Made by a program: the position numbers and the translations under genes | DNA from: Leptogranulimonas caecicola | GTDB taxonomy: Bacteria > Actinomycetota > Coriobacteriia > Coriobacteriales > Atopobiaceae | DNA length: 64,000 nt | Assembly: GCF_023168405.1 (NCBI RefSeq) | Contig: NZ_AP025285.1 | Span: forward strand, 434,001-498,000 | Reading direction: 5' to 3' | Shown: in pieces, positions 1 to 64,000 of the stretch | Numbering within the stretch: position 1 is the stretch's first letter | How the letters are laid out: every line of letters starts with the position of its first letter | Notes under the pieces: generated by a model | The model's database searches: none | What the model was told of the DNA's origin: nothing | Seen by the model: only the letters and a program-made list of their open reading frames with translations

Positions 1-992
1 GCAGCGGGGGTGTCCTGGTCGCCAAAGGTGGAGTGGGCCACACAGCTGCCAGGGGTGATGAAGACCAGGTCGTTTTCAGAGAGTTCGATGGTCTCCTCAG
101 CGCCCGGCTCTACCTGGCCGCCGCCTGGCACCCCGGTGGCGGCGTCTTGGGCTGCCTGGCTCTCGTTGCGGCGCAGCTTGATTTGGGTGGCCAGCTTGCG
201 GTTGTCGCTCTTGGCCTCGTCAACCGAGAAGCGCACGTCGGTCACATGGGTGTTGTACTGGAAGTCCACACCGGCCTTCTCCAGATAGCGCACCATGGGA
301 AGGATCATGGACTCGTACTGGTTGTAGCGGGTGAAACGCAGGGCGCTGAAGTCGGGCAGCCCGCCCACATGGTGGATGAAGCGGGTGATGTAGCGCTTCA
401 TCTCCAGGGCGCTATGCCAGTTCTCGAAGGCGAACATGGTGCGCCAATAGAGCCAGAAATTGCTGTTCAGAACCTCGTCAGAGAAATACTCGGTGATCTT
501 TTTGTCCTGAAGTTCTTCTTCGGGGGTGAAGAAGAGCTTCATGATCTCCATGCAGCCCTTGTCGGACAGGTTGAACTTGTTGTTGGTATGGGCGTCTTGG
601 CCGCGATCCTTGGTGGCGCGGCAGAGCGAGTAGTTGGGGTCGCGCTTGTTGAGCCAGTAGTAGTAGTCGAGCACGCTCACATTCTCGTCTTCAAACGAGG
701 GGATGTCGCGGAAGAGATCCCACATGACCTCGAAGTGGTTGTCCATCTCGCGACCGCCGCGCATGGTGTAGCCCAGCTGCGCATAGTCCCAGCCGTCGCA
801 GGCGCCGCCGGCCCTGGGGTCGCGCTCCAGAACATGGATGTTCTTGCCAGGCATCTGGCCGTCGCGCACCAAAAAGCACGCTGCCGATAAGCCCGCCAAG
901 CCGCTGCCTACGATATAGGCGTGCTTGGATTCCACTCCTTCCGGCTTCAAAGGATGGGCGAAGGCTTCGTAGTTGCCGCTGGAATAGTACAT
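1..992 (-). CDS. ohyA: Oleate hydratase (MCRA family), 3' part beyond the window
   Basis: N-terminal 330 residues of a FAD-dependent fatty acid double-bond hydratase, the myosin-cross-reactive antigen family, which adds water to oleate to give 10-hydroxystearate and detoxifies host unsaturated fatty acids. The dinucleotide fold is visible near residues 22-55: IVGSGLAGLSAA, then VLERDPRAGGACDG. It continues with RGGREMDNHFEVMWDLF and a family-typical FWLYWRTMFAFENWHSALEMKRY stretch. The ATG at 992 follows a strong AGAGGAGG ribosome site; an ATG four bases upstream is in another frame. It is transcribed leftward and runs off the window edge, so the C-terminal lid region is unseen. Family assignment is secure; substrate range is inferred. 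Confidence 0.93.
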   Translation of the reverse strand, partial: MYYSSGNYEAFAHPLKPEGVESKHAYIVGSGLAGLSAACFLVRDGQMPGKNIHVLERDPRAGGACDGWDYAQLGYTMRGGREMDNHFEVMWDLFRDIPSFEDENVSVLDYYYWLNKRDPNYSLCRATKDRGQDAHTNNKFNLSDKGCMEIMKLFFTPEEELQDKKITEYFSDEVLNSNFWLYWRTMFAFENWHSALEMKRYITRFIHHVGGLPDFSALRFTRYNQYESMILPMVRYLEKAGVDFQYNTHVTDVRFSVDEAKSDNRKLATQIKLRRNESQAAQDAATGVPGGGQVEPGAEETIELSENDLVFITPGSCVAHSTFGDQDTPA

Positions 993-1014
993 GCATCCTC
1001 CTCTGAGGTAAGAA

Positions 1015-1055
1015 AGGTGCCCCAACCCTCTCTTAGATAAAGGGCTAGGGCACCT
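1015..1055 (-). terminator. Hairpin between the carboxypeptidase and oleate hydratase genes
   Basis: AGGTGCCC (1015-1022) pairs with GGGCACCT (1048-1055), with a nested CCCT/AGGG pair inside. On the minus strand the stem is followed by TTCTT. It lies just after the carboxypeptidase stop and fits a weak intrinsic terminator. Confidence 0.55.
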
Positions 1056-1073
1056 GGTTATGGGCGAGAACGG

Positions 1074-2537
1074 TTAGTTTTGGTGGCGAAGCTCGTAGAA
1101 CTTTTGGAGCACTGGCGTGGTGTCTTCGAGGGCAGGGGTGTCGGCATAGAGCATGTGGCCGTTGGAAGACTCATGCCAGAGGATCTGGCGGGAGAGGTCC
1201 TCGGGCAGGTACATCTTGGCCATGTCGTGGATGACGTTCCAATAGGGGGTGGCGCCGTCGTGGCGTCCGCCCAAGAAGATGACGTGGCTGGTGGGGTTGC
1301 GGCGGAGAGCCGTAGCGATGTCGAAGGCCACGTTGGGCATGGGGGCGCTGCCGACGCCGGGCATGTTGTGATTCCAATTCCAGGACTCGTTGACCTCGAT
1401 GTTCAGGCCGCAGTAGTTGGGGTAGCCCTTAAAGCCCATATCGCGCAGGAGCTTTTGGTAGACCTCGTTGTAGACCACCTGGATTGCGTCGTAAGAGGGG
1501 TCTTCCATCTGGAAGAAGCCCAGGTCGCCCTGGATGGGCTGGTAGACCTGCTCGGTGAAGCGGGTGTCGTAGCGACCGTGGGAGAGACCCTTGTCCTGAG
1601 AGAAGTGGGCACGGAACTCGAAGAGGTCGATGCGCAGCTTGCGGGCCATGATGAAGTCCACAGGCAGGCCGCAGAACTCATGCATCTGCTCGGCGACCTC
1701 CTGCATCTTGTCTTGAGGCAGGTTGCCGGCGATGGTGAGGGCGTTGATATAGGTGTTGTTGACAAAGTCCATGGCCTGGCCAAACCAGGTCTCAGGGTCG
1801 ACGCCCTGGCCAACGACACCGGCCGACTGGGCGGTGGCGGCCATGACCGGGAACATGCCGGCGTAGTAGTCGTCGTTGCCCGGCAGCATCACGGCGTAGT
1901 CCAAGATGGAGGACTGCTCCACCACGCCGTCCACGCCTACGCCGCGCTCGCCCAGCAGGCGATAGACCACCGCTGCGCGGGTGGTGCCGTAGGACTCGCC
2001 GTAAAGGTAGTGAGGACGGTCCCAAGCATTGTGCTCGTTGAGCCAGGCGATGATGGTGCGCGCCATGGCGTCGCCGTCACCGTCGACGCCCCAGACCTTC
2101 TTGGGGTCGTAGCCGGCCGCCACATGAGAGTAGCCGGTGCCAGGGGCATCGATGAACACCAGGTCAGAGACCTGCAGCAGGGTATAGGGGTTGTCCTCTA
2201 CCGGGCAGGTGTTGGGCAGGTGCTTGGTGCCATCGGTGGGCACGCGCACAGGGCCTTGGCCGCCGATGCACACCATAGAAGAGGATCCGCCAGGGCCGCC
2301 GTTCCAAAGGAACGTGACGGGGCGGTCGGACTTGTCCTGCTCGTCAGAGACATAGGAGAGGCAGAACTGATGGCACATGGCCTCGCCTTTGTCGCTATAG
2401 ATGGTGAGCATCTCTGCGGTGCCCGTATAATCGATGGTCTTGCCGTCCTTGCCCGTCCAGGTATAGTGCTTGGACGCGGCCTCAGGAATCTTTTCCTCAG
2501 GTTTCTCTGGGGTTTGGGCTGTGCTGGTTTCTGCCAT
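1074..2537 (-). CDS. Serine carboxypeptidase-like protein (peptidase S10)
   Basis: About 487 residues of the S10 carboxypeptidase fold, which removes C-terminal residues from peptides. Visible family marks are the oxyanion strand WNGGPGGSSS (about residue 80), the nucleophile elbow YGESYGTTRAA (Ser near 180), the acidic residue in GGRHDGATP (near 427) and the histidine in SSNGHM (near 459). All three catalytic residues are therefore present. The start is placed at ATG 2537, behind GGAGAGGGG; an upstream in-frame ATG at 2570 lacks a comparable site. No signal peptide follows either start, so the protein appears cytoplasmic, consistent with many bacterial S10 members. It is divergent from adhesin A. 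Physiological substrate is unknown. Confidence 0.9.
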   Translation of the reverse strand: MAETSTAQTPEKPEEKIPEAASKHYTWTGKDGKTIDYTGTAEMLTIYSDKGEAMCHQFCLSYVSDEQDKSDRPVTFLWNGGPGGSSSMVCIGGQGPVRVPTDGTKHLPNTCPVEDNPYTLLQVSDLVFIDAPGTGYSHVAAGYDPKKVWGVDGDGDAMARTIIAWLNEHNAWDRPHYLYGESYGTTRAAVVYRLLGERGVGVDGVVEQSSILDYAVMLPGNDDYYAGMFPVMAATAQSAGVVGQGVDPETWFGQAMDFVNNTYINALTIAGNLPQDKMQEVAEQMHEFCGLPVDFIMARKLRIDLFEFRAHFSQDKGLSHGRYDTRFTEQVYQPIQGDLGFFQMEDPSYDAIQVVYNEVYQKLLRDMGFKGYPNYCGLNIEVNESWNWNHNMPGVGSAPMPNVAFDIATALRRNPTSHVIFLGGRHDGATPYWNVIHDMAKMYLPEDLSRQILWHESSNGHMLYADTPALEDTTPVLQKFYELRHQN

Positions 2538-2808
2538 AGGTGCCCCTCTCCGGCGGCCAAGAGCCGCCATGATGTGGTGTTAAAGGGGTTGTTTCCCTGC
2601 GCGTCGACGCTCGCTCGCAGCAAAGCTCATCTCGACAGCATATCCACTGATGTCCATTAATTAGACTTTTGCAGATATGAAAGGATAGCGCTCTCTTGCT
2701 GCTAAGTTGATGGTCTATACTTTCAGAAGAATTTCAGAAATAGGCAACCACTGGCCTATTTTCCGATGTCAGTGGGCCAGCATGCATCAACTGCGGGAAG
2801 AGGCAACT

Positions 2809-5800
2809 ATGGACCAAGAAACACGCTCATCCGCAACCTGCGGCTTTACCTTATGGCTCTCTGGCTTTGCGAAACGGGTGGCTGTTGGCGCGCTTAGTGC
2901 CACGTTGGCACTTTCGTCATTGGCGGCGCTGCCACGGTGCGCAGAAGCGAACCCTTTGAGCGACCGGGCTCCGGTGACAGCCATGCGCGCCAATGAGCAA
3001 GAGGTGGAGCTTTTTATCAGGGCAGGTGCGGCAACGCCGGTGGACGGCCTTGCCAACACCTACAGCTTCCCCGACCTCAAGGTCACCACCGAGCCTGCCA
3101 ACACCAGGTTCCAGAGCATCACCGTGCAGTTCACCACCGGCATTTCTGCAAACGACGAGATCTATTTCAACTCTGCCCATCAGCAGAACAACAGCGAGGC
3201 GCTGCCTTCTGGCTTTGTGCGCTACAGCGGCAACAAGCATGGCAACCACTCTGTCAACTACACTCAGCAGGGTGGCGCCACTGCCGATCAATGGCAGGAC
3301 TTTCTCTCTCGCTACCTCACGGTGAGGCTGGCCGATTCCACCAACACCAAGGGCTTGAGGATCGTGGCCAGCCTGGCGCCTGTGTCTACCACTCGCGACT
3401 ATAACTCCTTGAACGGCCACTACTACGAGGCTGGTCCCGTGATTGCCTCGTGGACCCAAGCGATCGAAGAGGCTGAAAAGCATAGTTACATGGGTATGCA
3501 AGGCTACTTGGTGACGGTGACCAATCAGGCCGAGCAAGATTTTGTGTTCTCGTTGGTGAACACCGATACCTGGATCGGTGGGACCTGCGATGATGCGTAC
3601 ACCATGAAAACCAGCTCTTGGGCACGCAACTATCGCACCAACAACGTCGATTCTCCCACGCGTTGGTCTTCCACCAATACGTTCAGAAGCGGTGCTTACA
3701 GCGACTACTATTGGGTGACAGGTCCGGAAGCCGGCCTTATGATGGGCCAATGCTATAACAATCAAAATCGTAAACATGCCACAAACCCCGAGACGGGCGA
3801 GACCATGTATATGAACTGGGCTTCAGGACAGCCCGATGGTCCCGCAAGCACTTCGGAGCAATGGATGCAGCTAGCTGTCCATTCCGGAGGAGGCACGGGC
3901 GGCTTTTGGAACGATCTTCCCAATCAGTTCGGCAACATACGCTACATCATCGAATACGGCGGCATGCCGGACGACAGCGATGAAGAGGGCGGCGACGCCG
4001 GCGCCGAGGCCAAGGTGGATGTCTATGTAAAGGTAGATATCGTGGTGGATCCTACCGGTCGAACCATCACCACGGAAGCTGAAGATGCGGTGGTAGGTCA
4101 ACCGTTGGATATCAAGGAGAACGTCAACGGCGATCCAGAAGTCAAAACCCATATCATGGAGGACGCCGCCGAGACCGGCACCACGCCCGCTCAGGTGACT
4201 CGCACCTACAAGATAAAAGACCCCACATCTCCCGAAGCCGACGCACAAGGCTGGCGCGACCTCCATGAGGACGAGCTGACCGATAAGGGCGAGCCCTTCC
4301 ATGCAGGCAGTTACAAGGTGGTCTCCACCGCCAACTATCGCGAGGATGCCGCTGGCAATGCGCTTATGCCTTACGTCCCCGGCGAAGCCACCTTCACCAT
4401 CAAGCCCAAGCCTATCGATGTGACTCAGCCAGCCTCCAAGCCAGACGATCCCACACAGCCCGACGCAACCCAGGGCTTCGAGACTGCCGATCCTGCAACC
4501 GGCGATCCGTTGGCTGTGGCAGGCCGCTGCTGGTCCAAAGTTTATGACGGCACTCCCTACGTGGCCAAAGACCAGGTGTCTTTGGCAGACCAGCTTGTTG
4601 AAGGCGCCTCTGCATGGCTTGCTTTCGATCGCGCAGAGTATGCTTCCAAAGATGCGGGATCTTGCGATCTGGTGCTCTATAGCCCGCAGATCCAGGGCCC
4701 TCATGCGGCCGACTACCGGCTCACCGGCCTTGCCAGCGACGGAACGCTCACAGTAAAAGGGGAGATTGTTTCTCGGCCTTTGGTTGTCACCGCCCGTTGG
4801 TTTGAAGACGCAGAGGCCAACCCCTCCACCTGGGTGCGCGACGTGGCCTTCAGAGATCCGGCTCACCCAGACGCGCCTGTGGCTGCCAACAACGATGCAA
4901 CGGAGTTCGACGCTTCGGCTGTTACCCAGAGTAAGGCAGACAGCGCCAACCACACCTGGCCGGTAGCCTGGCCTGCCTCTATGCTGGCTCCTGGGGACAG
5001 GTTGGACCAGGTGTTGGGCGATGCCAGCTATGAAGCGCAAACTGCAGGGGGCTTGCGCCTCAACGTCGAGCGTCCTCAGCGGGGCACCTATACTCTGAGC
5101 CTAAGCTATAGCGGGGTCGCATCGGTCATTGAGGGCGGTCCGCTCCTGAGCCAGGACGGAAATTATCAGGTGACGCTGGTGCCTGACACTCTCACGGTGA
5201 CTGACCGCATCACGGTAGACCTTACCGAGAAAGACCCCATTGCCATCCTAGAGCCCGTGAAGCCATCGAAGCCTGCCCCCAAACCGGTGACTCCCCAAGA
5301 CTTTGCCAAGATCGTCGAAGACACCTTTGGCCCTGATGGCCCGTCGCCTACAGGCGGCAAGCTGCCAGAGATGCCTGATGGTGTGGAGCCTCAGGTGATC
5401 ATTAAAAAAGGCAATCAGCCGGTGGACGAGATCGACCCTTCCAAGCCTGGCGACTACACCGTTACCGTGACCTATCCCAGCTCGGACGGTACCGACTATA
5501 TCGCCCATATCGACTATGAGGTCAAAGCCGATCCCACTCCTGATGAGCAGTGTCAGTTCTACCAAGTGACCACTCGCTTGGAGGGGGCCATAGAGGGGGC
5601 GTCGATCACCCCTACCAAGACGTTGGCCGCAGGCTCCAGCCACAAGGTGTCCTGGCAGCCTGGCCCCGATAGCTACGTGGTCTCTGTAGAGGTGGACGGC
5701 AAGGTCCTTAAAGATACGGCCACCTCGTGGACCTTCGAGGATTTGGCGGCTCATCACCAGGTGACGGTCACCTTGGCTCAAAATCCCGTTTTGCCTGGAG

Positions 5801-7503
5801 GATTCACCTATGGCCATTACACCGTGACGGTGAACAGCTATGGCCAAGGCGCCCAGGTGAGCCCTTCGCAGACCTATGTGCCCGGAAGCGACGCCCAGGC
5901 CAGCTGGGCGGCCAAAGAGGGTTATCAAATCAGCGCCGTGTGGGTTGACGGCGTGCAGCTCACTGCGGACCAATGTGCTGCAGGAGCTGCGAGCTTTCCC
6001 TCCATTGGCGCGAACCATGTAGTGGACGTCTACACCTGCAAAGCCGACGGCACCTCTGCCCAATCTCCTGACGACCTCAAGGTCACCACTCAGATCAAAG
6101 GCGGCCCCGGCACCATCACCGGAGGCGCCACGGTAACTCAAGGCGGCTCTTACCATGTGGCTTGGGAACCCGTCATCCAAACCACGCCCGTGGTAACAGA
6201 CCCTGCCTATGCGGTCTATGAAGTGAAAAGCGTTGAAGTGAACGGCGCTGAGGCCGCAGGCACTGCCGATCGTGAGATGCAGCTCGACAACATCAAAGAG
6301 AACAAGAACGTGGTGGTTACGGTGAGGCCGGTGGTCTATCACGTGAACGTGCAGTCCTACGGGCCTGGCACCGCGTCGGCATCGCGCACGCTTTATAAAG
6401 GCCAGGGCTATTTAGACATCGCCGGCACGCCGCAGGATGGGGCGCGCATCACCTATATCGAGATAGACGGCGAAGTGGTCTTGGACGAGAAAGCCGGCAT
6501 CACGCCTTCGGCGCTGAAGGCTGCGGGCTTCTCGGCGGGAGCCTTTAGCCAGGTGCGTGCCGCTGCCCCTCAATTCCCGGCCCCTGTGAAACATCAGCGT
6601 CAAGCCAACGGCGCCAAGTTGGACCTGGGCTTTGAGGGCATCGACCAGGACCATGTGGTGAAAGTGCTCTTTGCCAAAGAGGGGGAGGATCCTCTCAACG
6701 ACGAGGACGTTCATGACAGCGGCTTGATAGGGGTTACTGCCGGCGTCGAGGGCGGCCCGGGCAGCATCGAGGTGGATCAGCCGGCAGACCCAGGCACTCC
6801 GCCTCATCCCGGCTATGTGGACCCGACAAAAGAGGTGCCTGTGGCTTGGGAGCTCCCCGACGGCTATAGGCCGCTCGAGCTTGTGGTGGGCGAACAGCGG
6901 ATCCCCCTGGACCCTGATGCGACCTCAACAACCATTCCTGCAGACCTGCTCAAAGAGGGCGACCACATCTCGTTGGTGGTGGAGAAGCGCGCCGCAGACG
7001 ACGATAAGACGCACCCAAGGCAGCAAACCCCGCCTGCGTCCGAGAAGCTGCGCATCGATACCTCGCTGGCGGGCGGATTGGGTTCCATCAGCGCAGGCGC
7101 CCAGGTCGACCGCCATGGATCCTATACCGTCACCTGGTCTGCCGAGCCTGGCTATCGAGTGGCCAAAGTCCTGGTAGATGGCATTGAGCGCCCCGATCTC
7201 CTAGAGGCGTTCAGCTACACCTTCGAAGACGTGGGCGAGCACCATTCGGTGGCAGTGGAACTGGAGGCTGTCCCGGCCGATCCTCCTGCCGAGAAAGACC
7301 CCGCTCCTTCAGGCGACGACGCCGCACCGGGATCTTCTGCCGCCAAGCCGACGGACGATCGGCTCGTAGCTCGCCAAGAAGCGGACTCTCGAATTATGCC
7401 TGCCACAGGCGACGAAGCGTCGGGGCTGCCAGGCATCATGATCGCGGGCGCCCTGCTGCTCATGGTAGGCTGGCTTACCCTGAGCCGCCGGTGGCAAAGC
7501 TGA
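2809..7503 (+). CDS. Large sortase-anchored surface protein with C-type-lectin-like domain (adhesin A)
   Basis: About 1,564 residues. A basic, hydrophobic signal segment ends near residue 45. Residues about 200-385 resemble a C-type lectin domain (YMGMQGYLVTVT, WIGGTCDDAY, FWNDLPN, YIIEYGGM). Next come a YDG-like segment (CWSKVYDGTPY, near 570) and roughly six beta-rich repeats of 80-90 residues from about 915 on, each with a pattern like GGxGxI...YxVxWxxxxGYxVxxVxVDG. The C terminus has an MPATGD sorting signal, a hydrophobic helix and the basic tail RRWQS. ATG 2809 is chosen because of GGGAAGAGG just upstream and because the signal sequence starts there. It is a clear full-length paralogue of adhesin B at 26876-31920. 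Probable cell-wall-attached adhesin; ligand unknown. Confidence 0.88.
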   Translation: MDQETRSSATCGFTLWLSGFAKRVAVGALSATLALSSLAALPRCAEANPLSDRAPVTAMRANEQEVELFIRAGAATPVDGLANTYSFPDLKVTTEPANTRFQSITVQFTTGISANDEIYFNSAHQQNNSEALPSGFVRYSGNKHGNHSVNYTQQGGATADQWQDFLSRYLTVRLADSTNTKGLRIVASLAPVSTTRDYNSLNGHYYEAGPVIASWTQAIEEAEKHSYMGMQGYLVTVTNQAEQDFVFSLVNTDTWIGGTCDDAYTMKTSSWARNYRTNNVDSPTRWSSTNTFRSGAYSDYYWVTGPEAGLMMGQCYNNQNRKHATNPETGETMYMNWASGQPDGPASTSEQWMQLAVHSGGGTGGFWNDLPNQFGNIRYIIEYGGMPDDSDEEGGDAGAEAKVDVYVKVDIVVDPTGRTITTEAEDAVVGQPLDIKENVNGDPEVKTHIMEDAAETGTTPAQVTRTYKIKDPTSPEADAQGWRDLHEDELTDKGEPFHAGSYKVVSTANYREDAAGNALMPYVPGEATFTIKPKPIDVTQPASKPDDPTQPDATQGFETADPATGDPLAVAGRCWSKVYDGTPYVAKDQVSLADQLVEGASAWLAFDRAEYASKDAGSCDLVLYSPQIQGPHAADYRLTGLASDGTLTVKGEIVSRPLVVTARWFEDAEANPSTWVRDVAFRDPAHPDAPVAANNDATEFDASAVTQSKADSANHTWPVAWPASMLAPGDRLDQVLGDASYEAQTAGGLRLNVERPQRGTYTLSLSYSGVASVIEGGPLLSQDGNYQVTLVPDTLTVTDRITVDLTEKDPIAILEPVKPSKPAPKPVTPQDFAKIVEDTFGPDGPSPTGGKLPEMPDGVEPQVIIKKGNQPVDEIDPSKPGDYTVTVTYPSSDGTDYIAHIDYEVKADPTPDEQCQFYQVTTRLEGAIEGASITPTKTLAAGSSHKVSWQPGPDSYVVSVEVDGKVLKDTATSWTFEDLAAHHQVTVTLAQNPVLPGGFTYGHYTVTVNSYGQGAQVSPSQTYVPGSDAQASWAAKEGYQISAVWVDGVQLTADQCAAGAASFPSIGANHVVDVYTCKADGTSAQSPDDLKVTTQIKGGPGTITGGATVTQGGSYHVAWEPVIQTTPVVTDPAYAVYEVKSVEVNGAEAAGTADREMQLDNIKENKNVVVTVRPVVYHVNVQSYGPGTASASRTLYKGQGYLDIAGTPQDGARITYIEIDGEVVLDEKAGITPSALKAAGFSAGAFSQVRAAAPQFPAPVKHQRQANGAKLDLGFEGIDQDHVVKVLFAKEGEDPLNDEDVHDSGLIGVTAGVEGGPGSIEVDQPADPGTPPHPGYVDPTKEVPVAWELPDGYRPLELVVGEQRIPLDPDATSTTIPADLLKEGDHISLVVEKRAADDDKTHPRQQTPPASEKLRIDTSLAGGLGSISAGAQVDRHGSYTVTWSAEPGYRVAKVLVDGIERPDLLEAFSYTFEDVGEHHSVAVELEAVPADPPAEKDPAPSGDDAAPGSSAAKPTDDRLVARQEADSRIMPATGDEASGLPGIMIAGALLLMVGWLTLSRRWQS

Positions 7504-7602
7504 TCGTGGAGCGCGGCCTGATCACGGAGCGCGGTAAGTCTTAAGCTCAGGTGGGAATGCAGGCGATTCTCGGCAGGGTTGAAAGGGGCGCGGCACAAAG
7601 CT

Positions 7603-7638
7603 GGAGGCAGGAACTTGCGGGTTCCTGCCTCCTTTTTT
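7603..7638 (+). terminator. Intrinsic terminator after adhesin A
   Basis: A perfect 12-bp stem, GGAGGCAGGAAC (7603-7614) with GTTCCTGCCTCC (7621-7632), has a 6-nt loop and is followed by TTTTTT (7633-7638). Confidence 0.92.
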
Positions 7639-7676
7639 GCGACAAGGGCAAGTGGGGCCGTGCTGCTACGCCTTGG

Positions 7677-8477
7677 CTACCAGGTACGAGAGGCAAGGGC
7701 GCGGAACTGGGCTACGGTAGGCACATGGGCGTTCAGGCCACCGTCGACGGTGACTATCTGGCCGGTGAAGTAGCTGCTCTCATCGGAGCCAAGGTAAACG
7801 CACATGGCGGCGATGTCTTCGGGAGTGCCCCAGCGGGTGACCTCGATGTTGTCCAGGAAGATATTCTTGAGCATATCGGGGACGCGGGCCTCGTTCTCTG
7901 GAGTGACGATAAGACCAGGCCGCACGCAGTTGCATCGGATGTTTTGCTTGCCATATTGAAGGGCGGTGTATTGAGTGAGCTTGTCGACGCCGGCTTTGGC
8001 GCAAGCATAGGCAGTGGAGCCTAGATCACCCGTGCAGGCAGCCATGGAGCCGATGTTGATGATGGAACCGCCGTCGTGCTCCTGCATCACCGGAAGCACC
8101 GTCTTGGTGCAATAGAAAGTGCTGCGAATGTCACTGGCAAACACGGCATCCCAGTCTTCCAGAGAGATTTCGTCTACACGGCCGTCATGGAGCGCCATGC
8201 CTGCGGCGTTGTTCACCATGATGTCGACGGTGCCCCAAGCGGCCACAGTGTCGGCAATAAGAGCATCGACGGACTCGGGCTTGGTGACGTCCATAAAATG
8301 GTACATGGCACAGCCGCCGGCTCCGGTGATGGCATCGACCACGGCTTGGCCGCGCTCTTCGCGACGTCCGCACACTACGACTTTGGCGCCTTCGGCTCCG
8401 TACATCTTTGCAATCCCTGTGCCAATGCCGCTGGTAGAGCCGGTAACAATGGCAACCTTGTCCTTCAAGCGATCCAT
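7677..8477 (-). CDS. Short-chain dehydrogenase/reductase (SDR)
   Basis: A 266-residue classical SDR, an NAD(P)-dependent oxidoreductase of alcohols and ketones. The cofactor loop TGSTSGIGTGIA lies near residues 12-23, NNAAG near 90, and the catalytic serine in INIGSMAA is followed by the YACAKAG Tyr/Lys pair. After that comes the PG substrate loop (CVRPGLIVT). ATG 8477 follows AAGGAGA; a longer in-frame start at 8522 lacks one. Length is normal for the family. In gut Coriobacteria such proteins can be hydroxysteroid dehydrogenases, but nothing in the sequence fixes the substrate. The gene is convergent with adhesin A across the terminator at 7603. Confidence 0.9.
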   Translation of the reverse strand: MDRLKDKVAIVTGSTSGIGTGIAKMYGAEGAKVVVCGRREERGQAVVDAITGAGGCAMYHFMDVTKPESVDALIADTVAAWGTVDIMVNNAAGMALHDGRVDEISLEDWDAVFASDIRSTFYCTKTVLPVMQEHDGGSIINIGSMAACTGDLGSTAYACAKAGVDKLTQYTALQYGKQNIRCNCVRPGLIVTPENEARVPDMLKNIFLDNIEVTRWGTPEDIAAMCVYLGSDESSYFTGQIVTVDGGLNAHVPTVAQFRALASRTW

Positions 8478-8888
8478 GGGGTTCTCCTTGCTCTCTTCTC
8501 TTTGGCCAAATGCCTGCCTCACCCTTAGGTAATGTGGGCAATGTCAGGCAGCTTCCTAAAACTGTACGTACTGTAACACGCTGACTGCAGGTTGCTTAAA
8601 ATGATTTCACCCTAGTGGCGGAAGGTTTTAGGTAACGGGATGCCAAGGGTTATGGCGACAGGGGACATGTCCTCACCTGGGGACCCATGCGGCGAAGGCC
8701 TCCGTCATACTGGGGCTTTGCAATGTGGGGCAGGTGCGCCAAGACACAGATCGTTGCTTGGCAAGACTGCTCTCCTGTCACAGGATCCCAAGGAAACCGC
8801 TACCCTAAAAGTACAGCGAGTGCAGCGGATGTAGCGCAGCCTCTGCGCTTGGCGCTCTTGGCATGCCAACCATTCTTGGGGAGGGATC
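8478..8888. other. 411-bp divergent intergenic region
   Basis: This region separates the leftward SDR gene from the rightward GyrI-like gene and contains no convincing ORF. The only clear element is the palindrome described separately at 8561-8574. Confidence 0.6.
8561..8574. promoter_or_regulatory. Palindrome upstream of the SDR gene
   Basis: ACTGTACGTACTGT contains the perfect 8-bp palindrome GTACGTAC. It lies about 85 bp before the SDR start codon and could be a repressor operator of the TetR kind. This is inferred from symmetry and position only. Confidence 0.3.
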
Positions 8889-9524
8889 ATGGCCTTTGAC
8901 TATAAGAAAGAGTTTAAAGAGTTTTATCTGCCTCCCAAAAAGCCCACGCTGGTGGACGTACCTCCAATGCGCTATGCGGCGGTGCGAGGCCAAGGCGACC
9001 CCAACGAGGAAGGCGGGGCTTATCAGCAGGCATTGCAGCTTTTATATGCGCTGTCCTACACCATAAAGATGTCGCCAAAATCTGGCGAGCATATCCCGGG
9101 CTATTTTGCCTATGTGGTGCCTCCGCTGGAAGGGTTTTGGTCGTTGGCGCAAGGCCAGATACTCTTTGATTCTGAGCGCAAGGGGGAGCTGAGTTGGATC
9201 AGCTGTATCAGGTTGCCGGATTTTGTGACCCCTGAGGTCTTTGAATGGGCAAAGGGCGAGGTTGCACGTAAGAAAAAGCTGGATTGCGCCGGCGCGGAGT
9301 ACCTGGAAATGCACGAAGGTCTCTGCGTGCAGTGTCTCCATGTGGGCTCTTATGACACCGAGCCGACCACTATTGAAGCTATGCACGCCTATGCTCAGGC
9401 GCAGGGTTGCTGCATAGATCTTTCGCTTGCGCGCCTGCATCATGAGATTTATCTGTCCGACCCACGCCGTGTGGCGCCCGATCGCCTCAAGACAGTGATT
9501 CGGCTGCCTATCGCCAAGGCTTAG
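8889..9524 (+). CDS. GyrI-like small-molecule-binding domain protein
   Basis: A 211-residue stand-alone protein of the GyrI-like/SOUL superfamily, which binds hydrophobic small molecules and is often the sensor half of AraC or MerR regulators. Typical features are the N-terminal LVDVPPMRYAAVRGQGDPN, the central GYFAYVVPPLEGFW and the C-terminal HHEIYLSDPRRVAPDRLKT. No DNA-binding domain is present. The gene converges with the WYL regulator, whose stop codon overlaps this one by three bases. Ligand unknown. Confidence 0.8.
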   Translation: MAFDYKKEFKEFYLPPKKPTLVDVPPMRYAAVRGQGDPNEEGGAYQQALQLLYALSYTIKMSPKSGEHIPGYFAYVVPPLEGFWSLAQGQILFDSERKGELSWISCIRLPDFVTPEVFEWAKGEVARKKKLDCAGAEYLEMHEGLCVQCLHVGSYDTEPTTIEAMHAYAQAQGCCIDLSLARLHHEIYLSDPRRVAPDRLKTVIRLPIAKA

Positions 9525-10534
9525 GCATCCTCTAAAAGGAAGCGTAGGTAATTGTGGTATTCATCCACCAGGCTTTGGGGCGACAGGATGCGCACCGCCT
9601 TGCCCATGGAGGCCACCCACCCAAATAGTTGCTCGCTTTTGTAGACCTTCACTTGGCAGCGGGCCTCAGAGCCATCGGTGGGGAGGAACTGGGCGGCATC
9701 GCCAAAGCGGTCCGCGAGGATCTCCACCTTGCTGGGATCGGCTGCAAAGGTGGCAAGCACGGTATCGCCGCAAAAACGACCAAACATCACTGCCTTGGTA
9801 GACTCATGCTGAAAGTGATCGATGCGATCGTTATGGGCGGCAGGGATATCCTCAAGGACGCGGATGCGCGCCATGCGGTCCAGCCTGAAGGTGGTCAGGT
9901 TCTCATGGGCGTCATTCCAGGCGGTGAGGTAGTAAAGGCCGTCCTCGTAGGAGATTGCCACGGGAGTGACCTGGTGCTTCTTGCCGCCACGAGTCTCGTA
10001 AGGCTTGCCGTCCACCCCAATCTTTCGATAGGAGAACTCCAGCTGGCAGTCCTTGCGCATTGCTTCGTGGATCACGTCCACCGTAGAGAGCACGCTCTCG
10101 CTTTTGGATTTGATGCGGCCGGTGACATGGATGCGGCGATCCAGCAGGTCTTGCTCGCGATTGTTGGCCAGCTGTTTCACATTGGTGATGAGGGCCTTGG
10201 CCTGACGCTCGGTGATGGCGCGGCTGGACTGAATGGTATCCACCAAAAGCATGAGCTCGTCTAAGGTGAAGTCCCTGCGCACGATGGCGTATTGCACAGG
10301 ATTTCGTGGAAAGGCCTGGATGTCGACGTCAAACTCTCGCAGCGATTTGATATCCCCGTAGATGCTTTTGCGCTCGGCAGAGACCCCGTAATCTGCAAGC
10401 TTTTGGATGATTTGAGACATGGTCAAGCCATGCTCGGCATCGGTCTCTTCTTGGAGGATTTTCCAGAGGTAAAGCACTTTAGTCTTTGCTTTGCTGTTAT
10501 AGGTCATAGCTGCGGCTTTCTTAGAAGTGAGCAT
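9521..10534 (-). CDS. WYL-domain transcriptional regulator
   Basis: About 337 residues. An N-terminal winged helix-turn-helix (LYLWKILQEETDAEHGLTMSQIIQKL, AERKSIYGDIKSL) is followed by a WYL-type sensor region (VTPVAISYEDGLYYLTAWNDAHENLTTFRLDRMARI) and a C-terminal extension ending VDEYHNYLRFLLEDA. This is the YafY-like layout of ligand- or nucleic-acid-sensing regulators. Start choice is uncertain: ATG 10534 has only a weak GGTAG upstream, and ATG 10507 is also possible. A TATACT hexamer lies about 20 bp before the first start. The neighbouring palindrome at 10580 could be its operator. Target genes are not evident; the divergent lipoprotein is a candidate. Confidence 0.88.
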   Translation of the reverse strand: MLTSKKAAAMTYNSKAKTKVLYLWKILQEETDAEHGLTMSQIIQKLADYGVSAERKSIYGDIKSLREFDVDIQAFPRNPVQYAIVRRDFTLDELMLLVDTIQSSRAITERQAKALITNVKQLANNREQDLLDRRIHVTGRIKSKSESVLSTVDVIHEAMRKDCQLEFSYRKIGVDGKPYETRGGKKHQVTPVAISYEDGLYYLTAWNDAHENLTTFRLDRMARIRVLEDIPAAHNDRIDHFQHESTKAVMFGRFCGDTVLATFAADPSKVEILADRFGDAAQFLPTDGSEARCQVKVYKSEQLFGWVASMGKAVRILSPQSLVDEYHNYLRFLLEDA

Positions 10535-10579
10535 CTACCAGTAAATATAGTATAGCGCCTTAGGGGGCTTGGTATTGCC

Positions 10580-10607
10580 GTTCCTGTCCCATGGAAGGGA
10601 CAGGAAC
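10580..10607. promoter_or_regulatory. Perfect inverted repeat between the WYL regulator and the lipoprotein
   Basis: GTTCCTGTCCC (10580-10590) is the exact complement of GGGACAGGAAC (10597-10607), with a 6-nt centre ATGGAA. There is no T-run on either side, so an operator for the divergent pair fits better than a terminator. A second perfect palindrome, GACTCGAGTC, lies at 10657-10666, 27 bp before the lipoprotein start. Confidence 0.45.
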
Positions 10608-10692
10608 ATAAATGAAGACAACTATTCTTACATCTTAAGGTTGTGTACAGTAATGAGACTCGAGTCGAAGTGTTAATAAAGAAGGGATATAA

Positions 10693-11481
10693 ATGAAAAA
10701 GCTATTACTCACCTTCATGCTGGCAGCATGCATGTTGTTTACCGCTGCATGCTCAGCAGGCTCTCAGGCACCTGCTGAGCCGGATTATGCAGATGATGAG
10801 GCGATGACCATCATCGCCGATGGTTGGAACAAGCGGCAGATTATTGTCGAAGACTTAAATATTGCAGATCCTGATTATAAGGAAAAGCTTAAGAAGGGCA
10901 TTCGAGCAGAAATCGACAGTGATACTCCTCTTAAAGATCGCCAATTTGAAGATAGCCAATTGCAAGAGGATGTCCTTGCATATATAAATTCACTTAATGA
11001 TCAAATTGAGGTAGTTGATACCTACTCAATTACCGATCCCGATTATGTTACAGAGGTCACAAAAGCTTCCGATGCGCGTGCGAAACTGCTAAAGAAATTT
11101 GTGGAAGATTACGATATGAAGGTTGATCCAAAATTTCAAAAATATATGGATGATCTTGTAAGCCAAGGCACCAGCGTGAGTAAAGATGAGGCAGAGAAAG
11201 AAGCAATCAATAGCTTAGTTGCCAACATACAATGGGAGACAGAAGAGAATTATGGCAATTACACCTATATTGCTGTTGTAGAAAATACTACAGATTATAA
11301 TTTCGAGAATGTTAGTTTACTGGTTAATCTCTACGATGCTGACGACGTGAAAACAGAGTCTTCTGCCTTTGCAAGTAGCTGGAAAAAGGGAGAAAAGGTT
11401 AAATTTGAGGCCTATGGTGGAGAGGTTGCTGCTTCACGGATAGATACAACTGTTCAATATTATACGGTTATAGAAGACTAG
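10693..11481 (+). CDS. Secreted lipoprotein with C-terminal FxLYD-like domain
   Basis: 262 residues. The N terminus is a lipoprotein signal (KKLLLTFMLAACMLFTAACS, lipobox TAAC, Cys near 20). The middle is acidic and helical with many Lys/Asp/Glu. The last 90 residues (YTYIAVVENTTDYNFENVSLLVNLYDADDVKT) look like the FxLYD beta-sandwich found in exported Gram-positive proteins. The start follows AAGAAGGG. Codon use is strikingly AT-rich (AAA, GAT, ATT, TTA are common), unlike both neighbours, which suggests recent acquisition. The function is not recognised beyond a membrane-attached surface protein. Confidence 0.85.
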   Translation: MKKLLLTFMLAACMLFTAACSAGSQAPAEPDYADDEAMTIIADGWNKRQIIVEDLNIADPDYKEKLKKGIRAEIDSDTPLKDRQFEDSQLQEDVLAYINSLNDQIEVVDTYSITDPDYVTEVTKASDARAKLLKKFVEDYDMKVDPKFQKYMDDLVSQGTSVSKDEAEKEAINSLVANIQWETEENYGNYTYIAVVENTTDYNFENVSLLVNLYDADDVKTESSAFASSWKKGEKVKFEAYGGEVAASRIDTTVQYYTVIED

Positions 11482-11514
11482 GACCATGAGTTCAGAAAGC
11501 CAAAAGAAACTAGA

Positions 11515-12069
11515 ATGGTGATCCTCGAAACCCCACGTCTCTGGCTTCGACCTTGGGAAGAAGTCGATGCTCCCGACCTCTACCGCTACGCCTCGGATCC
11601 TCAGGTGGGCCCGGCAGCAGGGTGGTCAGCTCACCAAAGCCCGGAAGAAAGCCGAAAGGTCATCCGAGAAGTGCTCTCTGGCCCCGAGGATTATGCCATC
11701 GTTCCCAAGGAGGTAGGGCATCCGGTGGGTTCCATTGGCCTAATGTGCGGAAAGGCCAGCAATTTGGATCTCTCGCCCTTCGAAGCAGAGCTCGGATACT
11801 GGATTGGCGTCCCTTTTTGGGGTCAAGGGCTTGTGCCCGAGGCTGCCCAGGCACTGCTGCGTCGTGGCTTTGAGGAGCTCAGACTCGAAAAGATCTGGTG
11901 CGGCTACTTCGACGGCAACGAGAAGTCTCACCGCGTCCAAGAAAAGTGCGGCTTTCGCTACCACCATACCAATCCGCAGGCAGGGTGTCGTATCGAAGGC
12001 GTCTACCGAGTAGAGCATGTCTCGGTGCTTGAGGCGTCTGCCTGGGAAGCAGGCAAAAGCTTGATGTAA
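11515..12069 (+). CDS. GNAT-family N-acetyltransferase (RimJ/RimL type)
   Basis: 184 residues. The opening ETPRLWLRPWEEVDAPDLYRY is typical of RimJ/RimL-type acetyltransferases, which move acetyl from acetyl-CoA to protein N termini or small amines. The central strand ELGYWIGVPFWGQGLVPEAAQALL carries the acetyl-CoA pyrophosphate loop (WGQGLVPEA), and EKSHRVQEKCGF is the usual C-terminal motif. It starts 33 bp after the lipoprotein stop and may be cotranscribed, but its base composition is that of the host. The ribosome site is weak. Substrate unknown. Confidence 0.87.
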   Translation: MVILETPRLWLRPWEEVDAPDLYRYASDPQVGPAAGWSAHQSPEESRKVIREVLSGPEDYAIVPKEVGHPVGSIGLMCGKASNLDLSPFEAELGYWIGVPFWGQGLVPEAAQALLRRGFEELRLEKIWCGYFDGNEKSHRVQEKCGFRYHHTNPQAGCRIEGVYRVEHVSVLEASAWEAGKSLM

Positions 12070-12111
12070 GTCCTTCTCGGCAAAAGGGCGCAAAAGCTAC
12101 CGAGAAACGCC

Positions 12112-12153
12112 AGCCCTCCCACCAGAGAGCCTCATCTTTGGCTGGAGGGCTTT
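12112..12153. terminator. Bidirectional hairpin between converging acetyltransferase and antiporter genes
   Basis: AGCCCTCC (12112-12119) pairs with GGAGGGCT (12144-12151), with a CCA/TGG pair in the loop and TTT after the stem. A second inverted pair just upstream is formed by the dispersed motif: TTCTCGG (12074) and CCGAGAA (12100-12106). Confidence 0.5.
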
Positions 12154-12206
12154 GTGTGGCGCCGCAAAGCGGCGGGGTTGCGGCAAGGGTGCGGGACGCC
12201 GGGAGC

Positions 12207-14342
12207 CTACTGGTTCTCGAGGCTGGCTTGGAGCGCATAGACGTGGCTTCTGAGCTCGCGGGCCACGGAGTCGGAGATCTCTCCCGCTTCGCTCATGTGC
12301 CGGATGACTTCCAGCTCGACGGTGAGGGCGTTCTCGTCTACTTCGTCTGCATAGTGGCGGGCTTTGGCGAACTGCTCCAAGAAGTTGGCTTTCATGCCTT
12401 GGGGCAGGCGGGTGTGCACACGCACGTCCACAGTCTCGCTTACCTGGGAGAAATCCTGGTCGTAATTGATGCGGCCCCAGAGAGAGGTCAAAGCTGCCTC
12501 GTGGCTGTCGATAAGAAGCTTGGCAGCAGTCTCCCGCTCGTCATGGGCCTCTTCGACGTCGCGCAGATAGGAGAGGGCCACGTGCTCTAGATCGATGGCG
12601 AACAGGCAGGTGTCGTAATAGATCTGTTCGAATTGCTCGTCAGGCACCGGGCTGGGCTGAATTTGGTTGGTGGCCAAGTGGAGCATGCCGCGGAAGCTCC
12701 GAAACCTCGCTCCCACCTTGACGGCTTCCCCTTCATAGCCCAGAGAGGAGCGAATGCCTCTGAGGGCCCAGTAGTAGGGGGCTATTTGGGTGACGGAGAG
12801 CTTGGAGGGCTGGCTGTTTTGGAGGTAGTCGGCTCGCTGTTGCTGAAGCACCAGGATCTGGTCTTGGAGGGAGGTGAGGGCTTCCCTGCAGGCTTTGGAG
12901 TTGCGGCGTTCCCGGTTGAGCCGGGTCTCATAGCGCATGATGGTCAAGCGCAGGGCAGGAACGTACTCGGTGGCGCCGGTGGTGTCCAAGCGGCCTCGCA
13001 GCTCCTGGATGGTGCGCTCAAGCACCTGGATAGTGGCCCTGTGCACGGCGTCTTCGTTGGAGGAGAGCTGTTTGGGCGCCAACAGCGGTAACAAGAAGTT
13101 GGCGCAAAGGAGGGTGCATAAAATGACGGCAGCGGTAAGAAGGATGATGAGGCTGCGGTCAGGGAAGGGGCTGCCGTCGGGCATGGCGAGCGGTAGGGTG
13201 AAGATGATGGAGAGGGTCACTACGCCCTTGGCGCCTCCCAAAGTGATGACGGCTGCATCGTGGGTCGCCTTGGCGGCGGCCATAGAGGTGATATGACGCT
13301 TTCCCTTGCGTCTGAACAGGCGAGAGAAGCGCATGAGGCTCATGGCCAGCACCCAGATGAAGCGGCATAGGTAGAGCAGTAGGGTGATCAAGAGGACGGC
13401 GCCAAGAAGCTCTGGCATAGAGAAGCGCGCAAGGATTGTGGGGTCAACCGCCAAGGGAAGCTCCATGCCCAGCATGGTGAAGACAATGCCGTTGATGAGA
13501 AAGACGATGATCTCCCAAAAGGTGTTCGAGACCATCTGACGGCGGGCGGCGGCGGCTGAGATGAGGCGTGGGGCTCGCCCTGCCAGCACCAAGCCGGCCG
13601 CCACCACCGCAAGGATGCCGCTCACATGAAGGCCTTCGGCCAGCAGATAGACCACAAAGGGTGTGAGCACCTCAAAAAGCACGTGCAAGGTGGTGTCCTC
13701 GTAGCCAAAGTGGCGAAGGGCCAGCATGGCGAAGAGCACCGCGCCACCTACCGCCAGCCCTACCGCTATGCCGCCAAAGAAGAGCAGGAGAAACTCGCCG
13801 CCAGCCTCTATGGCTGAGAAGCTGCCGGTCAATGCGGCTGCTACGGCAAACTGGAAGGCCACGACGCCTGAGGCGTCGTTTATGAGGGATTCGCCGGAGA
13901 GCAAAAGCTGCTGCCTGCGGTTGAGGGCCACAGTGGATCCCATGGCGCCCACAGCCGCTGCATCGGTGGGGCCTAGGGCCGCAGCGCAGGCAAAGGCGGC
14001 GGCCAGCGGCATGGAAGGAACCAGGCCATAGAGTGCGGCTCCCACCACCAGCACAGTGGCGACCACCAGCCCTACCGCCAATGAAAGGATCTGTCCCTTG
14101 TTGCGGCAAAGCTCCCGGCGGCTTGACTCCCTGGCCTCATTAAAGAGCAGCGGTGCGATAAAGAGCACCATAAGCAATTCGGAGCTAAGATGCACATCGG
14201 TGACGGCCGGGGCGAAGAGTGCCACCACAAGTCCCACCAAGATTTGGATGAGGGGCAGCGCCACACGGGTGACTATCTTGCCAACGATGGCTGACACAAT
14301 GACGCAGGCCATCACAATGAGGGTGAACTCCAGGGTTTCCAC
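12207..14342 (-). CDS. CPA1-family sodium/proton antiporter
   Basis: 711 residues with GTG start behind CAGGAGG. The first 400 or so residues are strongly hydrophobic with about 12 membrane segments. Family motifs are IAPLLFNEA (near 62), GPTDAAAVGAM (near 122) and GESLINDASG (near 149), whose Asp residues carry the exchanged cation. The remaining 300 residues are a soluble, mostly helical cytoplasmic tail without a recognised TrkA-C or cNMP domain. Expected role: sodium or potassium export driven by protons, for pH and salt homeostasis. It is convergent with the acetyltransferase and appears monocistronic. Confidence 0.9.
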   Translation of the reverse strand: METLEFTLIVMACVIVSAIVGKIVTRVALPLIQILVGLVVALFAPAVTDVHLSSELLMVLFIAPLLFNEARESSRRELCRNKGQILSLAVGLVVATVLVVGAALYGLVPSMPLAAAFACAAALGPTDAAAVGAMGSTVALNRRQQLLLSGESLINDASGVVAFQFAVAAALTGSFSAIEAGGEFLLLFFGGIAVGLAVGGAVLFAMLALRHFGYEDTTLHVLFEVLTPFVVYLLAEGLHVSGILAVVAAGLVLAGRAPRLISAAAARRQMVSNTFWEIIVFLINGIVFTMLGMELPLAVDPTILARFSMPELLGAVLLITLLLYLCRFIWVLAMSLMRFSRLFRRKGKRHITSMAAAKATHDAAVITLGGAKGVVTLSIIFTLPLAMPDGSPFPDRSLIILLTAAVILCTLLCANFLLPLLAPKQLSSNEDAVHRATIQVLERTIQELRGRLDTTGATEYVPALRLTIMRYETRLNRERRNSKACREALTSLQDQILVLQQQRADYLQNSQPSKLSVTQIAPYYWALRGIRSSLGYEGEAVKVGARFRSFRGMLHLATNQIQPSPVPDEQFEQIYYDTCLFAIDLEHVALSYLRDVEEAHDERETAAKLLIDSHEAALTSLWGRINYDQDFSQVSETVDVRVHTRLPQGMKANFLEQFAKARHYADEVDENALTVELEVIRHMSEAGEISDSVARELRSHVYALQASLENQ

Positions 14343-14586
14343 CTATAGGGCCTCCTGACTTCAAGGGAGGCCAGGCGGCGGAAGTCGCCTGGTCCCTGCT
14401 GCTATCCCTTAAAAACATACCCAGGGCTCGGGCTCCCCTGTGGCGCAGTGGGGGATTGCCTGGCATAGACATAAAATGCCGATAAAAACAGCAATTGGTT
14501 GCAGGATCTGTGGGCTCTTGTGGCTGAGGCGTCGGGGTGTCGCTTTAGTAATTACGAGCTAGGAGGGTGCGGGTTTCTCGGCAGGA

Positions 14587-15018
14587 TCAGCGTCCCATGC
14601 GCTGGTGGTAGTCCTTGAGGGCGGCGTCGAAGCTTCCGGAAGTGCGGCGGAAGTAGATCTGGTAGCCCACGCAGCACGCGCCCAGAATAGCCAGGTAGAT
14701 AAGGGCGAACGTGCTCCAAGCCCAGGGGTTGTCCATGGGAAACCACTGGCCCAGCCAGGCACAGGCTGTCAGCAGGATGAAGGCGGCAAGGCCAAAGCCC
14801 AGGATACGCACAGGATAGCTCAAGACTTTGATGAAGTGATCGGTGAAGAAGAAAGCCCGCAGGAAGGCGATGGCTAAGGAGGCCAAAAACAGGGTGAGTG
14901 TGAGGGCGAGCCCGTAGCTGAGGCCGATAAAGGCGATGGCCGCCAGGGTTCCAGCGAGCATGTAAATGGTGAATAGCCGACAGGTGGAGGTGAAGACGCT
15001 CTTGGCAAAATCGTTCAT
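14587..15018 (-). CDS. DUF3021 membrane protein
   Basis: 143 residues with four predicted membrane helices and a short basic cytoplasmic tail (YFRRTSGSFDAALKDYHQRMGR). This matches DUF3021, a family usually encoded next to a stand-alone LytTR regulator, as here. ATG 15018 follows AAAGGA; the frame is open further upstream but without a credible start. By analogy with other LytTR/membrane-partner pairs it may restrain the regulator, but that is inference. An uninterrupted G9 tract lies between it and the upstream lytTR gene. A copy of the dispersed motif (14575) lies directly after its stop. Confidence 0.82.
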   Translation of the reverse strand: MNDFAKSVFTSTCRLFTIYMLAGTLAAIAFIGLSYGLALTLTLFLASLAIAFLRAFFFTDHFIKVLSYPVRILGFGLAAFILLTACAWLGQWFPMDNPWAWSTFALIYLAILGACCVGYQIYFRRTSGSFDAALKDYHQRMGR

Positions 15019-15070
15019 AGTGGGTCCTTTTGCGAGGGGTGGCGGTCGGGCGCGAACGCTGCGGCGATGC

Positions 15071-15079
15071 GGGGGGGGG
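15071..15079. repeat. G9 homopolymer between lytTR and DUF3021
   Basis: Nine consecutive G on the plus strand (C9 in the transcript) lie 53 bp before the DUF3021 start and 28 bp after the lytTR stop. Long G/C tracts are classical slippage sites; here it is noncoding, so any effect would be on leader structure or spacing. Confidence 0.9.
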
Positions 15080-15106
15080 CATGTAGGCGACGCAGGGCAA
15101 TGCGGC

Positions 15107-15544
15107 TTAGATGCCAATACGACGTTTGATGGCGGGTGCGAATTGGCGGGAAGCGATGAGGTGCTCCTGGTTGTCGAGCACCAGTTCAAGCCGGGCGTTA
15201 AGGTAGGGTCTCAGACGCTCAAGATGCGCCAGGTTTACGAGCAGCTGACGGCTCGCGCGAATGAACTCGGTGCCCACGAGATTGGTTTCAAGTTCTTGGA
15301 GGCAACTGGACGATTCCAGCACCGCCTGCGCGGTATAGAGAAAGGTCTTGCCGTTGACGGCTTCGATGTAGAGCACCTCGCGAGCTCCCACTATGTGCAG
15401 GTAGCCATCGAGAAGGCCGGCGAGGCGAAGGTCGGCCGCCTCGGCTGCCTCGATGATCTGGCATACACGGCTGTCGATGCGTGGGCACGCGATGGCTACC
15501 TGGATCTCTTCGAGCTGGGGATCCTCTTTGACAGAAAGATTCAT
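15107..15544 (-). CDS. LytTR DNA-binding transcriptional regulator
   Basis: 145 residues. The last 100 are a LytTR DNA-binding domain (GYLHIVGAREVLYIEAVNGKTFLYTAQ, FIRASRQLLVNLAHLERLRPYLNARLEL, FAPAIKRRIGI). There is no receiver domain, so it is not a two-component response regulator. ATG 15544 follows GAGAGGAG. It forms a two-gene unit with the DUF3021 gene, the usual arrangement. The upstream region carries direct repeats spaced 20-21 bp, the spacing LytTR proteins need to bind one face of DNA, so autoregulation is likely but untested. Confidence 0.87.
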   Translation of the reverse strand: MNLSVKEDPQLEEIQVAIACPRIDSRVCQIIEAAEAADLRLAGLLDGYLHIVGAREVLYIEAVNGKTFLYTAQAVLESSSCLQELETNLVGTEFIRASRQLLVNLAHLERLRPYLNARLELVLDNQEHLIASRQFAPAIKRRIGI

Positions 15545-15608
15545 AGGGCACTCCTCTCTGGAGCCACTATGAAAAACTCTGGCGCCTCGCACAAGGGCGG
15601 CAGGACCT

Positions 15609-15637
15609 AGTTGCACTGGGGGATGCCCCAGTTGCAC
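15609..15637. promoter_or_regulatory. Paired AGTTGCAC boxes spaced 21 bp upstream of lytTR
   Basis: AGTTGCAC occurs at 15609-15616 and 15630-15637, exactly 21 bp apart, 65-93 bp before the lytTR start. Three further GTTGCA copies in the same orientation lie at 15829, 15934 and 15990; the one at 15828 extends to AGTTGCAATGGGG, nearly identical to 15609-15621. Probable protein-binding sites. Confidence 0.5.
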
Positions 15638-15706
15638 AAAAGAGCGGCCTTGCGCTGGGAGCGCAAGGCCGCGGGGCTGCGGGATCTGTCTTTGTTCGCG
15701 GCCCTT

Positions 15707-15827
15707 AAGCGTGCTGCGGCTGCGCTGGGCGTGCGCCTAGAGTGATGAGCGTACGCCTGCCTGTGGGAGCGTGCATCTGGCCGTGATGGGCGTGCGCCTG
15801 GTCATGAAGGCATGCAGTCAAGGGCTT
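15707..15827. repeat. Six 20-21-bp iteron-like direct repeats
   Basis: Units start at 15707, 15727, 15747, 15767, 15788 and 15808. The core is RRGCGTGCGCCT; units 2 and 5 share GGGCGTGCGCCT exactly, and the outer two are degenerate. The spacing is two helical turns throughout. The array lies upstream of the LytTR/DUF3021 unit and downstream of the merR gene. No replication gene is nearby, so a multi-site operator is more plausible than an origin. Confidence 0.75.
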
Positions 15828-15956
15828 AGTTGCAATGGGGAAACGCATCGTCCCAGTGCCGAGACCCCTCTCATAACGGGAATTGTCGCCCCAAGCCCCA
15901 AAATCCGCCCAAAAACTTGCTATGAGAGGTCAAGTTGCAAGTTTCGCAGGACTAAA

Positions 15957-15984
15957 ACTTGCCAGAAGAGGTTAACTGGCAAGT
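15957..15984 (-). terminator. Terminator of the merR gene
   Basis: ACTTGCCAG (15957-15965) pairs with CTGGCAAGT (15976-15984), loop 10 nt. In the minus direction the stem runs into TTTT. A third copy of ACTGGCAAGT lies at 15995-16004. Confidence 0.6.
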
Positions 15985-16013
15985 CCATCGTTGCACTGGC
16001 AAGTCCCGTAGGG

Positions 16014-16811
16014 CTACTTTCTGTGGGCAGCGTCGACAGCGGACGCCAGAAACTCTGTGGCTCCCTCGCCGGCAGCAGAGTCGTAGTACCTCACAAAGCG
16101 CGGATCTGCCAAATAGCCGTGTACCAATCCAAGGTAGGCATCCTCTGCATAGCCGGGACCCCAGTGGATGGAGATCCACTTCTCGTGCATACGGGCCAGC
16201 TCGGCAGACGCATCGCTTGCGGGATCCCCCGTGGCCATAGCCACGCGCAGTTGGACCTTGATGCTCTCTTCGAGCAATTCTTTGGCATCCCACTGATCTT
16301 TGGTGAGTGCCATCATGCGGGCATTGGAGGCATCGATAGCATCGTCGCCGTAGCGATCCCGAGCTTCCTGGCCATAGGTGGCTTCAAAATCTTTAATACC
16401 TTGGGCTTTCATGGATTCAAAGGCTTCATTGGGTTTCATAGCATCAATCCTTTCAAGGGTGCATAGTGCGGCTTTGGTACGCGAAACGGCATCTTCTAAA
16501 GATCGCCCCTGAGCTTCCAGTTGCTTCAAATGCTCCTTAAGCACCTGTTCCAGCGGCGTATCTCGCTCCGACAACAATCGCCTGATGGTAGCCAGCGGAA
16601 GCCCGCAGCCCTTCATGGCCAAAATCTGTGCCAATCGCTTCAAGTCATTTTCGCGGTAGACTCTGTAGCCCGCATCTGTGCGCGCTGGCACCAGCAGCCC
16701 CATGGTCTCGTAATAGCGCAGCGTGCGCGCACTCACTCCAGCCAACCGAGCCGCCTCGCCAATGCCCAGCGACCTCACATTGCCCTTTCGCGTATCCTTT
16801 AAATCGTTCAC
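16014..16811 (-). CDS. MerR-family regulator with TipAS-type sensor domain
   Basis: 265 residues. Residues 13-80 are a MerR helix-turn-helix (LGIGEAARLAGVSARTLRYYETMGLL, GYRVYRENDLKRLAQI). A coiled-coil dimerisation helix follows (VLKEHLKQLEAQGRSLEDAV). The C-terminal 120 residues match the TipAS antibiotic-recognition fold (HEKWISIHWGPGYAEDAYLGLVHGYLADPRFVRYYD). Such proteins bind thiopeptides or other drugs and activate multidrug genes. The start is GTG at 16811 behind a perfect AAGGAGGT site. No obvious target transporter is adjacent, so it may act on itself or elsewhere. Confidence 0.9.
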   Translation of the reverse strand: MNDLKDTRKGNVRSLGIGEAARLAGVSARTLRYYETMGLLVPARTDAGYRVYRENDLKRLAQILAMKGCGLPLATIRRLLSERDTPLEQVLKEHLKQLEAQGRSLEDAVSRTKAALCTLERIDAMKPNEAFESMKAQGIKDFEATYGQEARDRYGDDAIDASNARMMALTKDQWDAKELLEESIKVQLRVAMATGDPASDASAELARMHEKWISIHWGPGYAEDAYLGLVHGYLADPRFVRYYDSAAGEGATEFLASAVDAAHRK

Positions 16812-16958
16812 AGATTCACCTCCTTCAAACTACCGAGAAGATCGTCCCTCCTGACGCGGCGTCAAGGTCAAGAGGTGCGCTCTCTCTTAATGCACCCAAG
16901 AAAAGAGACTCCCAGGAATGCTGCGCCCTCGCACATCCTTGCGCCGGCTGCCTCTTCG

Positions 16959-17034
16959 CTCAAAGCCGTGGTCTATGGGGCTGCGGCAGGGGATGCCCAG
17001 GGCGTGCCCTACGGGGCTTGCTTTAGGGGCGGCG
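16959..17034 (+). pseudogene. Possible ADP-ribosylglycohydrolase N-terminal remnant
   Basis: The plus-strand reading frame spells LKAVVYGAAAGDAQGVPYG, close to the N-terminal hallmark of ADP-ribosylglycohydrolases (GxxxGDAxGVPxE). The reading frame stays open to 17099, but the downstream sequence no longer resembles the family, and the fragment runs into the tail of the opposite-strand gene. With decayed macrodomain and sirtuin genes 1.5 kb away, a relic of an ADP-ribosylation locus is plausible. The match is short and may be chance. Confidence 0.3.
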
Positions 17035-17550
17035 ACCGTTGGTTCTGCGTCTGGAACGGGTGCTGGCCGCGGGGCTGTGGGCTTCTCGGCAAGCCTTGAT
17101 GGCAGCAAGGCATACATCGGCAAAGCGCTGGATGGCGTCTACCTGCACGCACTGGCCGTCTTCTCGGTAGCGCAGAGAAGCATCTGGGTTGTCGCTTGTG
17201 CGCAGGCCACCAATGGAAAGCGTGACGGTACCTGGGATCTTGTGGGTCTCTACCACTGGAGTCATAGTGGAGCCGCCCAGCGCCCAGGCAGCGAGACCGG
17301 CGTCTTCCCAGCTGTCGGTCTCTTGATAGACCGCAAGTGCCGCCCAAAGCCCAAAGTCGTCCTGCTCTTCTACCAGGCGCCCGGAGCGGTAGCTGCGCCC
17401 CTGAACCCCGCTATGCACGATGTGGGAGGTGGGGGTGAACCCATAGCAGGTGCCACCCACCTTGAGGCCCCAAGGATAGACCTCCCAAAGGCCGGTTCCG
17501 TTGGTAGCCTCAAAGCGGGCGAGGCAAGGGCAAGCGTTGTCATGGGCCAT
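17023..17550 (-). CDS. Uncharacterised protein, partner of the papain-like gene
   Basis: 175 residues; family not recognised. The body is compact with many Gly, Trp and Thr (NGTGLWEVYPWGLKVGGTCYGFTP, GLWAALAVYQETDSWEDAGL, GGSTMTPVVETHKIPGTVTLSIGGL). The tail is Ser/Arg-rich and low in complexity (STRSRRRTNGRRP) and overlaps a copy of the dispersed motif at 17083. No signal peptide or membrane segment is seen. It starts 17 bp after the stop of the upstream gene behind AAGGAG, so the two are probably one transcript. Confidence 0.7.
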   Translation of the reverse strand: MAHDNACPCLARFEATNGTGLWEVYPWGLKVGGTCYGFTPTSHIVHSGVQGRSYRSGRLVEEQDDFGLWAALAVYQETDSWEDAGLAAWALGGSTMTPVVETHKIPGTVTLSIGGLRTSDNPDASLRYREDGQCVQVDAIQRFADVCLAAIKACREAHSPAASTRSRRRTNGRRP

Positions 17551-17567
17551 GAGAGCTCCTTGGGCTA

Positions 17568-18254
17568 CTAGTGGAGAGGCTGGTCATGCCCCGGGATGTC
17601 TGAGATGGTGCGCAGGCCGTTGCGGGGCGCCGGAGCCAAGTCGAACCAGTACTTCCATTGGCCCAGGGGATGTGCGCCGTGAACGCCTGCTGCCCCGCGG
17701 AACGCGTCTTTAGGGATGAAGGTGTGAAGCGGCTTGCCGTTGTGCATGGTGAGGTGGATGTTGCCTTTGGCCAGCGCCTCTTCTACAAAGTTGACGCAGT
17801 TGTAGGTCACTAGGTTGTAGGTGCCTGGCATGGTGCGTTTGAGCTTTGCAAAGGCCGCCACGGGCTCGTAGGCTTTCTTGTCGCACCAAAGAGCCAGAGC
17901 GGCGTTTACGTGCTCGTTCCATTCATTGCCTGGCTGACCATGGATGATCCAGCCGGAATCCTCTTGGATCTGGGCAAAGGTCTCAGGATGCTCCAGGCAG
18001 GCCATGAGGGCAGGCGCCTCCAAGGCTTTGCCGTGACGGTAGAAGGAGTAGGTCTCAAGCGGGCCGCCTTCTGGGCCTAACGCCAAGATGGCATGGCCCT
18101 CGCCATCGGCTGCCTCAAGGTTAAAGAGCACATAGATGCTGTAAGCGTCTGCCGGAGGCGGGGTTTGTCGAGAGGCAGGAATGGCTTCGCGCTGCTGGTT
18201 TTCGTGGGATTTGGCCAGGTCGTCTTCTATGTAATCTCTCGGAAGAGTGCTCAT
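17568..18254 (-). CDS. Papain-like (NlpC/P60-LRAT superfamily) hypothetical protein
   Basis: 228 residues. The layout suggests a circularly permuted papain-like fold: a strand with histidine (GEGHAILALGPEG, near residue 53), then ETYSFYRHG, and later a cysteine at a helix start (YNLVTYNCVNFVEEAL). The order His before Cys is that of permuted NlpC/P60 and LRAT-like enzymes, which include amidases and acyltransferases. The N-terminal 35 residues are charged and probably disordered; there is no signal peptide, so it would act in the cytoplasm. ATG 18254 follows GAGG. The assignment is by motif only. Confidence 0.6.
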   Translation of the reverse strand: MSTLPRDYIEDDLAKSHENQQREAIPASRQTPPPADAYSIYVLFNLEAADGEGHAILALGPEGGPLETYSFYRHGKALEAPALMACLEHPETFAQIQEDSGWIIHGQPGNEWNEHVNAALALWCDKKAYEPVAAFAKLKRTMPGTYNLVTYNCVNFVEEALAKGNIHLTMHNGKPLHTFIPKDAFRGAAGVHGAHPLGQWKYWFDLAPAPRNGLRTISDIPGHDQPLH

Positions 18255-18462
18255 GGGACCTCATCGATTCGAAGGGTAAGGGTGCGACCTCAATGGTACC
18301 CCCACACAACGTTCATGGGCGTTGGCGCAGGTAGCGTCCAATGGTTACCTGCGGGTGACCTGCGAACTTGAAGGTGCGTACTTCTCGGCAGGGTTGTGAG
18401 GATCCATAGCGGTCTCATGAAAAATAGTGGCCTCATGAAAACTCTAAGACGAGGAAGTCGCT

Positions 18463-18927
18463 ATGAACAATGAAATGACCCAGCAGGAGCGGCGCCTCTG
18501 GCTTATCGATGCGCTTCTGGCCGAGGATCCTCGATACGACCAGCTTTTGGGCTGCTTTCACCCTTGCCACGGCTGCATCGACAACGCCATCCACAGCGCG
18601 GCGGGCCTAGAGCTTCGCCAGGCCTGCGCCGAGCTGATGGCTGCTCAGGGCCATCCCGAGCCCTGCGGCCAGGCAAAGCTCACCCCGGCGCTCAACTTGC
18701 CCAGCCGCTTTGTGCTCCACACCGTGGGACCCATCGTGCGAGGGCCGCTGACGCGCACCCACAAAGCGCAACTGGCTTCTTGTTATGAATCGTGTCTTAC
18801 CCTTGCCGAGAAACACTCCCTCAAAAGCCTGGCCTTTTGTTGCATCTCCTGCGGCGAATACGGCTTTCCGGCCGACGAGGCAGCCCTCATTGCCACCGCT
18901 ATCGTACGCGACTACCTGAGAACCACT
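18463..18927 (+). pseudogene. Truncated macrodomain (ADP-ribose hydrolase) gene of the SirTM type
   Basis: The N terminus (TQQERRLWLIDALLAEDPRY) and later parts (LLGCFHPCHGCIDNAIH, QAKLTPALNLPSRFVLHTVGPIV, LASCYESCLTLAE, AFCCISCGEYGFP) match the zinc-containing macrodomain proteins encoded with class M sirtuins, which remove protein ADP-ribosylation. Relative to intact relatives about 60 residues are missing between PRY and LLGC, including the ADP-ribose-binding NAAN segment. The domain stops at VRDYLR, where the sequence jumps into sirtuin coding DNA in another frame. The ribosome site GAGGAAG remains. Inactive remnant by inference; the match itself is clear. Confidence 0.8.
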
Positions 18928-19655
18928 TCGAGAAGCACTTCGCAGACTTTAGGCGTGCCTACGGCATCCGCGACATGTATAGCGGCGGCTTTTATCCCTA
19001 CAAGACGCTGGAAGAATACTGGGCCTGGTGGTCGAGGGCCATCTGGGTGAATCGCTACGACGTAGAGGCGGGGCAGCCCTACTGCGACCTGTTGTCGCTG
19101 GTAGCGCCCAAAGATTATTTTGTACTCACTACCAATGTGGACCATCAGTTCCAGCTGGCGGGGTTTGCCAAAGAGAGGCTCTTCTACACCCAGGGCGACT
19201 ATGGGCTGTGGCAGTGCTCGGCGCCCTGTCATGCCGAGACCTACGACAACCGCGAGGCGGTTGAGGCTATAGTGGCAGCGCAGAAAGACTGTAGGATCCC
19301 GCACGAGCTGGTGCCTTTGTGCCCGGTATGTGGCGAGCCCATGACCATGAACCTGCGCTGCGACGAGACCTTTGTGGAAGATGCTGGTTGGCATGGGGCT
19401 GCTGCCCGCTATCGGGAGTTTTTGGAGGCTCATCAGGGGCAGCAAGTCCTCTTTTTAGAGATGGGTGTGGGCCTAATCACCCCCGGGATCATCAAGTATC
19501 CCTTCTGGCAGCAGGTAGCCAAAAACCCGCAGGCGTACTATCGCAGCCTGAACGACGGTCAGGCTCAGGCGCCGGCGCAGATTGCCTCGCGATCACTCTG
19601 CATCGACGGCGATATGACGCCGGTGCTCGCACAGGCAGCAGCTAAGGCACAATAG
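18922..19655 (+). pseudogene. N-terminally truncated class M sirtuin (SirTM) gene
   Basis: From FEKHFADFRRAYGIRDMYSG to the stop, 240 residues match SirTM, the protein ADP-ribosyltransferase branch of sirtuins that modifies lipoylated GcvH-like proteins. Visible marks are VLTTNVDHQFQLAG, TQGDYGLWQCS, a zinc-binding CPVCGEP with CSAPC, and MGVGLITPGIIKYPFW. The Rossmann start with the NAD-binding GAGAGxS loop is missing, and upstream residues in this frame are out-of-frame macrodomain DNA. A deletion has fused the two genes. No start codon or ribosome site fits, so it is a pseudogene. GcvH-L and LplA2 genes usual in this locus are absent from the window. Confidence 0.82.
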
Positions 19656-19689
19656 GTGTGAGTTGCAGTCCAGAGAAGGAGAGGGGACC

Positions 19690-20208
19690 ATGGATTTCTT
19701 GGAGCTCGCCAAGGAGCGTTTCTCGGTAAGAAGCTACAGCCCAAAGCCGGTGGAGCCAGAGAAAGTGGCCAAGATTTTGGAGGCTGCCCAGGTAGCGCCC
19801 ACTGCTACCAATAGTCGGCCGCAAAGGGTCTATGTGCTTCAAAGCCCCGAAGCGTTGGAGAAGATTCGGCGGGTGTCCAAGAGCACCTATGAGGCACCGC
19901 TGGTGTTCTTGGTATGTTCGGACAAGGATCGGGCTTGGAAGAGCCGCTATGTGGAAGGCTATGACTCCGGCGAGATGGACGCCTCCATTGTGTGCTGCCA
20001 CATGATGTTGGAAGCCACCGCTCTGGGATTGGGTTCCCTTTGGGTGCTCTTGTTTGATCCGGCAAAGGCGCGCGTTGAGTTTGATTTGCCTGAGTCCGTG
20101 CGCCCGCATTGCTTGCTTTGCGTGGGCTATAAAGGCCAAGAGGCTATGCCCAATCCCAAGCTCCACGAGGTATACCGTCCTAGGGATGAGTGGGTGTGCG
20201 AGCTTTAG
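19690..20208 (+). CDS. Nitroreductase-family flavoprotein
   Basis: 172 residues of the FMN-dependent nitroreductase fold. The FMN phosphate-binding RFSVRSYSPKPVEPEKVAKIL is at the N terminus, followed by APTATNSRPQRVYVL and MMLEATALGLGSLWVLLFD. ATG 19690 follows AGAAGGAGAGG. The C-terminal region is short (LCVGYKGQEAMPNPKLHEVYRPRDEWVCEL), usual for small members. It starts 34 bp after the sirtuin remnant and may once have been in that operon. It could reduce quinones or nitroaromatics; the true substrate is unknown. Confidence 0.88.
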   Translation: MDFLELAKERFSVRSYSPKPVEPEKVAKILEAAQVAPTATNSRPQRVYVLQSPEALEKIRRVSKSTYEAPLVFLVCSDKDRAWKSRYVEGYDSGEMDASIVCCHMMLEATALGLGSLWVLLFDPAKARVEFDLPESVRPHCLLCVGYKGQEAMPNPKLHEVYRPRDEWVCEL

Positions 20209-20355
20209 AAAAGGGGTGCGGTGGCGGCTTTGCGGCTCCTGTTTGGTGATGCCCTGGCGCCCCAGCGATCTCCTTCCGGGGCCGCAGATTGCTGCTAGAG
20301 TCCGAGCGGATTCCTCTATGGGCGTCTTTCTCTATGGCTGCCTCAGAAAAGCATC

Positions 20356-20387
20356 TACTTTAGCTACATAGCATGGTAGCTAAAGTA
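20356..20387. repeat. Perfect 12-bp inverted repeat after the nitroreductase gene
   Basis: TACTTTAGCTAC (20356-20367) and GTAGCTAAAGTA (20376-20387) flank an 8-nt loop. The surroundings are AT-rich. There is no T-run; it could be a terminator variant or a mobile-element end. The 485-bp gap 20209-20693 has no ORF that I accept. Confidence 0.6.
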
Positions 20388-20460
20388 AAAGTATAGATAT
20401 AAATACCACTATCTTAGCAACGCTGTGGTGTAGCTATTGAAGAAGGTTTTCTGAGGGAGC

Positions 20461-20563
20461 CAGACCCTAAAGTCATGGGTCCATAGGAAGGTGCTAGACC
20501 CTAAGAGCCATGGGGCCCTAGGGGTGCGCCAGACCATACCGCCCTGGGCCGTAGCTTTGTCAC
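20461..20563. repeat. Three degenerate 34-35-bp tandem repeats
   Basis: Units begin CAGACCCTAA (20461), TAGACCCTAA (20495) and CAGACCATAC (20530). Each then carries a CATGG/CCTGGG-like block about 15 bp on (CATGGGTCC, CATGGGGCC, CCTGGGCC). Noncoding; role unknown. Confidence 0.55.
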
Positions 20564-20621
20564 GGGACTAGGAGTGTTGCCTCATTTCCTCTTGTCTGGC
20601 TTGCTCTGGGCCATCCCTGCC

Positions 20622-20662
20622 AAGAAAAGCCCTCATCTGCAGCCATTGTGCAGATGAGGGCT
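20622..20662 (-). terminator. Terminator of the transglutaminase-like protein gene
   Basis: A perfect 14-bp stem, AGCCCTCATCTGCA (20628-20641) with its complement at 20649-20662, has a 7-nt loop. In the minus direction it is followed by TTTTCTT. Confidence 0.88.
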
Positions 20663-20693
20663 CAAGGGATCCAGCAGAAGGAGTACGGAGCGC

Positions 20694-22964
20694 TTAGCGG
20701 GTAGCGTCCCAGACTCCCGCGCCGTTCACGTGCCAGCGGCCAATCCACCTGTTGGTGGCCATAGCGCCGGAGCCGCCCACGTAGTAGTTGCCAATCCAGC
20801 GGTTGGCCGCCATGGCGCCAGAGCCGTCCATCCAGTACCAGGCGCCCCCAGTGTAGACCCAGCCGGTGGCCATGGAGCCGTCTGAGTTGAGCCAGTACCA
20901 GGCGCCGCCTACCCATTGCCAGCCGGTGGTGGGAACACCGGAGCCGGTTAAGTAATACCAATGTTTGTTGATGTACTGCCAGCCGGATGCTGCAGTGCCG
21001 TCAGCGTGAAGGTAGGTGCGCTGACCAGCTATAGTCACCCAGCCAGAGGCTTGGGTACCGTTGCTGTTGAAGTAGATGCGCTTTCCAGAGATGGTGTTCC
21101 AGCCAGTAGCCATGGTGCCGTTGGAGCCAAAGTAGTAACGCTGGCTGTCGATGGTTTGCCATCCGGTGCGCATGGCGCCGTCGGCGCCCAGGTAATAACG
21201 GGCATTGCCCAGGGTGAGCCAGCCGGTAGCCATGACGCCGTTGGAGCCAAAGTAGTAGTGCCTGCCAGCGATGGCCTGCCAGCCTGTAACCATGGTCCCG
21301 TTATCGTTGAAGTAGTAGCGAGCTCCGCTGATGGTTTGCCAGCCGGTGCGCATGGCGCCATCGGTTCCTAGGTAATAGCGGGCATTGCCCAGGGTGAGCC
21401 ATCCAGTGGCCATAGCGCCATTGCCATCAAAGTAGTAACGCTTGCCTCCAGTGGTGACCCACTGGTTTTTTGCCTGGGTGTGGGCATCTGACCAATACTC
21501 TTGGTGGCCGTCAGAAGAGACAAGACCGGTGGGAACGCGTACGGAGAGCGTCGTGGGCGCGTAGGATACCTCTACCCGATCGGTGGTTTTGCCGCTCACA
21601 TTCCAGCTTTGGCTAGAGAGCTGTTGGGCCACGAGGTGGTAGATGGGATTGGTGATAGAAGAGCCCAGATTGCACCGGGGGACTTGAGAGAAGGAAAGCT
21701 GGCCGGCCCTAAGCTTAGAAGCGATCAGGTTGGCCTCGTAGTCGGTGAAGTAATTCAGGTCTCCAGAGCGAATGAGGTGGCAGTTTTGGAGAGAGTTCAA
21801 AGGCACGTTGGCTGCTTCGAGCTTGGGGTGCACCAAGGCGGTGGTAGCAGCATCCAGGCCAAAATAGATGTGGCGTAGGCTTGGGATTCCCGGATAGCCG
21901 CTGGATAAATCGTAGTCAGTGTCATCCCAGGTGGCATCGATGGTGCACCACTGGCCGTCCAGTTTTGCGAGCGTCCACACATGGTTGTCGTCCACTTGGC
22001 GACCGGTCTCGATACCCAAGTCGTTGAGAAGCATCACCAGGCCGCGGTGGTAGGACTCGCAGGTGCCAAGACCGCGGGTCAAGGCTCCTTCGGCTCCGCA
22101 AAACCCAAAGGTGTGGTCGTACTCCATATGGTCGATGATCCAGTCATGGGCCCAGAGGGCCAAGTCATACTGGGAAGCATTGGCCCCTAGCTCGGCCTTT
22201 GCCAGGGCAGCCAGCTGGCGGGACTTCTCATGGACCGAAGGCACATTGGAGTCATTTAGAGATACTGCTAACCTGATGTACTCAGCTGCATAGTACTCGG
22301 AGGCCACCACGTTTGAAGCAGGCCCTACGCGCACAAGTACGGCTATGGTGTCGTTGGATGTGAAAGTCACCTCGAAGTTGGGAGACGATGGGTCCTTATA
22401 CAGAGGACCTGGTACCCACTCGCCTTTACTATTTTTAACTTTCTTCAAGAACTGTGAGGTGTCCATGATGTAGTCGTCATAGATCCACACAGGCTGACCC
22501 TTGTCATCTGTGCCTTGATGTACGAGGTCGATGCCATCCACCCGATAGTTAGCTTCGGCAGGAAGCCTGGTGGCGATTACGTGAAACTTGGTGGGCTCTC
22601 CTACCTTGGGCTCAGTCCAGGCCATGCCTAGTCCCAGGCGGGAGCTGGAGGCGTAACGCACATTTTCATAGTAGTTGCCCTCCGAGTCTGTATAACCTGC
22701 GTTTGTAGTCGGGGCTCGTCTGAGGCCGGAGCTCTCGGTGGATGGGGGAATGGGGATGTCGGCGTCGCAAACCTCATCCAGGGTGGCAGAGGCGGGTTTC
22801 TCGGCAACGAGTACGCCTTGGGGCAAGGCATTGGCGAGGTTGGAATCCGCACGAGCGGGGGTGGCCGGGAGGCCCAAGCCAAGGCAGGCTGCCACGGCGC
22901 AGGTGAGTGCCAGGAGCTTGAGAAGGCCTTTAGGTCCTTGGTGCAGGAAGAATCGCCGCTTCAT
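20694..22964 (-). CDS. Secreted transglutaminase-like protein with cell-wall-binding repeats
   Basis: 756 residues. A signal peptide (KRRFFLHQGPKGLLKLLALT, cleavage near ARA-DS at 40) leads to a long N-terminal domain and a transglutaminase-like core around residues 260-350. The core has Cys in GLGTCESYHRG, His in DDNHVWTLAKLDG and Asp in CTIDATWDDTD, the full catalytic triad. The last 270 residues are about a dozen 20-residue choline/glucan-binding-type repeats (GWQTISGARYYFNDNGTM and variants). Two copies of the GWLTLGNARYYLG unit are nearly identical in DNA, so repeat number may vary. Expected outside the cell, bound to wall carbohydrate, as a protease or cross-linking enzyme. Start follows GAAGGGTG. 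Confidence 0.88.
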   Translation of the reverse strand: MKRRFFLHQGPKGLLKLLALTCAVAACLGLGLPATPARADSNLANALPQGVLVAEKPASATLDEVCDADIPIPPSTESSGLRRAPTTNAGYTDSEGNYYENVRYASSSRLGLGMAWTEPKVGEPTKFHVIATRLPAEANYRVDGIDLVHQGTDDKGQPVWIYDDYIMDTSQFLKKVKNSKGEWVPGPLYKDPSSPNFEVTFTSNDTIAVLVRVGPASNVVASEYYAAEYIRLAVSLNDSNVPSVHEKSRQLAALAKAELGANASQYDLALWAHDWIIDHMEYDHTFGFCGAEGALTRGLGTCESYHRGLVMLLNDLGIETGRQVDDNHVWTLAKLDGQWCTIDATWDDTDYDLSSGYPGIPSLRHIYFGLDAATTALVHPKLEAANVPLNSLQNCHLIRSGDLNYFTDYEANLIASKLRAGQLSFSQVPRCNLGSSITNPIYHLVAQQLSSQSWNVSGKTTDRVEVSYAPTTLSVRVPTGLVSSDGHQEYWSDAHTQAKNQWVTTGGKRYYFDGNGAMATGWLTLGNARYYLGTDGAMRTGWQTISGARYYFNDNGTMVTGWQAIAGRHYYFGSNGVMATGWLTLGNARYYLGADGAMRTGWQTIDSQRYYFGSNGTMATGWNTISGKRIYFNSNGTQASGWVTIAGQRTYLHADGTAASGWQYINKHWYYLTGSGVPTTGWQWVGGAWYWLNSDGSMATGWVYTGGAWYWMDGSGAMAANRWIGNYYVGGSGAMATNRWIGRWHVNGAGVWDATR

Positions 22965-23251
22965 AGGAGCACCCTTCAGAGAGATGGTGAACTATATAGG
23001 GACAGGTTCTTTTCAGTGTAGGCGGCAACAGGTTGCCTTTAGAAGGGTGGTCGACGGGTAGGTGAGCTGCGGTTATCCATCTGGTAACGGAGGGATGTGG
23101 CTTTGGGAGAGGTGACGCTGCGCTCTTAAAGAGGGTTCAAAATGGGGTACAGGTTGTACGCTTAGATGATCTGTGGTCAGAGGCAAAAGGCGAGGCTTGG
23201 AATGCGGGAGTTTCTCGGCTTCGGCAGGCTTTGCCAAGAATAGGAGAGACT

Positions 23252-24136
23252 ATGTTTGACGGATTGCCCGTTCCTGGTCGCAACGACGAGTGCTGGTGCG
23301 GCAGCGGCAAGAAGTATAAGAAGTGTCATGCGAGGGCTGACGAGCGCATGGATGCGCTCTATGAGGCCGGAGAAGAGATGCCTCCGCGCTCGCTGCTCAA
23401 GACGCCTGCGGATATCGAAGGCATCAAGGCTTCGGCGGCGGTGAATATGGGCGTGCTGGATTACGTGGGCGAGCATATTGGCCCGGGCGTGTCTACGGCA
23501 GACATCAACCGCTGGGTGGAAGAGTATATGGCGGAGCACGGTGCGGTCTCGGCAGACCTCAACTACGAGGGCTATCCCTACAGCGTGTGCACCTCCATCA
23601 ACGGCGTCATTTGTCACGGCTTTCCCTGTGAGGAAGACGTGTTGCAGGAGGGTGACATTATCAATGTGGACATGTCCACCATCAAGGATGGCTACTACTC
23701 GGATTCCAGCCGCATGTACTGCATTGGCGAGGTGTCTCCAGAGCGCAAGAAACTGGTAGAGGTATGCCATGAGTCGGTGCAAAAGGGCTTGGATGCCATC
23801 AAGCCTTGGGGTCATCTGGGCGACGTGGGCGCTGCGGTGAACGAGTATGTTAAGGCCAATGGCTTCTCGGTGGTACGTGAGTACGGCGGCCATGGCATTG
23901 GCGTGGAGTTTCACGAGGAGCCCTTCGTGAGCTTTGTCTCTGAGCCCGGCACAGGCCCCATTATGGTGCCTGGCCTCTGCTTCACCATCGAGCCCATGGT
24001 GAACGCCGGCGCTCCCGACATCACCACCGACGAGGACAACGGCTGGATCGTGCGCACGGCAGACGGCAGTGACTCGGCCCAGTGGGAAGTGCAGTTGGTG
24101 GTTACCGACGACGGCTATGAACTTTTGAGCTGGTAG
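23252..24136 (+). CDS. map: Methionine aminopeptidase (type I) with SEC-C zinc motif
   Basis: 294 residues. It removes the initiator methionine from nascent proteins. An N-terminal SEC-C motif (NDECWCGSGKKYKKCH, residues about 10-25) precedes the pita-bread catalytic domain. The metal ligands are visible in INVDMSTIKDGYYSDSS, GGHGIGVEFHEEP and CFTIEPMV, plus a late Glu in WEVQLVV. ATG 23252 follows AGGAGA; an earlier in-frame codon at 23231 lacks one. Nine bases separate it from the ABC-transporter binding protein gene, so all four genes are probably one transcript, an uncommon pairing for map. Confidence 0.93.
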   Translation: MFDGLPVPGRNDECWCGSGKKYKKCHARADERMDALYEAGEEMPPRSLLKTPADIEGIKASAAVNMGVLDYVGEHIGPGVSTADINRWVEEYMAEHGAVSADLNYEGYPYSVCTSINGVICHGFPCEEDVLQEGDIINVDMSTIKDGYYSDSSRMYCIGEVSPERKKLVEVCHESVQKGLDAIKPWGHLGDVGAAVNEYVKANGFSVVREYGGHGIGVEFHEEPFVSFVSEPGTGPIMVPGLCFTIEPMVNAGAPDITTDEDNGWIVRTADGSDSAQWEVQLVVTDDGYELLSW

Positions 24137-24145
24137 GAGGTACTT

Positions 24146-25018
24146 GTGGCAAAGACGGAATCGGCGAGCCTCTCTCGTCGTGGATTTTTAGCATTGGGTG
24201 TGAGCTGCACATTTGGGCTTGCTATGGCGCTGTCTGGCTGCAACTCCGGGGGTGGGGAGACAGCTGGCCCAGACGGCAAGAAAAAGCTCGTAGTGGCTAT
24301 GGAGCTTGCCTATCCGCCCTTCGAGACCAAAGATGACGCTGGCAACCCTTCCGGTCTTTCGGTGGACTTCATCAAAGGCTTTGGCGAGGCCTACGGCTAC
24401 GACGTCCAGATAGACAACACCTCCTTTGACGGCCTTATCCCTGCGCTCCAAACCAACAAGGCAGACGTGGTGTTGAGCTCAATGACCATCACGCCGGAGC
24501 GCCAGGAATCCGTGGACTTCACCGACCCCTACGCGGTGGCCCAGCTGGCCATTTTGGCCAACAAGAACTCAGGCATCAACTCTATCGACGACCTCAACCA
24601 ACCCAACAAGACCGTGGCGGTAAAGACCGGCTCCACCGGCGACGTCTATGCCACCAAACACCTCACCCAGGCAAATATCGTGCGCCTGGCAGACGAGAGC
24701 GCCTGCGTGACCGAGGTGGTCCAAGGCAAGGCAGACGGATTCCTCTACGACCAGCTCACCATCTATCGCAACAACCAAGCCAATCCCGACACCACTTCTG
24801 CCGTCTTCATCCCCTTCCAAGACCCGGAGATGTGGGGCATGGCGGTGAAGAAGGGCAACACAGAGCTCAAAGACCAGCTCAACGAGTACATCGCCCAATG
24901 CAAAGAGGACGGCGAGTTCGATCGCCTTACCGAGAAATACCTCCACGATGAGAAGGCGGCCTTTGACTCTTTGGGATTCCGCTGGTTCTTCGACTTTGAA
25001 GGGGAGCAAGGCCAGTGA
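24146..25018 (+). CDS. Amino-acid ABC transporter substrate-binding lipoprotein
   Basis: 290 residues, GTG start behind TAGGAGG. The N terminus carries both a twin-arginine-like SRRGFLALG and a lipobox (ALSGC, Cys near 32), implying an exported, lipid-anchored protein. The rest is a family 3 periplasmic-binding fold: VVAMELAYPPFETKDDAGNPSG, SVDFIKGFGEAYGYDV, FDGLIPALQTNKADVVLSSMTIT, then TVAVKTGSTGD in lobe two. These bind polar amino acids. The first gene of the transporter set; it is followed by permease and ATPase with overlapping codons. Confidence 0.92.
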   Translation: MAKTESASLSRRGFLALGVSCTFGLAMALSGCNSGGGETAGPDGKKKLVVAMELAYPPFETKDDAGNPSGLSVDFIKGFGEAYGYDVQIDNTSFDGLIPALQTNKADVVLSSMTITPERQESVDFTDPYAVAQLAILANKNSGINSIDDLNQPNKTVAVKTGSTGDVYATKHLTQANIVRLADESACVTEVVQGKADGFLYDQLTIYRNNQANPDTTSAVFIPFQDPEMWGMAVKKGNTELKDQLNEYIAQCKEDGEFDRLTEKYLHDEKAAFDSLGFRWFFDFEGEQGQ

Positions 25019-25845
25019 GCGAGCGTTCGCACGCCTCCCATAAGAGTGCCGCCAGACAGCCGCGATCCCGGCAGCGTCTTTTTTGGGCGCCCGATGGAGG
25101 TGCAGTGCCTTGCGGGCGCGCCGCTCTCAGCTACCTGGTAGTTTGTGCTGCAGTAGTGACAGTGGTGTGGCTTTCGCTGGGGGCTGCGGGCATCGCCCTC
25201 AACTTTGACTTTGTGGCCCAATACCAGGCACGCATCTGGGACGGCTTTTTGACCACCTTGGGAATCTCTGCGGCTTCGCTGGTGTTGTCGCTGGCCATAG
25301 GTATTCCTGTTGCCGCAGGTCAGGGTGCACGTTTCTTGCCCTTGCGCTACCTGTGCGACCTCTACGTCAAGATCATCCGCGGCACGCCGCTGATCGTGCA
25401 GATCTACTTCTTCTACTACATCATTGGCACTGCCTGGGGCATCGACAACCGCCTGTTGGCGGGCATCATGATCTTGTCGCTCTTCTCGGGAGCCTATATC
25501 GCCGAGATCATTCGTGGCAGCCTGTTGGCTCTGGACAAAAGCCAGCTGGAGGCTGCGCGTTCGGTGGGCTTCACGCGCACTCAAACCCTGCGCTATGTGG
25601 TCATTCCCCAGCTGGTTGCGCAAACGCTGCCCGCGCTTACGGGTCAGGCGGCCTCCATCATCAAGGACTCGTCGTTGCTCTCGGTCATCGCAGTAATCGA
25701 GCTTACCCAGACCATCCGTGAGATCACGGCCACCAACTACAACTTCTTTGGGGGCTTCTTGCTTTTGGGCGGCCTTTACCTGGTGCTCACCCTGCCCATC
25801 ATGTTTGTGAGCCGACGTTTTGAGAAGAGGCTCTCCTATGAGTGA
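25015..25845 (+). CDS. Polar amino-acid ABC transporter permease
   Basis: 276 residues. GTG start overlaps the preceding stop (GTGA). About 45 basic, low-complexity residues precede the first membrane segment (YLVVCAAVVTVVWLSLGAAG). The core is the HisM/GlnP permease type, with RGTPLIVQIYFFYYI and the ATPase-contacting EAA loop LEAARSVGFTRTQTLRYVVIPQ. Only one permease gene is present, so the channel is likely a homodimer. The end overlaps the ATPase start by ATGA. Confidence 0.92.
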   Translation: MSERSHASHKSAARQPRSRQRLFWAPDGGAVPCGRAALSYLVVCAAVVTVVWLSLGAAGIALNFDFVAQYQARIWDGFLTTLGISAASLVLSLAIGIPVAAGQGARFLPLRYLCDLYVKIIRGTPLIVQIYFFYYIIGTAWGIDNRLLAGIMILSLFSGAYIAEIIRGSLLALDKSQLEAARSVGFTRTQTLRYVVIPQLVAQTLPALTGQAASIIKDSSLLSVIAVIELTQTIREITATNYNFFGGFLLLGGLYLVLTLPIMFVSRRFEKRLSYE

Positions 25846-26602
25846 GACCGCACCTAAGGCTGCAGGCCTTCCCCTGAAGTTGGAGCATATAACTAAGTCA
25901 TTTGACGGCGTGCCAGTGCTTAGAGACGTCTCCTATGAGGGAGAGGTTCGTGCACTGGCCATCATCGGGCCCTCGGGTGGCGGCAAGTCCACATTGCTGC
26001 GCATCCTGGGAGGACTGCTTGCCCCCGACGGCGGCCGGTTCACAGTAGATGGCCAGCCGGTGTCTTTTGATGAAGAGAGCCTGCGAGCCTATCGCGCGCG
26101 GCTGGGATTTGTCTTTCAAGATGGCGGGCTCTTTCGCCACATGAGCGCCCGCCAAAATATCGAGGTGCCCCTGCAGGCGGTCCATGGCTACGGCGAGCAG
26201 GCGGCAGCCCAGCGCGCCTCGGAGCTGTTGGAGCGGCTGGGGCTTTTGGATCAGGCCGAGAAGCGCCCCGGCCAGCTCTCGGGAGGCCAGCGGCAGCGCG
26301 TGGCCATAGCGCGAGCGCTGGCAGCCTCACCTGACCTGTTGCTGTTGGATGAGCCTACCAGCGCCCTGGATCCTGAGTACACCACTGAGGTGCTCGACGT
26401 GGTGAGCGAGCTCAAGCACGCAGGCACCCGCTTCATTATCGTCACCCATGAGATGGGTTTTGCCGCACGGGCCTGCGACACGGTGGCATTCCTATATGGG
26501 GGCCAGCTTTTGGAAGCAGGCCCTTCTCGGCAGCTCTTTGACCATCCGCGCACCCCGGAGCTCACGCGTTTCTTGGGCCGGCTTCTGGAGTGGAGCCTCT
26601 AG
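25838..26602 (+). CDS. Polar amino-acid ABC transporter ATP-binding protein
   Basis: 254 residues. All ABC motifs are present: Walker A GPSGGGKST, Q-loop VFQDGGLF, signature LSGGQRQRV, Walker B LLLLDEP, and switch His in VTHEMGFAA. It belongs to the GlnQ/HisP type (TSALDPE). ATG 25838 is used because it overlaps the permease stop (ATGA) and follows GAAGAGG; six extra residues upstream are possible. It powers import of the amino acid captured by the binding protein two genes upstream. Confidence 0.93.
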   Translation: MSETAPKAAGLPLKLEHITKSFDGVPVLRDVSYEGEVRALAIIGPSGGGKSTLLRILGGLLAPDGGRFTVDGQPVSFDEESLRAYRARLGFVFQDGGLFRHMSARQNIEVPLQAVHGYGEQAAAQRASELLERLGLLDQAEKRPGQLSGGQRQRVAIARALAASPDLLLLDEPTSALDPEYTTEVLDVVSELKHAGTRFIIVTHEMGFAARACDTVAFLYGGQLLEAGPSRQLFDHPRTPELTRFLGRLLEWSL

Positions 26603-26803
26603 AAAAGCTGTGGGCCTGCCGCCGATCTCCTTGTTGAGAAACGCCTCCCTGCCGAGAAGATCGCGGCCAACGCCGCCGCCCTTTGCTCCTTGATCGACGG
26701 CTTTCGCAGCCGCAGCTAGTGCCGTCTCCTAAGCCCTTGCATTGGCAATAGACCCCAGCTCCTCAGGTGGCGCAACCCTTGGGGGCCGGGGTTTCTCGGC
26801 AAG

Positions 26804-26835
26804 AAAACGCCCCGACGCTCGAGAGCTTCGGGGCG
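26804..26835 (-). terminator. Terminator of adhesin B
   Basis: CGCCCCGA (26808-26815) pairs with TCGGGGCG (26828-26835); GCTC/GAGC pair in the loop. In the minus direction TTTT follows and runs directly into a copy of the dispersed motif (26793-26801). Confidence 0.82.
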
Positions 26836-28291
26836 TGTGGTCATAGGCGAGACCGTGGCGTTGCGCTATGGGTGTCTAGGCGTCTTTGCGTATCAGGCGC
26901 ACCAGTATCAGCGCCATGAGGGCGGTGGCGGCTGCAGCGACGCTTAAGAGGGGAGCCACCCAGGAGGTGGTGTCGCCGGTGGCGGGCATCCCGGAGCTGG
27001 GCTGCGGGGTGATGAGCACGCGAGTGTTGCCAGGAGCCGGGGTATCGGGGTTGGCAGGTGCAGGATCGGCGGGGGCTGGTCGAGGTTGAGGCTCCGGCTC
27101 AGGATCCGGGTCTGCCTCCAGCTCCACCTGCACGGTGTGGGGGCCGTCGATGTAGCTAAAGGTCACGTGATCGGTGGCCAGAAGCGACGTGAGCTCCACG
27201 CCGTCCACCAGCACGCGAGCCACGTGGTAGCCAGGCTCTGCCTTCCAGCTCACGGTGTAGGTGCCGCCTTCGGCTATCTCGGCGCTGGAGCTCACCTGGC
27301 CCAAGCCGCCCGTGACCGAGGTGGCGATGTTGAACATCTTCCCCTCTTGCTTGGGGGCTGCTTGCTGCTGGACGGGGACTTCCTCGTCGTTGCCCTTGGA
27401 GGATTTCTCCACCACCAAGGTGATAGGGGTGTCGCCCGCGGGGTTGATGACGCCGCCGGGGACGTCGGCGGGATCTACCACCACATAGCCGCGCTCGATG
27501 TCCTCAGGGGTGAGCTCGATCTCGTGATGGGGGCCGTTCGGGTCGCCCACCACGACCTTGGCAGGAACGTTGCCGTCGGGGATGTTCTCCCACTTGACCA
27601 CGATGGGCTGGGTGGGATCCACAGGGGCGCCAGGAGTGCCGGGAGCAGGATCGCTGCCAGGATCGGGATTGGTTACTTCTACCTTGCCCGAAGACCCCTC
27701 CACCTTGGGCGTCACCGTGGGAGTGGAGTCCTTGGCGTCGTCAGAGTCCTTGGGTGCGTAAGGCTCGCTATTCTTGGCAAAGTACACCTCGACTCGATGG
27801 TTGTGCTGCACGCCCTCAAAGCTGTAGTTGGCGGTGGAGCTGTTGATCTCGCCGGCTGCCTGGGTCTCTTGTGGGAAGACCGGAGTCTGGCTGCCTGCAC
27901 GGTCGGCTGCCTGGAAGAGGGCGGCGCCGGCGGGACGAGCCATCTGAGCCACAAAGGACGCACCTCCCTCATAGCGGGCTGCCGAGAAGGACGCATCCTC
28001 AGAAGCAGCAGACTCACTGGTGGGCTCGACGGTTTCCGAGGTTGCTTCAGGCACGGTAGCCTCTGCCTCAGGAGATGGGGTCTCATCGGCTGCGCCGGCA
28101 AGCTCGGAGCTCTGGGGCTCTTGGGGCGCCAGATCCAAAGCCTCAGCCACGGCGGTGTGGTTCTCGGCAGCCTGAGCCACCTCGACGGCGGCTTGAGCAG
28201 TGACAGACGCTGCTGCGGTGTCGTCGCTGGTGGGGGTCTCGGTGGGCGCAGCGGCTTTGAGCTCAGGGTCGGCTGCGGGATCGGGGACGAC

Positions 28292-28297
28292 GGGGGG
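28292..28297. other. C6/G6 tract at the second frame break of adhesin B
   Basis: The coding strand reads GAA GCC CCC CGT and meets a stop 30 bases on. With five C it reads GAA GCC CCC GTC GTC CCC GAT and joins the frame encoding the C-terminal repeats and anchor. The adhesin A paralogue is continuous over the matching region. Confidence 0.8.
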
Positions 28298-31200
28298 CTT
28301 CCGGCTGGGGCTTGGAAGGATCGTAGGCGGGAGCGTCGTAGACCGTGGTGCCGTCCACCACTACGCGCACGATGCGGCTGTCCTCGTTGGGGGTGCCCAA
28401 GACGTCGCGGTAGCTCTGGCCCTTGAAGAGGGTGCGGTGGTTGGAGACCGTACCGGCGCCTCCGTTGACCGAGTAGCCGTAGATATTCACGTTGTAGAGC
28501 ACCGGACGCATGGAGACCACCACGTTCTTGTGCTCGTTGATGTTGTCCAAAGTAAGGCTGGTGTCGCTGGCGCCGGCGCTGGGCACGCCGTTCACGGTGA
28601 CGCCGGAGACTTCCCACACGCCGTAGGAGGGATCCTCGGTGTCAGGGATGGGTTGGATTACCGTGTCCCAGGCCACCGAGTAGTTGGCACCGGGAGCCAC
28701 TGTGGAGCCGCCGGTGATGGTGCCGGGGCCGTTTACCACCTTGGTGGACACCATGTAGTCGCGAGAGGTGACGTCCAGCAGTGCGTTTAAGGACTTGTAG
28801 CGGATGTCCACCACGTGATTGGCGGCGATGTCGTCAAAGATGTAGCTGCCGCTCTCGATCTGCTCGGGAGTGAGGGCGGTGGTCCCGTCGATGACGATCT
28901 CGCTTACCTTGAAGCCGGCAACGGGCTCCCACCACACGTTCACATCTTCGCCGCCCTCGACGGTTTGGGAGGGTGAGCACTCCAGCATCCCTTGGGTGCC
29001 GTAGCGGTTCACGGTGACGGTATACCAGCCGCGGGTAGCAGAGCCGCCTACCGAGGGCAGCGTGGCGACGGTCACCACCACTATGTGATTGGCATCCAAA
29101 TCCTCAAAGTCCACCGCATCGCCTGTGGGCTCGACGGTCTTGCCGTCGATGGTGACCTCGGAGACATAGCGGTTGAGGCCGGGAGTCCACGTGACCGAGT
29201 AGGACGAGCCTTCACCCAATGTGGCCGTGGGGGAGATGGAGCTGTCAGAGGCGATGGCGCCCCTCAGGCGGGTGGTGACGGTGAAGTAGCGGGTCTCAGG
29301 ATCGGTCTTGATAGGCTCTGGCTCCACCTTGTAGGTGATCTCCACGCGCACCTCGGGCTGGTCAGGGTCGGGATTGGGATAGGTGACCACCACAGTGTAG
29401 GTGCCAGGGTCATCAGGATCGATCTCGTCGACCTCCTGCTTGCCCTTGATGATCTCGATTTTGGGCTCCACGCCCTCGGGGATCTCGGGAATCGTGGGGG
29501 TGTCCGGTTTGGGGTCGTCATCAGGGTTGCCGCCCGGGTTGTCACCTGGGTTATCGCCGGGTTTACCACCGATAATATCTTCAACCTTTTTAAGAATGTC
29601 TTCTGGACCCACGGGATCGTCGCCGGGCTTCACGATGACGGGATCGCCGGGCTTGATGGGCTCAGGGTTGTCAGGATCCACTGGAGTGGGGTCGTTGCCG
29701 GGAGTCACTACCACGGTGGAAGGCTTGGGTTCCACCACCAGGGTAGTGGGAGCAACGGATACCAGGTAGTTGCCAACGAGGAACTTGCCGTCTACGGCAG
29801 AGACTTTATCACCGGAGAGCTGGGTGGAGACCTGATAGCTGCCGCGTACCGGAGACTTGAGATCCAGCTTGAGGCCGCCGGCAGTGGCAGCGGAGTGAGC
29901 AGGAGTCACCCCATTAAAGAGGCTTTGAGGATCGTCTTTATCGGCAGCTGCCAGCTGGTCGGTGGCGATCTCGAAGCTCTGGGCAGCCTCTTCCAAGCCT
30001 TCCTTGCCTGCACGCCAGGTCGTTATGGGGTCTTGGCCTTCTTGAGTTGCAAATGAGTAATAGGGGCTGATGGTGAGGGGCGCGGGCAGGATGGTGGCGG
30101 GGATGATGAGGTCGTAGGTCCCGTCTCCGTTGTCCTTGAGGTTAGCCAGGTTGTAGTTGGCAGCGTCTACGCCCTCGATACGCACGTTGTGCAAGGTGAG
30201 CTCGCGGGCGCCGGCATTGGCGTTGCTAAAGGCGGCAGAGTCAAAAGTCAGATGGGCGTCGCCCAGGCTCTCCACCAGCAGGTCGGAGAGGTCCAGCGAT
30301 GTGGGGCTATCAAAGGCGGTGGTGCCGTCGTAGGTCTTGGACCAGAAGCGGCCGGGAAGCGCAGAAGGATCAGAAGGCTTATCGGGGCTGGGCGCGGGGG
30401 AGTTGGGAGCCACATTGATGACCTTGGGCAAGATCTTGAACTCGGCAGAGCCAGGGGTGTAATCCTCGGCGGCCACGGTGTCGTCTGCATAGCGATAGGG
30501 GGCGCGAGATTCCACCTTGTAGGTGCCTACTTTGGTAGGCACGCCGTCGAGCGCCACCCAGTCCTTGCCCTGCTTTTGGTAGTAGGTGCGGGTCACAGGG
30601 GCGGGCTCTGTGCCAGTCTCCTTACCGTCTGTGCCAAAGAGGTGCAGCTTGACCTCGGGGTCGCCGTTGACGTTCTCGGAGACTTTGAGAGGCTCGCCTA
30701 CGCGCACGTTGTCGGCGCTGGTAGTGATGGTCTTGCCCTTGGGGTCGATGTCGATCTCCACCTTCACCACGATGTCCACGTTGGCGTCGCCACCACCGCC
30801 GGAGGTTGAAGGGTCATCGGAATCGCCCTCCATGCCGCCGTATTCAATGACATAGGCGGTGCAAGAGGTGTTGCCGTTGGCGAAGTCGTTCCAGAGGCCT
30901 GAGACAGACGAATAGAAGTGCATGCATTGCTCGCCGCTTGAATTGTTGGGTTCGTTGGGCGACCAATTGTTGTAGATGGTGGGGCTATTGTTGTTGAGAG
31001 GGTCAGGGGAAGGATCTGGGGCAGCTGTCGGGGTATTCAGGCCCCATGACACAAGCTTGCCGGCCTCTGGGCCGCACACCCAGAAATAGTAAGCTGCTGC
31101 AGGCATTGTGCTGGAGGGGATGGTAATGCCCTTGGAGGCATAGAAGTCCTTGTAGGTGTTCTTCACGGGCCCGGTGTAGGCGTCGAGGCAGGTGGCGCCC

Positions 31201-31875
31201 GTCCAGCAGTTCTCGCCGATCATGGTATAGACGTAGTCATGCTCTTTTTGGCTGGTAATGGTGACCAGGTAGCCCTGCATACCCATATAAGTCTTGCTCT
31301 GGGCTGCCTTGAATGCCGTTTCCCAAGAAGCGCCTGAGGCTTTCACCGTCTCATAGTAGTGCCCATTCAACGAGTTGTAGTCATAGAGGGACTGCACGGG
31401 CTCGAAGTTGGCGATCATTCGAATGCTCTTAGTGGTAGTGGCATCTGAGAGTGTGATGGTCATATGGTCGCGCAGGTACTGCTGCCACTCAGCAGCGGTT
31501 GCTCCCGATGCGCAGTTCACCGATTTGTTGCCGCGCTTGTTGCCGGCGAAGAGCTCGAACTTGCCCGAAGCGTCCACATTGATGGCATCCGTGGTGGTGA
31601 TGGCTGAGGTGAACTGCACCGTGATGGATTTTATGAGCCTGTCTGTGTTGCTCTCCACCGTGAGGTAGGGGAAGTACCAGGTGTTGGTATGGCCTTCCAC
31701 AGGCACGGCCGCTCCTGCCTTGATGGACAGCGTGGTGTCGTCGCCCGCGGTGGTGCTCGCGGTGACATCGTCTGCCGCCAATGCCACCGTGGGTGCAAAG
31801 GCCCCCACGGGCACCATAGAGAGCAGCAGCATCAAGCTCATGACCCACGCCGCTATGCGCGAAAGACGGCTGCAT

Positions 31876-31881
31876 CCCCCC
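31876..31881. other. C6/G6 tract at the first frame break of adhesin B
   Basis: From ATG 31920 the coding strand reads AGA GGG GGG ATG and leaves the signal-peptide frame. With five G it reads AGA GGG GGA TGC and continues CSRLSRIAAWVMSLMLLLS, a good signal peptide. The in-frame ATG at 31841 has no ribosome site and would lack the positive n-region. Confidence 0.8.
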
Positions 31882-32080
31882 TCTCTGGTGCGTCCTAGAC
31901 AGATGCGTGTGGTCGCTCATGGCCATCCCCTTCTCTCACGTAGCCTCGAGCCTAGGGCTGCCAAGAAACCCAGCCGCCTAAGATCGAAACCCCTAATTGC
32001 TAGAAAACCCAAGGTATAAGGCGTATTATGTCCACTGTATACATAAACCTGAAAGGTATCTGTAGGGTGAGTATAGCCAC

Positions 32081-32107
32081 AGAAAACCCCTCCTGTAAGG
32101 AGGGGTT
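32081..32107 (-). terminator. Terminator of the LCP-family gene
   Basis: AACCCCTCCT (32085-32094) pairs perfectly with AGGAGGGGTT (32098-32107), with a GTA loop. In the minus direction TTTTCTG follows. The remaining gap to adhesin B (31921-32080) is its presumed promoter region. Confidence 0.85.
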
Positions 32108-32206
32108 CGCTAAGTTTTATGGGGATTGATGTGCGGCGAACAGGCAGGTAAACCTTCTAAAAGGTGTGGGATGCACCATATATAGCGCGACGGCTCGCCG
32201 AATGCC

Positions 32207-33649
32207 CTAGCTGTAGTTGCGCAGGTCGGTGCCCAACACTACCAGTACGTCGGCATCTGATATGTAGACGCCTTCACCCGGCACCACTTCCACTTCGCCG
32301 CCCAATGCCTGGGCCACTGCCTGAGCTTTGGGCTTGGCGGCGTCATTCATATAGGCAACCACGGTGCTGTCGTAGCGGTTGCGTGCGGTGCCGGCAGAGG
32401 TGTCGTAGCCATAGGCCGCCAAGCTGTTGGCAACGCGCCCAGCCAAGCCGTCTTCGCCTGCGCCATTGAGGACCTCGACGGTGCCGGAATGGACGGTTCC
32501 GTCCTTATCGGCAGAGGTATTGGTGTCGAAGGTGGTGGAATCTTGGCCTGAGCCCCCGTCGTTTTTGACGTTGGTCTTGCCGCCAGCCACCTCGCCGGTG
32601 GGGTCGTCGTCGGCGCTCTCATAGGGGGAGAGGCCCTGGTCCACGCGGCTCATCATCTTTTGCCAGGCAGCGGTGTCGCAGATCTCGTACCAGGTCTCGT
32701 TGAGGTAGGTGGAGGTGGTGGGCTCCATGCCGGTATAGACGTCGGTGTCCATGTTGATGCCCTTCATCTGGGCAGCCAGGTTGAGGATCTGCTGGAGCGA
32801 GAGGTCGGTGGACACGGCGTCTGCCATCGAAGAGATGGTGGCTGTCATGGTGGCGGGGTCGCTTGCCAGCACCTTCTTGACGATGGCGGCGATGACCATG
32901 CGCTGGTTGGCGGCGCGATAGAGGTCGCCGTCGCCATAATTGTCGTAGGCGTGGCGGCTGCGGCAGAGGGTGAGGGCCTGGGCGCCGTTCAAGGTTTGCT
33001 CGCCCTTTTGGATGGGCTCGCCAGCATAGGGGTCGTTGATGTCGATGGGCACGTCCACCGTGACGCCGCCAAGCGCGTCCACGATGCCCTCGAAGTGATC
33101 GAAGTCGATCTCTGCGTAGTGGGAGATGGGCACGCCGGCGAACTTGCTGATGACCTCAACTGTATAGGAGGGGCCGCCCACCGAGTAGGCCGCATTGATC
33201 TTTTGCTTGCCGTGCTCGCCAAGATCCACCAGGGTGTCGCGGTGGATGGAGACCAACGTCACCTGCTTTTGCTTGGGATCGATGCGGGCCAGCATGATGG
33301 AGTCGGTGCGGTAGTTGGAAGAGTCCTGGCCGTACTCCGCGCTCTCTGCACGCTGCTCGGATTTATCCACGCCCAAAAGCAGCATGTAGAACGGGTCATC
33401 TGCCTGCACGTTGGTGAGGGTGCCGCGAAGCTTGTCGTTCACGCCCTCATGGAGGCGGTTCTCGATGTTGGAGAGATAGGCCCAGGCGATGCCGCCGCCG
33501 GTAAGGATCACGCAGAGCACAATGATGACGGCCACGCGAATGCGCTTGTGAAGGCTGCGACGCTTGCGGGCAGCCGAATAGTGCTCTACCGCGCTTTGAC
33601 GGGAGAGATCTTGGGCTTCTGGCTGCTGAGTGCGGCGATGCTTGCTCAA
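32207..33649 (-). CDS. LytR-CpsA-Psr (LCP) family wall-polymer ligase
   Basis: About 480 residues. A basic cytoplasmic N terminus (SKHRRTQQ, ARKRRSLHKRIR) is followed by one membrane helix (VAVIIVLCVILTGGGIAWAY). The extracellular LCP domain has FYMLLLGVDKSE, YRTDSIMLARIDPK, SIHRDTLVDL, KINAAYSVGG and TLCRSRHAY, with the Arg/Asp residues that bind polyprenyl phosphate. A LytR_C-like domain ends the protein (VEVLNGAGEDGLAGRVANSL). These enzymes transfer teichoic acids or capsule onto peptidoglycan. I prefer TTG 33649, which has AAGAGGGG upstream, over ATG 33691, which has none. Its terminator separates it from adhesin B. Confidence 0.9.
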   Translation of the reverse strand: MSKHRRTQQPEAQDLSRQSAVEHYSAARKRRSLHKRIRVAVIIVLCVILTGGGIAWAYLSNIENRLHEGVNDKLRGTLTNVQADDPFYMLLLGVDKSEQRAESAEYGQDSSNYRTDSIMLARIDPKQKQVTLVSIHRDTLVDLGEHGKQKINAAYSVGGPSYTVEVISKFAGVPISHYAEIDFDHFEGIVDALGGVTVDVPIDINDPYAGEPIQKGEQTLNGAQALTLCRSRHAYDNYGDGDLYRAANQRMVIAAIVKKVLASDPATMTATISSMADAVSTDLSLQQILNLAAQMKGINMDTDVYTGMEPTTSTYLNETWYEICDTAAWQKMMSRVDQGLSPYESADDDPTGEVAGGKTNVKNDGGSGQDSTTFDTNTSADKDGTVHSGTVEVLNGAGEDGLAGRVANSLAAYGYDTSAGTARNRYDSTVVAYMNDAAKPKAQAVAQALGGEVEVVPGEGVYISDADVLVVLGTDLRNYS

Positions 33650-34192
33650 TGGAAAACCCCTCTTGGCTGGAAATGTTGGCAGCGAGGTCATAGAAGGAAG
33701 ACGGTGGGGTACATAGGAGGAGCGGGCCGGAAGGCTCGGGTTTCTCAGGCGTACCTTAAGGTCTCAGACCTGCAAGGATGGGCGGCCCATTGCACCTAAG
33801 GTGCCTATGCAACAAGCCGCCATAATGAGTGAATATAGATTCGACTAAGTATACAAGCGACAAATCTAAGGTGTATGGCGGCGCTATGAACAGGCCGTGT
33901 GGTTTTAGATGAGTCTGATAGCTTAGAGGCGCCCTGCCGCATCGCTCTCTTTGGGGTCGCGACGCATATGGGCCCTTCTTGCATTTGGCAGCTCTGGGCC
34001 TGTTTCCTTAGCTACCTGCCTGTTTTTGGTCACGCGGGCATTGTTAAGGATGCATCACAGTAGTTCCAAAAGGGTCCTGCGGGCTTTAGAGTGGACAAAG
34101 ACTTTTGGGGCACTGCACGGGTCCCAAAGTATCTGGGATGCCTACTCTTTATGGTGCACCTCAGGCCATGAACTACTGCAAGGACGGATCTT
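33650..34192. other. 543-bp divergent intergenic region, LCP gene and metN
   Basis: No coding region accepted. I looked for SAM-I, SAM-IV and T-box hallmarks before metN and saw none. A nested hairpin is present at 33781-33821. Confidence 0.6.
33781..33821. repeat. Nested inverted repeat between the LCP gene and metN
   Basis: GGCGGC (33781-33786) pairs with GCCGCC (33816-33821), TTGC (33790) with GCAA (33109+700, i.e. 33809-33812), and GCACCT with AGGTGC (33792-33804) around a single base. It may be an operator or leader structure for either gene. Confidence 0.4.
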
Positions 34193-35245
34193 TTGATAGA
34201 ACTGCGCGACCTCGATAAAACTTTTGAGACTGCCAACGGCCCGCTTCATGCGGTGCGCCAGGTCAACCTCACCATCGACGATGGGGAGATCTTTGGCATC
34301 ATCGGCTTTTCCGGAGCGGGCAAGTCCACGCTGGTGCGCTGCATCAACTTGCTGGAGCGCCCGGACGCAGGCGCAGTGATTATCGACGGCACCAACCTTA
34401 TGGAGCTCTCCGCTAAAGAGCTTCGAGCCCAGCGCAAAAAGATCGGTATGATCTTCCAGCAGTTCAATCTGCTTCAGCAGCGCAGTGTGCTGGCCAATGT
34501 GCGCTATCCCTTGGATATCGCCGGAGTCAAGCGCGACGCGGCCAATGCCCGGGCCAAAGAGCTTCTCGAGACCGTAGGCCTTGCCGAGAAGGCCCAGGCC
34601 TTCCCCTCGCAGCTCTCCGGTGGCCAGCAGCAGCGGGTGGCCATTGCCCGTGCCCTGGCATCGGATCCCTCCATCATCTTGTGCGACGAGGCCACCAGCG
34701 CGTTGGACCCTGAGGCTACACGCTCGGTGCTCGACCTGCTCAAGGAACTCAATCGCACGCTTGGCGTCACCATCGTGGTGATCACCCATGAGATGAAGGT
34801 GGTGGAGCTGGTCTGCGACAAGGTGGCCGTCATGGCCTCTGGCGAGATCAAAGAGGTAGGCACGGTCCACGACGTCTTCTTGCACCCCCAAAGCGCCACT
34901 GCCCGCCGCCTCATCGAGCCGGCGGTAGACGCGCTGGAAGCGCGCGAGGGCCAGGTGCCCGCCGGCATGCTGCGCATCGCGTTTACCGGCGAGGAGTCTG
35001 GCGATCCGGTCATCAGCGACCTTTCCATCACCTGCGGCGTGCGCGTGTCCATCATGGGCGCCAATACTCAAGACATCGGCGGCCATGCCTATGGCCAGAT
35101 CCTCATACAAATGCCCCAAGACCCGGATGCCTGCGCCCGCATCAGGGCTTATTTGGACGGGCGCGGCATTCATTACGAAGAGAGCGGAGACCCACGAATG
35201 CCCGGCGGGGACAACCCTCAGCAGGCAGGAGGCGATGAGGCATGA
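34193..35245 (+). CDS. metN: Methionine ABC transporter ATP-binding protein
   Basis: 350 residues. The ABC ATPase core shows Walker [11 protein letters not shown]-loop FQQFNLL, signature LSGGQQQRV, Walker [14 protein letters not shown] and switch His VITHEMKVV. The last 100 residues form the C-terminal NIL domain ([30 protein letters not shown]), where methionine binds and inhibits transport, which is diagnostic of MetN. The start is TTG 34193 behind AAGGAC. It overlaps metI by ATGA. It powers uptake of methionine through MetI with MetQ. Confidence 0.95.
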
Positions 35246-35901
35246 GTCAAGAAATGATCGATCTTTTAGCCTCAGGAACCTGGGAAACCCTCTACATGAC
35301 GCTGGTTTCCACCGCCATCGCCTACCTGTTGGGCGTGCCTTTGGGCGTGGTGCTCTTTGTGACCTCGCCAGACGGCATCGCTCCCAACAAGGCAGTGAAC
35401 CTGGCAGTGGGCGTCATCGTGAACATCCTGCGTTCTATTCCCTTCCTCATCCTGCTGGTGGCAATCCTGCCCTTCACCCGCGTGGTGGTGGGCACCACCA
35501 TTGGCTCTACCGCCACCATCGTGCCTTTGGTGGTGGCAGCGGCCCCCTATGTGGGTCGTATGGTGGAGTCCTCCTTAAAAGAGGTGGACCCTGGCGTCAT
35601 CGAAGCAGCCCGCGCCATGGGCTCTTCTCCGCTGCAGATTGTCACCAAGGTGTTGCTCCCCGAGGCTGGCCCCTCCCTTTTGGTGGGCGCCGCCATCTCG
35701 CTGGCCACCATCCTGGGCTACTCGGCCATGGCAGGATTTGTGGGCGGCGGCGGCCTGGGCGCCATTGCCATCAACTACGGCTACTACCGCTATCAGACCG
35801 ACGTCATGCTCATCACCGTGGCACTCCTGGTAGTGATCGTGCAGATCTTCCAGGAAGGCGGCCTCAAGCTGGTGAGCCGTGTGGACAAGCGCCGCCGCTA
35901 G
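35242..35901 (+). CDS. metI: Methionine ABC transporter permease
   Basis: 219 residues, five membrane helices, normal for MetI. Typical segments are GTWETLYMTLVSTAIAYLLG, ILRSIPFLILLVAILPFTR and the ATPase-contacting EAARAMGSSPLQIVTKVLLPE. ATG 35242 overlaps the end of metN. Function as homodimeric channel with MetN; substrate taken from MetQ. Confidence 0.95.
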   Translation: MSQEMIDLLASGTWETLYMTLVSTAIAYLLGVPLGVVLFVTSPDGIAPNKAVNLAVGVIVNILRSIPFLILLVAILPFTRVVVGTTIGSTATIVPLVVAAAPYVGRMVESSLKEVDPGVIEAARAMGSSPLQIVTKVLLPEAGPSLLVGAAISLATILGYSAMAGFVGGGGLGAIAINYGYYRYQTDVMLITVALLVVIVQIFQEGGLKLVSRVDKRRR

Positions 35902-35986
35902 GGATGCCCGCAAGGGTTCTGCCTGCAAAGGCACGGGCTTCTCGGCCAGCCATTCTGAGATCTAGGAATGAAACAAGCAGTGCGAA

Positions 35987-36013
35987 TGCATCAATACAGA
36001 GTGCATCAATACA
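35987..36013. promoter_or_regulatory. Direct repeat TGCATCAATACA before metQ
   Basis: Identical 12-mers at 35987-35998 and 36002-36013, 15 bp apart, lie 20-47 bp before the metQ start. They could be a regulator site or part of a separate metQ promoter. An in-frame ATG at 35968 would translate them, but has no ribosome site. Confidence 0.4.
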
Positions 36014-36033
36014 TTAAGAAAGCGAGTATCGCT

Positions 36034-36882
36034 ATGTCTTTGAAAAAGGTTCCCTTCCGTATTCTGGGTCTATGCCTGGTGGCCGTGCTGGCGGTAGCTG
36101 GGCTTACGGCGTGCGGGCAGTCGGGCAACGGGCAGTCCGGTGACGCCTCGGGCGACAAGACCATCAAGATCGGCGCCAGCCCCACCCCTCACGCCGAGAT
36201 CTTGAACAACCTCAAGGAGCAGGCCAAAGAGGACGGCTACACCCTGGATGTGGTGGAGTACAACGATTACATCCAGCCCAACACCGCTCTGGAGGACGGC
36301 CAGCTGGATGCCAACTACTTCCAGCACATCACCTATTTGAACGACTTCAACCAAGAGAACGGCACTCATCTGGTGGACGCCGCCGACATCCACTTCGAGC
36401 CCTTCTGCCTCTACGCCGGCAAAACCGCCTCGCTGGACGCGCTGCCTGACGGCGCCGTAGTGGCCGTGCCCAACGACACCACCAACGAGGCCCGCGCATT
36501 GCTGCTGCTCCAGCAGGAAGGTCTCATCAAACTCAAGGACGGAGCCGGCCTGAACGCCACGGTGGTAGATATCGTGGAGAACCCCAAGAACCTGCAGATC
36601 CAGGAGATGGAGGCTGCTCAGCTGCCCCGTTCGCTCCAGGATGTGGACATCGCGGCTATCAACGGCAACTTCGCGCTGGGTGCCGGCCTCAAGACCGAGG
36701 ACGCCCTGGCCACCGAGTCTGATACCGGCGAAGCCTCCAAGGCCTATGTGAACGTGCTGGCCGTGAAGGACGGCAACCAGGACAGCGAGAAGACCAAGGA
36801 GCTGGTGAAGCTGCTCACCAGCGACCAGACCCGTCAGTTCATCGAGGACAACTACAACGGCGGCGTGGTAGCGGTCTTCTAA
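36034..36882 (+). CDS. metQ: Methionine-binding lipoprotein
   Basis: 282 residues of the NlpA/MetQ family. Lipoprotein signal (RILGLCLVAVLAVAGLTACG, Cys near 27), then IKIGASPTPHAEILNN, YNDYIQPNTALEDGQLDANYFQH and FEPFCLYAGK, the family's methionine-site segments, and AINGNFALGAGL near the C terminus. ATG 36034 is the start that leaves a normal signal sequence. Third gene of the metNIQ operon, 132 bp after metI, with its own possible control region between. A strong terminator follows. Confidence 0.94.
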   Translation: MSLKKVPFRILGLCLVAVLAVAGLTACGQSGNGQSGDASGDKTIKIGASPTPHAEILNNLKEQAKEDGYTLDVVEYNDYIQPNTALEDGQLDANYFQHITYLNDFNQENGTHLVDAADIHFEPFCLYAGKTASLDALPDGAVVAVPNDTTNEARALLLLQQEGLIKLKDGAGLNATVVDIVENPKNLQIQEMEAAQLPRSLQDVDIAAINGNFALGAGLKTEDALATESDTGEASKAYVNVLAVKDGNQDSEKTKELVKLLTSDQTRQFIEDNYNGGVVAVF

Positions 36883-37008
36883 GCGCTACCAAGAGCAGCT
36901 GCCGGCCATTGCCTCCCGGAGGCGGCAGGCGGGTTTCTCGGCAGCTGCGGGCGCGGGCTGCGAGCCGGTATGCACAGGCTTTGAGCTCACAGGAACCGAC
37001 ATTCAATG

Positions 37009-37038
37009 GGGCGCTGGCCTTGGGGCCGGCGCCCTTTT
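37009..37038 (+). terminator. Terminator of metNIQ
   Basis: GGGCGCTGGCC (37009-37019) pairs with GGCCGGCGCCC (37024-37034) with one G-U pair, 4-nt loop, then TTTT. Confidence 0.9.
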
Positions 37039-37130
37039 CGTGCCTGCGGGGACCTTCGGCGGTGCTGGGGGAGTAGGCGCGCGGGATGAAGGGGCGCGGG
37101 GCGAGGATGTGCTAATATATCAAATAATGA

Positions 37131-37423
37131 ATTTGTGTTTTAGGACCTTCATCGCACTTGGACGACGCAAACACCGAGAGCGACGAAGCAGCGAAAACAC
37201 AAATCGCAGGGCAGTCTGCACGCGAAGGTCTTCGTGACCCTGGGGCAACGTATCGTCCGAGGGCGTAAACATGCGGCCTATGCGTCGGCGCAGTGCGTGC
37301 ACCAATGGCTCAACGACGTTGTTTCCCATGTAAACCGCCGGTCCTGTGCCCGAAGCACCCTCAGGGGGGTAGTATCCCTAAAGCATGCTCTTAAGGCCCG
37401 CGCGCAGGCGTCAGGGCCCTTTT
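37131..37423 (+). ncRNA. Candidate structured noncoding RNA upstream of mfd
   Basis: The 520-bp gap after the metQ terminator has no ORF with a ribosome site and codon bias. It contains an 11-bp perfect inverted repeat, ATTTGTGTTTT (37131-37141) with AAAACACAAAT (37194-37204). This encloses TTCATCGC/GCGACGAA (37148-37155, 37180-37187). GGTC-TTCG-TGACC and CAACGACGTTG hairpins follow. A terminator-like AAGGCCC (37393-37399)...GGGCCCTTTT (37414-37423) closes it. AT-rich sequence (37111-37140) just upstream could hold a promoter. It does not match RNase P, tmRNA, SRP or 6S RNA as far as I can tell. It may instead be a long mfd leader. Confidence 0.4.
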
Positions 37424-37562
37424 GGCATGTCCATAAAGTCCATGCCGAGAAACCCGCCCCTCCCATACGCATCTATAGCAATCGATGTGGGATTGGCGGG
37501 CAATCATCGGTTGGTTTCCGGTGCCACTTCTGTCGTTCCCTCGCCTAGGAAGGCCGCCTTCC

Positions 37563-40500
37563 ATGATCATCGACCGTATCGCCAAACAGCTTCTGGCAGA
37601 CGCCAACCTGTCGCCGTTGGTAAAGGCGCTGGCAGCCCATCAAGACGCCACGCTTTCGGTAGGCCAGTCCGGCCGCGCGCTGATGCTTGCCAGCCTGTGG
37701 GCCAAAGATCCCAGGCCCTGTCTTTATGTGGTCTCCGGCGAGGAGCTGGCAGACCGTGCGGCCCGCACCCTTCAAGCCTGGCTGGGGCTGGAGCAGGTGG
37801 AGCGCTATCCCATGCGGGAAGATCTGCCCTGGAAAGACACTAAGCCCAATATGGCGGTGCTGGGCGCCCGCACTCAGGCGCTGGCAAGCCTGGCCACCGG
37901 CGAGCCGCGCATTGTCGTAGCCAGCGCCCGGGCGCTTTTGCGCCGGGTGCCTCCGGCAGAGGTGCCCTTTTGGCAAACCCTTCGCTACGAGGTGGGCCAG
38001 GAGGTTCCCTATGAGGAGATCGGCGGGGCGCTGCTCGCGGCCGGCTACGTGAACTTGGGCGAGGCAGCGGAGCCAGGCTCCTTTGGCATCCACGGTGACA
38101 ATGTGGACGTATATCCAGCTCAGGGCACCAACCCCGTGCGCCTGGAGTTCTTTGGCGACGAGATCGACCGCATCCGGCGCCTGGTGCCGGCCACAGGGCA
38201 GACCATCGGCGATTTGGATGCGGTGGAGTTTCAGCCTGCCCGCGAGTATGCCCTCACTGACGAGACGGTAAAGCGCGCGGAGCATGCCCTTTGGGATAGG
38301 GCTCGCGAAAGCTCGGCGGTGGCGGCAGACCTGGAAGCCATCACGGCGCGCATTCCCAATCCTCAGACAGAGCGTTACCTGGCCCAGCTCTACGGGTCGA
38401 CGGCCTCGCCCATCGATCATATTTGCAAGGAGGCGCTGGTGTGCCTCAACGAGCCTCGTGCACTCTTTGACGACTGCTTGCGCGCCTACGACGACCTGGC
38501 GGCCTCAGCCAGTGCAGCCAAGCTCAAGCCGGAGCTCGCGGAGCTCTACACAGACCCTCGCAAGCTTGATTTTGGCTCCCAGCAGCGCCTGAACTTCTCT
38601 TCGCTCAATACGGCCGGCACTCCGGTGACCGCCGAGCTTACCGTGCGCCAGCCGCAGATCGCCGGCTCTGACACACGCCTTTTAGGCCGCACCCGCGAGC
38701 TTTTGCGCGATGACTTCGCCATTGCCTTTGCGGTGCCCGACAGGAGCGCCCGCCAGTCGCTGGAGCTCTCCTTTGGCGACGAGCACGTGCCCTTTGCAGA
38801 GTCGTTGGCCTCAGACCCTGCCAATGCTGCCTCCATATTGGACCCGGAGGCTTACAAAAAAGCGCTGCCTCTCCAAGCGGGCTCGGTGAGCTTCTTCGAA
38901 GCGCCGGTTCCTGCAGGCGTGATAGTGCCCTCTGCCCGGTTGGCGATCTTTTCGGTAGGGGACTTGACGGCTCGTTTTGCCAGCCGCACCAAATCGCGCG
39001 CCATCGATCCCACCCAGGTGACCTTCCCCTTCAAGCCCGGCGACTACGTGGTTCATGCCACTCACGGCATCGCCAAGTTCGCCGACATCGTGCGTCGGGA
39101 GATCGACGGGCGCGAGCGGGACTACTTCTTGCTGGAGTATTCGGCGGGAGACAAGCTTTACGTGCCGTTGGAGCAGGTGGATCGCATCTCGCGCTATGTG
39201 GGGCCGGACGGGTCGGCGCCCAGGCTCACGCGCCTCAACACCGCGGATTGGTCGCGCGCTACCGCCAAGGCGCGCAAGAGCGCCAAAAAACTGGCCTTTG
39301 ACCTAGTAGAACTCTACACTCGCCGCGCCACGGTGCAGGGCTATGCCTTCTCGCCGGACGACGCTGCCCAGCGCGAGATGGAGGCAAGCTTCCCCTATCC
39401 TTTGACTTCTGATCAAAGCCGCGCCATAAACGATATCAAAGCCGATATGGAACAGCCCAAGCCAATGGACCGCCTGCTCTGCGGCGACGTGGGTTTTGGC
39501 AAGACCGAGGTGGCCCTTCGCGCCGCCTTCAAGTGCGTGGAGGACGGTCGCCAGGTCATGGTGCTATGCCCCACCACCATCCTGGCCCAGCAGCACTACG
39601 AGACCTTCCAGGAACGCTTCGCGCCCTTCGGCGTCAAGGTGGCGGTGCTTTCCCGCTTCAGGACTGCCGCCCAGCAAAAGAAGTCCTTGGAGGAGTTTGC
39701 CAAAGGCGAGGCAGATGTGCTTATCGGCACCCATAGGCTGCTGTCTCGCGACGTGAACCCCCACAATCTGGGTTTGGTCATCGTGGACGAGGAGCAGCGC
39801 TTTGGCGTGCAGCACAAAGAGCAGCTCAAGAACCTGCGCGAGCAGGTGGACGTGCTTACGCTCTCGGCCACGCCCATCCCGCGCACGCTGCAGATGAGCC
39901 TCTCGGGCGTGCGCGACATGAGCCTCATCATGACGCCGCCCAAAGGCCGCCTGCCGGTGAAGGTTCACGTGGGGGAGTACGACTCGGATGTGGTAAGCGA
40001 TGCCATCCGTGCCGAGACAAGCCGCGGCGGGCAGGTGTACTACGTGTCTAATCGTGTGACCACCATCGATGAGGCCGTGGAGCGCGTGCGTGAGGCGGCG
40101 CCGGAAGCCCGCATCGGCGTGGCCCATGGGCAGATGAGCCCGCGCGAGGTGGAAGACGTCATGGAGCGCTTCCAGACTCACGACATCGACGTCTTGGTGG
40201 CCACCACCATCATTGAGAGCGGTATCGACAACCCTCATACCAACACCCTCATCATCGAGGACTCCCAGCGGCTGGGTTTGGCTCAGCTCTACCAGCTCAA
40301 GGGCCGCGTTGGCCGCGGGCGCACCCAGGCCTTCGCCTACTTCCTGTTCCCTGGCGAGCGCCCGTTGACCGAGGAGGCCACCGAGCGCCTGACCGCTATC
40401 AACGAGTATCAGGATCTGGGAAGCGGCATGCGCATCGCCATGCGCGACCTGGAGATCCGCGGTGCGGGATCGCTGGTGGGCGCCGAGCAGCACGGCAACC

Positions 40501-41018
40501 TCCAGCAGGTGGGCTTTGACCTGTTCACCCAGATGCTGGGCGAGGCTGTGAGCGAGGCCAAGGGCGAAGTGGGCGAGGTGGCGCCGGCAGAGACGGTGGT
40601 GAACCTCTCGGCAGACTTCTTCTTTGACGACGAGTACATCCCCGAGATCGACAAGCGCGTGCTGGCCTACCGCCGTGTGGCCGCCGCCACGGAGCTTGCC
40701 CAAGTGGATGCGCTGGAGGCCGAGCTGGAAAAGACCTACGGCTCATTGCCGCCGGCAGCCCGCAACCTGTTGGACCGCCAGCGCATTCGTATTCGTGGGG
40801 AGAGGTTGGGGATCACCTCGGTGGCGCTCACCGGAGGCCAGCTGGTCTACATGGGCGCCGACGTGCCTCGCGACCTGGTGCCGGGACTCAAGCGCAAGGG
40901 CGCCCGTGTGTTCTCCCAGTCTAAAAAGCTCACCTATCCCTTCCGCAAGGACGCAGAGGATCTGGTAAGCGCCGCTTTAGGAGTCTTGGAGACTCTGGGC
41001 GGCGATGATGAAGACTAG
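37563..41018 (+). CDS. mfd: Transcription-repair coupling factor Mfd
   Basis: 1,151 residues, normal length. It removes RNA polymerase stalled at DNA damage and recruits UvrA. The N-terminal UvrB-like region has LYVVSGEELADRAARTL and RYPMREDLPWKDT. The RNA-polymerase-interacting CarD-like domain begins FKPGDYVVHATHGIAKF (near 490). The helicase core has Walker A GDVGFGKTEVALRA (near 640), DEEQRFGV (near 741), TATPIPRTL-type motif (LSATPIPRTLQMSL) and GRVGRGRTQAFAYF. A C-terminal TRCF domain follows. ATG 37563 follows AGGAAGG. It begins the actinobacterial mfd-mazG-divIC-ppx cluster. Confidence 0.97.
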   Translation: MIIDRIAKQLLADANLSPLVKALAAHQDATLSVGQSGRALMLASLWAKDPRPCLYVVSGEELADRAARTLQAWLGLEQVERYPMREDLPWKDTKPNMAVLGARTQALASLATGEPRIVVASARALLRRVPPAEVPFWQTLRYEVGQEVPYEEIGGALLAAGYVNLGEAAEPGSFGIHGDNVDVYPAQGTNPVRLEFFGDEIDRIRRLVPATGQTIGDLDAVEFQPAREYALTDETVKRAEHALWDRARESSAVAADLEAITARIPNPQTERYLAQLYGSTASPIDHICKEALVCLNEPRALFDDCLRAYDDLAASASAAKLKPELAELYTDPRKLDFGSQQRLNFSSLNTAGTPVTAELTVRQPQIAGSDTRLLGRTRELLRDDFAIAFAVPDRSARQSLELSFGDEHVPFAESLASDPANAASILDPEAYKKALPLQAGSVSFFEAPVPAGVIVPSARLAIFSVGDLTARFASRTKSRAIDPTQVTFPFKPGDYVVHATHGIAKFADIVRREIDGRERDYFLLEYSAGDKLYVPLEQVDRISRYVGPDGSAPRLTRLNTADWSRATAKARKSAKKLAFDLVELYTRRATVQGYAFSPDDAAQREMEASFPYPLTSDQSRAINDIKADMEQPKPMDRLLCGDVGFGKTEVALRAAFKCVEDGRQVMVLCPTTILAQQHYETFQERFAPFGVKVAVLSRFRTAAQQKKSLEEFAKGEADVLIGTHRLLSRDVNPHNLGLVIVDEEQRFGVQHKEQLKNLREQVDVLTLSATPIPRTLQMSLSGVRDMSLIMTPPKGRLPVKVHVGEYDSDVVSDAIRAETSRGGQVYYVSNRVTTIDEAVERVREAAPEARIGVAHGQMSPREVEDVMERFQTHDIDVLVATTIIESGIDNPHTNTLIIEDSQRLGLAQLYQLKGRVGRGRTQAFAYFLFPGERPLTEEATERLTAINEYQDLGSGMRIAMRDLEIRGAGSLVGAEQHGNLQQVGFDLFTQMLGEAVSEAKGEVGEVAPAETVVNLSADFFFDDEYIPEIDKRVLAYRRVAAATELAQVDALEAELEKTYGSLPPAARNLLDRQRIRIRGERLGITSVALTGGQLVYMGADVPRDLVPGLKRKGARVFSQSKKLTYPFRKDAEDLVSAALGVLETLGGDDED

Positions 41019-41070
41019 TCGGGCCGGTGGTCCTGACCGGCCAGCCATGTCAAAATTGAAAGCTACAGGC

Positions 41071-41096
41071 GCTCGCCCCTCTGGGAGGGGGCGAGC
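41071..41096. other. Strong hairpin between mfd and the SGNH-MazG gene
   Basis: GCTCGCCCC (41071-41079) pairs with GGGGCGAGC (41088-41096). There is no T-run. A smaller hairpin, GGCCGGT/ACCGGCC, sits at 41022-41042. It may be an mRNA processing or attenuation element in the operon. Confidence 0.5.
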
Positions 41097-41122
41097 CATA
41101 GAGGCGAGGTAGAGGTGCGTCT

Positions 41123-43393
41123 ATGAGTGCAAAGGCATCCAAAGCGATGAAGGGCAAAACGACCAGGAGGGCCAAAGTCAAAGGGCGCAAAGCTAAAAAG
41201 GCGGCCGCCCCGGCAACCTCCCGGGGCGCCTCTCGGACGTCTCAAGCAAAAGCGTTGCCGCAGCTGCCCCCAGCCGAGCAGCGCCGGTGGTCGCTCTTCT
41301 CGGCCAGTCGCTCTAAGCCGCTGGTGCCTGAGGTGCTCGATCGCGACGGTCAGGCAGTGCCCAAGGATCAGGCGCCTTCTGTGGTGCGCTATCTTCAGGG
41401 CTGCGTAACGGCTCGAGTGAGGGACGGCGGCCTCGTGCAGCCGGAGCGCTTCTCGGCAGCCCAGCTGGATTACTTGCATTCTGTTGGCCGCGGTCACAGG
41501 GCCGATGCCACCGCCGGCGTATGCCTGGCCTTCTCCACGCGGGCCACCTGTCTCTCGCTGGAGGTGGAGGTGCTGCAGGACCTCTCCCATGACGCCGCAG
41601 ACGCTCGGCTCATGAGCGAGCTTCTGGCTCGGCAGGAGGCCCAAGGGCGCACAAAGCTGCTGGCAGAGGAGGGAGCCTGGGTGCCTCGGTCCACCACTGC
41701 CCCTGCGGCAGGGCTCATGGATGGCCTGGTGCTTGAGGCGGGTGGCCGGTTCTATGGGGCGCGGGTGGAATCGGGAACGGCAGAGTTCGAGCTGGACAAT
41801 CCTGACCGTGCTCTCACGACGTGCCGCCTGTGGCTGCCCAGTCTCATGAGCGTGGCGGTGGGAAACCTCCGTGCCAACGATCGGCTGGAGCCTCTGGCGC
41901 CGGCCCCCTTGCTGCTGTGCCTTGGCGACTCCATCACCCAGGGCTTCATGGCGGGCTCCCCGGCTCACAGCCTGGGCGCGAACCTGGCCCGCGAGCTGGG
42001 ATGCCAACTGCTCAACCAGGGCATTTCCGGCCACGTCTTCGACGATGAGACCTTGAAGGGCATGAGCTCGGTGCGCCAGGCGGCCCCTGCTCTGGTGACG
42101 GTGGCCTATGGCACCAACGACTGGGCCAAGGTGGCCTCTGCCAAGGAGATCCGCACCCAGGCGCGCCGCTATCTGGAGCGTCTCACCCAGCTGTTCGACC
42201 CCTCGACCATCTTTGTGATCTCGCCTCTGTGGCGTGCCGATAAGGACGTCTCCGCCTCCGGGAAGCCTTTGGGCTGGGTGAGAAAGACTCTCAAAAAGCT
42301 CTGCGACGACATGGACATCTCCTATGTGGATGGCAAGGATCTGGTGCCCCATGATCCCCTCTACTTTGGAGACGGCCGCCTGCACCCCAACGCCGCAGGC
42401 TATCTGCACTATAGCGAGGGCGTGCTTCAGGCATTGGCAGCCGCCCGGTTCCCGGCGTCGCTTCAGGCGGTGAGGGCTGGGAAGGCCGCGCCGCAGCCTG
42501 GCTTGGCGCCTTTTTCTGCCGCAGGGGCCGCGGCTTCCGAGCCTTCCTTAGAAGCCCAGGTAGATGCTGTGTCCCAAGAGCGCCCTGGCGCGCCTCAGAC
42601 CCATCCGGACTTCGATGCCTTGGTGCGCACCATCTGGCGCCTGCGCCAACCCGACGGCTGTCCTTGGGACAAGGAGCAGACCCACGCTTCCATCAAGAAG
42701 AACATGGTGGAGGAGGCCTATGAGGCGGTGGATGCCATCGAGGCCGCCGACGATGCCCACCTTCAAGAAGAGCTGGGCGACGTCCTTATGCAGGTGCTCC
42801 TCCATGCCCAGATCGCCCAAGATGACGGCGCCTTTGGCATCGACGACGTCCTCTGCGGCCTCAACGCCAAGCTGGTGCGCCGCCATCCCCACGTCTTTGG
42901 AGCCCAGGACGCCTCCAATCCAGAGGAGGTGCTCTCCATCTGGGAGACGGTCAAGAGCCGGGAGCGCGCCGAGGCCCAAGCTCCCCAGGGGCTTTTGGAC
43001 TCGGTGCCTCGGGCACTGCCTGCCTTGATGGAGTGCCAAAAGATCTCCAAGCGCGCCGCTCGCGCCGGCTTTGACTGGGACAGCCCTGAGGCAGTCTGGG
43101 ACAAGGTGGACGAGGAGCGCGCCGAGTACCTGGCAGAGCCCCAAGGCTCTGCCGCCGTTGCCGTCGAGTTTGGAGACCTGCTCTTTGCCCTGGTAAACGT
43201 GGGCCGCAAGGCGGGCATCGACTGCGAAGAGGCCCTGCGCGCCTCCAATGCCAAGTTCCGCCGCCGCTGGCAAGGGGTGGAGGAGCTCTGCCATCATCTG
43301 GGCAAAGAGCCTCACCAGCTCTCAACCCAGGAGCTCAACGAGCTTTGGGACCAAGTGAAGGCTGCCGAGAAGGACGCGCCCTCCCGGGCGTAA
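41123..43393 (+). CDS. mazG: SGNH/GDSL hydrolase - MazG pyrophosphohydrolase fusion
   Basis: 756 residues joining two unrelated enzymes. A basic Lys/Ala-rich start (about 45 residues) and a beta-rich region lead to an SGNH hydrolase core: block I LGDSITQGF (Ser near 268), block II NQGISG, block III YGTNDW and block V DGRLHPN (Asp/His near 416). An Ala-rich linker follows. From about 490 to the end lies a full MazG, which hydrolyses NTPs to NMP and pyrophosphate: RQPDGCPWDKEQTH, EEAYEAVDAI, EELGDVLMQ, and a second domain with EFGDLLFALVN. The frame is continuous, with no internal ribosome site evident. MazG belongs in this mfd cluster; the hydrolase domain is the odd addition. Confidence 0.9.
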   Translation: MSAKASKAMKGKTTRRAKVKGRKAKKAAAPATSRGASRTSQAKALPQLPPAEQRRWSLFSASRSKPLVPEVLDRDGQAVPKDQAPSVVRYLQGCVTARVRDGGLVQPERFSAAQLDYLHSVGRGHRADATAGVCLAFSTRATCLSLEVEVLQDLSHDAADARLMSELLARQEAQGRTKLLAEEGAWVPRSTTAPAAGLMDGLVLEAGGRFYGARVESGTAEFELDNPDRALTTCRLWLPSLMSVAVGNLRANDRLEPLAPAPLLLCLGDSITQGFMAGSPAHSLGANLARELGCQLLNQGISGHVFDDETLKGMSSVRQAAPALVTVAYGTNDWAKVASAKEIRTQARRYLERLTQLFDPSTIFVISPLWRADKDVSASGKPLGWVRKTLKKLCDDMDISYVDGKDLVPHDPLYFGDGRLHPNAAGYLHYSEGVLQALAAARFPASLQAVRAGKAAPQPGLAPFSAAGAAASEPSLEAQVDAVSQERPGAPQTHPDFDALVRTIWRLRQPDGCPWDKEQTHASIKKNMVEEAYEAVDAIEAADDAHLQEELGDVLMQVLLHAQIAQDDGAFGIDDVLCGLNAKLVRRHPHVFGAQDASNPEEVLSIWETVKSRERAEAQAPQGLLDSVPRALPALMECQKISKRAARAGFDWDSPEAVWDKVDEERAEYLAEPQGSAAVAVEFGDLLFALVNVGRKAGIDCEEALRASNAKFRRRWQGVEELCHHLGKEPHQLSTQELNELWDQVKAAEKDAPSRA

Positions 43394-43526
43394 GCCTGCA
43401 GGGCCGTCCCGGCCAGCCCGCGCACATGGCCTCTCCACAGGGCTAAAGCCCAAGGCTCTATACTGTCATCTCCACCGCAGATCATTCGCACTACCTCGCA
43501 CTCAAAACCTGGCATTGAGGAGTTAG

Positions 43527-44603
43527 ATGTCCACACGCGCTCGTTCCCATAGCAATCGGCGCTCCAACGACGCTACGTTGACCTTTAGGCCCAGATCCGG
43601 CCCTGCTCTCCAGGCTGGCAGCTCCCGCAGCACCAACGGCAGGGCTTCTGGGCCAGAGGCAGAAGAGGCCGAAGAGCCTCTCTACGAGGTAGAGGACTAT
43701 GAGGAGTCCCAGGTAGCTGGGGATGAGTCCTATAGTCGCGGGCCTGCAGATCCCTACCGGCCGGAGATCCAGCTTACTGATGACGGCCCCTATATGGACG
43801 CCTCGGGCTATCGCAAGCCGTCCTCTACGCGCTTCAGGCCTTCGGGCACGTTGGCTTCAACCCAGTTGTCGCAGCCCTATGGCAGGGGCGCGTCTGCCCA
43901 GGCCACCGGCGATTTGTCCCAGGCGCGCAGGCGGCTGGAGGCCCAGGGCACTCGCAGCCAGCGTGCCTCAGGGCGCACAAGCACCCAAGGCTCCTGGTTC
44001 TCTGTCACGGTGGCAAGCCTCAAGGAGCGGGTTTCTCGGCAGACAAAAGAGTCAGGGCGCCCCGCTGCCGGCCGCTCTGCTGCGAGCGCAAGGACAGGGC
44101 GCGCTACCTCGGCGGTGGGCGCAAAGCTAGGGGACGACTTCAAGGGCGTGCGCACTTCGCGGTGGGGGCGCTCCAAGGGCGATGAGGGCTCGGAGGCACC
44201 CAAGGCTCCCTGGCAGGTGAGGCTCAGGGTGCCCCTGGCAATCATGGGCATTTGCCTGGTGGCTCTGGCCATCCTCTACCCGCCGGCCTGCGATTACTAC
44301 AGGGCCAGGCGCAACGGCGAGGTCTATCAGGCGCAGCTGGATGCCTTCAATGGCCTTAATGAGGAGGAGAAGGCCCGCATTCGCTCCCTCAATACCGAGC
44401 AGGGCATCGAGGATGAGGCCCGGCTCCATGGCTACGTGCGACAGGGGGAACAGGCGGTGACGGTCTCGGGACTCCCCGAAGAACAGGATGCCGGCCAGGC
44501 CGCGCCCATTCCCGACGACATTAAAGCTGAAGTGTTGGCGCGTACAGATCCCTGGTACGTCCAAGCGCTGGACGTGCTCTTTGGCTATAAGAAAGGTGCA
44601 TGA
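43527..44603 (+). CDS. DivIC/FtsB-like septum formation protein with long disordered N terminus
   Basis: 358 residues. The first 220 are low-complexity, rich in Ser, Arg, Gly and Glu and probably disordered in the cytoplasm. A single membrane helix follows (VPLAIMGICLVALAILYPPA, about 233-252). A short helical region after it (YRARRNGEVYQAQLDAFNGL) and a segment with GIEDEARLHGYVRQGEQAVTV match the end of FtsB/DivIC proteins, which link FtsL and FtsQ at the division site. The gene position between mazG and ppx also fits. ATG 43527 follows GAGGAG. The N-terminal extension is much longer than in model FtsB. Confidence 0.8.
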   Translation: MSTRARSHSNRRSNDATLTFRPRSGPALQAGSSRSTNGRASGPEAEEAEEPLYEVEDYEESQVAGDESYSRGPADPYRPEIQLTDDGPYMDASGYRKPSSTRFRPSGTLASTQLSQPYGRGASAQATGDLSQARRRLEAQGTRSQRASGRTSTQGSWFSVTVASLKERVSRQTKESGRPAAGRSAASARTGRATSAVGAKLGDDFKGVRTSRWGRSKGDEGSEAPKAPWQVRLRVPLAIMGICLVALAILYPPACDYYRARRNGEVYQAQLDAFNGLNEEEKARIRSLNTEQGIEDEARLHGYVRQGEQAVTVSGLPEEQDAGQAAPIPDDIKAEVLARTDPWYVQALDVLFGYKKGA

Positions 44604-44606
44604 GTT

Positions 44607-45605
44607 ATGGAAGACCTCATTCGCGTAGCAGCCATCGACCTGGGCACGGTGACCGCCCGAGTAGGCATCGCCGACCTGCGCGACGGCGAGCTGGAGGCCA
44701 TTGAGCGCAAGAGCACCATCTGCAATCTGGGCGAGGGTGTTGATGCCACAGGCCAGCTGTCTCAAGCGGCCATCGATCGCGTACTGGCTGCAGTGGACGA
44801 CTTTTTGCAGCAGATCAAAGAGGCTCGTTGCCATTACGTGGGGTGCTTTTTGACCTCGGCCGCCCGAGATGCCGAGAATAGCGAAACCCTCTTAGAGGCG
44901 TTGCGCTCCCGTGGGCTCGATCCTGAGGTCTTGTCCGGCGAGGCCGAGGGCCCTTTGACGTTTTTGGGGGTGACCCAGGCCATCGACCTGCCCTCCATGG
45001 CGGTGGCAGACCTAGGCGGCGGATCTACCGAGCTCACCTTGGGCGGCGTGACCGAAGAAGGCGTGGTAGTGGACTGGACCCATTCCTTTGACGTGGGCGC
45101 CCGCCGCGTCACCGAGCGCTACCTGGAGCGCACCGACCCTCCCGCCCGCGATGCCATCGTGCAGTGCTGCTGCGAGGTGCGCATGGCTTTTGAGGCTCAG
45201 ATGCCCTGGATGGACGGCATTTTGCCGCGCCCTGACGCCTTGGTGGTCACCGGTGGCACGGCTACCACGGTAGTGGCTGCCAAACTGGGCTTGGATCCCT
45301 ACGACAGCGCCCAGGTGCAGGGGGCTACCCTCACCATTGGCGACGTGGACGAGTTCGCTCAGCTGCTCTCTGCCATGACGCAGGAGCAGAGGGCGAAGAT
45401 CGTAGGCGTGCAGCCTCAGCGAGCTCCGGTGATTCTGGGAGGCGTCTTGCTGTTGGGCGAGCTCATGCGCGCTGCAGGCTTCCTAGAGCTCACGGTGAGC
45501 GAATCGGACGGTTTGGCAGGGGAGTGTGTGGCTATCGCCCAAGAGCTGGCTCACAAGAAGACGGACCTGCCCCTCCAGGTGAGGGTTACCGATCTTTGGG
45601 CCTAA
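44607..45605 (+). CDS. Ppx/GppA family exopolyphosphatase-type protein
   Basis: 332 residues of the actin-like ATPase fold. Phosphate loop 1 is AAIDLGTVTARVGIAD, an SAARDAENS segment follows, and loop 2 is VADLGGGSTELTLG. TGGTATTVVAAKLGLDPYD is also typical. Such enzymes cleave polyphosphate or pppGpp; the short form seen here lacks the C-terminal HD domain of E. coli Ppx. It starts three bases after the divIC-like stop, so it is cotranscribed. A usual Ser/Asn at the loop (GTNT/S) is Thr-Val-Thr here. Exact substrate is not determinable. Confidence 0.9.
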   Translation: MEDLIRVAAIDLGTVTARVGIADLRDGELEAIERKSTICNLGEGVDATGQLSQAAIDRVLAAVDDFLQQIKEARCHYVGCFLTSAARDAENSETLLEALRSRGLDPEVLSGEAEGPLTFLGVTQAIDLPSMAVADLGGGSTELTLGGVTEEGVVVDWTHSFDVGARRVTERYLERTDPPARDAIVQCCCEVRMAFEAQMPWMDGILPRPDALVVTGGTATTVVAAKLGLDPYDSAQVQGATLTIGDVDEFAQLLSAMTQEQRAKIVGVQPQRAPVILGGVLLLGELMRAAGFLELTVSESDGLAGECVAIAQELAHKKTDLPLQVRVTDLWA

Positions 45606-45666
45606 AATGGTTCTTTGATCGAGCTCCTCGTCACGGGCGAGATGGGCTACCATGAGGAACTGATCT

Positions 45667-45750
45667 GGGGGCGTGGCGAAACGGCATACGCATCGGACTT
45701 AAAATCCGCCGCCTTCGGGCTTGTGGGTTCGAATCCCACCGCCCCTACCA
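45667..45750 (+). tRNA. tRNA-Leu (UAA)
   Basis: 84 nt. Acceptor GGGGGCG pairs with CGCCCCT (one G-U), anticodon loop CTTAAAA gives UAA, long variable arm (GCCTTCGGGC) marks class II tRNA-Leu, T arm GTGGG-TTCGAAT-CCCAC, and CCA is encoded. Confidence 0.95.
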
Positions 45751-45809
45751 GTAGCAATTAGCGAGGGCAGGCTGCATGCCTGCCCTTTTCTAATAGAAAG
45801 CAGCGAAGC

Positions 45810-46118
45810 ATGAAGCGCATTCTTTTGGCCTGTGGCTCGGGTTTTGCCACCTCTACTGCAGCGCGTACTCGTCTCGAGCGCCTGCTCAATGAGCATGGCT
45901 ATGAGGGTCGCTACGAGATTCATCAATGCAAAATCGCCGAGGCCGCCCGCCTCTCCGACAGCTTCGACTTTTTGGTGGCTACCATGATGGCTCCGCAGCA
46001 TCTGGGCTGTCCCTATGTCAACGGCATTCCCTTCCTGCTGGGCGAAAACATGGGTCCCTCTGAGCGTCAGGTGCTTCAGCTCATGGAGACTCCCTCGTGC
46101 CACCTAGGCACCAAATAA
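45810..46118 (+). CDS. PTS system IIB component, galactitol type
   Basis: 102 residues. The phosphocysteine loop LLACGSGFATSTAARTRLE (Cys near 8) and overall length match GatB-like IIB enzymes of the lactose/galactitol group, which pass phosphate to a sugar in the IIC channel. The start follows AGAAAGC. No IIA or IIC gene of this type is adjacent: tRNA-Leu lies before and a lipoprotein after. It is therefore an isolated component, possibly regulatory or serving a distant IIC. Confidence 0.82.
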   Translation: MKRILLACGSGFATSTAARTRLERLLNEHGYEGRYEIHQCKIAEAARLSDSFDFLVATMMAPQHLGCPYVNGIPFLLGENMGPSERQVLQLMETPSCHLGTK

Positions 46119-46205
46119 CCTCTGCACACCACGGGGGTGCAGGCCTGTTCCTGCGCGCAAACGGGTACAGTCCTCAAAATGAGGTTTCTTAAGGCTGGAG
46201 GGCAC

Positions 46206-46691
46206 ATGAAACGCAAGATCGCAGCAATGCTTATGGCGGCAACGTTGGCGCTCAGTCTGGGCGCATGCGGTCAATCGTCTTCAGCTACCACCAACAACGA
46301 CGAGGCATCCCAGTCTGCCGATGCCACTGCCACCACCAAGAGCTTCAGCTCTGAGCAGTACGGCAACGTGGGCGAGGGCACTGCCTACCTGGTAAGCGGG
46401 GAGGGCTCTACCCAGAACGGCTCTATCCCCGAGCTTGCGGTGAACCCTGCCAAGCGCGCAGCCCAAATCACGCTGGTACTCGAAGGCGTTCCTGCCGATA
46501 CAATCACCTACGTCTATGTGGATGGCCAAGAAGCCGCCACTCTTAATAAGTCCAGCGAAACCGCTGATTTGGAGCTCAAAGACGAGCAGTTGGACTCCGG
46601 CGAGCATTCGGTGGAGTTTGTGCAGTTCGACTCCAACAAGCCCTCCGGGTCGGTGACCTTCTATCGCGTAGGTCGCTATATGGTGAACTAA
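46206..46691 (+). CDS. Small secreted lipoprotein, function unknown
   Basis: 161 residues. Signal MKRKIAAMLMAATLALSLG with lipobox LGAC (Cys near 21), then a Ser/Thr/Ala-rich linker of 30 residues and a compact beta-rich domain (AAQITLVLEGVPADTITYVYVDGQEA, GEHSVEFVQFDSNKPSGSVTFYRVGRYMV). ATG 46206 follows GGAGGG and starts the signal peptide; the frame is open further upstream. No known family recognised. A 15-bp terminator follows. Confidence 0.8.
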   Translation: MKRKIAAMLMAATLALSLGACGQSSSATTNNDEASQSADATATTKSFSSEQYGNVGEGTAYLVSGEGSTQNGSIPELAVNPAKRAAQITLVLEGVPADTITYVYVDGQEAATLNKSSETADLELKDEQLDSGEHSVEFVQFDSNKPSGSVTFYRVGRYMVN

Positions 46692-46733
46692 CGGGATATC
46701 GGCGAGATCCTTTGGCTGCTGCAACCAGTCAAA

Positions 46734-46775
46734 AACAGCCCTAGAAACGCGCGGTTTCTAGGGCTGTTGCGTTTT
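46734..46775 (+). terminator. Terminator after the small lipoprotein
   Basis: AACAGCCCTAGAAAC (46734-46748) pairs perfectly over 15 bp with 46754-46768, 5-nt loop, then GCGTTTT. A-rich sequence before the stem means it could also end leftward transcription from tRNA-Glu. Confidence 0.92.
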
Positions 46776-46776
46776 G

Positions 46777-46852
46777 TGGTGCCCCCAACGAGACTCGAAC
46801 TCGTGTTTTCGCCTTGAAAGGGCGACGTCCTGGGCCACTAGACGATGGGGAC
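46777..46852 (-). tRNA. tRNA-Glu (UUC)
   Basis: 76 nt on the minus strand. Acceptor GTCCCCA pairs with TGGGGGC, anticodon loop CTTTCAA gives UUC, T arm ACGAG-TTCGAGT-CTCGT, CCA encoded at 46777-46779. Confidence 0.95.
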
Positions 46853-46979
46853 TAAGGCGACTTGTGCGTATCGGCATTAAAAATACCGTGACCTGGCTTA
46901 TAAGGCCTAGGCGCACAAGAGCTTACTGAGTATAGCAAATACTTTTGGGCGCTCCCAGACTCACTCAATAACCCACAAC

Positions 46980-47999
46980 TCAAAAATCGTAGCCGCGGGA
47001 TTGGGCGAAGGAGGCAGCCTGCTCGGCGACTTGGGGCTGGTTGGCGACCCAGGTGATGAACTCGGGCACGTCTACCACCAGAGGGTCTGCCTCGCGCACT
47101 GCCAGGGTGACTTCTTCGAAGGAGCCAGGGGCAAAGGTGGGGCGCAAAGGCAGGTAGGGCTCCACGTAAACCGGATGCAACAGAGCATAAGCGGCGCCTT
47201 CATTGAGGGACAGGAAACCCTGGAGGGCCCTGCGGGCAGCAGGCATGCGGTCCAGCTTGAAGAGCATCACCGTGCGGGCTAGGTTGGTCCAGGCACTGCC
47301 TCGGCGATGGAAGCGGGCATCCAGCTCGTCAAAGCCAGTCTCGTCTTCCAACCGTGCGAAGGCGAGGGCTTGGGTGTGGCGCATGCCCAGCTCGTCGTTG
47401 GGCAATAAATCCAGAAGCTGGCCGGCGGTGGTAAGGGCCCGCTTATAGAAGGCAGCCTCTGTCGCCATAAAGGCGATGGCGGCTTTATGGCGCAGCGCAG
47501 GGCGGGCAAACACGTTGTCCCAGGCAGATCCAGAGGCAGGTATATGGAGCTCTTGGCCTTCCAGCTGTTGGGATTCTAGGTCGATGAGCGCCTCGACCAC
47601 CTCGAAGGTCTCATCTTCTTGCAGCAAGGCAGAGACCACGAGTGCGTCGGTGCAGCGAGGATCGATCTCTAAGGCGTGCCCTGCGGCTGCAAGTACCTGG
47701 TCACGGCGCTTGGCAATGGTGGCCATGTAGTCTTCGTTGGAGAGGAACTCGTCTTCTGGATGCGGCTGGCGATAGCTGTCGAGCACGGGGGCCAGCTTGG
47801 CAAAGGCAATGTCTGAAGGGTGGGTGAGGTATGGCCCAAGGTCTTCTTGGACAGCTTCCAAAAGGGCTGAGAAGGCGCCGTCGCTCATGGGCTCATGGGA
47901 CTCTTTGTAGTAAAGGGCTACGCGCCAAACCAGCTCTTCTTGAAAGGCAGCCGGCGAAGCGGGAGAGCCGCCAGGTGTAAGCGGGGTAAGTGTGCTCAT
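46980..47999 (-). CDS. Helical-repeat (TPR-like) protein, second of a tandem pair
   Basis: 339 residues, mostly alpha-helical, with TPR-like segments (AAGHALEIDPRCTDALVVSALL, AARRALQGFLSLNEGAAYAL). No signal peptide or enzymatic motif. The start ATG 47999 overlaps the upstream stop (ATGA), so the two proteins are translationally coupled. They look like distant paralogues: both have a ...DPxCxDA helix pair in the middle and a similar C-terminal block (EEVTLAVREADPLVV here, DELVLATSEALVLL in the partner). Probable protein-interaction scaffold in the cytoplasm; function unknown. Confidence 0.82.
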   Translation of the reverse strand: MSTLTPLTPGGSPASPAAFQEELVWRVALYYKESHEPMSDGAFSALLEAVQEDLGPYLTHPSDIAFAKLAPVLDSYRQPHPEDEFLSNEDYMATIAKRRDQVLAAAGHALEIDPRCTDALVVSALLQEDETFEVVEALIDLESQQLEGQELHIPASGSAWDNVFARPALRHKAAIAFMATEAAFYKRALTTAGQLLDLLPNDELGMRHTQALAFARLEDETGFDELDARFHRRGSAWTNLARTVMLFKLDRMPAARRALQGFLSLNEGAAYALLHPVYVEPYLPLRPTFAPGSFEEVTLAVREADPLVVDVPEFITWVANQPQVAEQAASFAQSRGYDF

Positions 48000-49153
48000 G
48001 AGCGGGATTGCCCCCAATCGCCAAGCAAATCAGAAGGTCCGTCAAGGTCCCATCCGCCTTCGCCGTCTTGAGGGAACGCATCTGGCCCCTTAGACATTGA
48101 AGAGGCATCCAGCGGCACGGGGCCATTAGTAAGCATGGCCCTCAGTTCGCGCTCGTCTTCCTCGGCTTTTTGGCGCACCAGGGGATCTTGAAGCATAAAG
48201 GCGCCCAGGGTGCCATAGCCCTTGAGGTCCACGCCTTCTTGCAACAGTACCAGCGCCTCGCTGGTGGCCAAGACAAGCTCGTCGTTGGAGTAGGGCTCTA
48301 CCGCCATACGAGCAAAGATGCCCTCGGGTACTGCAGAGGATTGAGAGAGCACATAGGCAGCGTGGGGATAGATGCGCAGGATCTGATGGAGGATCTCGCG
48401 CGCAAGCTTGTAATCGTTGGCCTTGGCGCTCAGGGCCATAAAGGCAAAGGAGGCCCAGGCATCAGGTGCCGGGCGGTTGCGCATCTTGCGCGTGCGCTTT
48501 CGAAGAGAGAGGAAGCCCTCGCCGTCTTCCAGCTTCGCGTAGGCCAGCGCAGCGGTGAAGCGGGCATCAGCCACGTCTTCTGAGTCTTGGGCGAGGAGTT
48601 TCTCGGCAGCGTCGCGGGCAATAGAGTACCTGCCACACACCAGAGCATGAGAGGCCAGGGCAGCCGTCCAGCGATAGGCAGGAAAGAGGAGCAGGCGCGC
48701 CTCGAGGTCTGAGGCTACCTGCGAGGATTTGAGCGCCTCTTGGGCACGGGCCTGGCACACCTCCCAGGTATGAGCCTCGCCGTCTTTGAGGTAGCGATAG
48801 TAGGCCTCGCGGGTGGGGCTTTGCTGGGCCGTCAGGGCGCGCTGGGCATCGAAGCAGCCAGGGTCTAAGGAGACAGACTCAGAGAGCAGGCCTTGGGCCT
48901 CTTGAATGAGGGCGTAGGCGTCGTCCTCGGCCTCTACAAAGGGAAGCTCGTTGTCTATGAGCGTGACGGCCTGGGCCATAAGGTGAAAGGCGCGGTCTTG
49001 GTCTGTTTGAGGCAAGGCATCGTGGTTGCGGGCGAACTGGCGGCGAAAGGCGGCGGCTTCTCGCGCCATCCCGTAGCTGTCGGTAAGTTTGTGGTCGCGC
49101 AAATAGCGGATGCTGAGCAGCTGGTATTCCTCCCGGGCTGCATCAAAAGCCAT
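47996..49153 (-). CDS. Helical-repeat (TPR-like) protein, first of a tandem pair
   Basis: 385 residues, all-helical, rich in Ala, Leu, Glu and Arg. TPR-like stretches include AQGLLSESVSLDPGCFDAQRAL and ARDAAEKLLAQDSEDVADARFTAALAYAKLEDGEGFLSL. The acidic tail (GPDAFPQDGEGGWDLDGPSDLLG) is probably disordered. ATG 49153 follows TAGGAGGAGG, one of the best ribosome sites in the window; an extra ten residues upstream are unlikely. Function unknown. Confidence 0.82.
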   Translation of the reverse strand: MAFDAAREEYQLLSIRYLRDHKLTDSYGMAREAAAFRRQFARNHDALPQTDQDRAFHLMAQAVTLIDNELPFVEAEDDAYALIQEAQGLLSESVSLDPGCFDAQRALTAQQSPTREAYYRYLKDGEAHTWEVCQARAQEALKSSQVASDLEARLLLFPAYRWTAALASHALVCGRYSIARDAAEKLLAQDSEDVADARFTAALAYAKLEDGEGFLSLRKRTRKMRNRPAPDAWASFAFMALSAKANDYKLAREILHQILRIYPHAAYVLSQSSAVPEGIFARMAVEPYSNDELVLATSEALVLLQEGVDLKGYGTLGAFMLQDPLVRQKAEEDERELRAMLTNGPVPLDASSMSKGPDAFPQDGEGGWDLDGPSDLLGDWGQSRS

Positions 49154-49642
49154 GAATCCTCCTCCTAAAAGATAAATAAACAATTATGGCACGAAGGCAA
49201 CGATTCTTTCAAGCATCAAATTAAGGTACCTAGGTGAACATGCAGTTTATAAGTAATTATAATTTAGCGTAAACTATGTGAAATACCAGATAGATGACTA
49301 TATAAAGGTAGACATTTATCGAAATTATAAGGGATGGATAGTAAAGACCCTTACAGTATTAGTCATACATAATTAGCTTTTATTACCGTTCACGGAGAAA
49401 TATTGACCGTTTGTCTGGCTGAATTTAACCAAATAGTTTCAGCTGCTATTCAATGACCGTGAGCGAGAGGCTTGTATTGCCCGTAGGCCGTGGTTTGTAG
49501 AGACACATCTGGCCAACGGGGCAGCGCGTGGGAGGACTGCATCTGGCGGTAGGTTCTAACCTGCAGGTGGAGTACGCACAGGTCTTTCCAGATATCAGTC
49601 TGGCGCACAGTTGCGCCAACGATCCGGAAGAGAGGGACACGC
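49154..49642. promoter_or_regulatory. AT-rich divergent control region before the fructose PTS operon
   Basis: 489 bp without an accepted gene. 49180-49430 is markedly AT-rich. Close to fruA two overlapping hairpins are mutually exclusive: CCAGA...TCTGG (49589-49603) and TGGCGCA...TGCGCCA (49601-49618), sharing the bases TGG. CATCTGGC occurs twice. This looks like a leader or operator controlling fruA. Confidence 0.45.
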
Positions 49643-51163
49643 ATGTCCGAGCACTACGACATCCTCGCATGCACTGGCTGCCCCACCGGCATCGCCCACA
49701 CCTTCATGGCGAAGGAAGGGTTGGAGAAAGCCGCCAAGGAGAAGGGCCTCACCATCAAGGTGGAGACCCACGGTCAGGAGGGCGTGAAGAACGCCATCAC
49801 CGCTGAGGACATCGCCAACGCGAAGGCAGTAGTCATCGCTGCCGACGTGAACGTGGACGAGGGGCGCTTCGCCTCCAAGCCCATGGCCAAGGCTGGCGTC
49901 ACCGCAGGCATCAAAGATCCTGCCGGTCTTATCGATCAGGCTCTGGCTGCCAAACCCGCCAAGGCCGAGGCTGCTCCCACCGACGAGGAGCTGGCCATGG
50001 AGAACCATGGCTTTGAGAAAGGCGGGATTGGCCAGGAGATCTACAAGCACCTCATGAACGGCGTAAGCCACATGCTGGTCTTCGTGGTAGCCGGTGGCGT
50101 GCTCACCGCCATCTCCTTCCTGTGGGGCATCACCTCGTTTGACTCCACGGCTGCCGACTACAACTCCTTCGCCGCCATGCTCAAGATCATCGGCGGCATC
50201 GCCATGAACCTCATGGTGCCCATCCTCTCGGCTTACATCGCCGAGTCCATCGCCGGCCGTCCTGGCCTGGTCCCTGGCTTTGTGGCCGGCATGATCGCCA
50301 TCCAGGGCCTGCCTGTCTCTGCTGAGACCGGCCTCATCGATGCTGGTGGTTCCGGCGTTGGCTTTGGCTTCTTGGGCGGCATCATTGGCGGTTTCTTGGC
50401 TGGCTACGTGGTGGAGGGCCTGAAGAAGGTCTTCTCCCACATCCCTGAGAGCCTCAACGGTCTCAAGGCCATCTTCCTCTATCCTCTGTGCTCCACCTTC
50501 ATTGTTGGTCTTGCCATGCTGGCCATCTCCGGCCCCATGGTGGCCATCAACGAGGGCATGATGAGCTTCTTGGAGAGCCTCCAGGGCGGCAGCCCCATCG
50601 TGTTGGGTCTGGCCATTGGCTGCATGTGCGCCTTTGACATGGGCGGCCCCGTGAACAAGGCTGCCTACGTCACCGGCACCATGCTTCTGGGCGCTGGTCT
50701 CTCCGCCGGCCCAGGCACCGCCGAGTACCTCTCCGGCACCAACTTCATGGCTGCCGTGTCTGCCGCCTGCATCGCTCCTCCTCTGGTGACCTCTTTTGCC
50801 ACCATCGTGGGCAAGAAGTACTTCACCCAGGAAGACCGCGACGCCGGCCTGGTGAACCTCATCCTGGGCTGCACCCACATTACCGAGGGCGCCATCCCCT
50901 TCATGACCAAGAACATTTGGCCCGTGATGCCCATCATGATGCTCTCCTCCTCCATTGCCGCCATCCTCACCCTGCTGCTGGGCGTGCACGTGCCCGCTCC
51001 TCACGGCGGTTTCCTGGTGCTCCCCGTAGTGGATCAGCCCCTGGCGTGGGTCGGCGCCATTCTCGTAGGCGCCCTTGTGGGCGGACTCCTCTTCCTGCTC
51101 TTCAAGAAGTCCCAGTACGACAAAGAGCGCAAGGCCGAGAACGCCGCTCCCAAGGCTGCGTAA
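49643..51163 (+). CDS. fruA: PTS fructose transporter subunit IIBC
   Basis: 506 residues. Residues 1-100 are a fructose-type IIB domain with phosphocysteine in ILACTGCPTGIAHTFMA. After a linker, residues about 130-495 are the IIC channel with about ten membrane helices; typical are GGVLTAISFLWG, LMVPILSAYIAESIAGRPGLVPGF, GFLGGIIGGFLAGY and CTHITEGAIPF. It imports fructose as fructose-1-phosphate. No IIA domain is fused or adjacent, so FruA depends on a IIA elsewhere. Start follows AAGAGAGGG. Confidence 0.94.
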   Translation: MSEHYDILACTGCPTGIAHTFMAKEGLEKAAKEKGLTIKVETHGQEGVKNAITAEDIANAKAVVIAADVNVDEGRFASKPMAKAGVTAGIKDPAGLIDQALAAKPAKAEAAPTDEELAMENHGFEKGGIGQEIYKHLMNGVSHMLVFVVAGGVLTAISFLWGITSFDSTAADYNSFAAMLKIIGGIAMNLMVPILSAYIAESIAGRPGLVPGFVAGMIAIQGLPVSAETGLIDAGGSGVGFGFLGGIIGGFLAGYVVEGLKKVFSHIPESLNGLKAIFLYPLCSTFIVGLAMLAISGPMVAINEGMMSFLESLQGGSPIVLGLAIGCMCAFDMGGPVNKAAYVTGTMLLGAGLSAGPGTAEYLSGTNFMAAVSAACIAPPLVTSFATIVGKKYFTQEDRDAGLVNLILGCTHITEGAIPFMTKNIWPVMPIMMLSSSIAAILTLLLGVHVPAPHGGFLVLPVVDQPLAWVGAILVGALVGGLLFLLFKKSQYDKERKAENAAPKAA

Positions 51164-51263
51164 TCGTGCAGTCTCTCCCTAAGCCCTTTGGCCTTGGGGA
51201 TGCCGAGAAGCCCCGCAACCTCTTGAGGTAGGCGTTTCTTTGGGTAGAAGTTATGCTCCTGAT

Positions 51264-51303
51264 GCGGGCCTGACCTGGTTTCTCAAGGTCCGGCCCGCTT
51301 TTT
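51264..51303 (+). terminator. Terminator or attenuator between fruA and fruK
   Basis: GCGGGCCTGACC (51264-51275) pairs with GGTCCGGCCCGC (51287-51298), one mismatch, followed by TTTTT. It sits 31 bp before fruK, so it likely reduces rather than blocks expression of the kinase, or fruK has its own promoter. Confidence 0.8.
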
Positions 51304-51333
51304 CATTCATTCCAACCTGTTGTGGGAGAACCG

Positions 51334-52257
51334 ATGATCCACACCCTCACTACCAACCCTGCAATCGACATGAACATCCAGACCAGCAAAGGCGAGCTGG
51401 TGCCCGATGCAGTGAATCGCTGCCAGGACGCGGTCTATTCGCCTAACGGCAAGGGCCTCAATGTGTCCTTCACCTTGGCCCATTATGGCTGCCAGAGCCA
51501 GATCCTGGGGTTTTTCGGCGGCTTTACCGGCGACTATATTGTGGAAGGCGCCCGCAAGACCTGCTCTGTGGATCCTATCTATGTGGATGGTATCACCCGC
51601 ATCACCGTGCTTTTGCGCGCCGGCCAAGTGGAGTACACCATGCCCGGCGCCGGTGCTTTCGTGCCTGTCGAGGCGCAGCAGGAGATGCTTTCTAAAGTGC
51701 GCGAGCTGGAGGGCCTTGAGTGCCTGGTGACCTCAGGCTCTTTGGCCCCTGGCATGGAGGGCGACTTCTACGATGAGCTGGCGGGAGTGCTGGCAGAGGT
51801 AGGGGCAGACGCCGTCTTTGACGTGTCCTCCACCCATCTAGCCTCGCTGGTAGGCAAGAAGCCCCTGCTCATCAAGCCTAACGACGACGAGCTGCGCGAC
51901 ATCTTTGGCCTGGATGTGACCGACGACGCCAGCGCGCTGGCCGCTCTTGAGAAGGTCCATGAGCTGGGTGCCCAAAACATCCTGCTCACCATGGGAGGCC
52001 GCGGAGCCTATTTTTACAACGGCGAGCATCTCTGGCGTGCCTCGGCACTGCCCATCAAGCCCTATCAGACGGCCTGCGCAGGAGATGCGACCTTGGGGGC
52101 GTTCTTATCGGTATGGTATGAGAATCGCGACGCTGTGGAAGACGCCCTGAAGCGCGCCATGGCCACCGGCGCCAACGCCGCCCTTTGCCCGGGTATCGGC
52201 GACTTTGCCCGTGTGGAGGAATTCGTGGCCCAAGTGCAGGTAGAGCAGGTGCGCTAG
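51334..52257 (+). CDS. fruK: 1-phosphofructokinase (PfkB family)
   Basis: 307 residues. It phosphorylates fructose-1-phosphate from FruA to fructose-1,6-bisphosphate. The N-terminal TLTTNPAIDMNI is typical of FruK/LacC, and YSPNGKGLNVSFTLAHYG is the substrate-binding segment. LIKPNDDELRDIFG and the catalytic ACAGDATLGAF near the C terminus contain the base Asp; the usual GAGD reads CAGD. ATG 51334 follows GGGAGA. Pairing with fruA supports the specific assignment over tagatose-6-phosphate kinase. Confidence 0.9.
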   Translation: MIHTLTTNPAIDMNIQTSKGELVPDAVNRCQDAVYSPNGKGLNVSFTLAHYGCQSQILGFFGGFTGDYIVEGARKTCSVDPIYVDGITRITVLLRAGQVEYTMPGAGAFVPVEAQQEMLSKVRELEGLECLVTSGSLAPGMEGDFYDELAGVLAEVGADAVFDVSSTHLASLVGKKPLLIKPNDDELRDIFGLDVTDDASALAALEKVHELGAQNILLTMGGRGAYFYNGEHLWRASALPIKPYQTACAGDATLGAFLSVWYENRDAVEDALKRAMATGANAALCPGIGDFARVEEFVAQVQVEQVR

Positions 52258-52373
52258 GGCTTGGGACGAGAGGGGCGCCCTGCGGTCTTTCTGCGAGACC
52301 CCGCTCAGCCTAGGCATCTATCAGCATAGATGCAGCAAGACGTCAAATAAGACAACCTATAATGATACTCCTC

Positions 52374-52406
52374 TGGGGCTCGTGCGCATGCGGGCCCCGG
52401 TTTTTT
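52374..52406 (+). terminator. Terminator after fruK, immediately downstream of a TATAAT box
   Basis: TGGGGC (52374-52379) pairs with GCCCCGG (52394-52400), with a CG..CG pair and a GCGCATGC loop, followed by six T. A perfect TATAAT lies only 10 bp before the stem (52358-52363) but without a clear -35. The rest of the 302-bp gap to adh holds no gene. Confidence 0.8.
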
Positions 52407-52559
52407 ATCGGTCAGAGTAGGGGAGGGCTAGGTAAGGAGTTGCCCGAAGGCGGCGGGGTGAGAGGGCTCTAAAATGACACCTGACTGGCCAAACGGTAGA
52501 GGCGTTTGGCATTCTGGATTGGCTCGCCCGCTGCGAGCCCACAGGAAGGAAGGCAAGTT

Positions 52560-53771
52560 ATGGCCCAATTCACACTCCCTCGCGACATTTTCCATGGCGA
52601 GGGCGCACTGGAGCAACTCAAGACGCTCAACGGCACCAAAGCAATCATTGTCACCGGCGGCGGCTCCATGCGTCGCGGCGGCTTCCTTCAGCGCACCGAG
52701 GAGTATCTGCAAGAGGCCGGTATGGAGACCCTGCTGTTCGAGGGTGTCGAGCCTGATCCCTCAGTAGAGACCGTCATGCGTGGCGCCGAGGCCATGAGGG
52801 AGTTCGAGCCCGATTGGATCGTAGCCATCGGCGGCGGCAGCCCCATCGACGCTGCCAAGGCCATGTGGGCGTTCTACGAGTACCCCGAGATCACCTTCGA
52901 GGACCTCATCACGCCCTTCAGCTTCCCCACGCTGCGCACCAAGGCTAAGTTCTGCGCAATCCCTTCGACCTCTGGCACAGCCACCGAGGTGACCGCCTTC
53001 GCCGTCATCACCGACTACGACAAGGGCATCAAGTATCCTCTGGCAGACTTCAACATCACCCCCGACGTGGCTGTGGTGGATCCGGAGATCGCCTACACCA
53101 TGCCCGCCAAGCTTTGCGCCCACACCGGCATGGACGCCATGACCCACGCCATCGAGGCCTATGTCTCCACCGTGGCCTGCAACTTCACCGATGCCGACGC
53201 CCTGTGGGCCATCGAGCTCATCCACAAGTACGTGGTCAAGTCTTACCAGGGCGACAAAGAGGCGCGCCGTCAGATGCACGACGCTCAGTGCCTGGCCGGC
53301 ATGGCATTCTCCAACGCGCTGCTGGGCATTGTCCACTCCATGGCCCACAAGACCGGCGCCGCATTCTCCGGCGGCCACATCATCCATGGCGCCGCCAACG
53401 CCATGTACCTGCCTCGCGTGATCCAGTACAACGCCAAGGATCCCCATGCCGCTGAGCGCTATGCAGACATCGCCCGTCGCCTGCACCTGGCCGGCGATAC
53501 CACAGAGGAGCTGGTAGCCTCCCTGGTGGCCGAGCTGCGCCACATGAACGACGAGCTCAACATCCCTCAGGCCATCAAGAACTACGGCGAGGGCGGCCTG
53601 CCTGCCGAGGTCTCCATCATCGACGAGACCGAGTTCTTGGAGAAGCTGCCCGAGGTGGCAGCCAACGCCATCGGCGATGCCTGCACCGGCTCCAACCCCC
53701 GCATTCCCACCCAGGAGGAGATGGAGAAGCTGCTCAAGTGCGTCTACTACGACATGGACGTAGATTTCTAA
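52560..53771 (+). CDS. Iron-containing alcohol dehydrogenase
   Basis: 403 residues, group III (iron-dependent) alcohol dehydrogenase. NAD-binding GGGSMRRGGF and VAIGGGSPIDAAKAMW; family signature AIPSTSGTATEVTAFAVI; metal ligands Asp in VVDPE...HTGMDAMTHAIEA and His residues in GIVHSMAHKTGAAFSGGHIIHGAANA. ATG 52560 follows AGGAAGGAAGG. It probably reduces acetaldehyde or butyraldehyde to the alcohol with NADH to dispose of fermentation electrons, or acts on a diol. Codon usage is strongly biased, suggesting high expression. Confidence 0.93.
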   Translation: MAQFTLPRDIFHGEGALEQLKTLNGTKAIIVTGGGSMRRGGFLQRTEEYLQEAGMETLLFEGVEPDPSVETVMRGAEAMREFEPDWIVAIGGGSPIDAAKAMWAFYEYPEITFEDLITPFSFPTLRTKAKFCAIPSTSGTATEVTAFAVITDYDKGIKYPLADFNITPDVAVVDPEIAYTMPAKLCAHTGMDAMTHAIEAYVSTVACNFTDADALWAIELIHKYVVKSYQGDKEARRQMHDAQCLAGMAFSNALLGIVHSMAHKTGAAFSGGHIIHGAANAMYLPRVIQYNAKDPHAAERYADIARRLHLAGDTTEELVASLVAELRHMNDELNIPQAIKNYGEGGLPAEVSIIDETEFLEKLPEVAANAIGDACTGSNPRIPTQEEMEKLLKCVYYDMDVDF

Positions 53772-53829
53772 CGTTCTTCCTGCCGCGAAGGGCGCGCCAC
53801 AACTCTCTTATGCACTAGATATCGAAAAC

Positions 53830-53862
53830 CGCCTTGCCGCATCTGCGACAAGGCGTTTTTTT
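53830..53862 (+). terminator. Terminator of the alcohol dehydrogenase gene
   Basis: CGCCTTG (53830-53836) pairs with CAAGGCG (53849-53855), CGC/GCG pair inside, followed by seven T. Confidence 0.92.
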
Positions 53863-54120
53863 GTTGGCAAAGCAAAGCGAGACCAATGAACTTGAACAGC
53901 CCGCGAGCTGATCCCATAGATTGGGCAACCTGGATATATATAATGTTATATGTATCACAATAAGAGATGTTGTTGCCAAATTGAATTTAAAAAATAACGC
54001 TTACTACCAGCATTTATGAAAATAAACTGAGAGATGAAATTTGCTTATGTGCTTGAATATATAGTTATAGAAGCCGATAATTTAAAGACACAAGTGCTCA
54101 TTGTGGATGAGGAGAGGAAG
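53863..54120. other. AT-rich upstream region of the third surface protein
   Basis: 258 bp, much richer in A+T than its surroundings, especially 53930-54110. No ORF with a ribosome site is seen before ATG 54121, though the frame is open from 54034. It presumably holds the promoter. Confidence 0.5.
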
Positions 54121-57100
54121 ATGAGGAGATCTTCATTGGGCCAAGGCATGCGTAAGGCCGTCGCATTGATAGTGGCTTGTGCCCTGCTTTTTGCCGGGAC
54201 GCCTGCCTATGCGGCCGTGACCCAGGAACAGCTCGAAAGCCATGTGGTCGAGGGGCTCAATCCTGCCAATACCAAAGTAAACCTCTTTGACTATGACACG
54301 GGGGAAAGGGGTGCCGGCAATACCGATACGCTGGGAACCACCGGTGGGGCCACCCCTTCTGTGAATTACAACACGTGGCTCACCAACCCTGGCGGCATCA
54401 ATTACGGGCGCCTGCTTACCTTTGGCGACGGCATGCGCCACCTGGGTTACTGGAACCAGGGCATCGTGGCTGCTTATGGTGACATCGCGCTAAGCCGTCC
54501 CGGCATGCAAAACATCGTGGCCCCCACCCTTTCAGGCGGCTACCCCGTCATCAATGCCGATGACAGCTTGCTGGGCCCCAACGGCGGCGCCGTGGGCGCC
54601 TATAACTCCAATCCTGAGCTCTATAGCACCGCCATTCGCAACACCAACGAGATGATCTATGGCAATGCGGGTCCGCTCTACACGAGCGCGCTGGCCTCGA
54701 GCAGGACCAACCCGCTGTTCAACCCCGTGTGGGGCTGGAACATCGACCCTGCCGTGCAGGCCCAGGCGCTTTCTGTGGCAGCCGGCACGGGAAACATCGA
54801 TTTTGCCGCGCTCAACAACGACGTCACCATAAACTCCGACACTGCTGAAGGGCAAAACCTCAAAGCGACGCTTTCGAGCGGCTCCTCGCCGGTGGACTAT
54901 GCCCATGGCTACGAGCTGCCCGAGTCCATCCGCTCACTCCAATACCTCTTTGACCCTGATACCGAGGCTTCCGGCAAAGAGTCCTACAACAACGTTACCG
55001 GCCTGTTCCAGATGGACGACGAAGGCTATTACTACTACAACATGCGTGACAACTTCGCCCAATATGTGGAGGATCCCCAAGAGGGCAGTGACGGGCATTT
55101 CGTGCTCTACGACGCGCCGGCCGGCCTGCGCACCGACGGCACGAACTCCGTGGGCAACTTCTTCCCCTTCAACAGCGCAGCCAACGCCTTTAGCCTGGAC
55201 AACGGCCAGCTGCGAAACGCCTTGAACGCCAACAACCAGGGCAATGTCGAGCCTGTGGACCATCATTTGGGCATGACCGTCGAGACTACCTTCCGACAGC
55301 CCATCGACGGCAAGGTGGGCGCCAACCCCATGACCTTCGAGTTCGTGGGAGACGACGACGTCTGGGTCTTTATCGACGATGTGCTGGTGTTGGATCTGGG
55401 CGGCATCCACTCCGAGATCTACGGCACCATCGACTTTTCCACCGGCGATGTCAATATGGGCACCGCGTTCAACTCCAATGGCGAGATCTTCAATGCAGAC
55501 GGCTCCTATATCACCGAGCCGGCAATCAAAACCAATATAAAGAACATGTTCGACAGGGCGGGACGTTCTGGCGACGAGCGGTGGAACGGCAACACCTTTG
55601 CCTCCAATACCAGCCATACCTTGAAGATGTTCTACTTGGAGCGCGGCAACTATGACTCCTCGCTGGCGGTGCGCTTCAACCTGCAGGACACGCTCTATCA
55701 GCAGATCGAGAAGGTGGACCAGTTCGGTCGTCCTCTAGCGGGCGCAGAATTCGACCTTTATGCGGCACTCCCCACCGATGGCACCACTCCCTCTGTCTCT
55801 AACAGCAGCACTTATACTCTGGACAACGTGCAGGCGAGTGGGGCGGCGCTGACCCATCTGGTGACCGACGAGAACGGCATTGCCCGTTTCACAGATCCCA
55901 CCCTCCCAAGCCGTGACGGCTCCGCTCAAGAGCCCTTCAACTTCTCAGACCGCTATAACGAGAGCACGGGAGAGGGGTTGCTCTATATCCTGCGCGAGAC
56001 CAAGGCGCCCGAGGGCTATAAGTCAACCCCCCAAGACCTCTTGCTGCGATTTGAGCCTGACTACACGATGCTGGTGGTGAACAACCGCTATCAGGTTGGC
56101 GCTTACTCCAGTTTCGTAAGCCACATCTTTGGCAATAGCGCCCAGGTCTTCTATGGGCAGGTGGGTCCGGACGGCGGCTTGGTCGACCAGATCCCTGGCT
56201 CCAGCCCTGTTGCGGTGGCCGACCAGGAAGACGGGCTGGTCGTAGTAGTGCCCATGCTCAAGACCCGCGTGGGAGCAGAAGACCAATGGCTACCGCTCTA
56301 TGGTGACAATTTGGATGGCTTCAAGGCCATCCATTACGGGGAAGACCGCGATGCCGAGTATGAGTCCTTTAAGGAGCAAGTGCGCGTGGTGACTCTCAAA
56401 GGCGCCCTCATGCAAAGCGCCCAAGCGCAAAACTCTGTAAACGCCAACGGTTGGTTCCTCACCTGGGATCATGACACCCAACGTTTGAGCGGCTACCTTG
56501 AGAATCTTTCCGGCCGTGCCGATCGCTATCTGCTGCTAAACCCTGAAAGCGGCGATATGCGCAACTTCTATGCCATCATCAAACCTGAGGCGCTTATGCG
56601 CGTGCTTGGAGTTGATCGGGACGCGCTTCATGCCATGACCAGCGAGGAGCGCTATGAGGCCCTAGGCCAGAAGGTGGCCCAGGCGCTGGCAAAGGATGGG
56701 GGCCAGTACGGCGAGAACGTTAAGGCCATTCTGACTCAAATCAACCCTTACGACGACCCCGACAATCCTGACACTAACAACTATCTCACCCGCGGTTACA
56801 CTCCCTTAGATATCAAGCAGTTCGTACGCAATTTTCGTTCGCGCATTTACATCCCCAATGAGCAGCGCGAGCTGCGCGTGTCCAAGGTCGACCAGACGGG
56901 AGCCGGCCGCAACGGTGCGACCTTCGCTCTCTATGACACGCTAGAGAAGGCTCAGGCTGCAGATCCTGCTTCCGCCGTGGCCCAGGGCGAGACCGCCACG
57001 GTCGACGGCACTGACGGCATGCTCATCTTCGAGCCCACTCAGGGCCATAGGGCGACTGCAGGCTATGCCGACATGATCTGGCCCGACGTGGAGCTCTCCC

Positions 57101-58620
57101 AAGAGCCGGTGACCTACTACCTTCGCGAGATCAAGGCGCCTGAAGGTTGCGAGATCAACGAAGAGATCATCGACGTCAAGGTCGGTGTCTATTCCATCTA
57201 TGCAGATGCCGGCGTGCAAAACGACGGCGTCACCGTCATGGCCGGCGTAGGCAAGCTGGCCCAGACCATGGTCAAATACGCCTCCGAGGGCGACGTGAAC
57301 GTGACGTTGCGCGACATCACCTCCATTGCGCAGCACCAGGAGTCGGGCGCCTTCAGCCTCACCGGGTGGCAGGACACCCTGTTGCCCGACACCAACACGC
57401 TGCAGCTGCGCCGCTCCATGAACCTGCACTACGGCGTCAACGCGGTGGTGGACTATGGTTTGGGGGACAAGGACGGCGGCAAGAACTACATGCCCTTCTT
57501 TGTCACCGACACCGGCTACGTGCGCACACGCGTCCAGCAAAACCTCAACGCTCACCCCAACCCCGACGACCCCTACTACTCCACCGCCGAGTGCGACGAT
57601 CTGGGCGATCAGGACATCACCGGCCTGTTCAGCCTCATCAACACGGTGGTGGTGACCGATAAGGACACCACCAAGCCGGCCACCGGCGGCCTCAGGATCT
57701 CGAAGACCGTGGGCGGCGAGACCGCCACGGCAGAGGACTTCACCCGCCAGTATCATTTCACGGTGGAGTTCACCAATGAAAAGGGCGAATCGCTCCCGGA
57801 ATCTTTCAACTATTACGGCCGTGATCGTGCAGGTACCGTCAAGAGTGGCGACCAGCTGGTCCTCACCCATGCCGAGGAGCTGGTGGTTCTCGGCATCCCC
57901 GAAGGCACGACCTTCAAGATAACCGAAGCGGAGGCCAATGCCACAGGCTTCTATACCTATCCTGCCTCCGGGAAGGTGGAAGGGGTGGTGGCAGCCGACC
58001 AATTCAAGGGTGCCCGCTTCTTCAATTACCGCGGCGAGCGCCCTGACGACCCCAAGCTCGAGATTGTCAAAGAGCAAAAGACCGACGGCTCCGAGTTCAC
58101 CCGTGAGAAGCTCCAAGTAGAGACCGACACCTCGGTCACCTATCGACTTGCCGTCACCAACACCGGCGGCAGCACAGCCCATGAGGTGCAGGTGGAAGAC
58201 CTCCTGGAAGACGACCTCATCTATGTAGAGGGCAGCGCTTCTGACGGCGGCTCCTACGACGGCGCCAAGGTGACCTGGAATCTGGGGGATCTGGAGGCAG
58301 GCGCGACCAAGAGCGTCACCTTCCAGGTCAAGGTGCCCCAAGTGGAAGGCGCCAGGTCCTGGGAGAACCTGGGGACCGTGGTCTTCACCCCGCTGGGCGA
58401 GGAGGATCCGGGTGATCCCGTGCCTTCCAATGTGGTAGAGATTGAGAAGCCCGAGGATCCTGCTAACCCAAGCCTCCCAAATACCGGCGGGGGCAGCCAG
58501 AGCCAGACGAGCAAGATCGTTCCTACCGGCGACACCCACTCCCTGCTGCCTGCCATGATGGCCTGTGCAGCATTAGCCATCGCTCTGGTGGCATGGAAGG
58601 TCGCGCCCAGGCGCAACTGA
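54121..58620 (+). CDS. LPXTG-anchored surface protein with fibro-slime, SpaA-like and DUF11 domains
   Basis: 1,499 residues. Signal peptide MRKAVALIVACALLFAGTPAYA. A fibro-slime/PA14-like domain (residues about 375-500) has MTFEFVGDDDVWVFIDDVLVLDLGG. SpaA-like pilin domains with YILRETKAPEGY and YYLREIKAPEG (about 528-650 and 918-1030) suggest internal Lys-Asn isopeptide bonds. A further Cna-B-like domain starts near 1187 and a DUF11 repeat near 1308 (YRLAVTNTGGSTAHEVQVEDLL). The anchor is LPNTGGG near 1452, then a second VPTGD, a membrane helix and RRN. ATG 54121 follows GAGGAGAGGA. Probable wall-anchored adhesin or pilus-tip-type protein; no sortase gene is adjacent. Confidence 0.88.
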   Translation: MRRSSLGQGMRKAVALIVACALLFAGTPAYAAVTQEQLESHVVEGLNPANTKVNLFDYDTGERGAGNTDTLGTTGGATPSVNYNTWLTNPGGINYGRLLTFGDGMRHLGYWNQGIVAAYGDIALSRPGMQNIVAPTLSGGYPVINADDSLLGPNGGAVGAYNSNPELYSTAIRNTNEMIYGNAGPLYTSALASSRTNPLFNPVWGWNIDPAVQAQALSVAAGTGNIDFAALNNDVTINSDTAEGQNLKATLSSGSSPVDYAHGYELPESIRSLQYLFDPDTEASGKESYNNVTGLFQMDDEGYYYYNMRDNFAQYVEDPQEGSDGHFVLYDAPAGLRTDGTNSVGNFFPFNSAANAFSLDNGQLRNALNANNQGNVEPVDHHLGMTVETTFRQPIDGKVGANPMTFEFVGDDDVWVFIDDVLVLDLGGIHSEIYGTIDFSTGDVNMGTAFNSNGEIFNADGSYITEPAIKTNIKNMFDRAGRSGDERWNGNTFASNTSHTLKMFYLERGNYDSSLAVRFNLQDTLYQQIEKVDQFGRPLAGAEFDLYAALPTDGTTPSVSNSSTYTLDNVQASGAALTHLVTDENGIARFTDPTLPSRDGSAQEPFNFSDRYNESTGEGLLYILRETKAPEGYKSTPQDLLLRFEPDYTMLVVNNRYQVGAYSSFVSHIFGNSAQVFYGQVGPDGGLVDQIPGSSPVAVADQEDGLVVVVPMLKTRVGAEDQWLPLYGDNLDGFKAIHYGEDRDAEYESFKEQVRVVTLKGALMQSAQAQNSVNANGWFLTWDHDTQRLSGYLENLSGRADRYLLLNPESGDMRNFYAIIKPEALMRVLGVDRDALHAMTSEERYEALGQKVAQALAKDGGQYGENVKAILTQINPYDDPDNPDTNNYLTRGYTPLDIKQFVRNFRSRIYIPNEQRELRVSKVDQTGAGRNGATFALYDTLEKAQAADPASAVAQGETATVDGTDGMLIFEPTQGHRATAGYADMIWPDVELSQEPVTYYLREIKAPEGCEINEEIIDVKVGVYSIYADAGVQNDGVTVMAGVGKLAQTMVKYASEGDVNVTLRDITSIAQHQESGAFSLTGWQDTLLPDTNTLQLRRSMNLHYGVNAVVDYGLGDKDGGKNYMPFFVTDTGYVRTRVQQNLNAHPNPDDPYYSTAECDDLGDQDITGLFSLINTVVVTDKDTTKPATGGLRISKTVGGETATAEDFTRQYHFTVEFTNEKGESLPESFNYYGRDRAGTVKSGDQLVLTHAEELVVLGIPEGTTFKITEAEANATGFYTYPASGKVEGVVAADQFKGARFFNYRGERPDDPKLEIVKEQKTDGSEFTREKLQVETDTSVTYRLAVTNTGGSTAHEVQVEDLLEDDLIYVEGSASDGGSYDGAKVTWNLGDLEAGATKSVTFQVKVPQVEGARSWENLGTVVFTPLGEEDPGDPVPSNVVEIEKPEDPANPSLPNTGGGSQSQTSKIVPTGDTHSLLPAMMACAALAIALVAWKVAPRRN

Positions 58621-58673
58621 CCCAAGGAGGACGTACTGTTTGAAGGGGCTCGGAAACTCGTGACTTCTTAGAA

Positions 58674-58708
58674 GAAAGCCTTGGTCACCTGGTGGCCAAG
58701 GCTTTCTC
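58674..58708. terminator. Bidirectional terminator between the surface protein gene and murE
   Basis: GAAAGCCTTGG (58674-58684) pairs with CCAAGGCTTTC (58696-58706), and TCACC/GGTGG extends the stem toward the loop. In the minus direction TTCTTCT follows, so it also serves murE. Confidence 0.82.
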
Positions 58709-58774
58709 CATGCCAGAGAGCGTTGAGTCCCCGGCGTTTTGGAGCGAGCCGGAGGTGTCAGATGCCCCGCGATG

Positions 58775-60316
58775 CTAGTCCTCTTTATGCACCGCGTCGT
58801 ACCAGGCGATCATGTGGGCGCTGGCAGATACGTCTGACTCCTGCGGTACGTCTATGTTGTGGATGCGCACTGATCCCTCATCGGCCTTGCCCAAGAGACA
58901 CATCACTACAGGGGTTTTATCCTGTGCGGCCTGGGCCTGAGCCAACTCAAAGGCACGCAGCCGCGCTTGAGGGCGATAGGGGATCTTCTCATAGGGTGTA
59001 TCTGGTGCCACATAGGCGCTTATCTCGTCCAGAAGCGTGGTGGGGTCGATGGGACCAGGATCATCAGAAGTCAAAATAACGTAGTCTGAAAACTGCGACC
59101 CGATGCGGGGCAGGTCTTCATAACGGTCCAGTGCTTTGCCACCCGAGACGCCAAAGAGCGAGATGATATAGGCCGTGGGGAAGTACTGCTTCACGGTCTC
59201 GAAAAAGCGCCGGTAGGATACGTCGTTATGGGCGTAGTCCACAATGGCGGTGAGGCGTTTGTCGGCGGTGGAAAACAGCTCCATGCGCCCAGGTACTCGC
59301 ACGTTAGAGAGGATTTTCGTGCATTGCAGCCCGTCGACCCCCGATGCCTCGACGCAGGCGATGGCGGCCAGGGCATCCTCCACGTTGTGGGCGCCTAAAA
59401 GGTCGATGAATACCTTGGAGGCGCCTTGGGGGGTATGGGCCACAAAGCGGGTGCCTCCCTGCTGGGGTTTGATGCAGGACCCATAGACGTTGGCTGCAGG
59501 ATTATCCAGGCTGTAGGTAAGCGCGGTGGAGTTGCTGGTGGCAAGCGCGCGGGCAACCTCTGCATAGTGGTCGGTGTCAAGGTTCACCACGCAGGTTGTG
59601 GCTTGGTCAAAGATGCGCAGCTTGCTGTCCAGGTAATCCTCGAAAGAGGGGTGTTCCACCGGAGAGATATGGTCGTGCCCAATGTTGAGGAAGCATCCTA
59701 CCGAGAAGTGAACCCCCAGCGTGCGGTCGTATTTGAGCGCTTGGCTGGAGACCTCCATGACCACATGGGTGAGGCCTGCCTCCTTCGCATGGGCCAAGTA
59801 GCGCCAAAGGTCGGGGGCTTCAGGGGTGGTGTTTGCGGACTCGTAGGTGTTCACGCCGTCGAAGATGTCATGAGTGCCCATAAAAGCGCAGGGCCGAGGC
59901 AACACGCTGTCGAGCATGGAGCGAATGAGGCATGTGGTGGTGGTCTTGCCTTTGGTGCCGGTGACGCCAATGATGGTGAGGTCTTGATCTGGGTAACCCC
60001 AGGCGGCAGCCGAGACATAGGCCATGGCCTTACGAAGATCTGTGCATACCAGATGAGGGATACCAGGGGCTTGCAGAGCTAGCTCGGATTCTCTCTCAGC
60101 AGCGCAAAGATAGGCAACGGCACCCGCGCCAAGGGCAGCGTCCAAAAAGACTGGCTTAAACGCCGCGCCCTTGCACACAAAAAGGTTGCCAGACTCTACT
60201 GCGCGTGAGTCGCAGGCGCATCCATACACCTGACAAGATGGATCTCCCACCAGCGCGGTGGCAATACTTTTGCTGGTAAGAAGGTTGGCCAGGTCTTGAA
60301 GCGTGATCGAATTCAT
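58775..60316 (-). CDS. murE: UDP-N-acetylmuramyl-tripeptide synthetase MurE
   Basis: 513 residues. It adds the third amino acid to UDP-MurNAc-L-Ala-D-Glu in peptidoglycan synthesis. ATP loop IGVTGTKGKTTTTCLI (near 115), substrate site ANTTPEAPDLWRYLAHAKEAG, carbamylated Lys region SKLRIFDQA, LLGAHNVEDALAAIA and VDYAHNDVSYRR are all present. At the amino-acid selecting position the sequence is LTSDDPGPIDP instead of the DNPR of diaminopimelate enzymes, which points to a Lys- or Orn-adding form. ATG 60316 has a weak ribosome site. Other mur genes are not in the window apart from murI. Confidence 0.93.
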   Translation of the reverse strand: MNSITLQDLANLLTSKSIATALVGDPSCQVYGCACDSRAVESGNLFVCKGAAFKPVFLDAALGAGAVAYLCAAERESELALQAPGIPHLVCTDLRKAMAYVSAAAWGYPDQDLTIIGVTGTKGKTTTTCLIRSMLDSVLPRPCAFMGTHDIFDGVNTYESANTTPEAPDLWRYLAHAKEAGLTHVVMEVSSQALKYDRTLGVHFSVGCFLNIGHDHISPVEHPSFEDYLDSKLRIFDQATTCVVNLDTDHYAEVARALATSNSTALTYSLDNPAANVYGSCIKPQQGGTRFVAHTPQGASKVFIDLLGAHNVEDALAAIACVEASGVDGLQCTKILSNVRVPGRMELFSTADKRLTAIVDYAHNDVSYRRFFETVKQYFPTAYIISLFGVSGGKALDRYEDLPRIGSQFSDYVILTSDDPGPIDPTTLLDEISAYVAPDTPYEKIPYRPQARLRAFELAQAQAAQDKTPVVMCLLGKADEGSVRIHNIDVPQESDVSASAHMIAWYDAVHKED

Positions 60317-60396
60317 GAGATGTCCGTTTCGAGATTTGCAGGTTGTCTGTTTTGCCGAGAAGAGCCTCCCGCCTGTGTTAGACTTCTTTCTCGCAC

Positions 60397-60471
60397 GGGC
60401 GATTGGCGCAGTGGTAGCGCAGGTGCCTTACAAGCACAAGGTCAGGAGTTCAAATCTCTTATCGCCCACCA
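60397..60471 (+). tRNA. tRNA-Val (UAC)
   Basis: 75 nt. Acceptor GGGCGAT pairs with ATCGCCC, anticodon loop CTTACAA gives UAC, T arm AGGAG-TTCAAAT-CTCTT (one weak pair), CCA encoded. Divergent from murE. Confidence 0.95.
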
Positions 60472-60481
60472 GACTTTTACG

Positions 60482-60513
60482 AGGTCATCGGCTTGGTGTC
60501 GGTGGCCTTTTTT
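60482..60513 (+). terminator. Terminator of tRNA-Val
   Basis: AGGTCATCG (60482-60490) pairs with CGGTGGCCT (60500-60508) including G-U pairs, then TTTTT. Confidence 0.75.
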
Positions 60514-60600
60514 CTTGACTGCGGCCCTAGGGACCAAATGGGGCAATGGGTGTCTGGATCCAAGAACTGGACCGGCGTGCAGGAGAACCATGGGTGTTCC

Positions 60601-61329
60601 TTAGTGCCAGCTTGTGACCTTGCGCTGGAGCTCCAGGAGAGTGGCAAGGCCTGCTTGGCCCAAGTCCAATAGCTGGTTTAGCTGGTCGCGGGAGAACGCC
60701 ATCTGTTCGCCGGTGCCCTGGATCTCCACGATGGTGCCGGTGGCGGTGCCAACCAGGTTCATGTCTACCTCGGCATGGGAGTCTTCCTGATATGCCAGGT
60801 CCAATAGGCAGCGGCCGTCCACGATGCCCATGGAAACCGCGGCCACCTGGCCGATAAGAGGAATGCGGGGGATGCGGCCGGCCTTGACCCAGTGGGCCAG
60901 CGCGTCATGGAGGGCCACCCAGGCGCCGGTGACGCTGGCGGTTCGGGTGCCTCCGTCGGCCTGGATGACGTCGCAGTCCACGGTAACGGTGACCTCTCCT
61001 AGAGCCTTCATGTTCACCACGGTGCGCAGGCTGCGGCCAATGAGGCGCTCGATCTCCATGGAGCGGCCCTTGCGCCCCCGTTGCTCGCGGCGGGTGCGAG
61101 TGGAGGTGGAGGCAGGCAGCATGGCATACTCTGCGGTGACCCACCCCTCGTGGCTGCCTTTTCGCCAGGCTGGGACACCTTCTTCGATAGTGGCGGCACA
61201 TAGCACCCGGGTGTCGCCAAACTCAGCCAAGCAGCTGCCTTGGGCGTTTTTCATCACTTCTCGGGTGAGGGTTACGGGGCGCAGGTCGGCCGGCGCACGG
61301 CCGTCAAAGCGAGGGGCATCAATAGACAT
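60601..61329 (-). CDS. rph: Ribonuclease PH
   Basis: 242 residues, normal length. A phosphorolytic 3'-exoribonuclease that trims tRNA precursors. Typical segments: [101 protein letters not shown] and [18 protein letters not shown]. The RNA- and phosphate-binding arginines are present. ATG 61329 follows TTGGAG, 31 bp after murI; the two are cotranscribed, a common order in Actinobacteria. Confidence 0.96.
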
Positions 61330-61360
61330 AGATCTCCAATAAGTAGGGGCGTCGTCACGG

Positions 61361-62248
61361 TTAGGAGAGCTGAGGGACGCTCAGGGCTTCTAGCTCCTCC
61401 ACGTCCACATGCTCCACGCTCTCCAGGGCGCGACCAAAGATATATTCTCCGGCTACACAAAAAGCTGCCAGCTCAGAGGAGGTGGTGGCGAAGCGGTAGC
61501 GCGCATCGTGGGTGGCGTCGGCCAAATCGCAGGAGCGGGCTAGATACTCGCGCACTTCGCGGGCGGTCTCCTCGGCAGAACTCACAATGGAGACCTCGGG
61601 CCCCAACACCCGCTGATAGACCTGTTTAAGCAGCGGGAAGTGGGTGCATCCTAGAATCACCGCGTCGATGCCGTGGCCCATGAGAGGGGTGAGGTCTTCT
61701 TGGGCCACCCCAAGGATCTCAGAGGTGTCCAGATAGTCTTTATCGGCCATCCAGTCGCGCCCCATGGCATGGGGCGCGGCCACTGCGCGCTCCACGATCT
61801 CCACCGAGCGCGGGCTGGGCGCCTGCCACACCTTCACGCCGTAGTCCAGGGCGTGGATGGCACGAGGGTACTGCCCCGACTCGCAGGTGCCCTTGGTGGC
61901 CAGCACCCCCACCTTGCGGCTGTGAGTGGCCTGCACCACCGCCCGTGCTCCGGGCACGATGACGCCCAGCACCGGGATGTCCAGCATGTATTGGGCAGCC
62001 GCCAGGCCTGCCGCAGTGGCGGTATTGCAGGCGATGACCAGCAGTTTTACGTTCTGGCGCTCGAACCAGCGCGAGAGCTGCCCCACGAACTGCCGAACCT
62101 CTTTTTGGGAGCGCTCGCCGTAGGGGCACCGAGCCGTATCGCCAAAGTACACGATGGATTCCTGCGGAAGCTCCGTGGCAATGGCGCGGGCCACCGTGAG
62201 CCCACCCAATCCCGAATCAAACACTCCAATAGGACGATCGCTTGCCAT
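61361..62248 (-). CDS. murI: Glutamate racemase
   Basis: 295 residues. It makes D-glutamate for peptidoglycan. The opening [18 protein letters not shown] contains the first catalytic region (Asp-Ser), [12 protein letters not shown] the first catalytic Cys, and [11 protein letters not shown] the second Cys; [14 protein letters not shown] is also diagnostic. ATG 62248 follows GGAGAGAGG; the frame is open 67 codons further upstream through the motif-rich intergenic region but no start there is credible. First gene of murI-rph. Confidence 0.96.
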
Positions 62249-62465
62249 GTCCGCCTCTCTCCACAGTATCAGGACCCCTATGGTGGCATAGTGACGTGTG
62301 GGCTCCGTGGACGGGCAGAGCTCGACGCTTCCCAGCTGCCCGTGTCGGCGTTTCTCGGTACCCTTAATGCCGAGAAGTCCGCACGCCTCACCCTGTTCTT
62401 TTGGCGCGCTTCTCACACCTTCCCTGCCGAGAAGACCGCGCCCTCTCACCTAGAAAGGATTCCCT

Positions 62466-63062
62466 ATGCCCGAGACCATCGTGGTTGCCACCGGCAATCC
62501 TCACAAAGTATCAGAGATAGAAGCGATTTTGGCCCCCGTCATGCCTGAGGTGGAGTTCAAGGCCTTAGGGGAGCTGGGGGAGTTCGACGAGCCGGAAGAA
62601 GACGGCGACACCTTCTTGGCCAATGCGCTCATCAAAGCCCGGGCGGCAGCGGAGGCTACGGGCTTGCGTGCGGTGGCAGACGATTCGGGCCTGGTAGTGG
62701 ATGCGCTGGATGGGGCGCCAGGAATTCATTCGGCCAGGTGGTGCGGCCATCATGGCGACGACGCGGCCAACAACGCCAAGCTGGCCCGTGAGATGGCAGA
62801 TGTGCCTGAGCCTGAGCGCACTGCCCGCTTCCATTCCTGCGTGGTGCTGGTCGATCCCGCCGACGGCTCTTATCTGGCTGGCGAGGGCGATTGCGAAGGC
62901 GCCATTGGCTATGAGGGGGTAGGGGAGCACGGCTTTGGCTACGACCCTTACTTCTTGCCTGAGGCCACGCCGGGGCTCACCATGGCCCAGCTCACCCCTG
63001 AGCAAAAGAATGCCATCTCCCACCGGTTCAAGGCGCTGCAGGCGCTGGCCGCCCAGCTCTAA
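62466..63062 (+). CDS. rdgB: Non-canonical purine NTP pyrophosphatase (RdgB/HAM1)
   Basis: 198 residues. It hydrolyses ITP, dITP and XTP to keep them out of nucleic acids. Family marks: VVATGNPHKVSEIEAIL, EEDGDTFLANALIKARAAAEATG, AVADDSGLVVDALDGAPGIHSARW, and C-terminal EHGFGYDPYFLPE with AISHRFKAL. ATG 62466 follows AGAAAGGA. It is divergent from murI, whereas in many Actinobacteria rdgB follows rph. Three copies of the dispersed motif or near matches lie in the 217-bp gap upstream. Confidence 0.95.
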   Translation: MPETIVVATGNPHKVSEIEAILAPVMPEVEFKALGELGEFDEPEEDGDTFLANALIKARAAAEATGLRAVADDSGLVVDALDGAPGIHSARWCGHHGDDAANNAKLAREMADVPEPERTARFHSCVVLVDPADGSYLAGEGDCEGAIGYEGVGEHGFGYDPYFLPEATPGLTMAQLTPEQKNAISHRFKALQALAAQL

Positions 63063-63264
63063 GGGGTGGGATCGAGGGCTCGCGCCATCTTAAAATCCTT
63101 GCGCATGCCTGGCGACCTATGCGCATCTCCTGGGTCACTGGGTGCCTTAAAGCCGGTATACCTTTGTCCATTTGTCGATTGCGACAGGCGCGGCGCGGGC
63201 CGTAAGGATTACCGTGCCATACTGGCGACTAAGAGTCCTAGAGTGCGGCTGAACAGGAGAAGCC

Positions 63265-64000
63265 ATGAAGATCATTCGTGTGAAAGACTATGCGGACATG
63301 AGCCGCAAGACGGCCAACATCATCTCTGCCCAGGTCATTCTCAAGCCCGATTGCGTGCTGGGCTTGGCAACCGGCACCACCCCCATCGGCGCCTATCAGC
63401 AGCTTATCGACTGGTACAAGAAGGGTGATGTGGACTTCTCCGAGGTGTCCACCTACAACCTGGACGAGTATCGCGGCCTTACCGGCGACGATCCCCAGAG
63501 CTACCGCTACTTCATGAATCATCAGTTCTTTGATCACATCAACATCGACAAGGCCAATACCCACGTGCCCGACGGCTCCAACATGGACGCTGCCGAGGCC
63601 TGCGCAGACTACGACTCCATGGTCAAGGCCGCCGGCTATGTGGACTTGCAGCTCCTGGGCATCGGCCGCAACGGCCACATTGGCTTCAACGAGCCTGCAG
63701 AGGCCTTTTCCAAGGGCACCCAGTGTGTGGATCTCACCCCTTCCACCATCGAGGCCAACTCCCGTCTCTTCGAGAAAGAGGAAGACGTGCCTCGCCAGGC
63801 CTACACCATGGGCGTGCAGACCATCATGAACGCCCGCATGATCGTGGTGGCTGCCACCGGCGCCGACAAGGCTCAGGCAGTCTATGACATGATCTACGGC
63901 GCCGTGACCCCCCAGTGCCCCGCCTCCATCCTGCAGCTCCACACCAACTGCGTGGTCGTGGCAGACGACGAGGCCCTGTCCCTCTGCCCCCAGGAGGACT
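63265..64000 (+). CDS. nagB: Glucosamine-6-phosphate deaminase, 3' end beyond the window
   Basis: 245 residues seen, nearly full length. It converts glucosamine-6-phosphate to fructose-6-phosphate and ammonia in amino-sugar use. VLGLATGTTPIGAYQQLIDWY is the phosphate loop; TYNLDEYRGL and GRNGHIGFNEP hold the catalytic Asp and His; LTPSTIEANSR and AYTMGVQTIM follow, then AVTPQCPASILQLH. ATG 63265 follows ACAGGAGA. It probably links wall-derived or dietary amino sugars to glycolysis. No nagA is seen in the window. Confidence 0.96.
   Translation, partial: MKIIRVKDYADMSRKTANIISAQVILKPDCVLGLATGTTPIGAYQQLIDWYKKGDVDFSEVSTYNLDEYRGLTGDDPQSYRYFMNHQFFDHINIDKANTHVPDGSNMDAAEACADYDSMVKAAGYVDLQLLGIGRNGHIGFNEPAEAFSKGTQCVDLTPSTIEANSRLFEKEEDVPRQAYTMGVQTIMNARMIVVAATGADKAQAVYDMIYGAVTPQCPASILQLHTNCVVVADDEALSLCPQED

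Follow-up and report, generated by a model that had tools for sequence, protein, structure and literature searches.

The window analysed here, a stretch of 64,000 nucleotides (contig NZ_AP025285.1, positions 434,001 to 498,000), lies in the genome of Leptogranulimonas caecicola, a single contig of 2.0 Mb, and carries two related genes for large LPXTG-type surface proteins, adhesins A and B (Table 1). Paralogue A is a whole ORF, and the sequence-only reading that had called it intact was correct. Adhesin B, on the minus strand, is broken in two places. The frame opened at 31926 forms an ORF of its own (31926-31489) that departs from the signal-peptide frame past the first G/C run, and the body ORF terminates in a short out-of-frame tail that lacks the anchor. 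Both minus-strand frame breaks had been reported in the earlier reading, and we confirmed them from the ORFs. Codon-phase substitution counts against the sister species described below place coding sequence on both sides of the break at 28292-28297, with mismatch peaks of 28 and 27 that are in phase in the sister's coordinates only. That both runs of adhesin B are off frame is beyond chance; as composition, the runs themselves are unremarkable. The further claim that the cell would make neither an exported nor an anchored protein holds for the anchor, and for export it is only probable, given an in-frame ATG at 31841. This ATG opens the body frame upstream of the hydrophobic stretch, and neither a clear ribosome site nor basic residues accompany it.

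Table 1. Features of adhesin B and its paralogue, in coordinates of the window
Feature	Position	Strand	Remark
Ribosome-site-like GAGAAGGGG and start codons ATGGCCATG (31926, 31920)	31915..31940	-	Nearly identical in the sister
G6 run (C6 on the plus strand), where start frame and signal-peptide frame split	31876..31881	-	Five bases in the sister
Hydrophobic signal-peptide core MSLMLLLSMVPVGAFAPTVALAA, in the body frame	31773..31841	-	Judged by eye
Body ORF of 1192 aa: N-terminal domain, C-type-lectin-like domain, YDG domain, repeats	28263..31841	-	Repeats by eye
Probable C-type-lectin-like domain, about aa 133-350 of the body ORF	30792..31445	-	Pfam, Foldseek, structure model
C6 run (G6 on the plus strand), where body frame and anchor frame split	28292..28297	-	No run in the sister, one base shorter
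C-terminal piece in the other frame: Pro/Ala/Glu-rich stalk, repeat, MPATGD sorting signal, membrane segment, basic tail	26876..28288	-	
Paralogue A, intact comparison gene with signal peptide and MPATGD anchor	2809..7503	+	

The YDG domain of adhesin B scores above the Pfam cut-off (E 2.6e-7), and the Pfam Lectin_C match falls under its own (16.3 bits, cut-off 22.6). The predicted structure of the 327 residues past the signal peptide has a mean pLDDT of 62.6 and a pTM of 0.51, and in a Foldseek comparison of this model with the PDB the top five matches are all C-type lectins; the best E value is 0.019 and no match reaches 0.001. C-type lectins account for 20 of the 25 best Foldseek matches listed, part of these 20 being proteins that we take to be C-type lectins. 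A lectin-like fold of the adhesin B tip is therefore likely, as far as the predicted model goes. A profile scan of contigs placed relatives of the lectin-like region at 11 of 13 loci, all Bacteroidota by their record titles and 28-32% identical, using search patterns weakened by one wrong-strand row in the source alignment. At the other end of the protein, the LPXTG_anchor model (TIGR01167) passes marginally, with 15.5 bits on adhesin B and 16.1 with neighbours at a cut-off of 15.9, and a sortase (PF04203) is found above cut-off in both L. caecicola and the sister. The parts of a sortase-anchored, LPXTG-type protein are thus present in adhesin B, the signal peptide as judged by eye and the parts lying in different frames. 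These features are best explained if the product of adhesin B is secreted, anchored by sortase at the cell surface and tipped with a probable lectin-like domain; the role of this product as an adhesin is a putative one, suggested by its architecture.

Among the genomes compared, the genus is represented by two including that of L. caecicola, one genome per species, and the other, Olsenella sp. KGMB02461 (the sister), served as the comparison genome. A homologue search across 60 genomes, L. caecicola included, gave matches in three: L. caecicola, the sister, and a genome from another genus of the family, where the homologue is a whole ORF of 1556 aa that its N-terminal sequence would assign to paralogue A. 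Adhesin B and the sister copy are 91.4% identical across 5498 aligned bases, flanks included. The alignment contains five indels, of which three are multiples of three and two are single-base and coincide precisely with the two runs; the C-terminal pieces have the same length in either genome (1413 nt) and align without indel or stop. At both sites the sister is one base shorter and its start, signal peptide, body and anchor share one frame, which bears out the earlier proposal that one base less per tract restores the frame. The sister copy has a lesion of its own, however: its sole internal stop is an in-frame TGA at codon 83 of the 1679-codon frame, a tryptophan codon in L. caecicola. Adhesin B is thus broken in both genomes through different lesions, and, judged from sequence, neither genome would make the complete protein from its start. 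A scan of viral contigs for conspecific adhesin B returned seven stretches that fit a pattern, with no relative among them.

Adhesin B is not the only protein of its type to be broken. We compared 12 pairs of LPXTG-type genes between L. caecicola and the sister, matched by position, length and ORF ends. They derive from 26 anchor matches, less four without partners (one in L. caecicola, three in the sister); the sister copies of B and C are absent from the anchor matches and were placed through the homologue search. Because the short LPXTG-anchor model, at E up to 1, finds matches in all 14 of 14 control genomes (above cut-off in 9), anchors were judged jointly with long ORFs. Large LPXTG-type proteins are broken in 4 of the 12 pairs in L. 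caecicola and in 3 of the 12 in the sister, B included, by lesions of several kinds: slips, nonsense codons, a short tandem duplication, an insertion and large deletions. B is broken in both genomes, by the slips in L. caecicola and the TGA in the sister. So is C, where in L. caecicola a loss of about 2 kb separates the frames of signal peptide and body, and a TAG stands at codon 62 in the sister. In the sister, E is disrupted by an 8-bp tandem duplication; in L. caecicola, F is broken and carries a net insertion of 23 bp in a diverged stretch, and G is broken by the loss of about 4.4 kb. The remaining proteins look intact in both genomes, A from the search and a codon alignment, D, J and K from the ORF listing, I from open-frame length and a partial listing, and H and L from open-frame length alone.

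By a length criterion (longest ORF below 85% of the partner's, with LPXTG-type counts made by hand), 4 of 12 LPXTG-type pairs are broken in L. caecicola against 5 of 127 controls (p 0.003), and 1 of 12 against 3 of 142 in the sister (p 0.28), whose two early nonsense cases slip past this criterion. Pooling the genomes gives p 0.002; with controls of at least 400 aa the pooled value is 0.01 and that of the sister alone 0.49. The enrichment of breakage over controls is only suggestive, because the controls were drawn from one region (adhesins A and B excluded), LPXTG-type genes are long targets, the excess shrinks further when breaks are roughly counted by hand per kilobase, F falls only narrowly under the length limit (1913 of 2297 aa), and the set was chosen for inspection after the break in B was known.

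We estimated selection on these genes as dN/dS between L. caecicola and the sister, using Nei-Gojobori counts with bootstrap intervals. Ahead of the second run, dN/dS in adhesin B is 0.133 (95% interval 0.095-0.174, 1172 codons); paralogue A has a value of 0.135, and the background median is 0.08 (70 genes). After the second run the value in adhesin B is 0.368 (0.264-0.525, 470 codons), and the two parts differ with p 3e-5. Paralogue A shows a weaker trend in the same direction, rising from 0.116 to 0.225 in its C-terminal part (p 0.10), and the excess of the adhesin B tail over the paralogue A tail is not clear (p 0.15). The value ahead of the second run indicates that adhesin B was functional during most of the divergence of the two species. 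We read this history as long functional evolution followed by recent loss, and the dN/dS of 0.37 after the run makes it possible that the anchor was lost somewhat earlier.

On balance it is fairly probable that these observations reflect recent and recurrent loss of surface adhesins, with adhesin B a recently inactivated allele within a set of LPXTG-type proteins that is being lost. Two slips of one base each, at separate short G/C runs, would have shifted the start and, further on, the anchor relative to the frame of the body. During most of the period after the two species diverged, purifying selection would have acted on the gene, and both lineages would be losing large LPXTG-type proteins via unrelated lesions. 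If the slips are taken as real, adhesin B combines what is expected of a recent loss of function of the inlA kind, namely independent lesions in separate lineages and otherwise purifying selection. Because the lesion types are mixed, they suggest recurrent loss of function and not a dedicated slip switch; a special switch or a new mechanism is not what the adhesin B evidence points to, and reversion at its two runs would be possible in principle. The cause would presumably be that LPXTG-type proteins were selected against, or were no longer needed, in the host or in culture. More tentatively, the genus may diversify its surface by repeatedly switching off giant LPXTG-type adhesins via whatever lesion arises, leaving isolate-specific subsets under selection by host, phage or culture, with slips being slowly reversible.

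A related but doubtful alternative is slow, reversible silencing, in which adhesin B would be a contingency locus switched off, and occasionally back on, by slips in short G/C runs. It would account for lesions that are one-base changes within homopolymers and for a body that was selected until recently, and slips in runs this short have precedents in inlA (PMC2831843, in excerpt) and in meningococci (PMC5084427, in excerpt). However, runs of six bases are short, both slips would need reverting, and the sister has no run at the second site and has its copy off through a nonsense codon. For adhesin B a first-order Markov model predicts 6.9 G/C runs of at least six bases and two are present, so that we dropped the idea of an evolved enrichment of runs; being rarer than chance, they give nothing that marks an evolved switch, nor does the gene carry the long or enriched simple repeat of a phase-variable contingency locus. 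Phase variation by slippage, as the earlier reading had suggested, thus gains no support from run length, enrichment or conservation, even if slow reversion is possible. Longer runs in the same genome, such as the C11 of an MmeI-type gene, fit phase variation better.

G/C runs of 9 to 12 occur elsewhere in the L. caecicola genome, and this C11 run coincides with the split of an MmeI-type restriction-modification gene. One frame of that gene encodes the N-terminal domain, the helicase-spacer domain and most of the methyltransferase domain, and the other the remaining methyltransferase, the target recognition domain and the C-terminal domain. It is a good candidate for phase variation. The sister has only a weak match to it (30%, E 7.8e-4).

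It is also unlikely that one or both runs are homopolymer errors of the assembly and the true adhesin B intact, a possibility that the sequence-only reading had raised. Both lesions have the form that such errors classically take, but the pattern across the aligned part of the genome argues against it. The alignment of L. caecicola with the sister covers 239,029 of 340,000 bases and contains 70 isolated frame-changing indels under looser limits, all viewed except about two (24 under stricter limits, 44 under looser). Among those viewed, the second run of adhesin B is the sole L. caecicola break that lies in a long open frame and is flanked on either side by a clear codon-phase signal. At 501208 a weaker signal likewise implicates the L. 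caecicola genome, in frames of at most 143 codons in either genome; the indels at 666300 and 573208 lie within ORFs that are open in L. caecicola and shorter or absent in the sister, and some of the other isolated indels sit at gene junctions. In a test of broken genes that disregards the outer 6% of each gene, 121 of 129 testable sister genes are unbroken in L. caecicola (8 flagged, B included) and 135 of 144 testable L. caecicola genes are unbroken in the sister (9 flagged); for at least two of the flags, the whole ORF is present in both genomes.

The runs themselves give a similar picture. Six-base coding G/C runs number 14, made up of 13 in aligned ORFs of at least 150 aa (some perhaps spurious) and the N-terminal run of adhesin B. 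Among the 13, two have an indel, one in adhesin B and the other at 635989, where run length is unchanged and the adjacent base is missing. An indel within the run occurs in none of the 12 other six-base runs tested, leaving the two of adhesin B as the only ones of 14; by simple arithmetic, two random indels among 14 runs would both land in adhesin B with a chance of 1/91. Indels at five-base runs (2 of 236) and at the single nine-base run lie in poorly aligned stretches. With the other runs clean and few genes broken, a general homopolymer problem is unlikely, and read errors of this kind do not remove 2 or 4.4 kb, as has happened in other LPXTG-type genes. We infer that both slips are genuine.

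That adhesin B is an old pseudogene in neutral decay is very improbable. Its two lesions, and the raised dN/dS past the second run, are what such decay could produce, but plain long decay, another of the explanations first considered, is contradicted by the dN/dS of 0.133 ahead of that run, and about 1650 codons have acquired no further stop or out-of-frame indel, the other three indels being multiples of three. Least credible of all is that programmed +1 ribosomal frameshifting, or RNA polymerase slippage, joins the frames of adhesin B: CCC-C and GGG-G motifs are present at the two sites, as the sequence-only reading had observed for CCC-C, but two serial shifts would have to occur, paralogue A keeps to one frame throughout, and in the one relative compared the slippery site and frame arrangement are not conserved, the sister having no CCC-C at the second site and reading straight through in a single frame, on which ground we rejected it.

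If recent, recurrent loss is the correct reading, the shedding of the same giant surface proteins by two sister species in parallel would imply that carrying them has a cost, or that strong and shifting selection acts on them, in the gut or in culture. Single reference genomes would then understate the adhesin repertoire of a species.

The InlA protein of Listeria monocytogenes is, like adhesin B, of the type anchored via LPXTG. Its gene has been silenced at least twice through a slip of one base in a short homopolymer of its 5' part, the reversal of which, from A6 to A7, was measured at about 5.5e-7 (PMC2831843, in excerpt), and also through premature stop codons (PMC12427964, in excerpt). 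Truncated inlA alleles are therefore the closest precedent for adhesin B, as a surface protein silenced both by a short-run slip and by premature stops. Unlike inlA, adhesin B is known from the sequences of just two genomes, its runs are of G/C, and there are two slips in one gene. There is also a likeness to the poly-G/C contingency loci of Neisseria, Helicobacter and Cutibacterium acnes, in which changes of run length put genes off frame and part of which encode surface proteins (PMC4746626 and PMC5084427, both in excerpt). Cutibacterium acnes has 54 variable runs, nearly all of G/C, that accumulate changes slowly (PMC4746626, in excerpt), and a meningococcal run alternates between C5 and C6 among strains (PMC5084427, in excerpt). 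By contrast with such loci, the runs of adhesin B are six bases long and not enriched, and the second is not common to the sister. In its architecture adhesin B resembles LPXTG-type YDG/MBG proteins with repeat stalks, through its YDG domain, its MPATGD anchor and the sortase of the genome, and it differs from them in the lectin-like region, whose distant relatives are found in Bacteroidota.

Paralogue C, one of the large LPXTG-type proteins compared between the window's genome and its sister, Olsenella sp. KGMB02461, has lost about 2 kb in the former, which shifts its reading frame, and codon 62 of the sister's copy is TAG. The frame break in the sister's E is caused by an 8-bp tandem duplication; the copy carried by the window's genome (L099) is 2226 aa long, and the sister's F (L103) reaches 2297 aa. 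About 4.4 kb has been lost from G, leaving the tabulated remnant, and the sister's G (L097) is 1925 aa.

Coordinates of LPXTG-type proteins and long G/C runs (L-numbers are locus handles for stretches of either genome; G000 is the window's genome)
Feature	Position	State or setting
Paralogue C	L076:3525-6227 and L077:3610-8088	broken in both genomes
F, window's genome	L102 (reverse complement), about 4163-4343	off frame
E, sister	L098 (reverse complement), about 6242	off frame
G remnant	L096:8506-9606	open frame, 366 codons
G9	window 15071-15079	no longer homopolymer within window
G12	L083:5576-5587 (G000:C1:142576-142587)	apparently intergenic
C11	L030:5246-5256	apparently intergenic
C11	L082:4394-4404 (G000:C1:1332393-1332403)	at frame split of MmeI-type restriction-modification gene

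The G9 run is absent from the sister. About 70 bases downstream of the C11 run of L030 begins a 566-aa open reading frame of the sister whose start resembles a signal peptide. The MmeI-type gene is read as two frames, of 653 and 352 aa, and is a strong candidate for phase variation by way of its C11 run.
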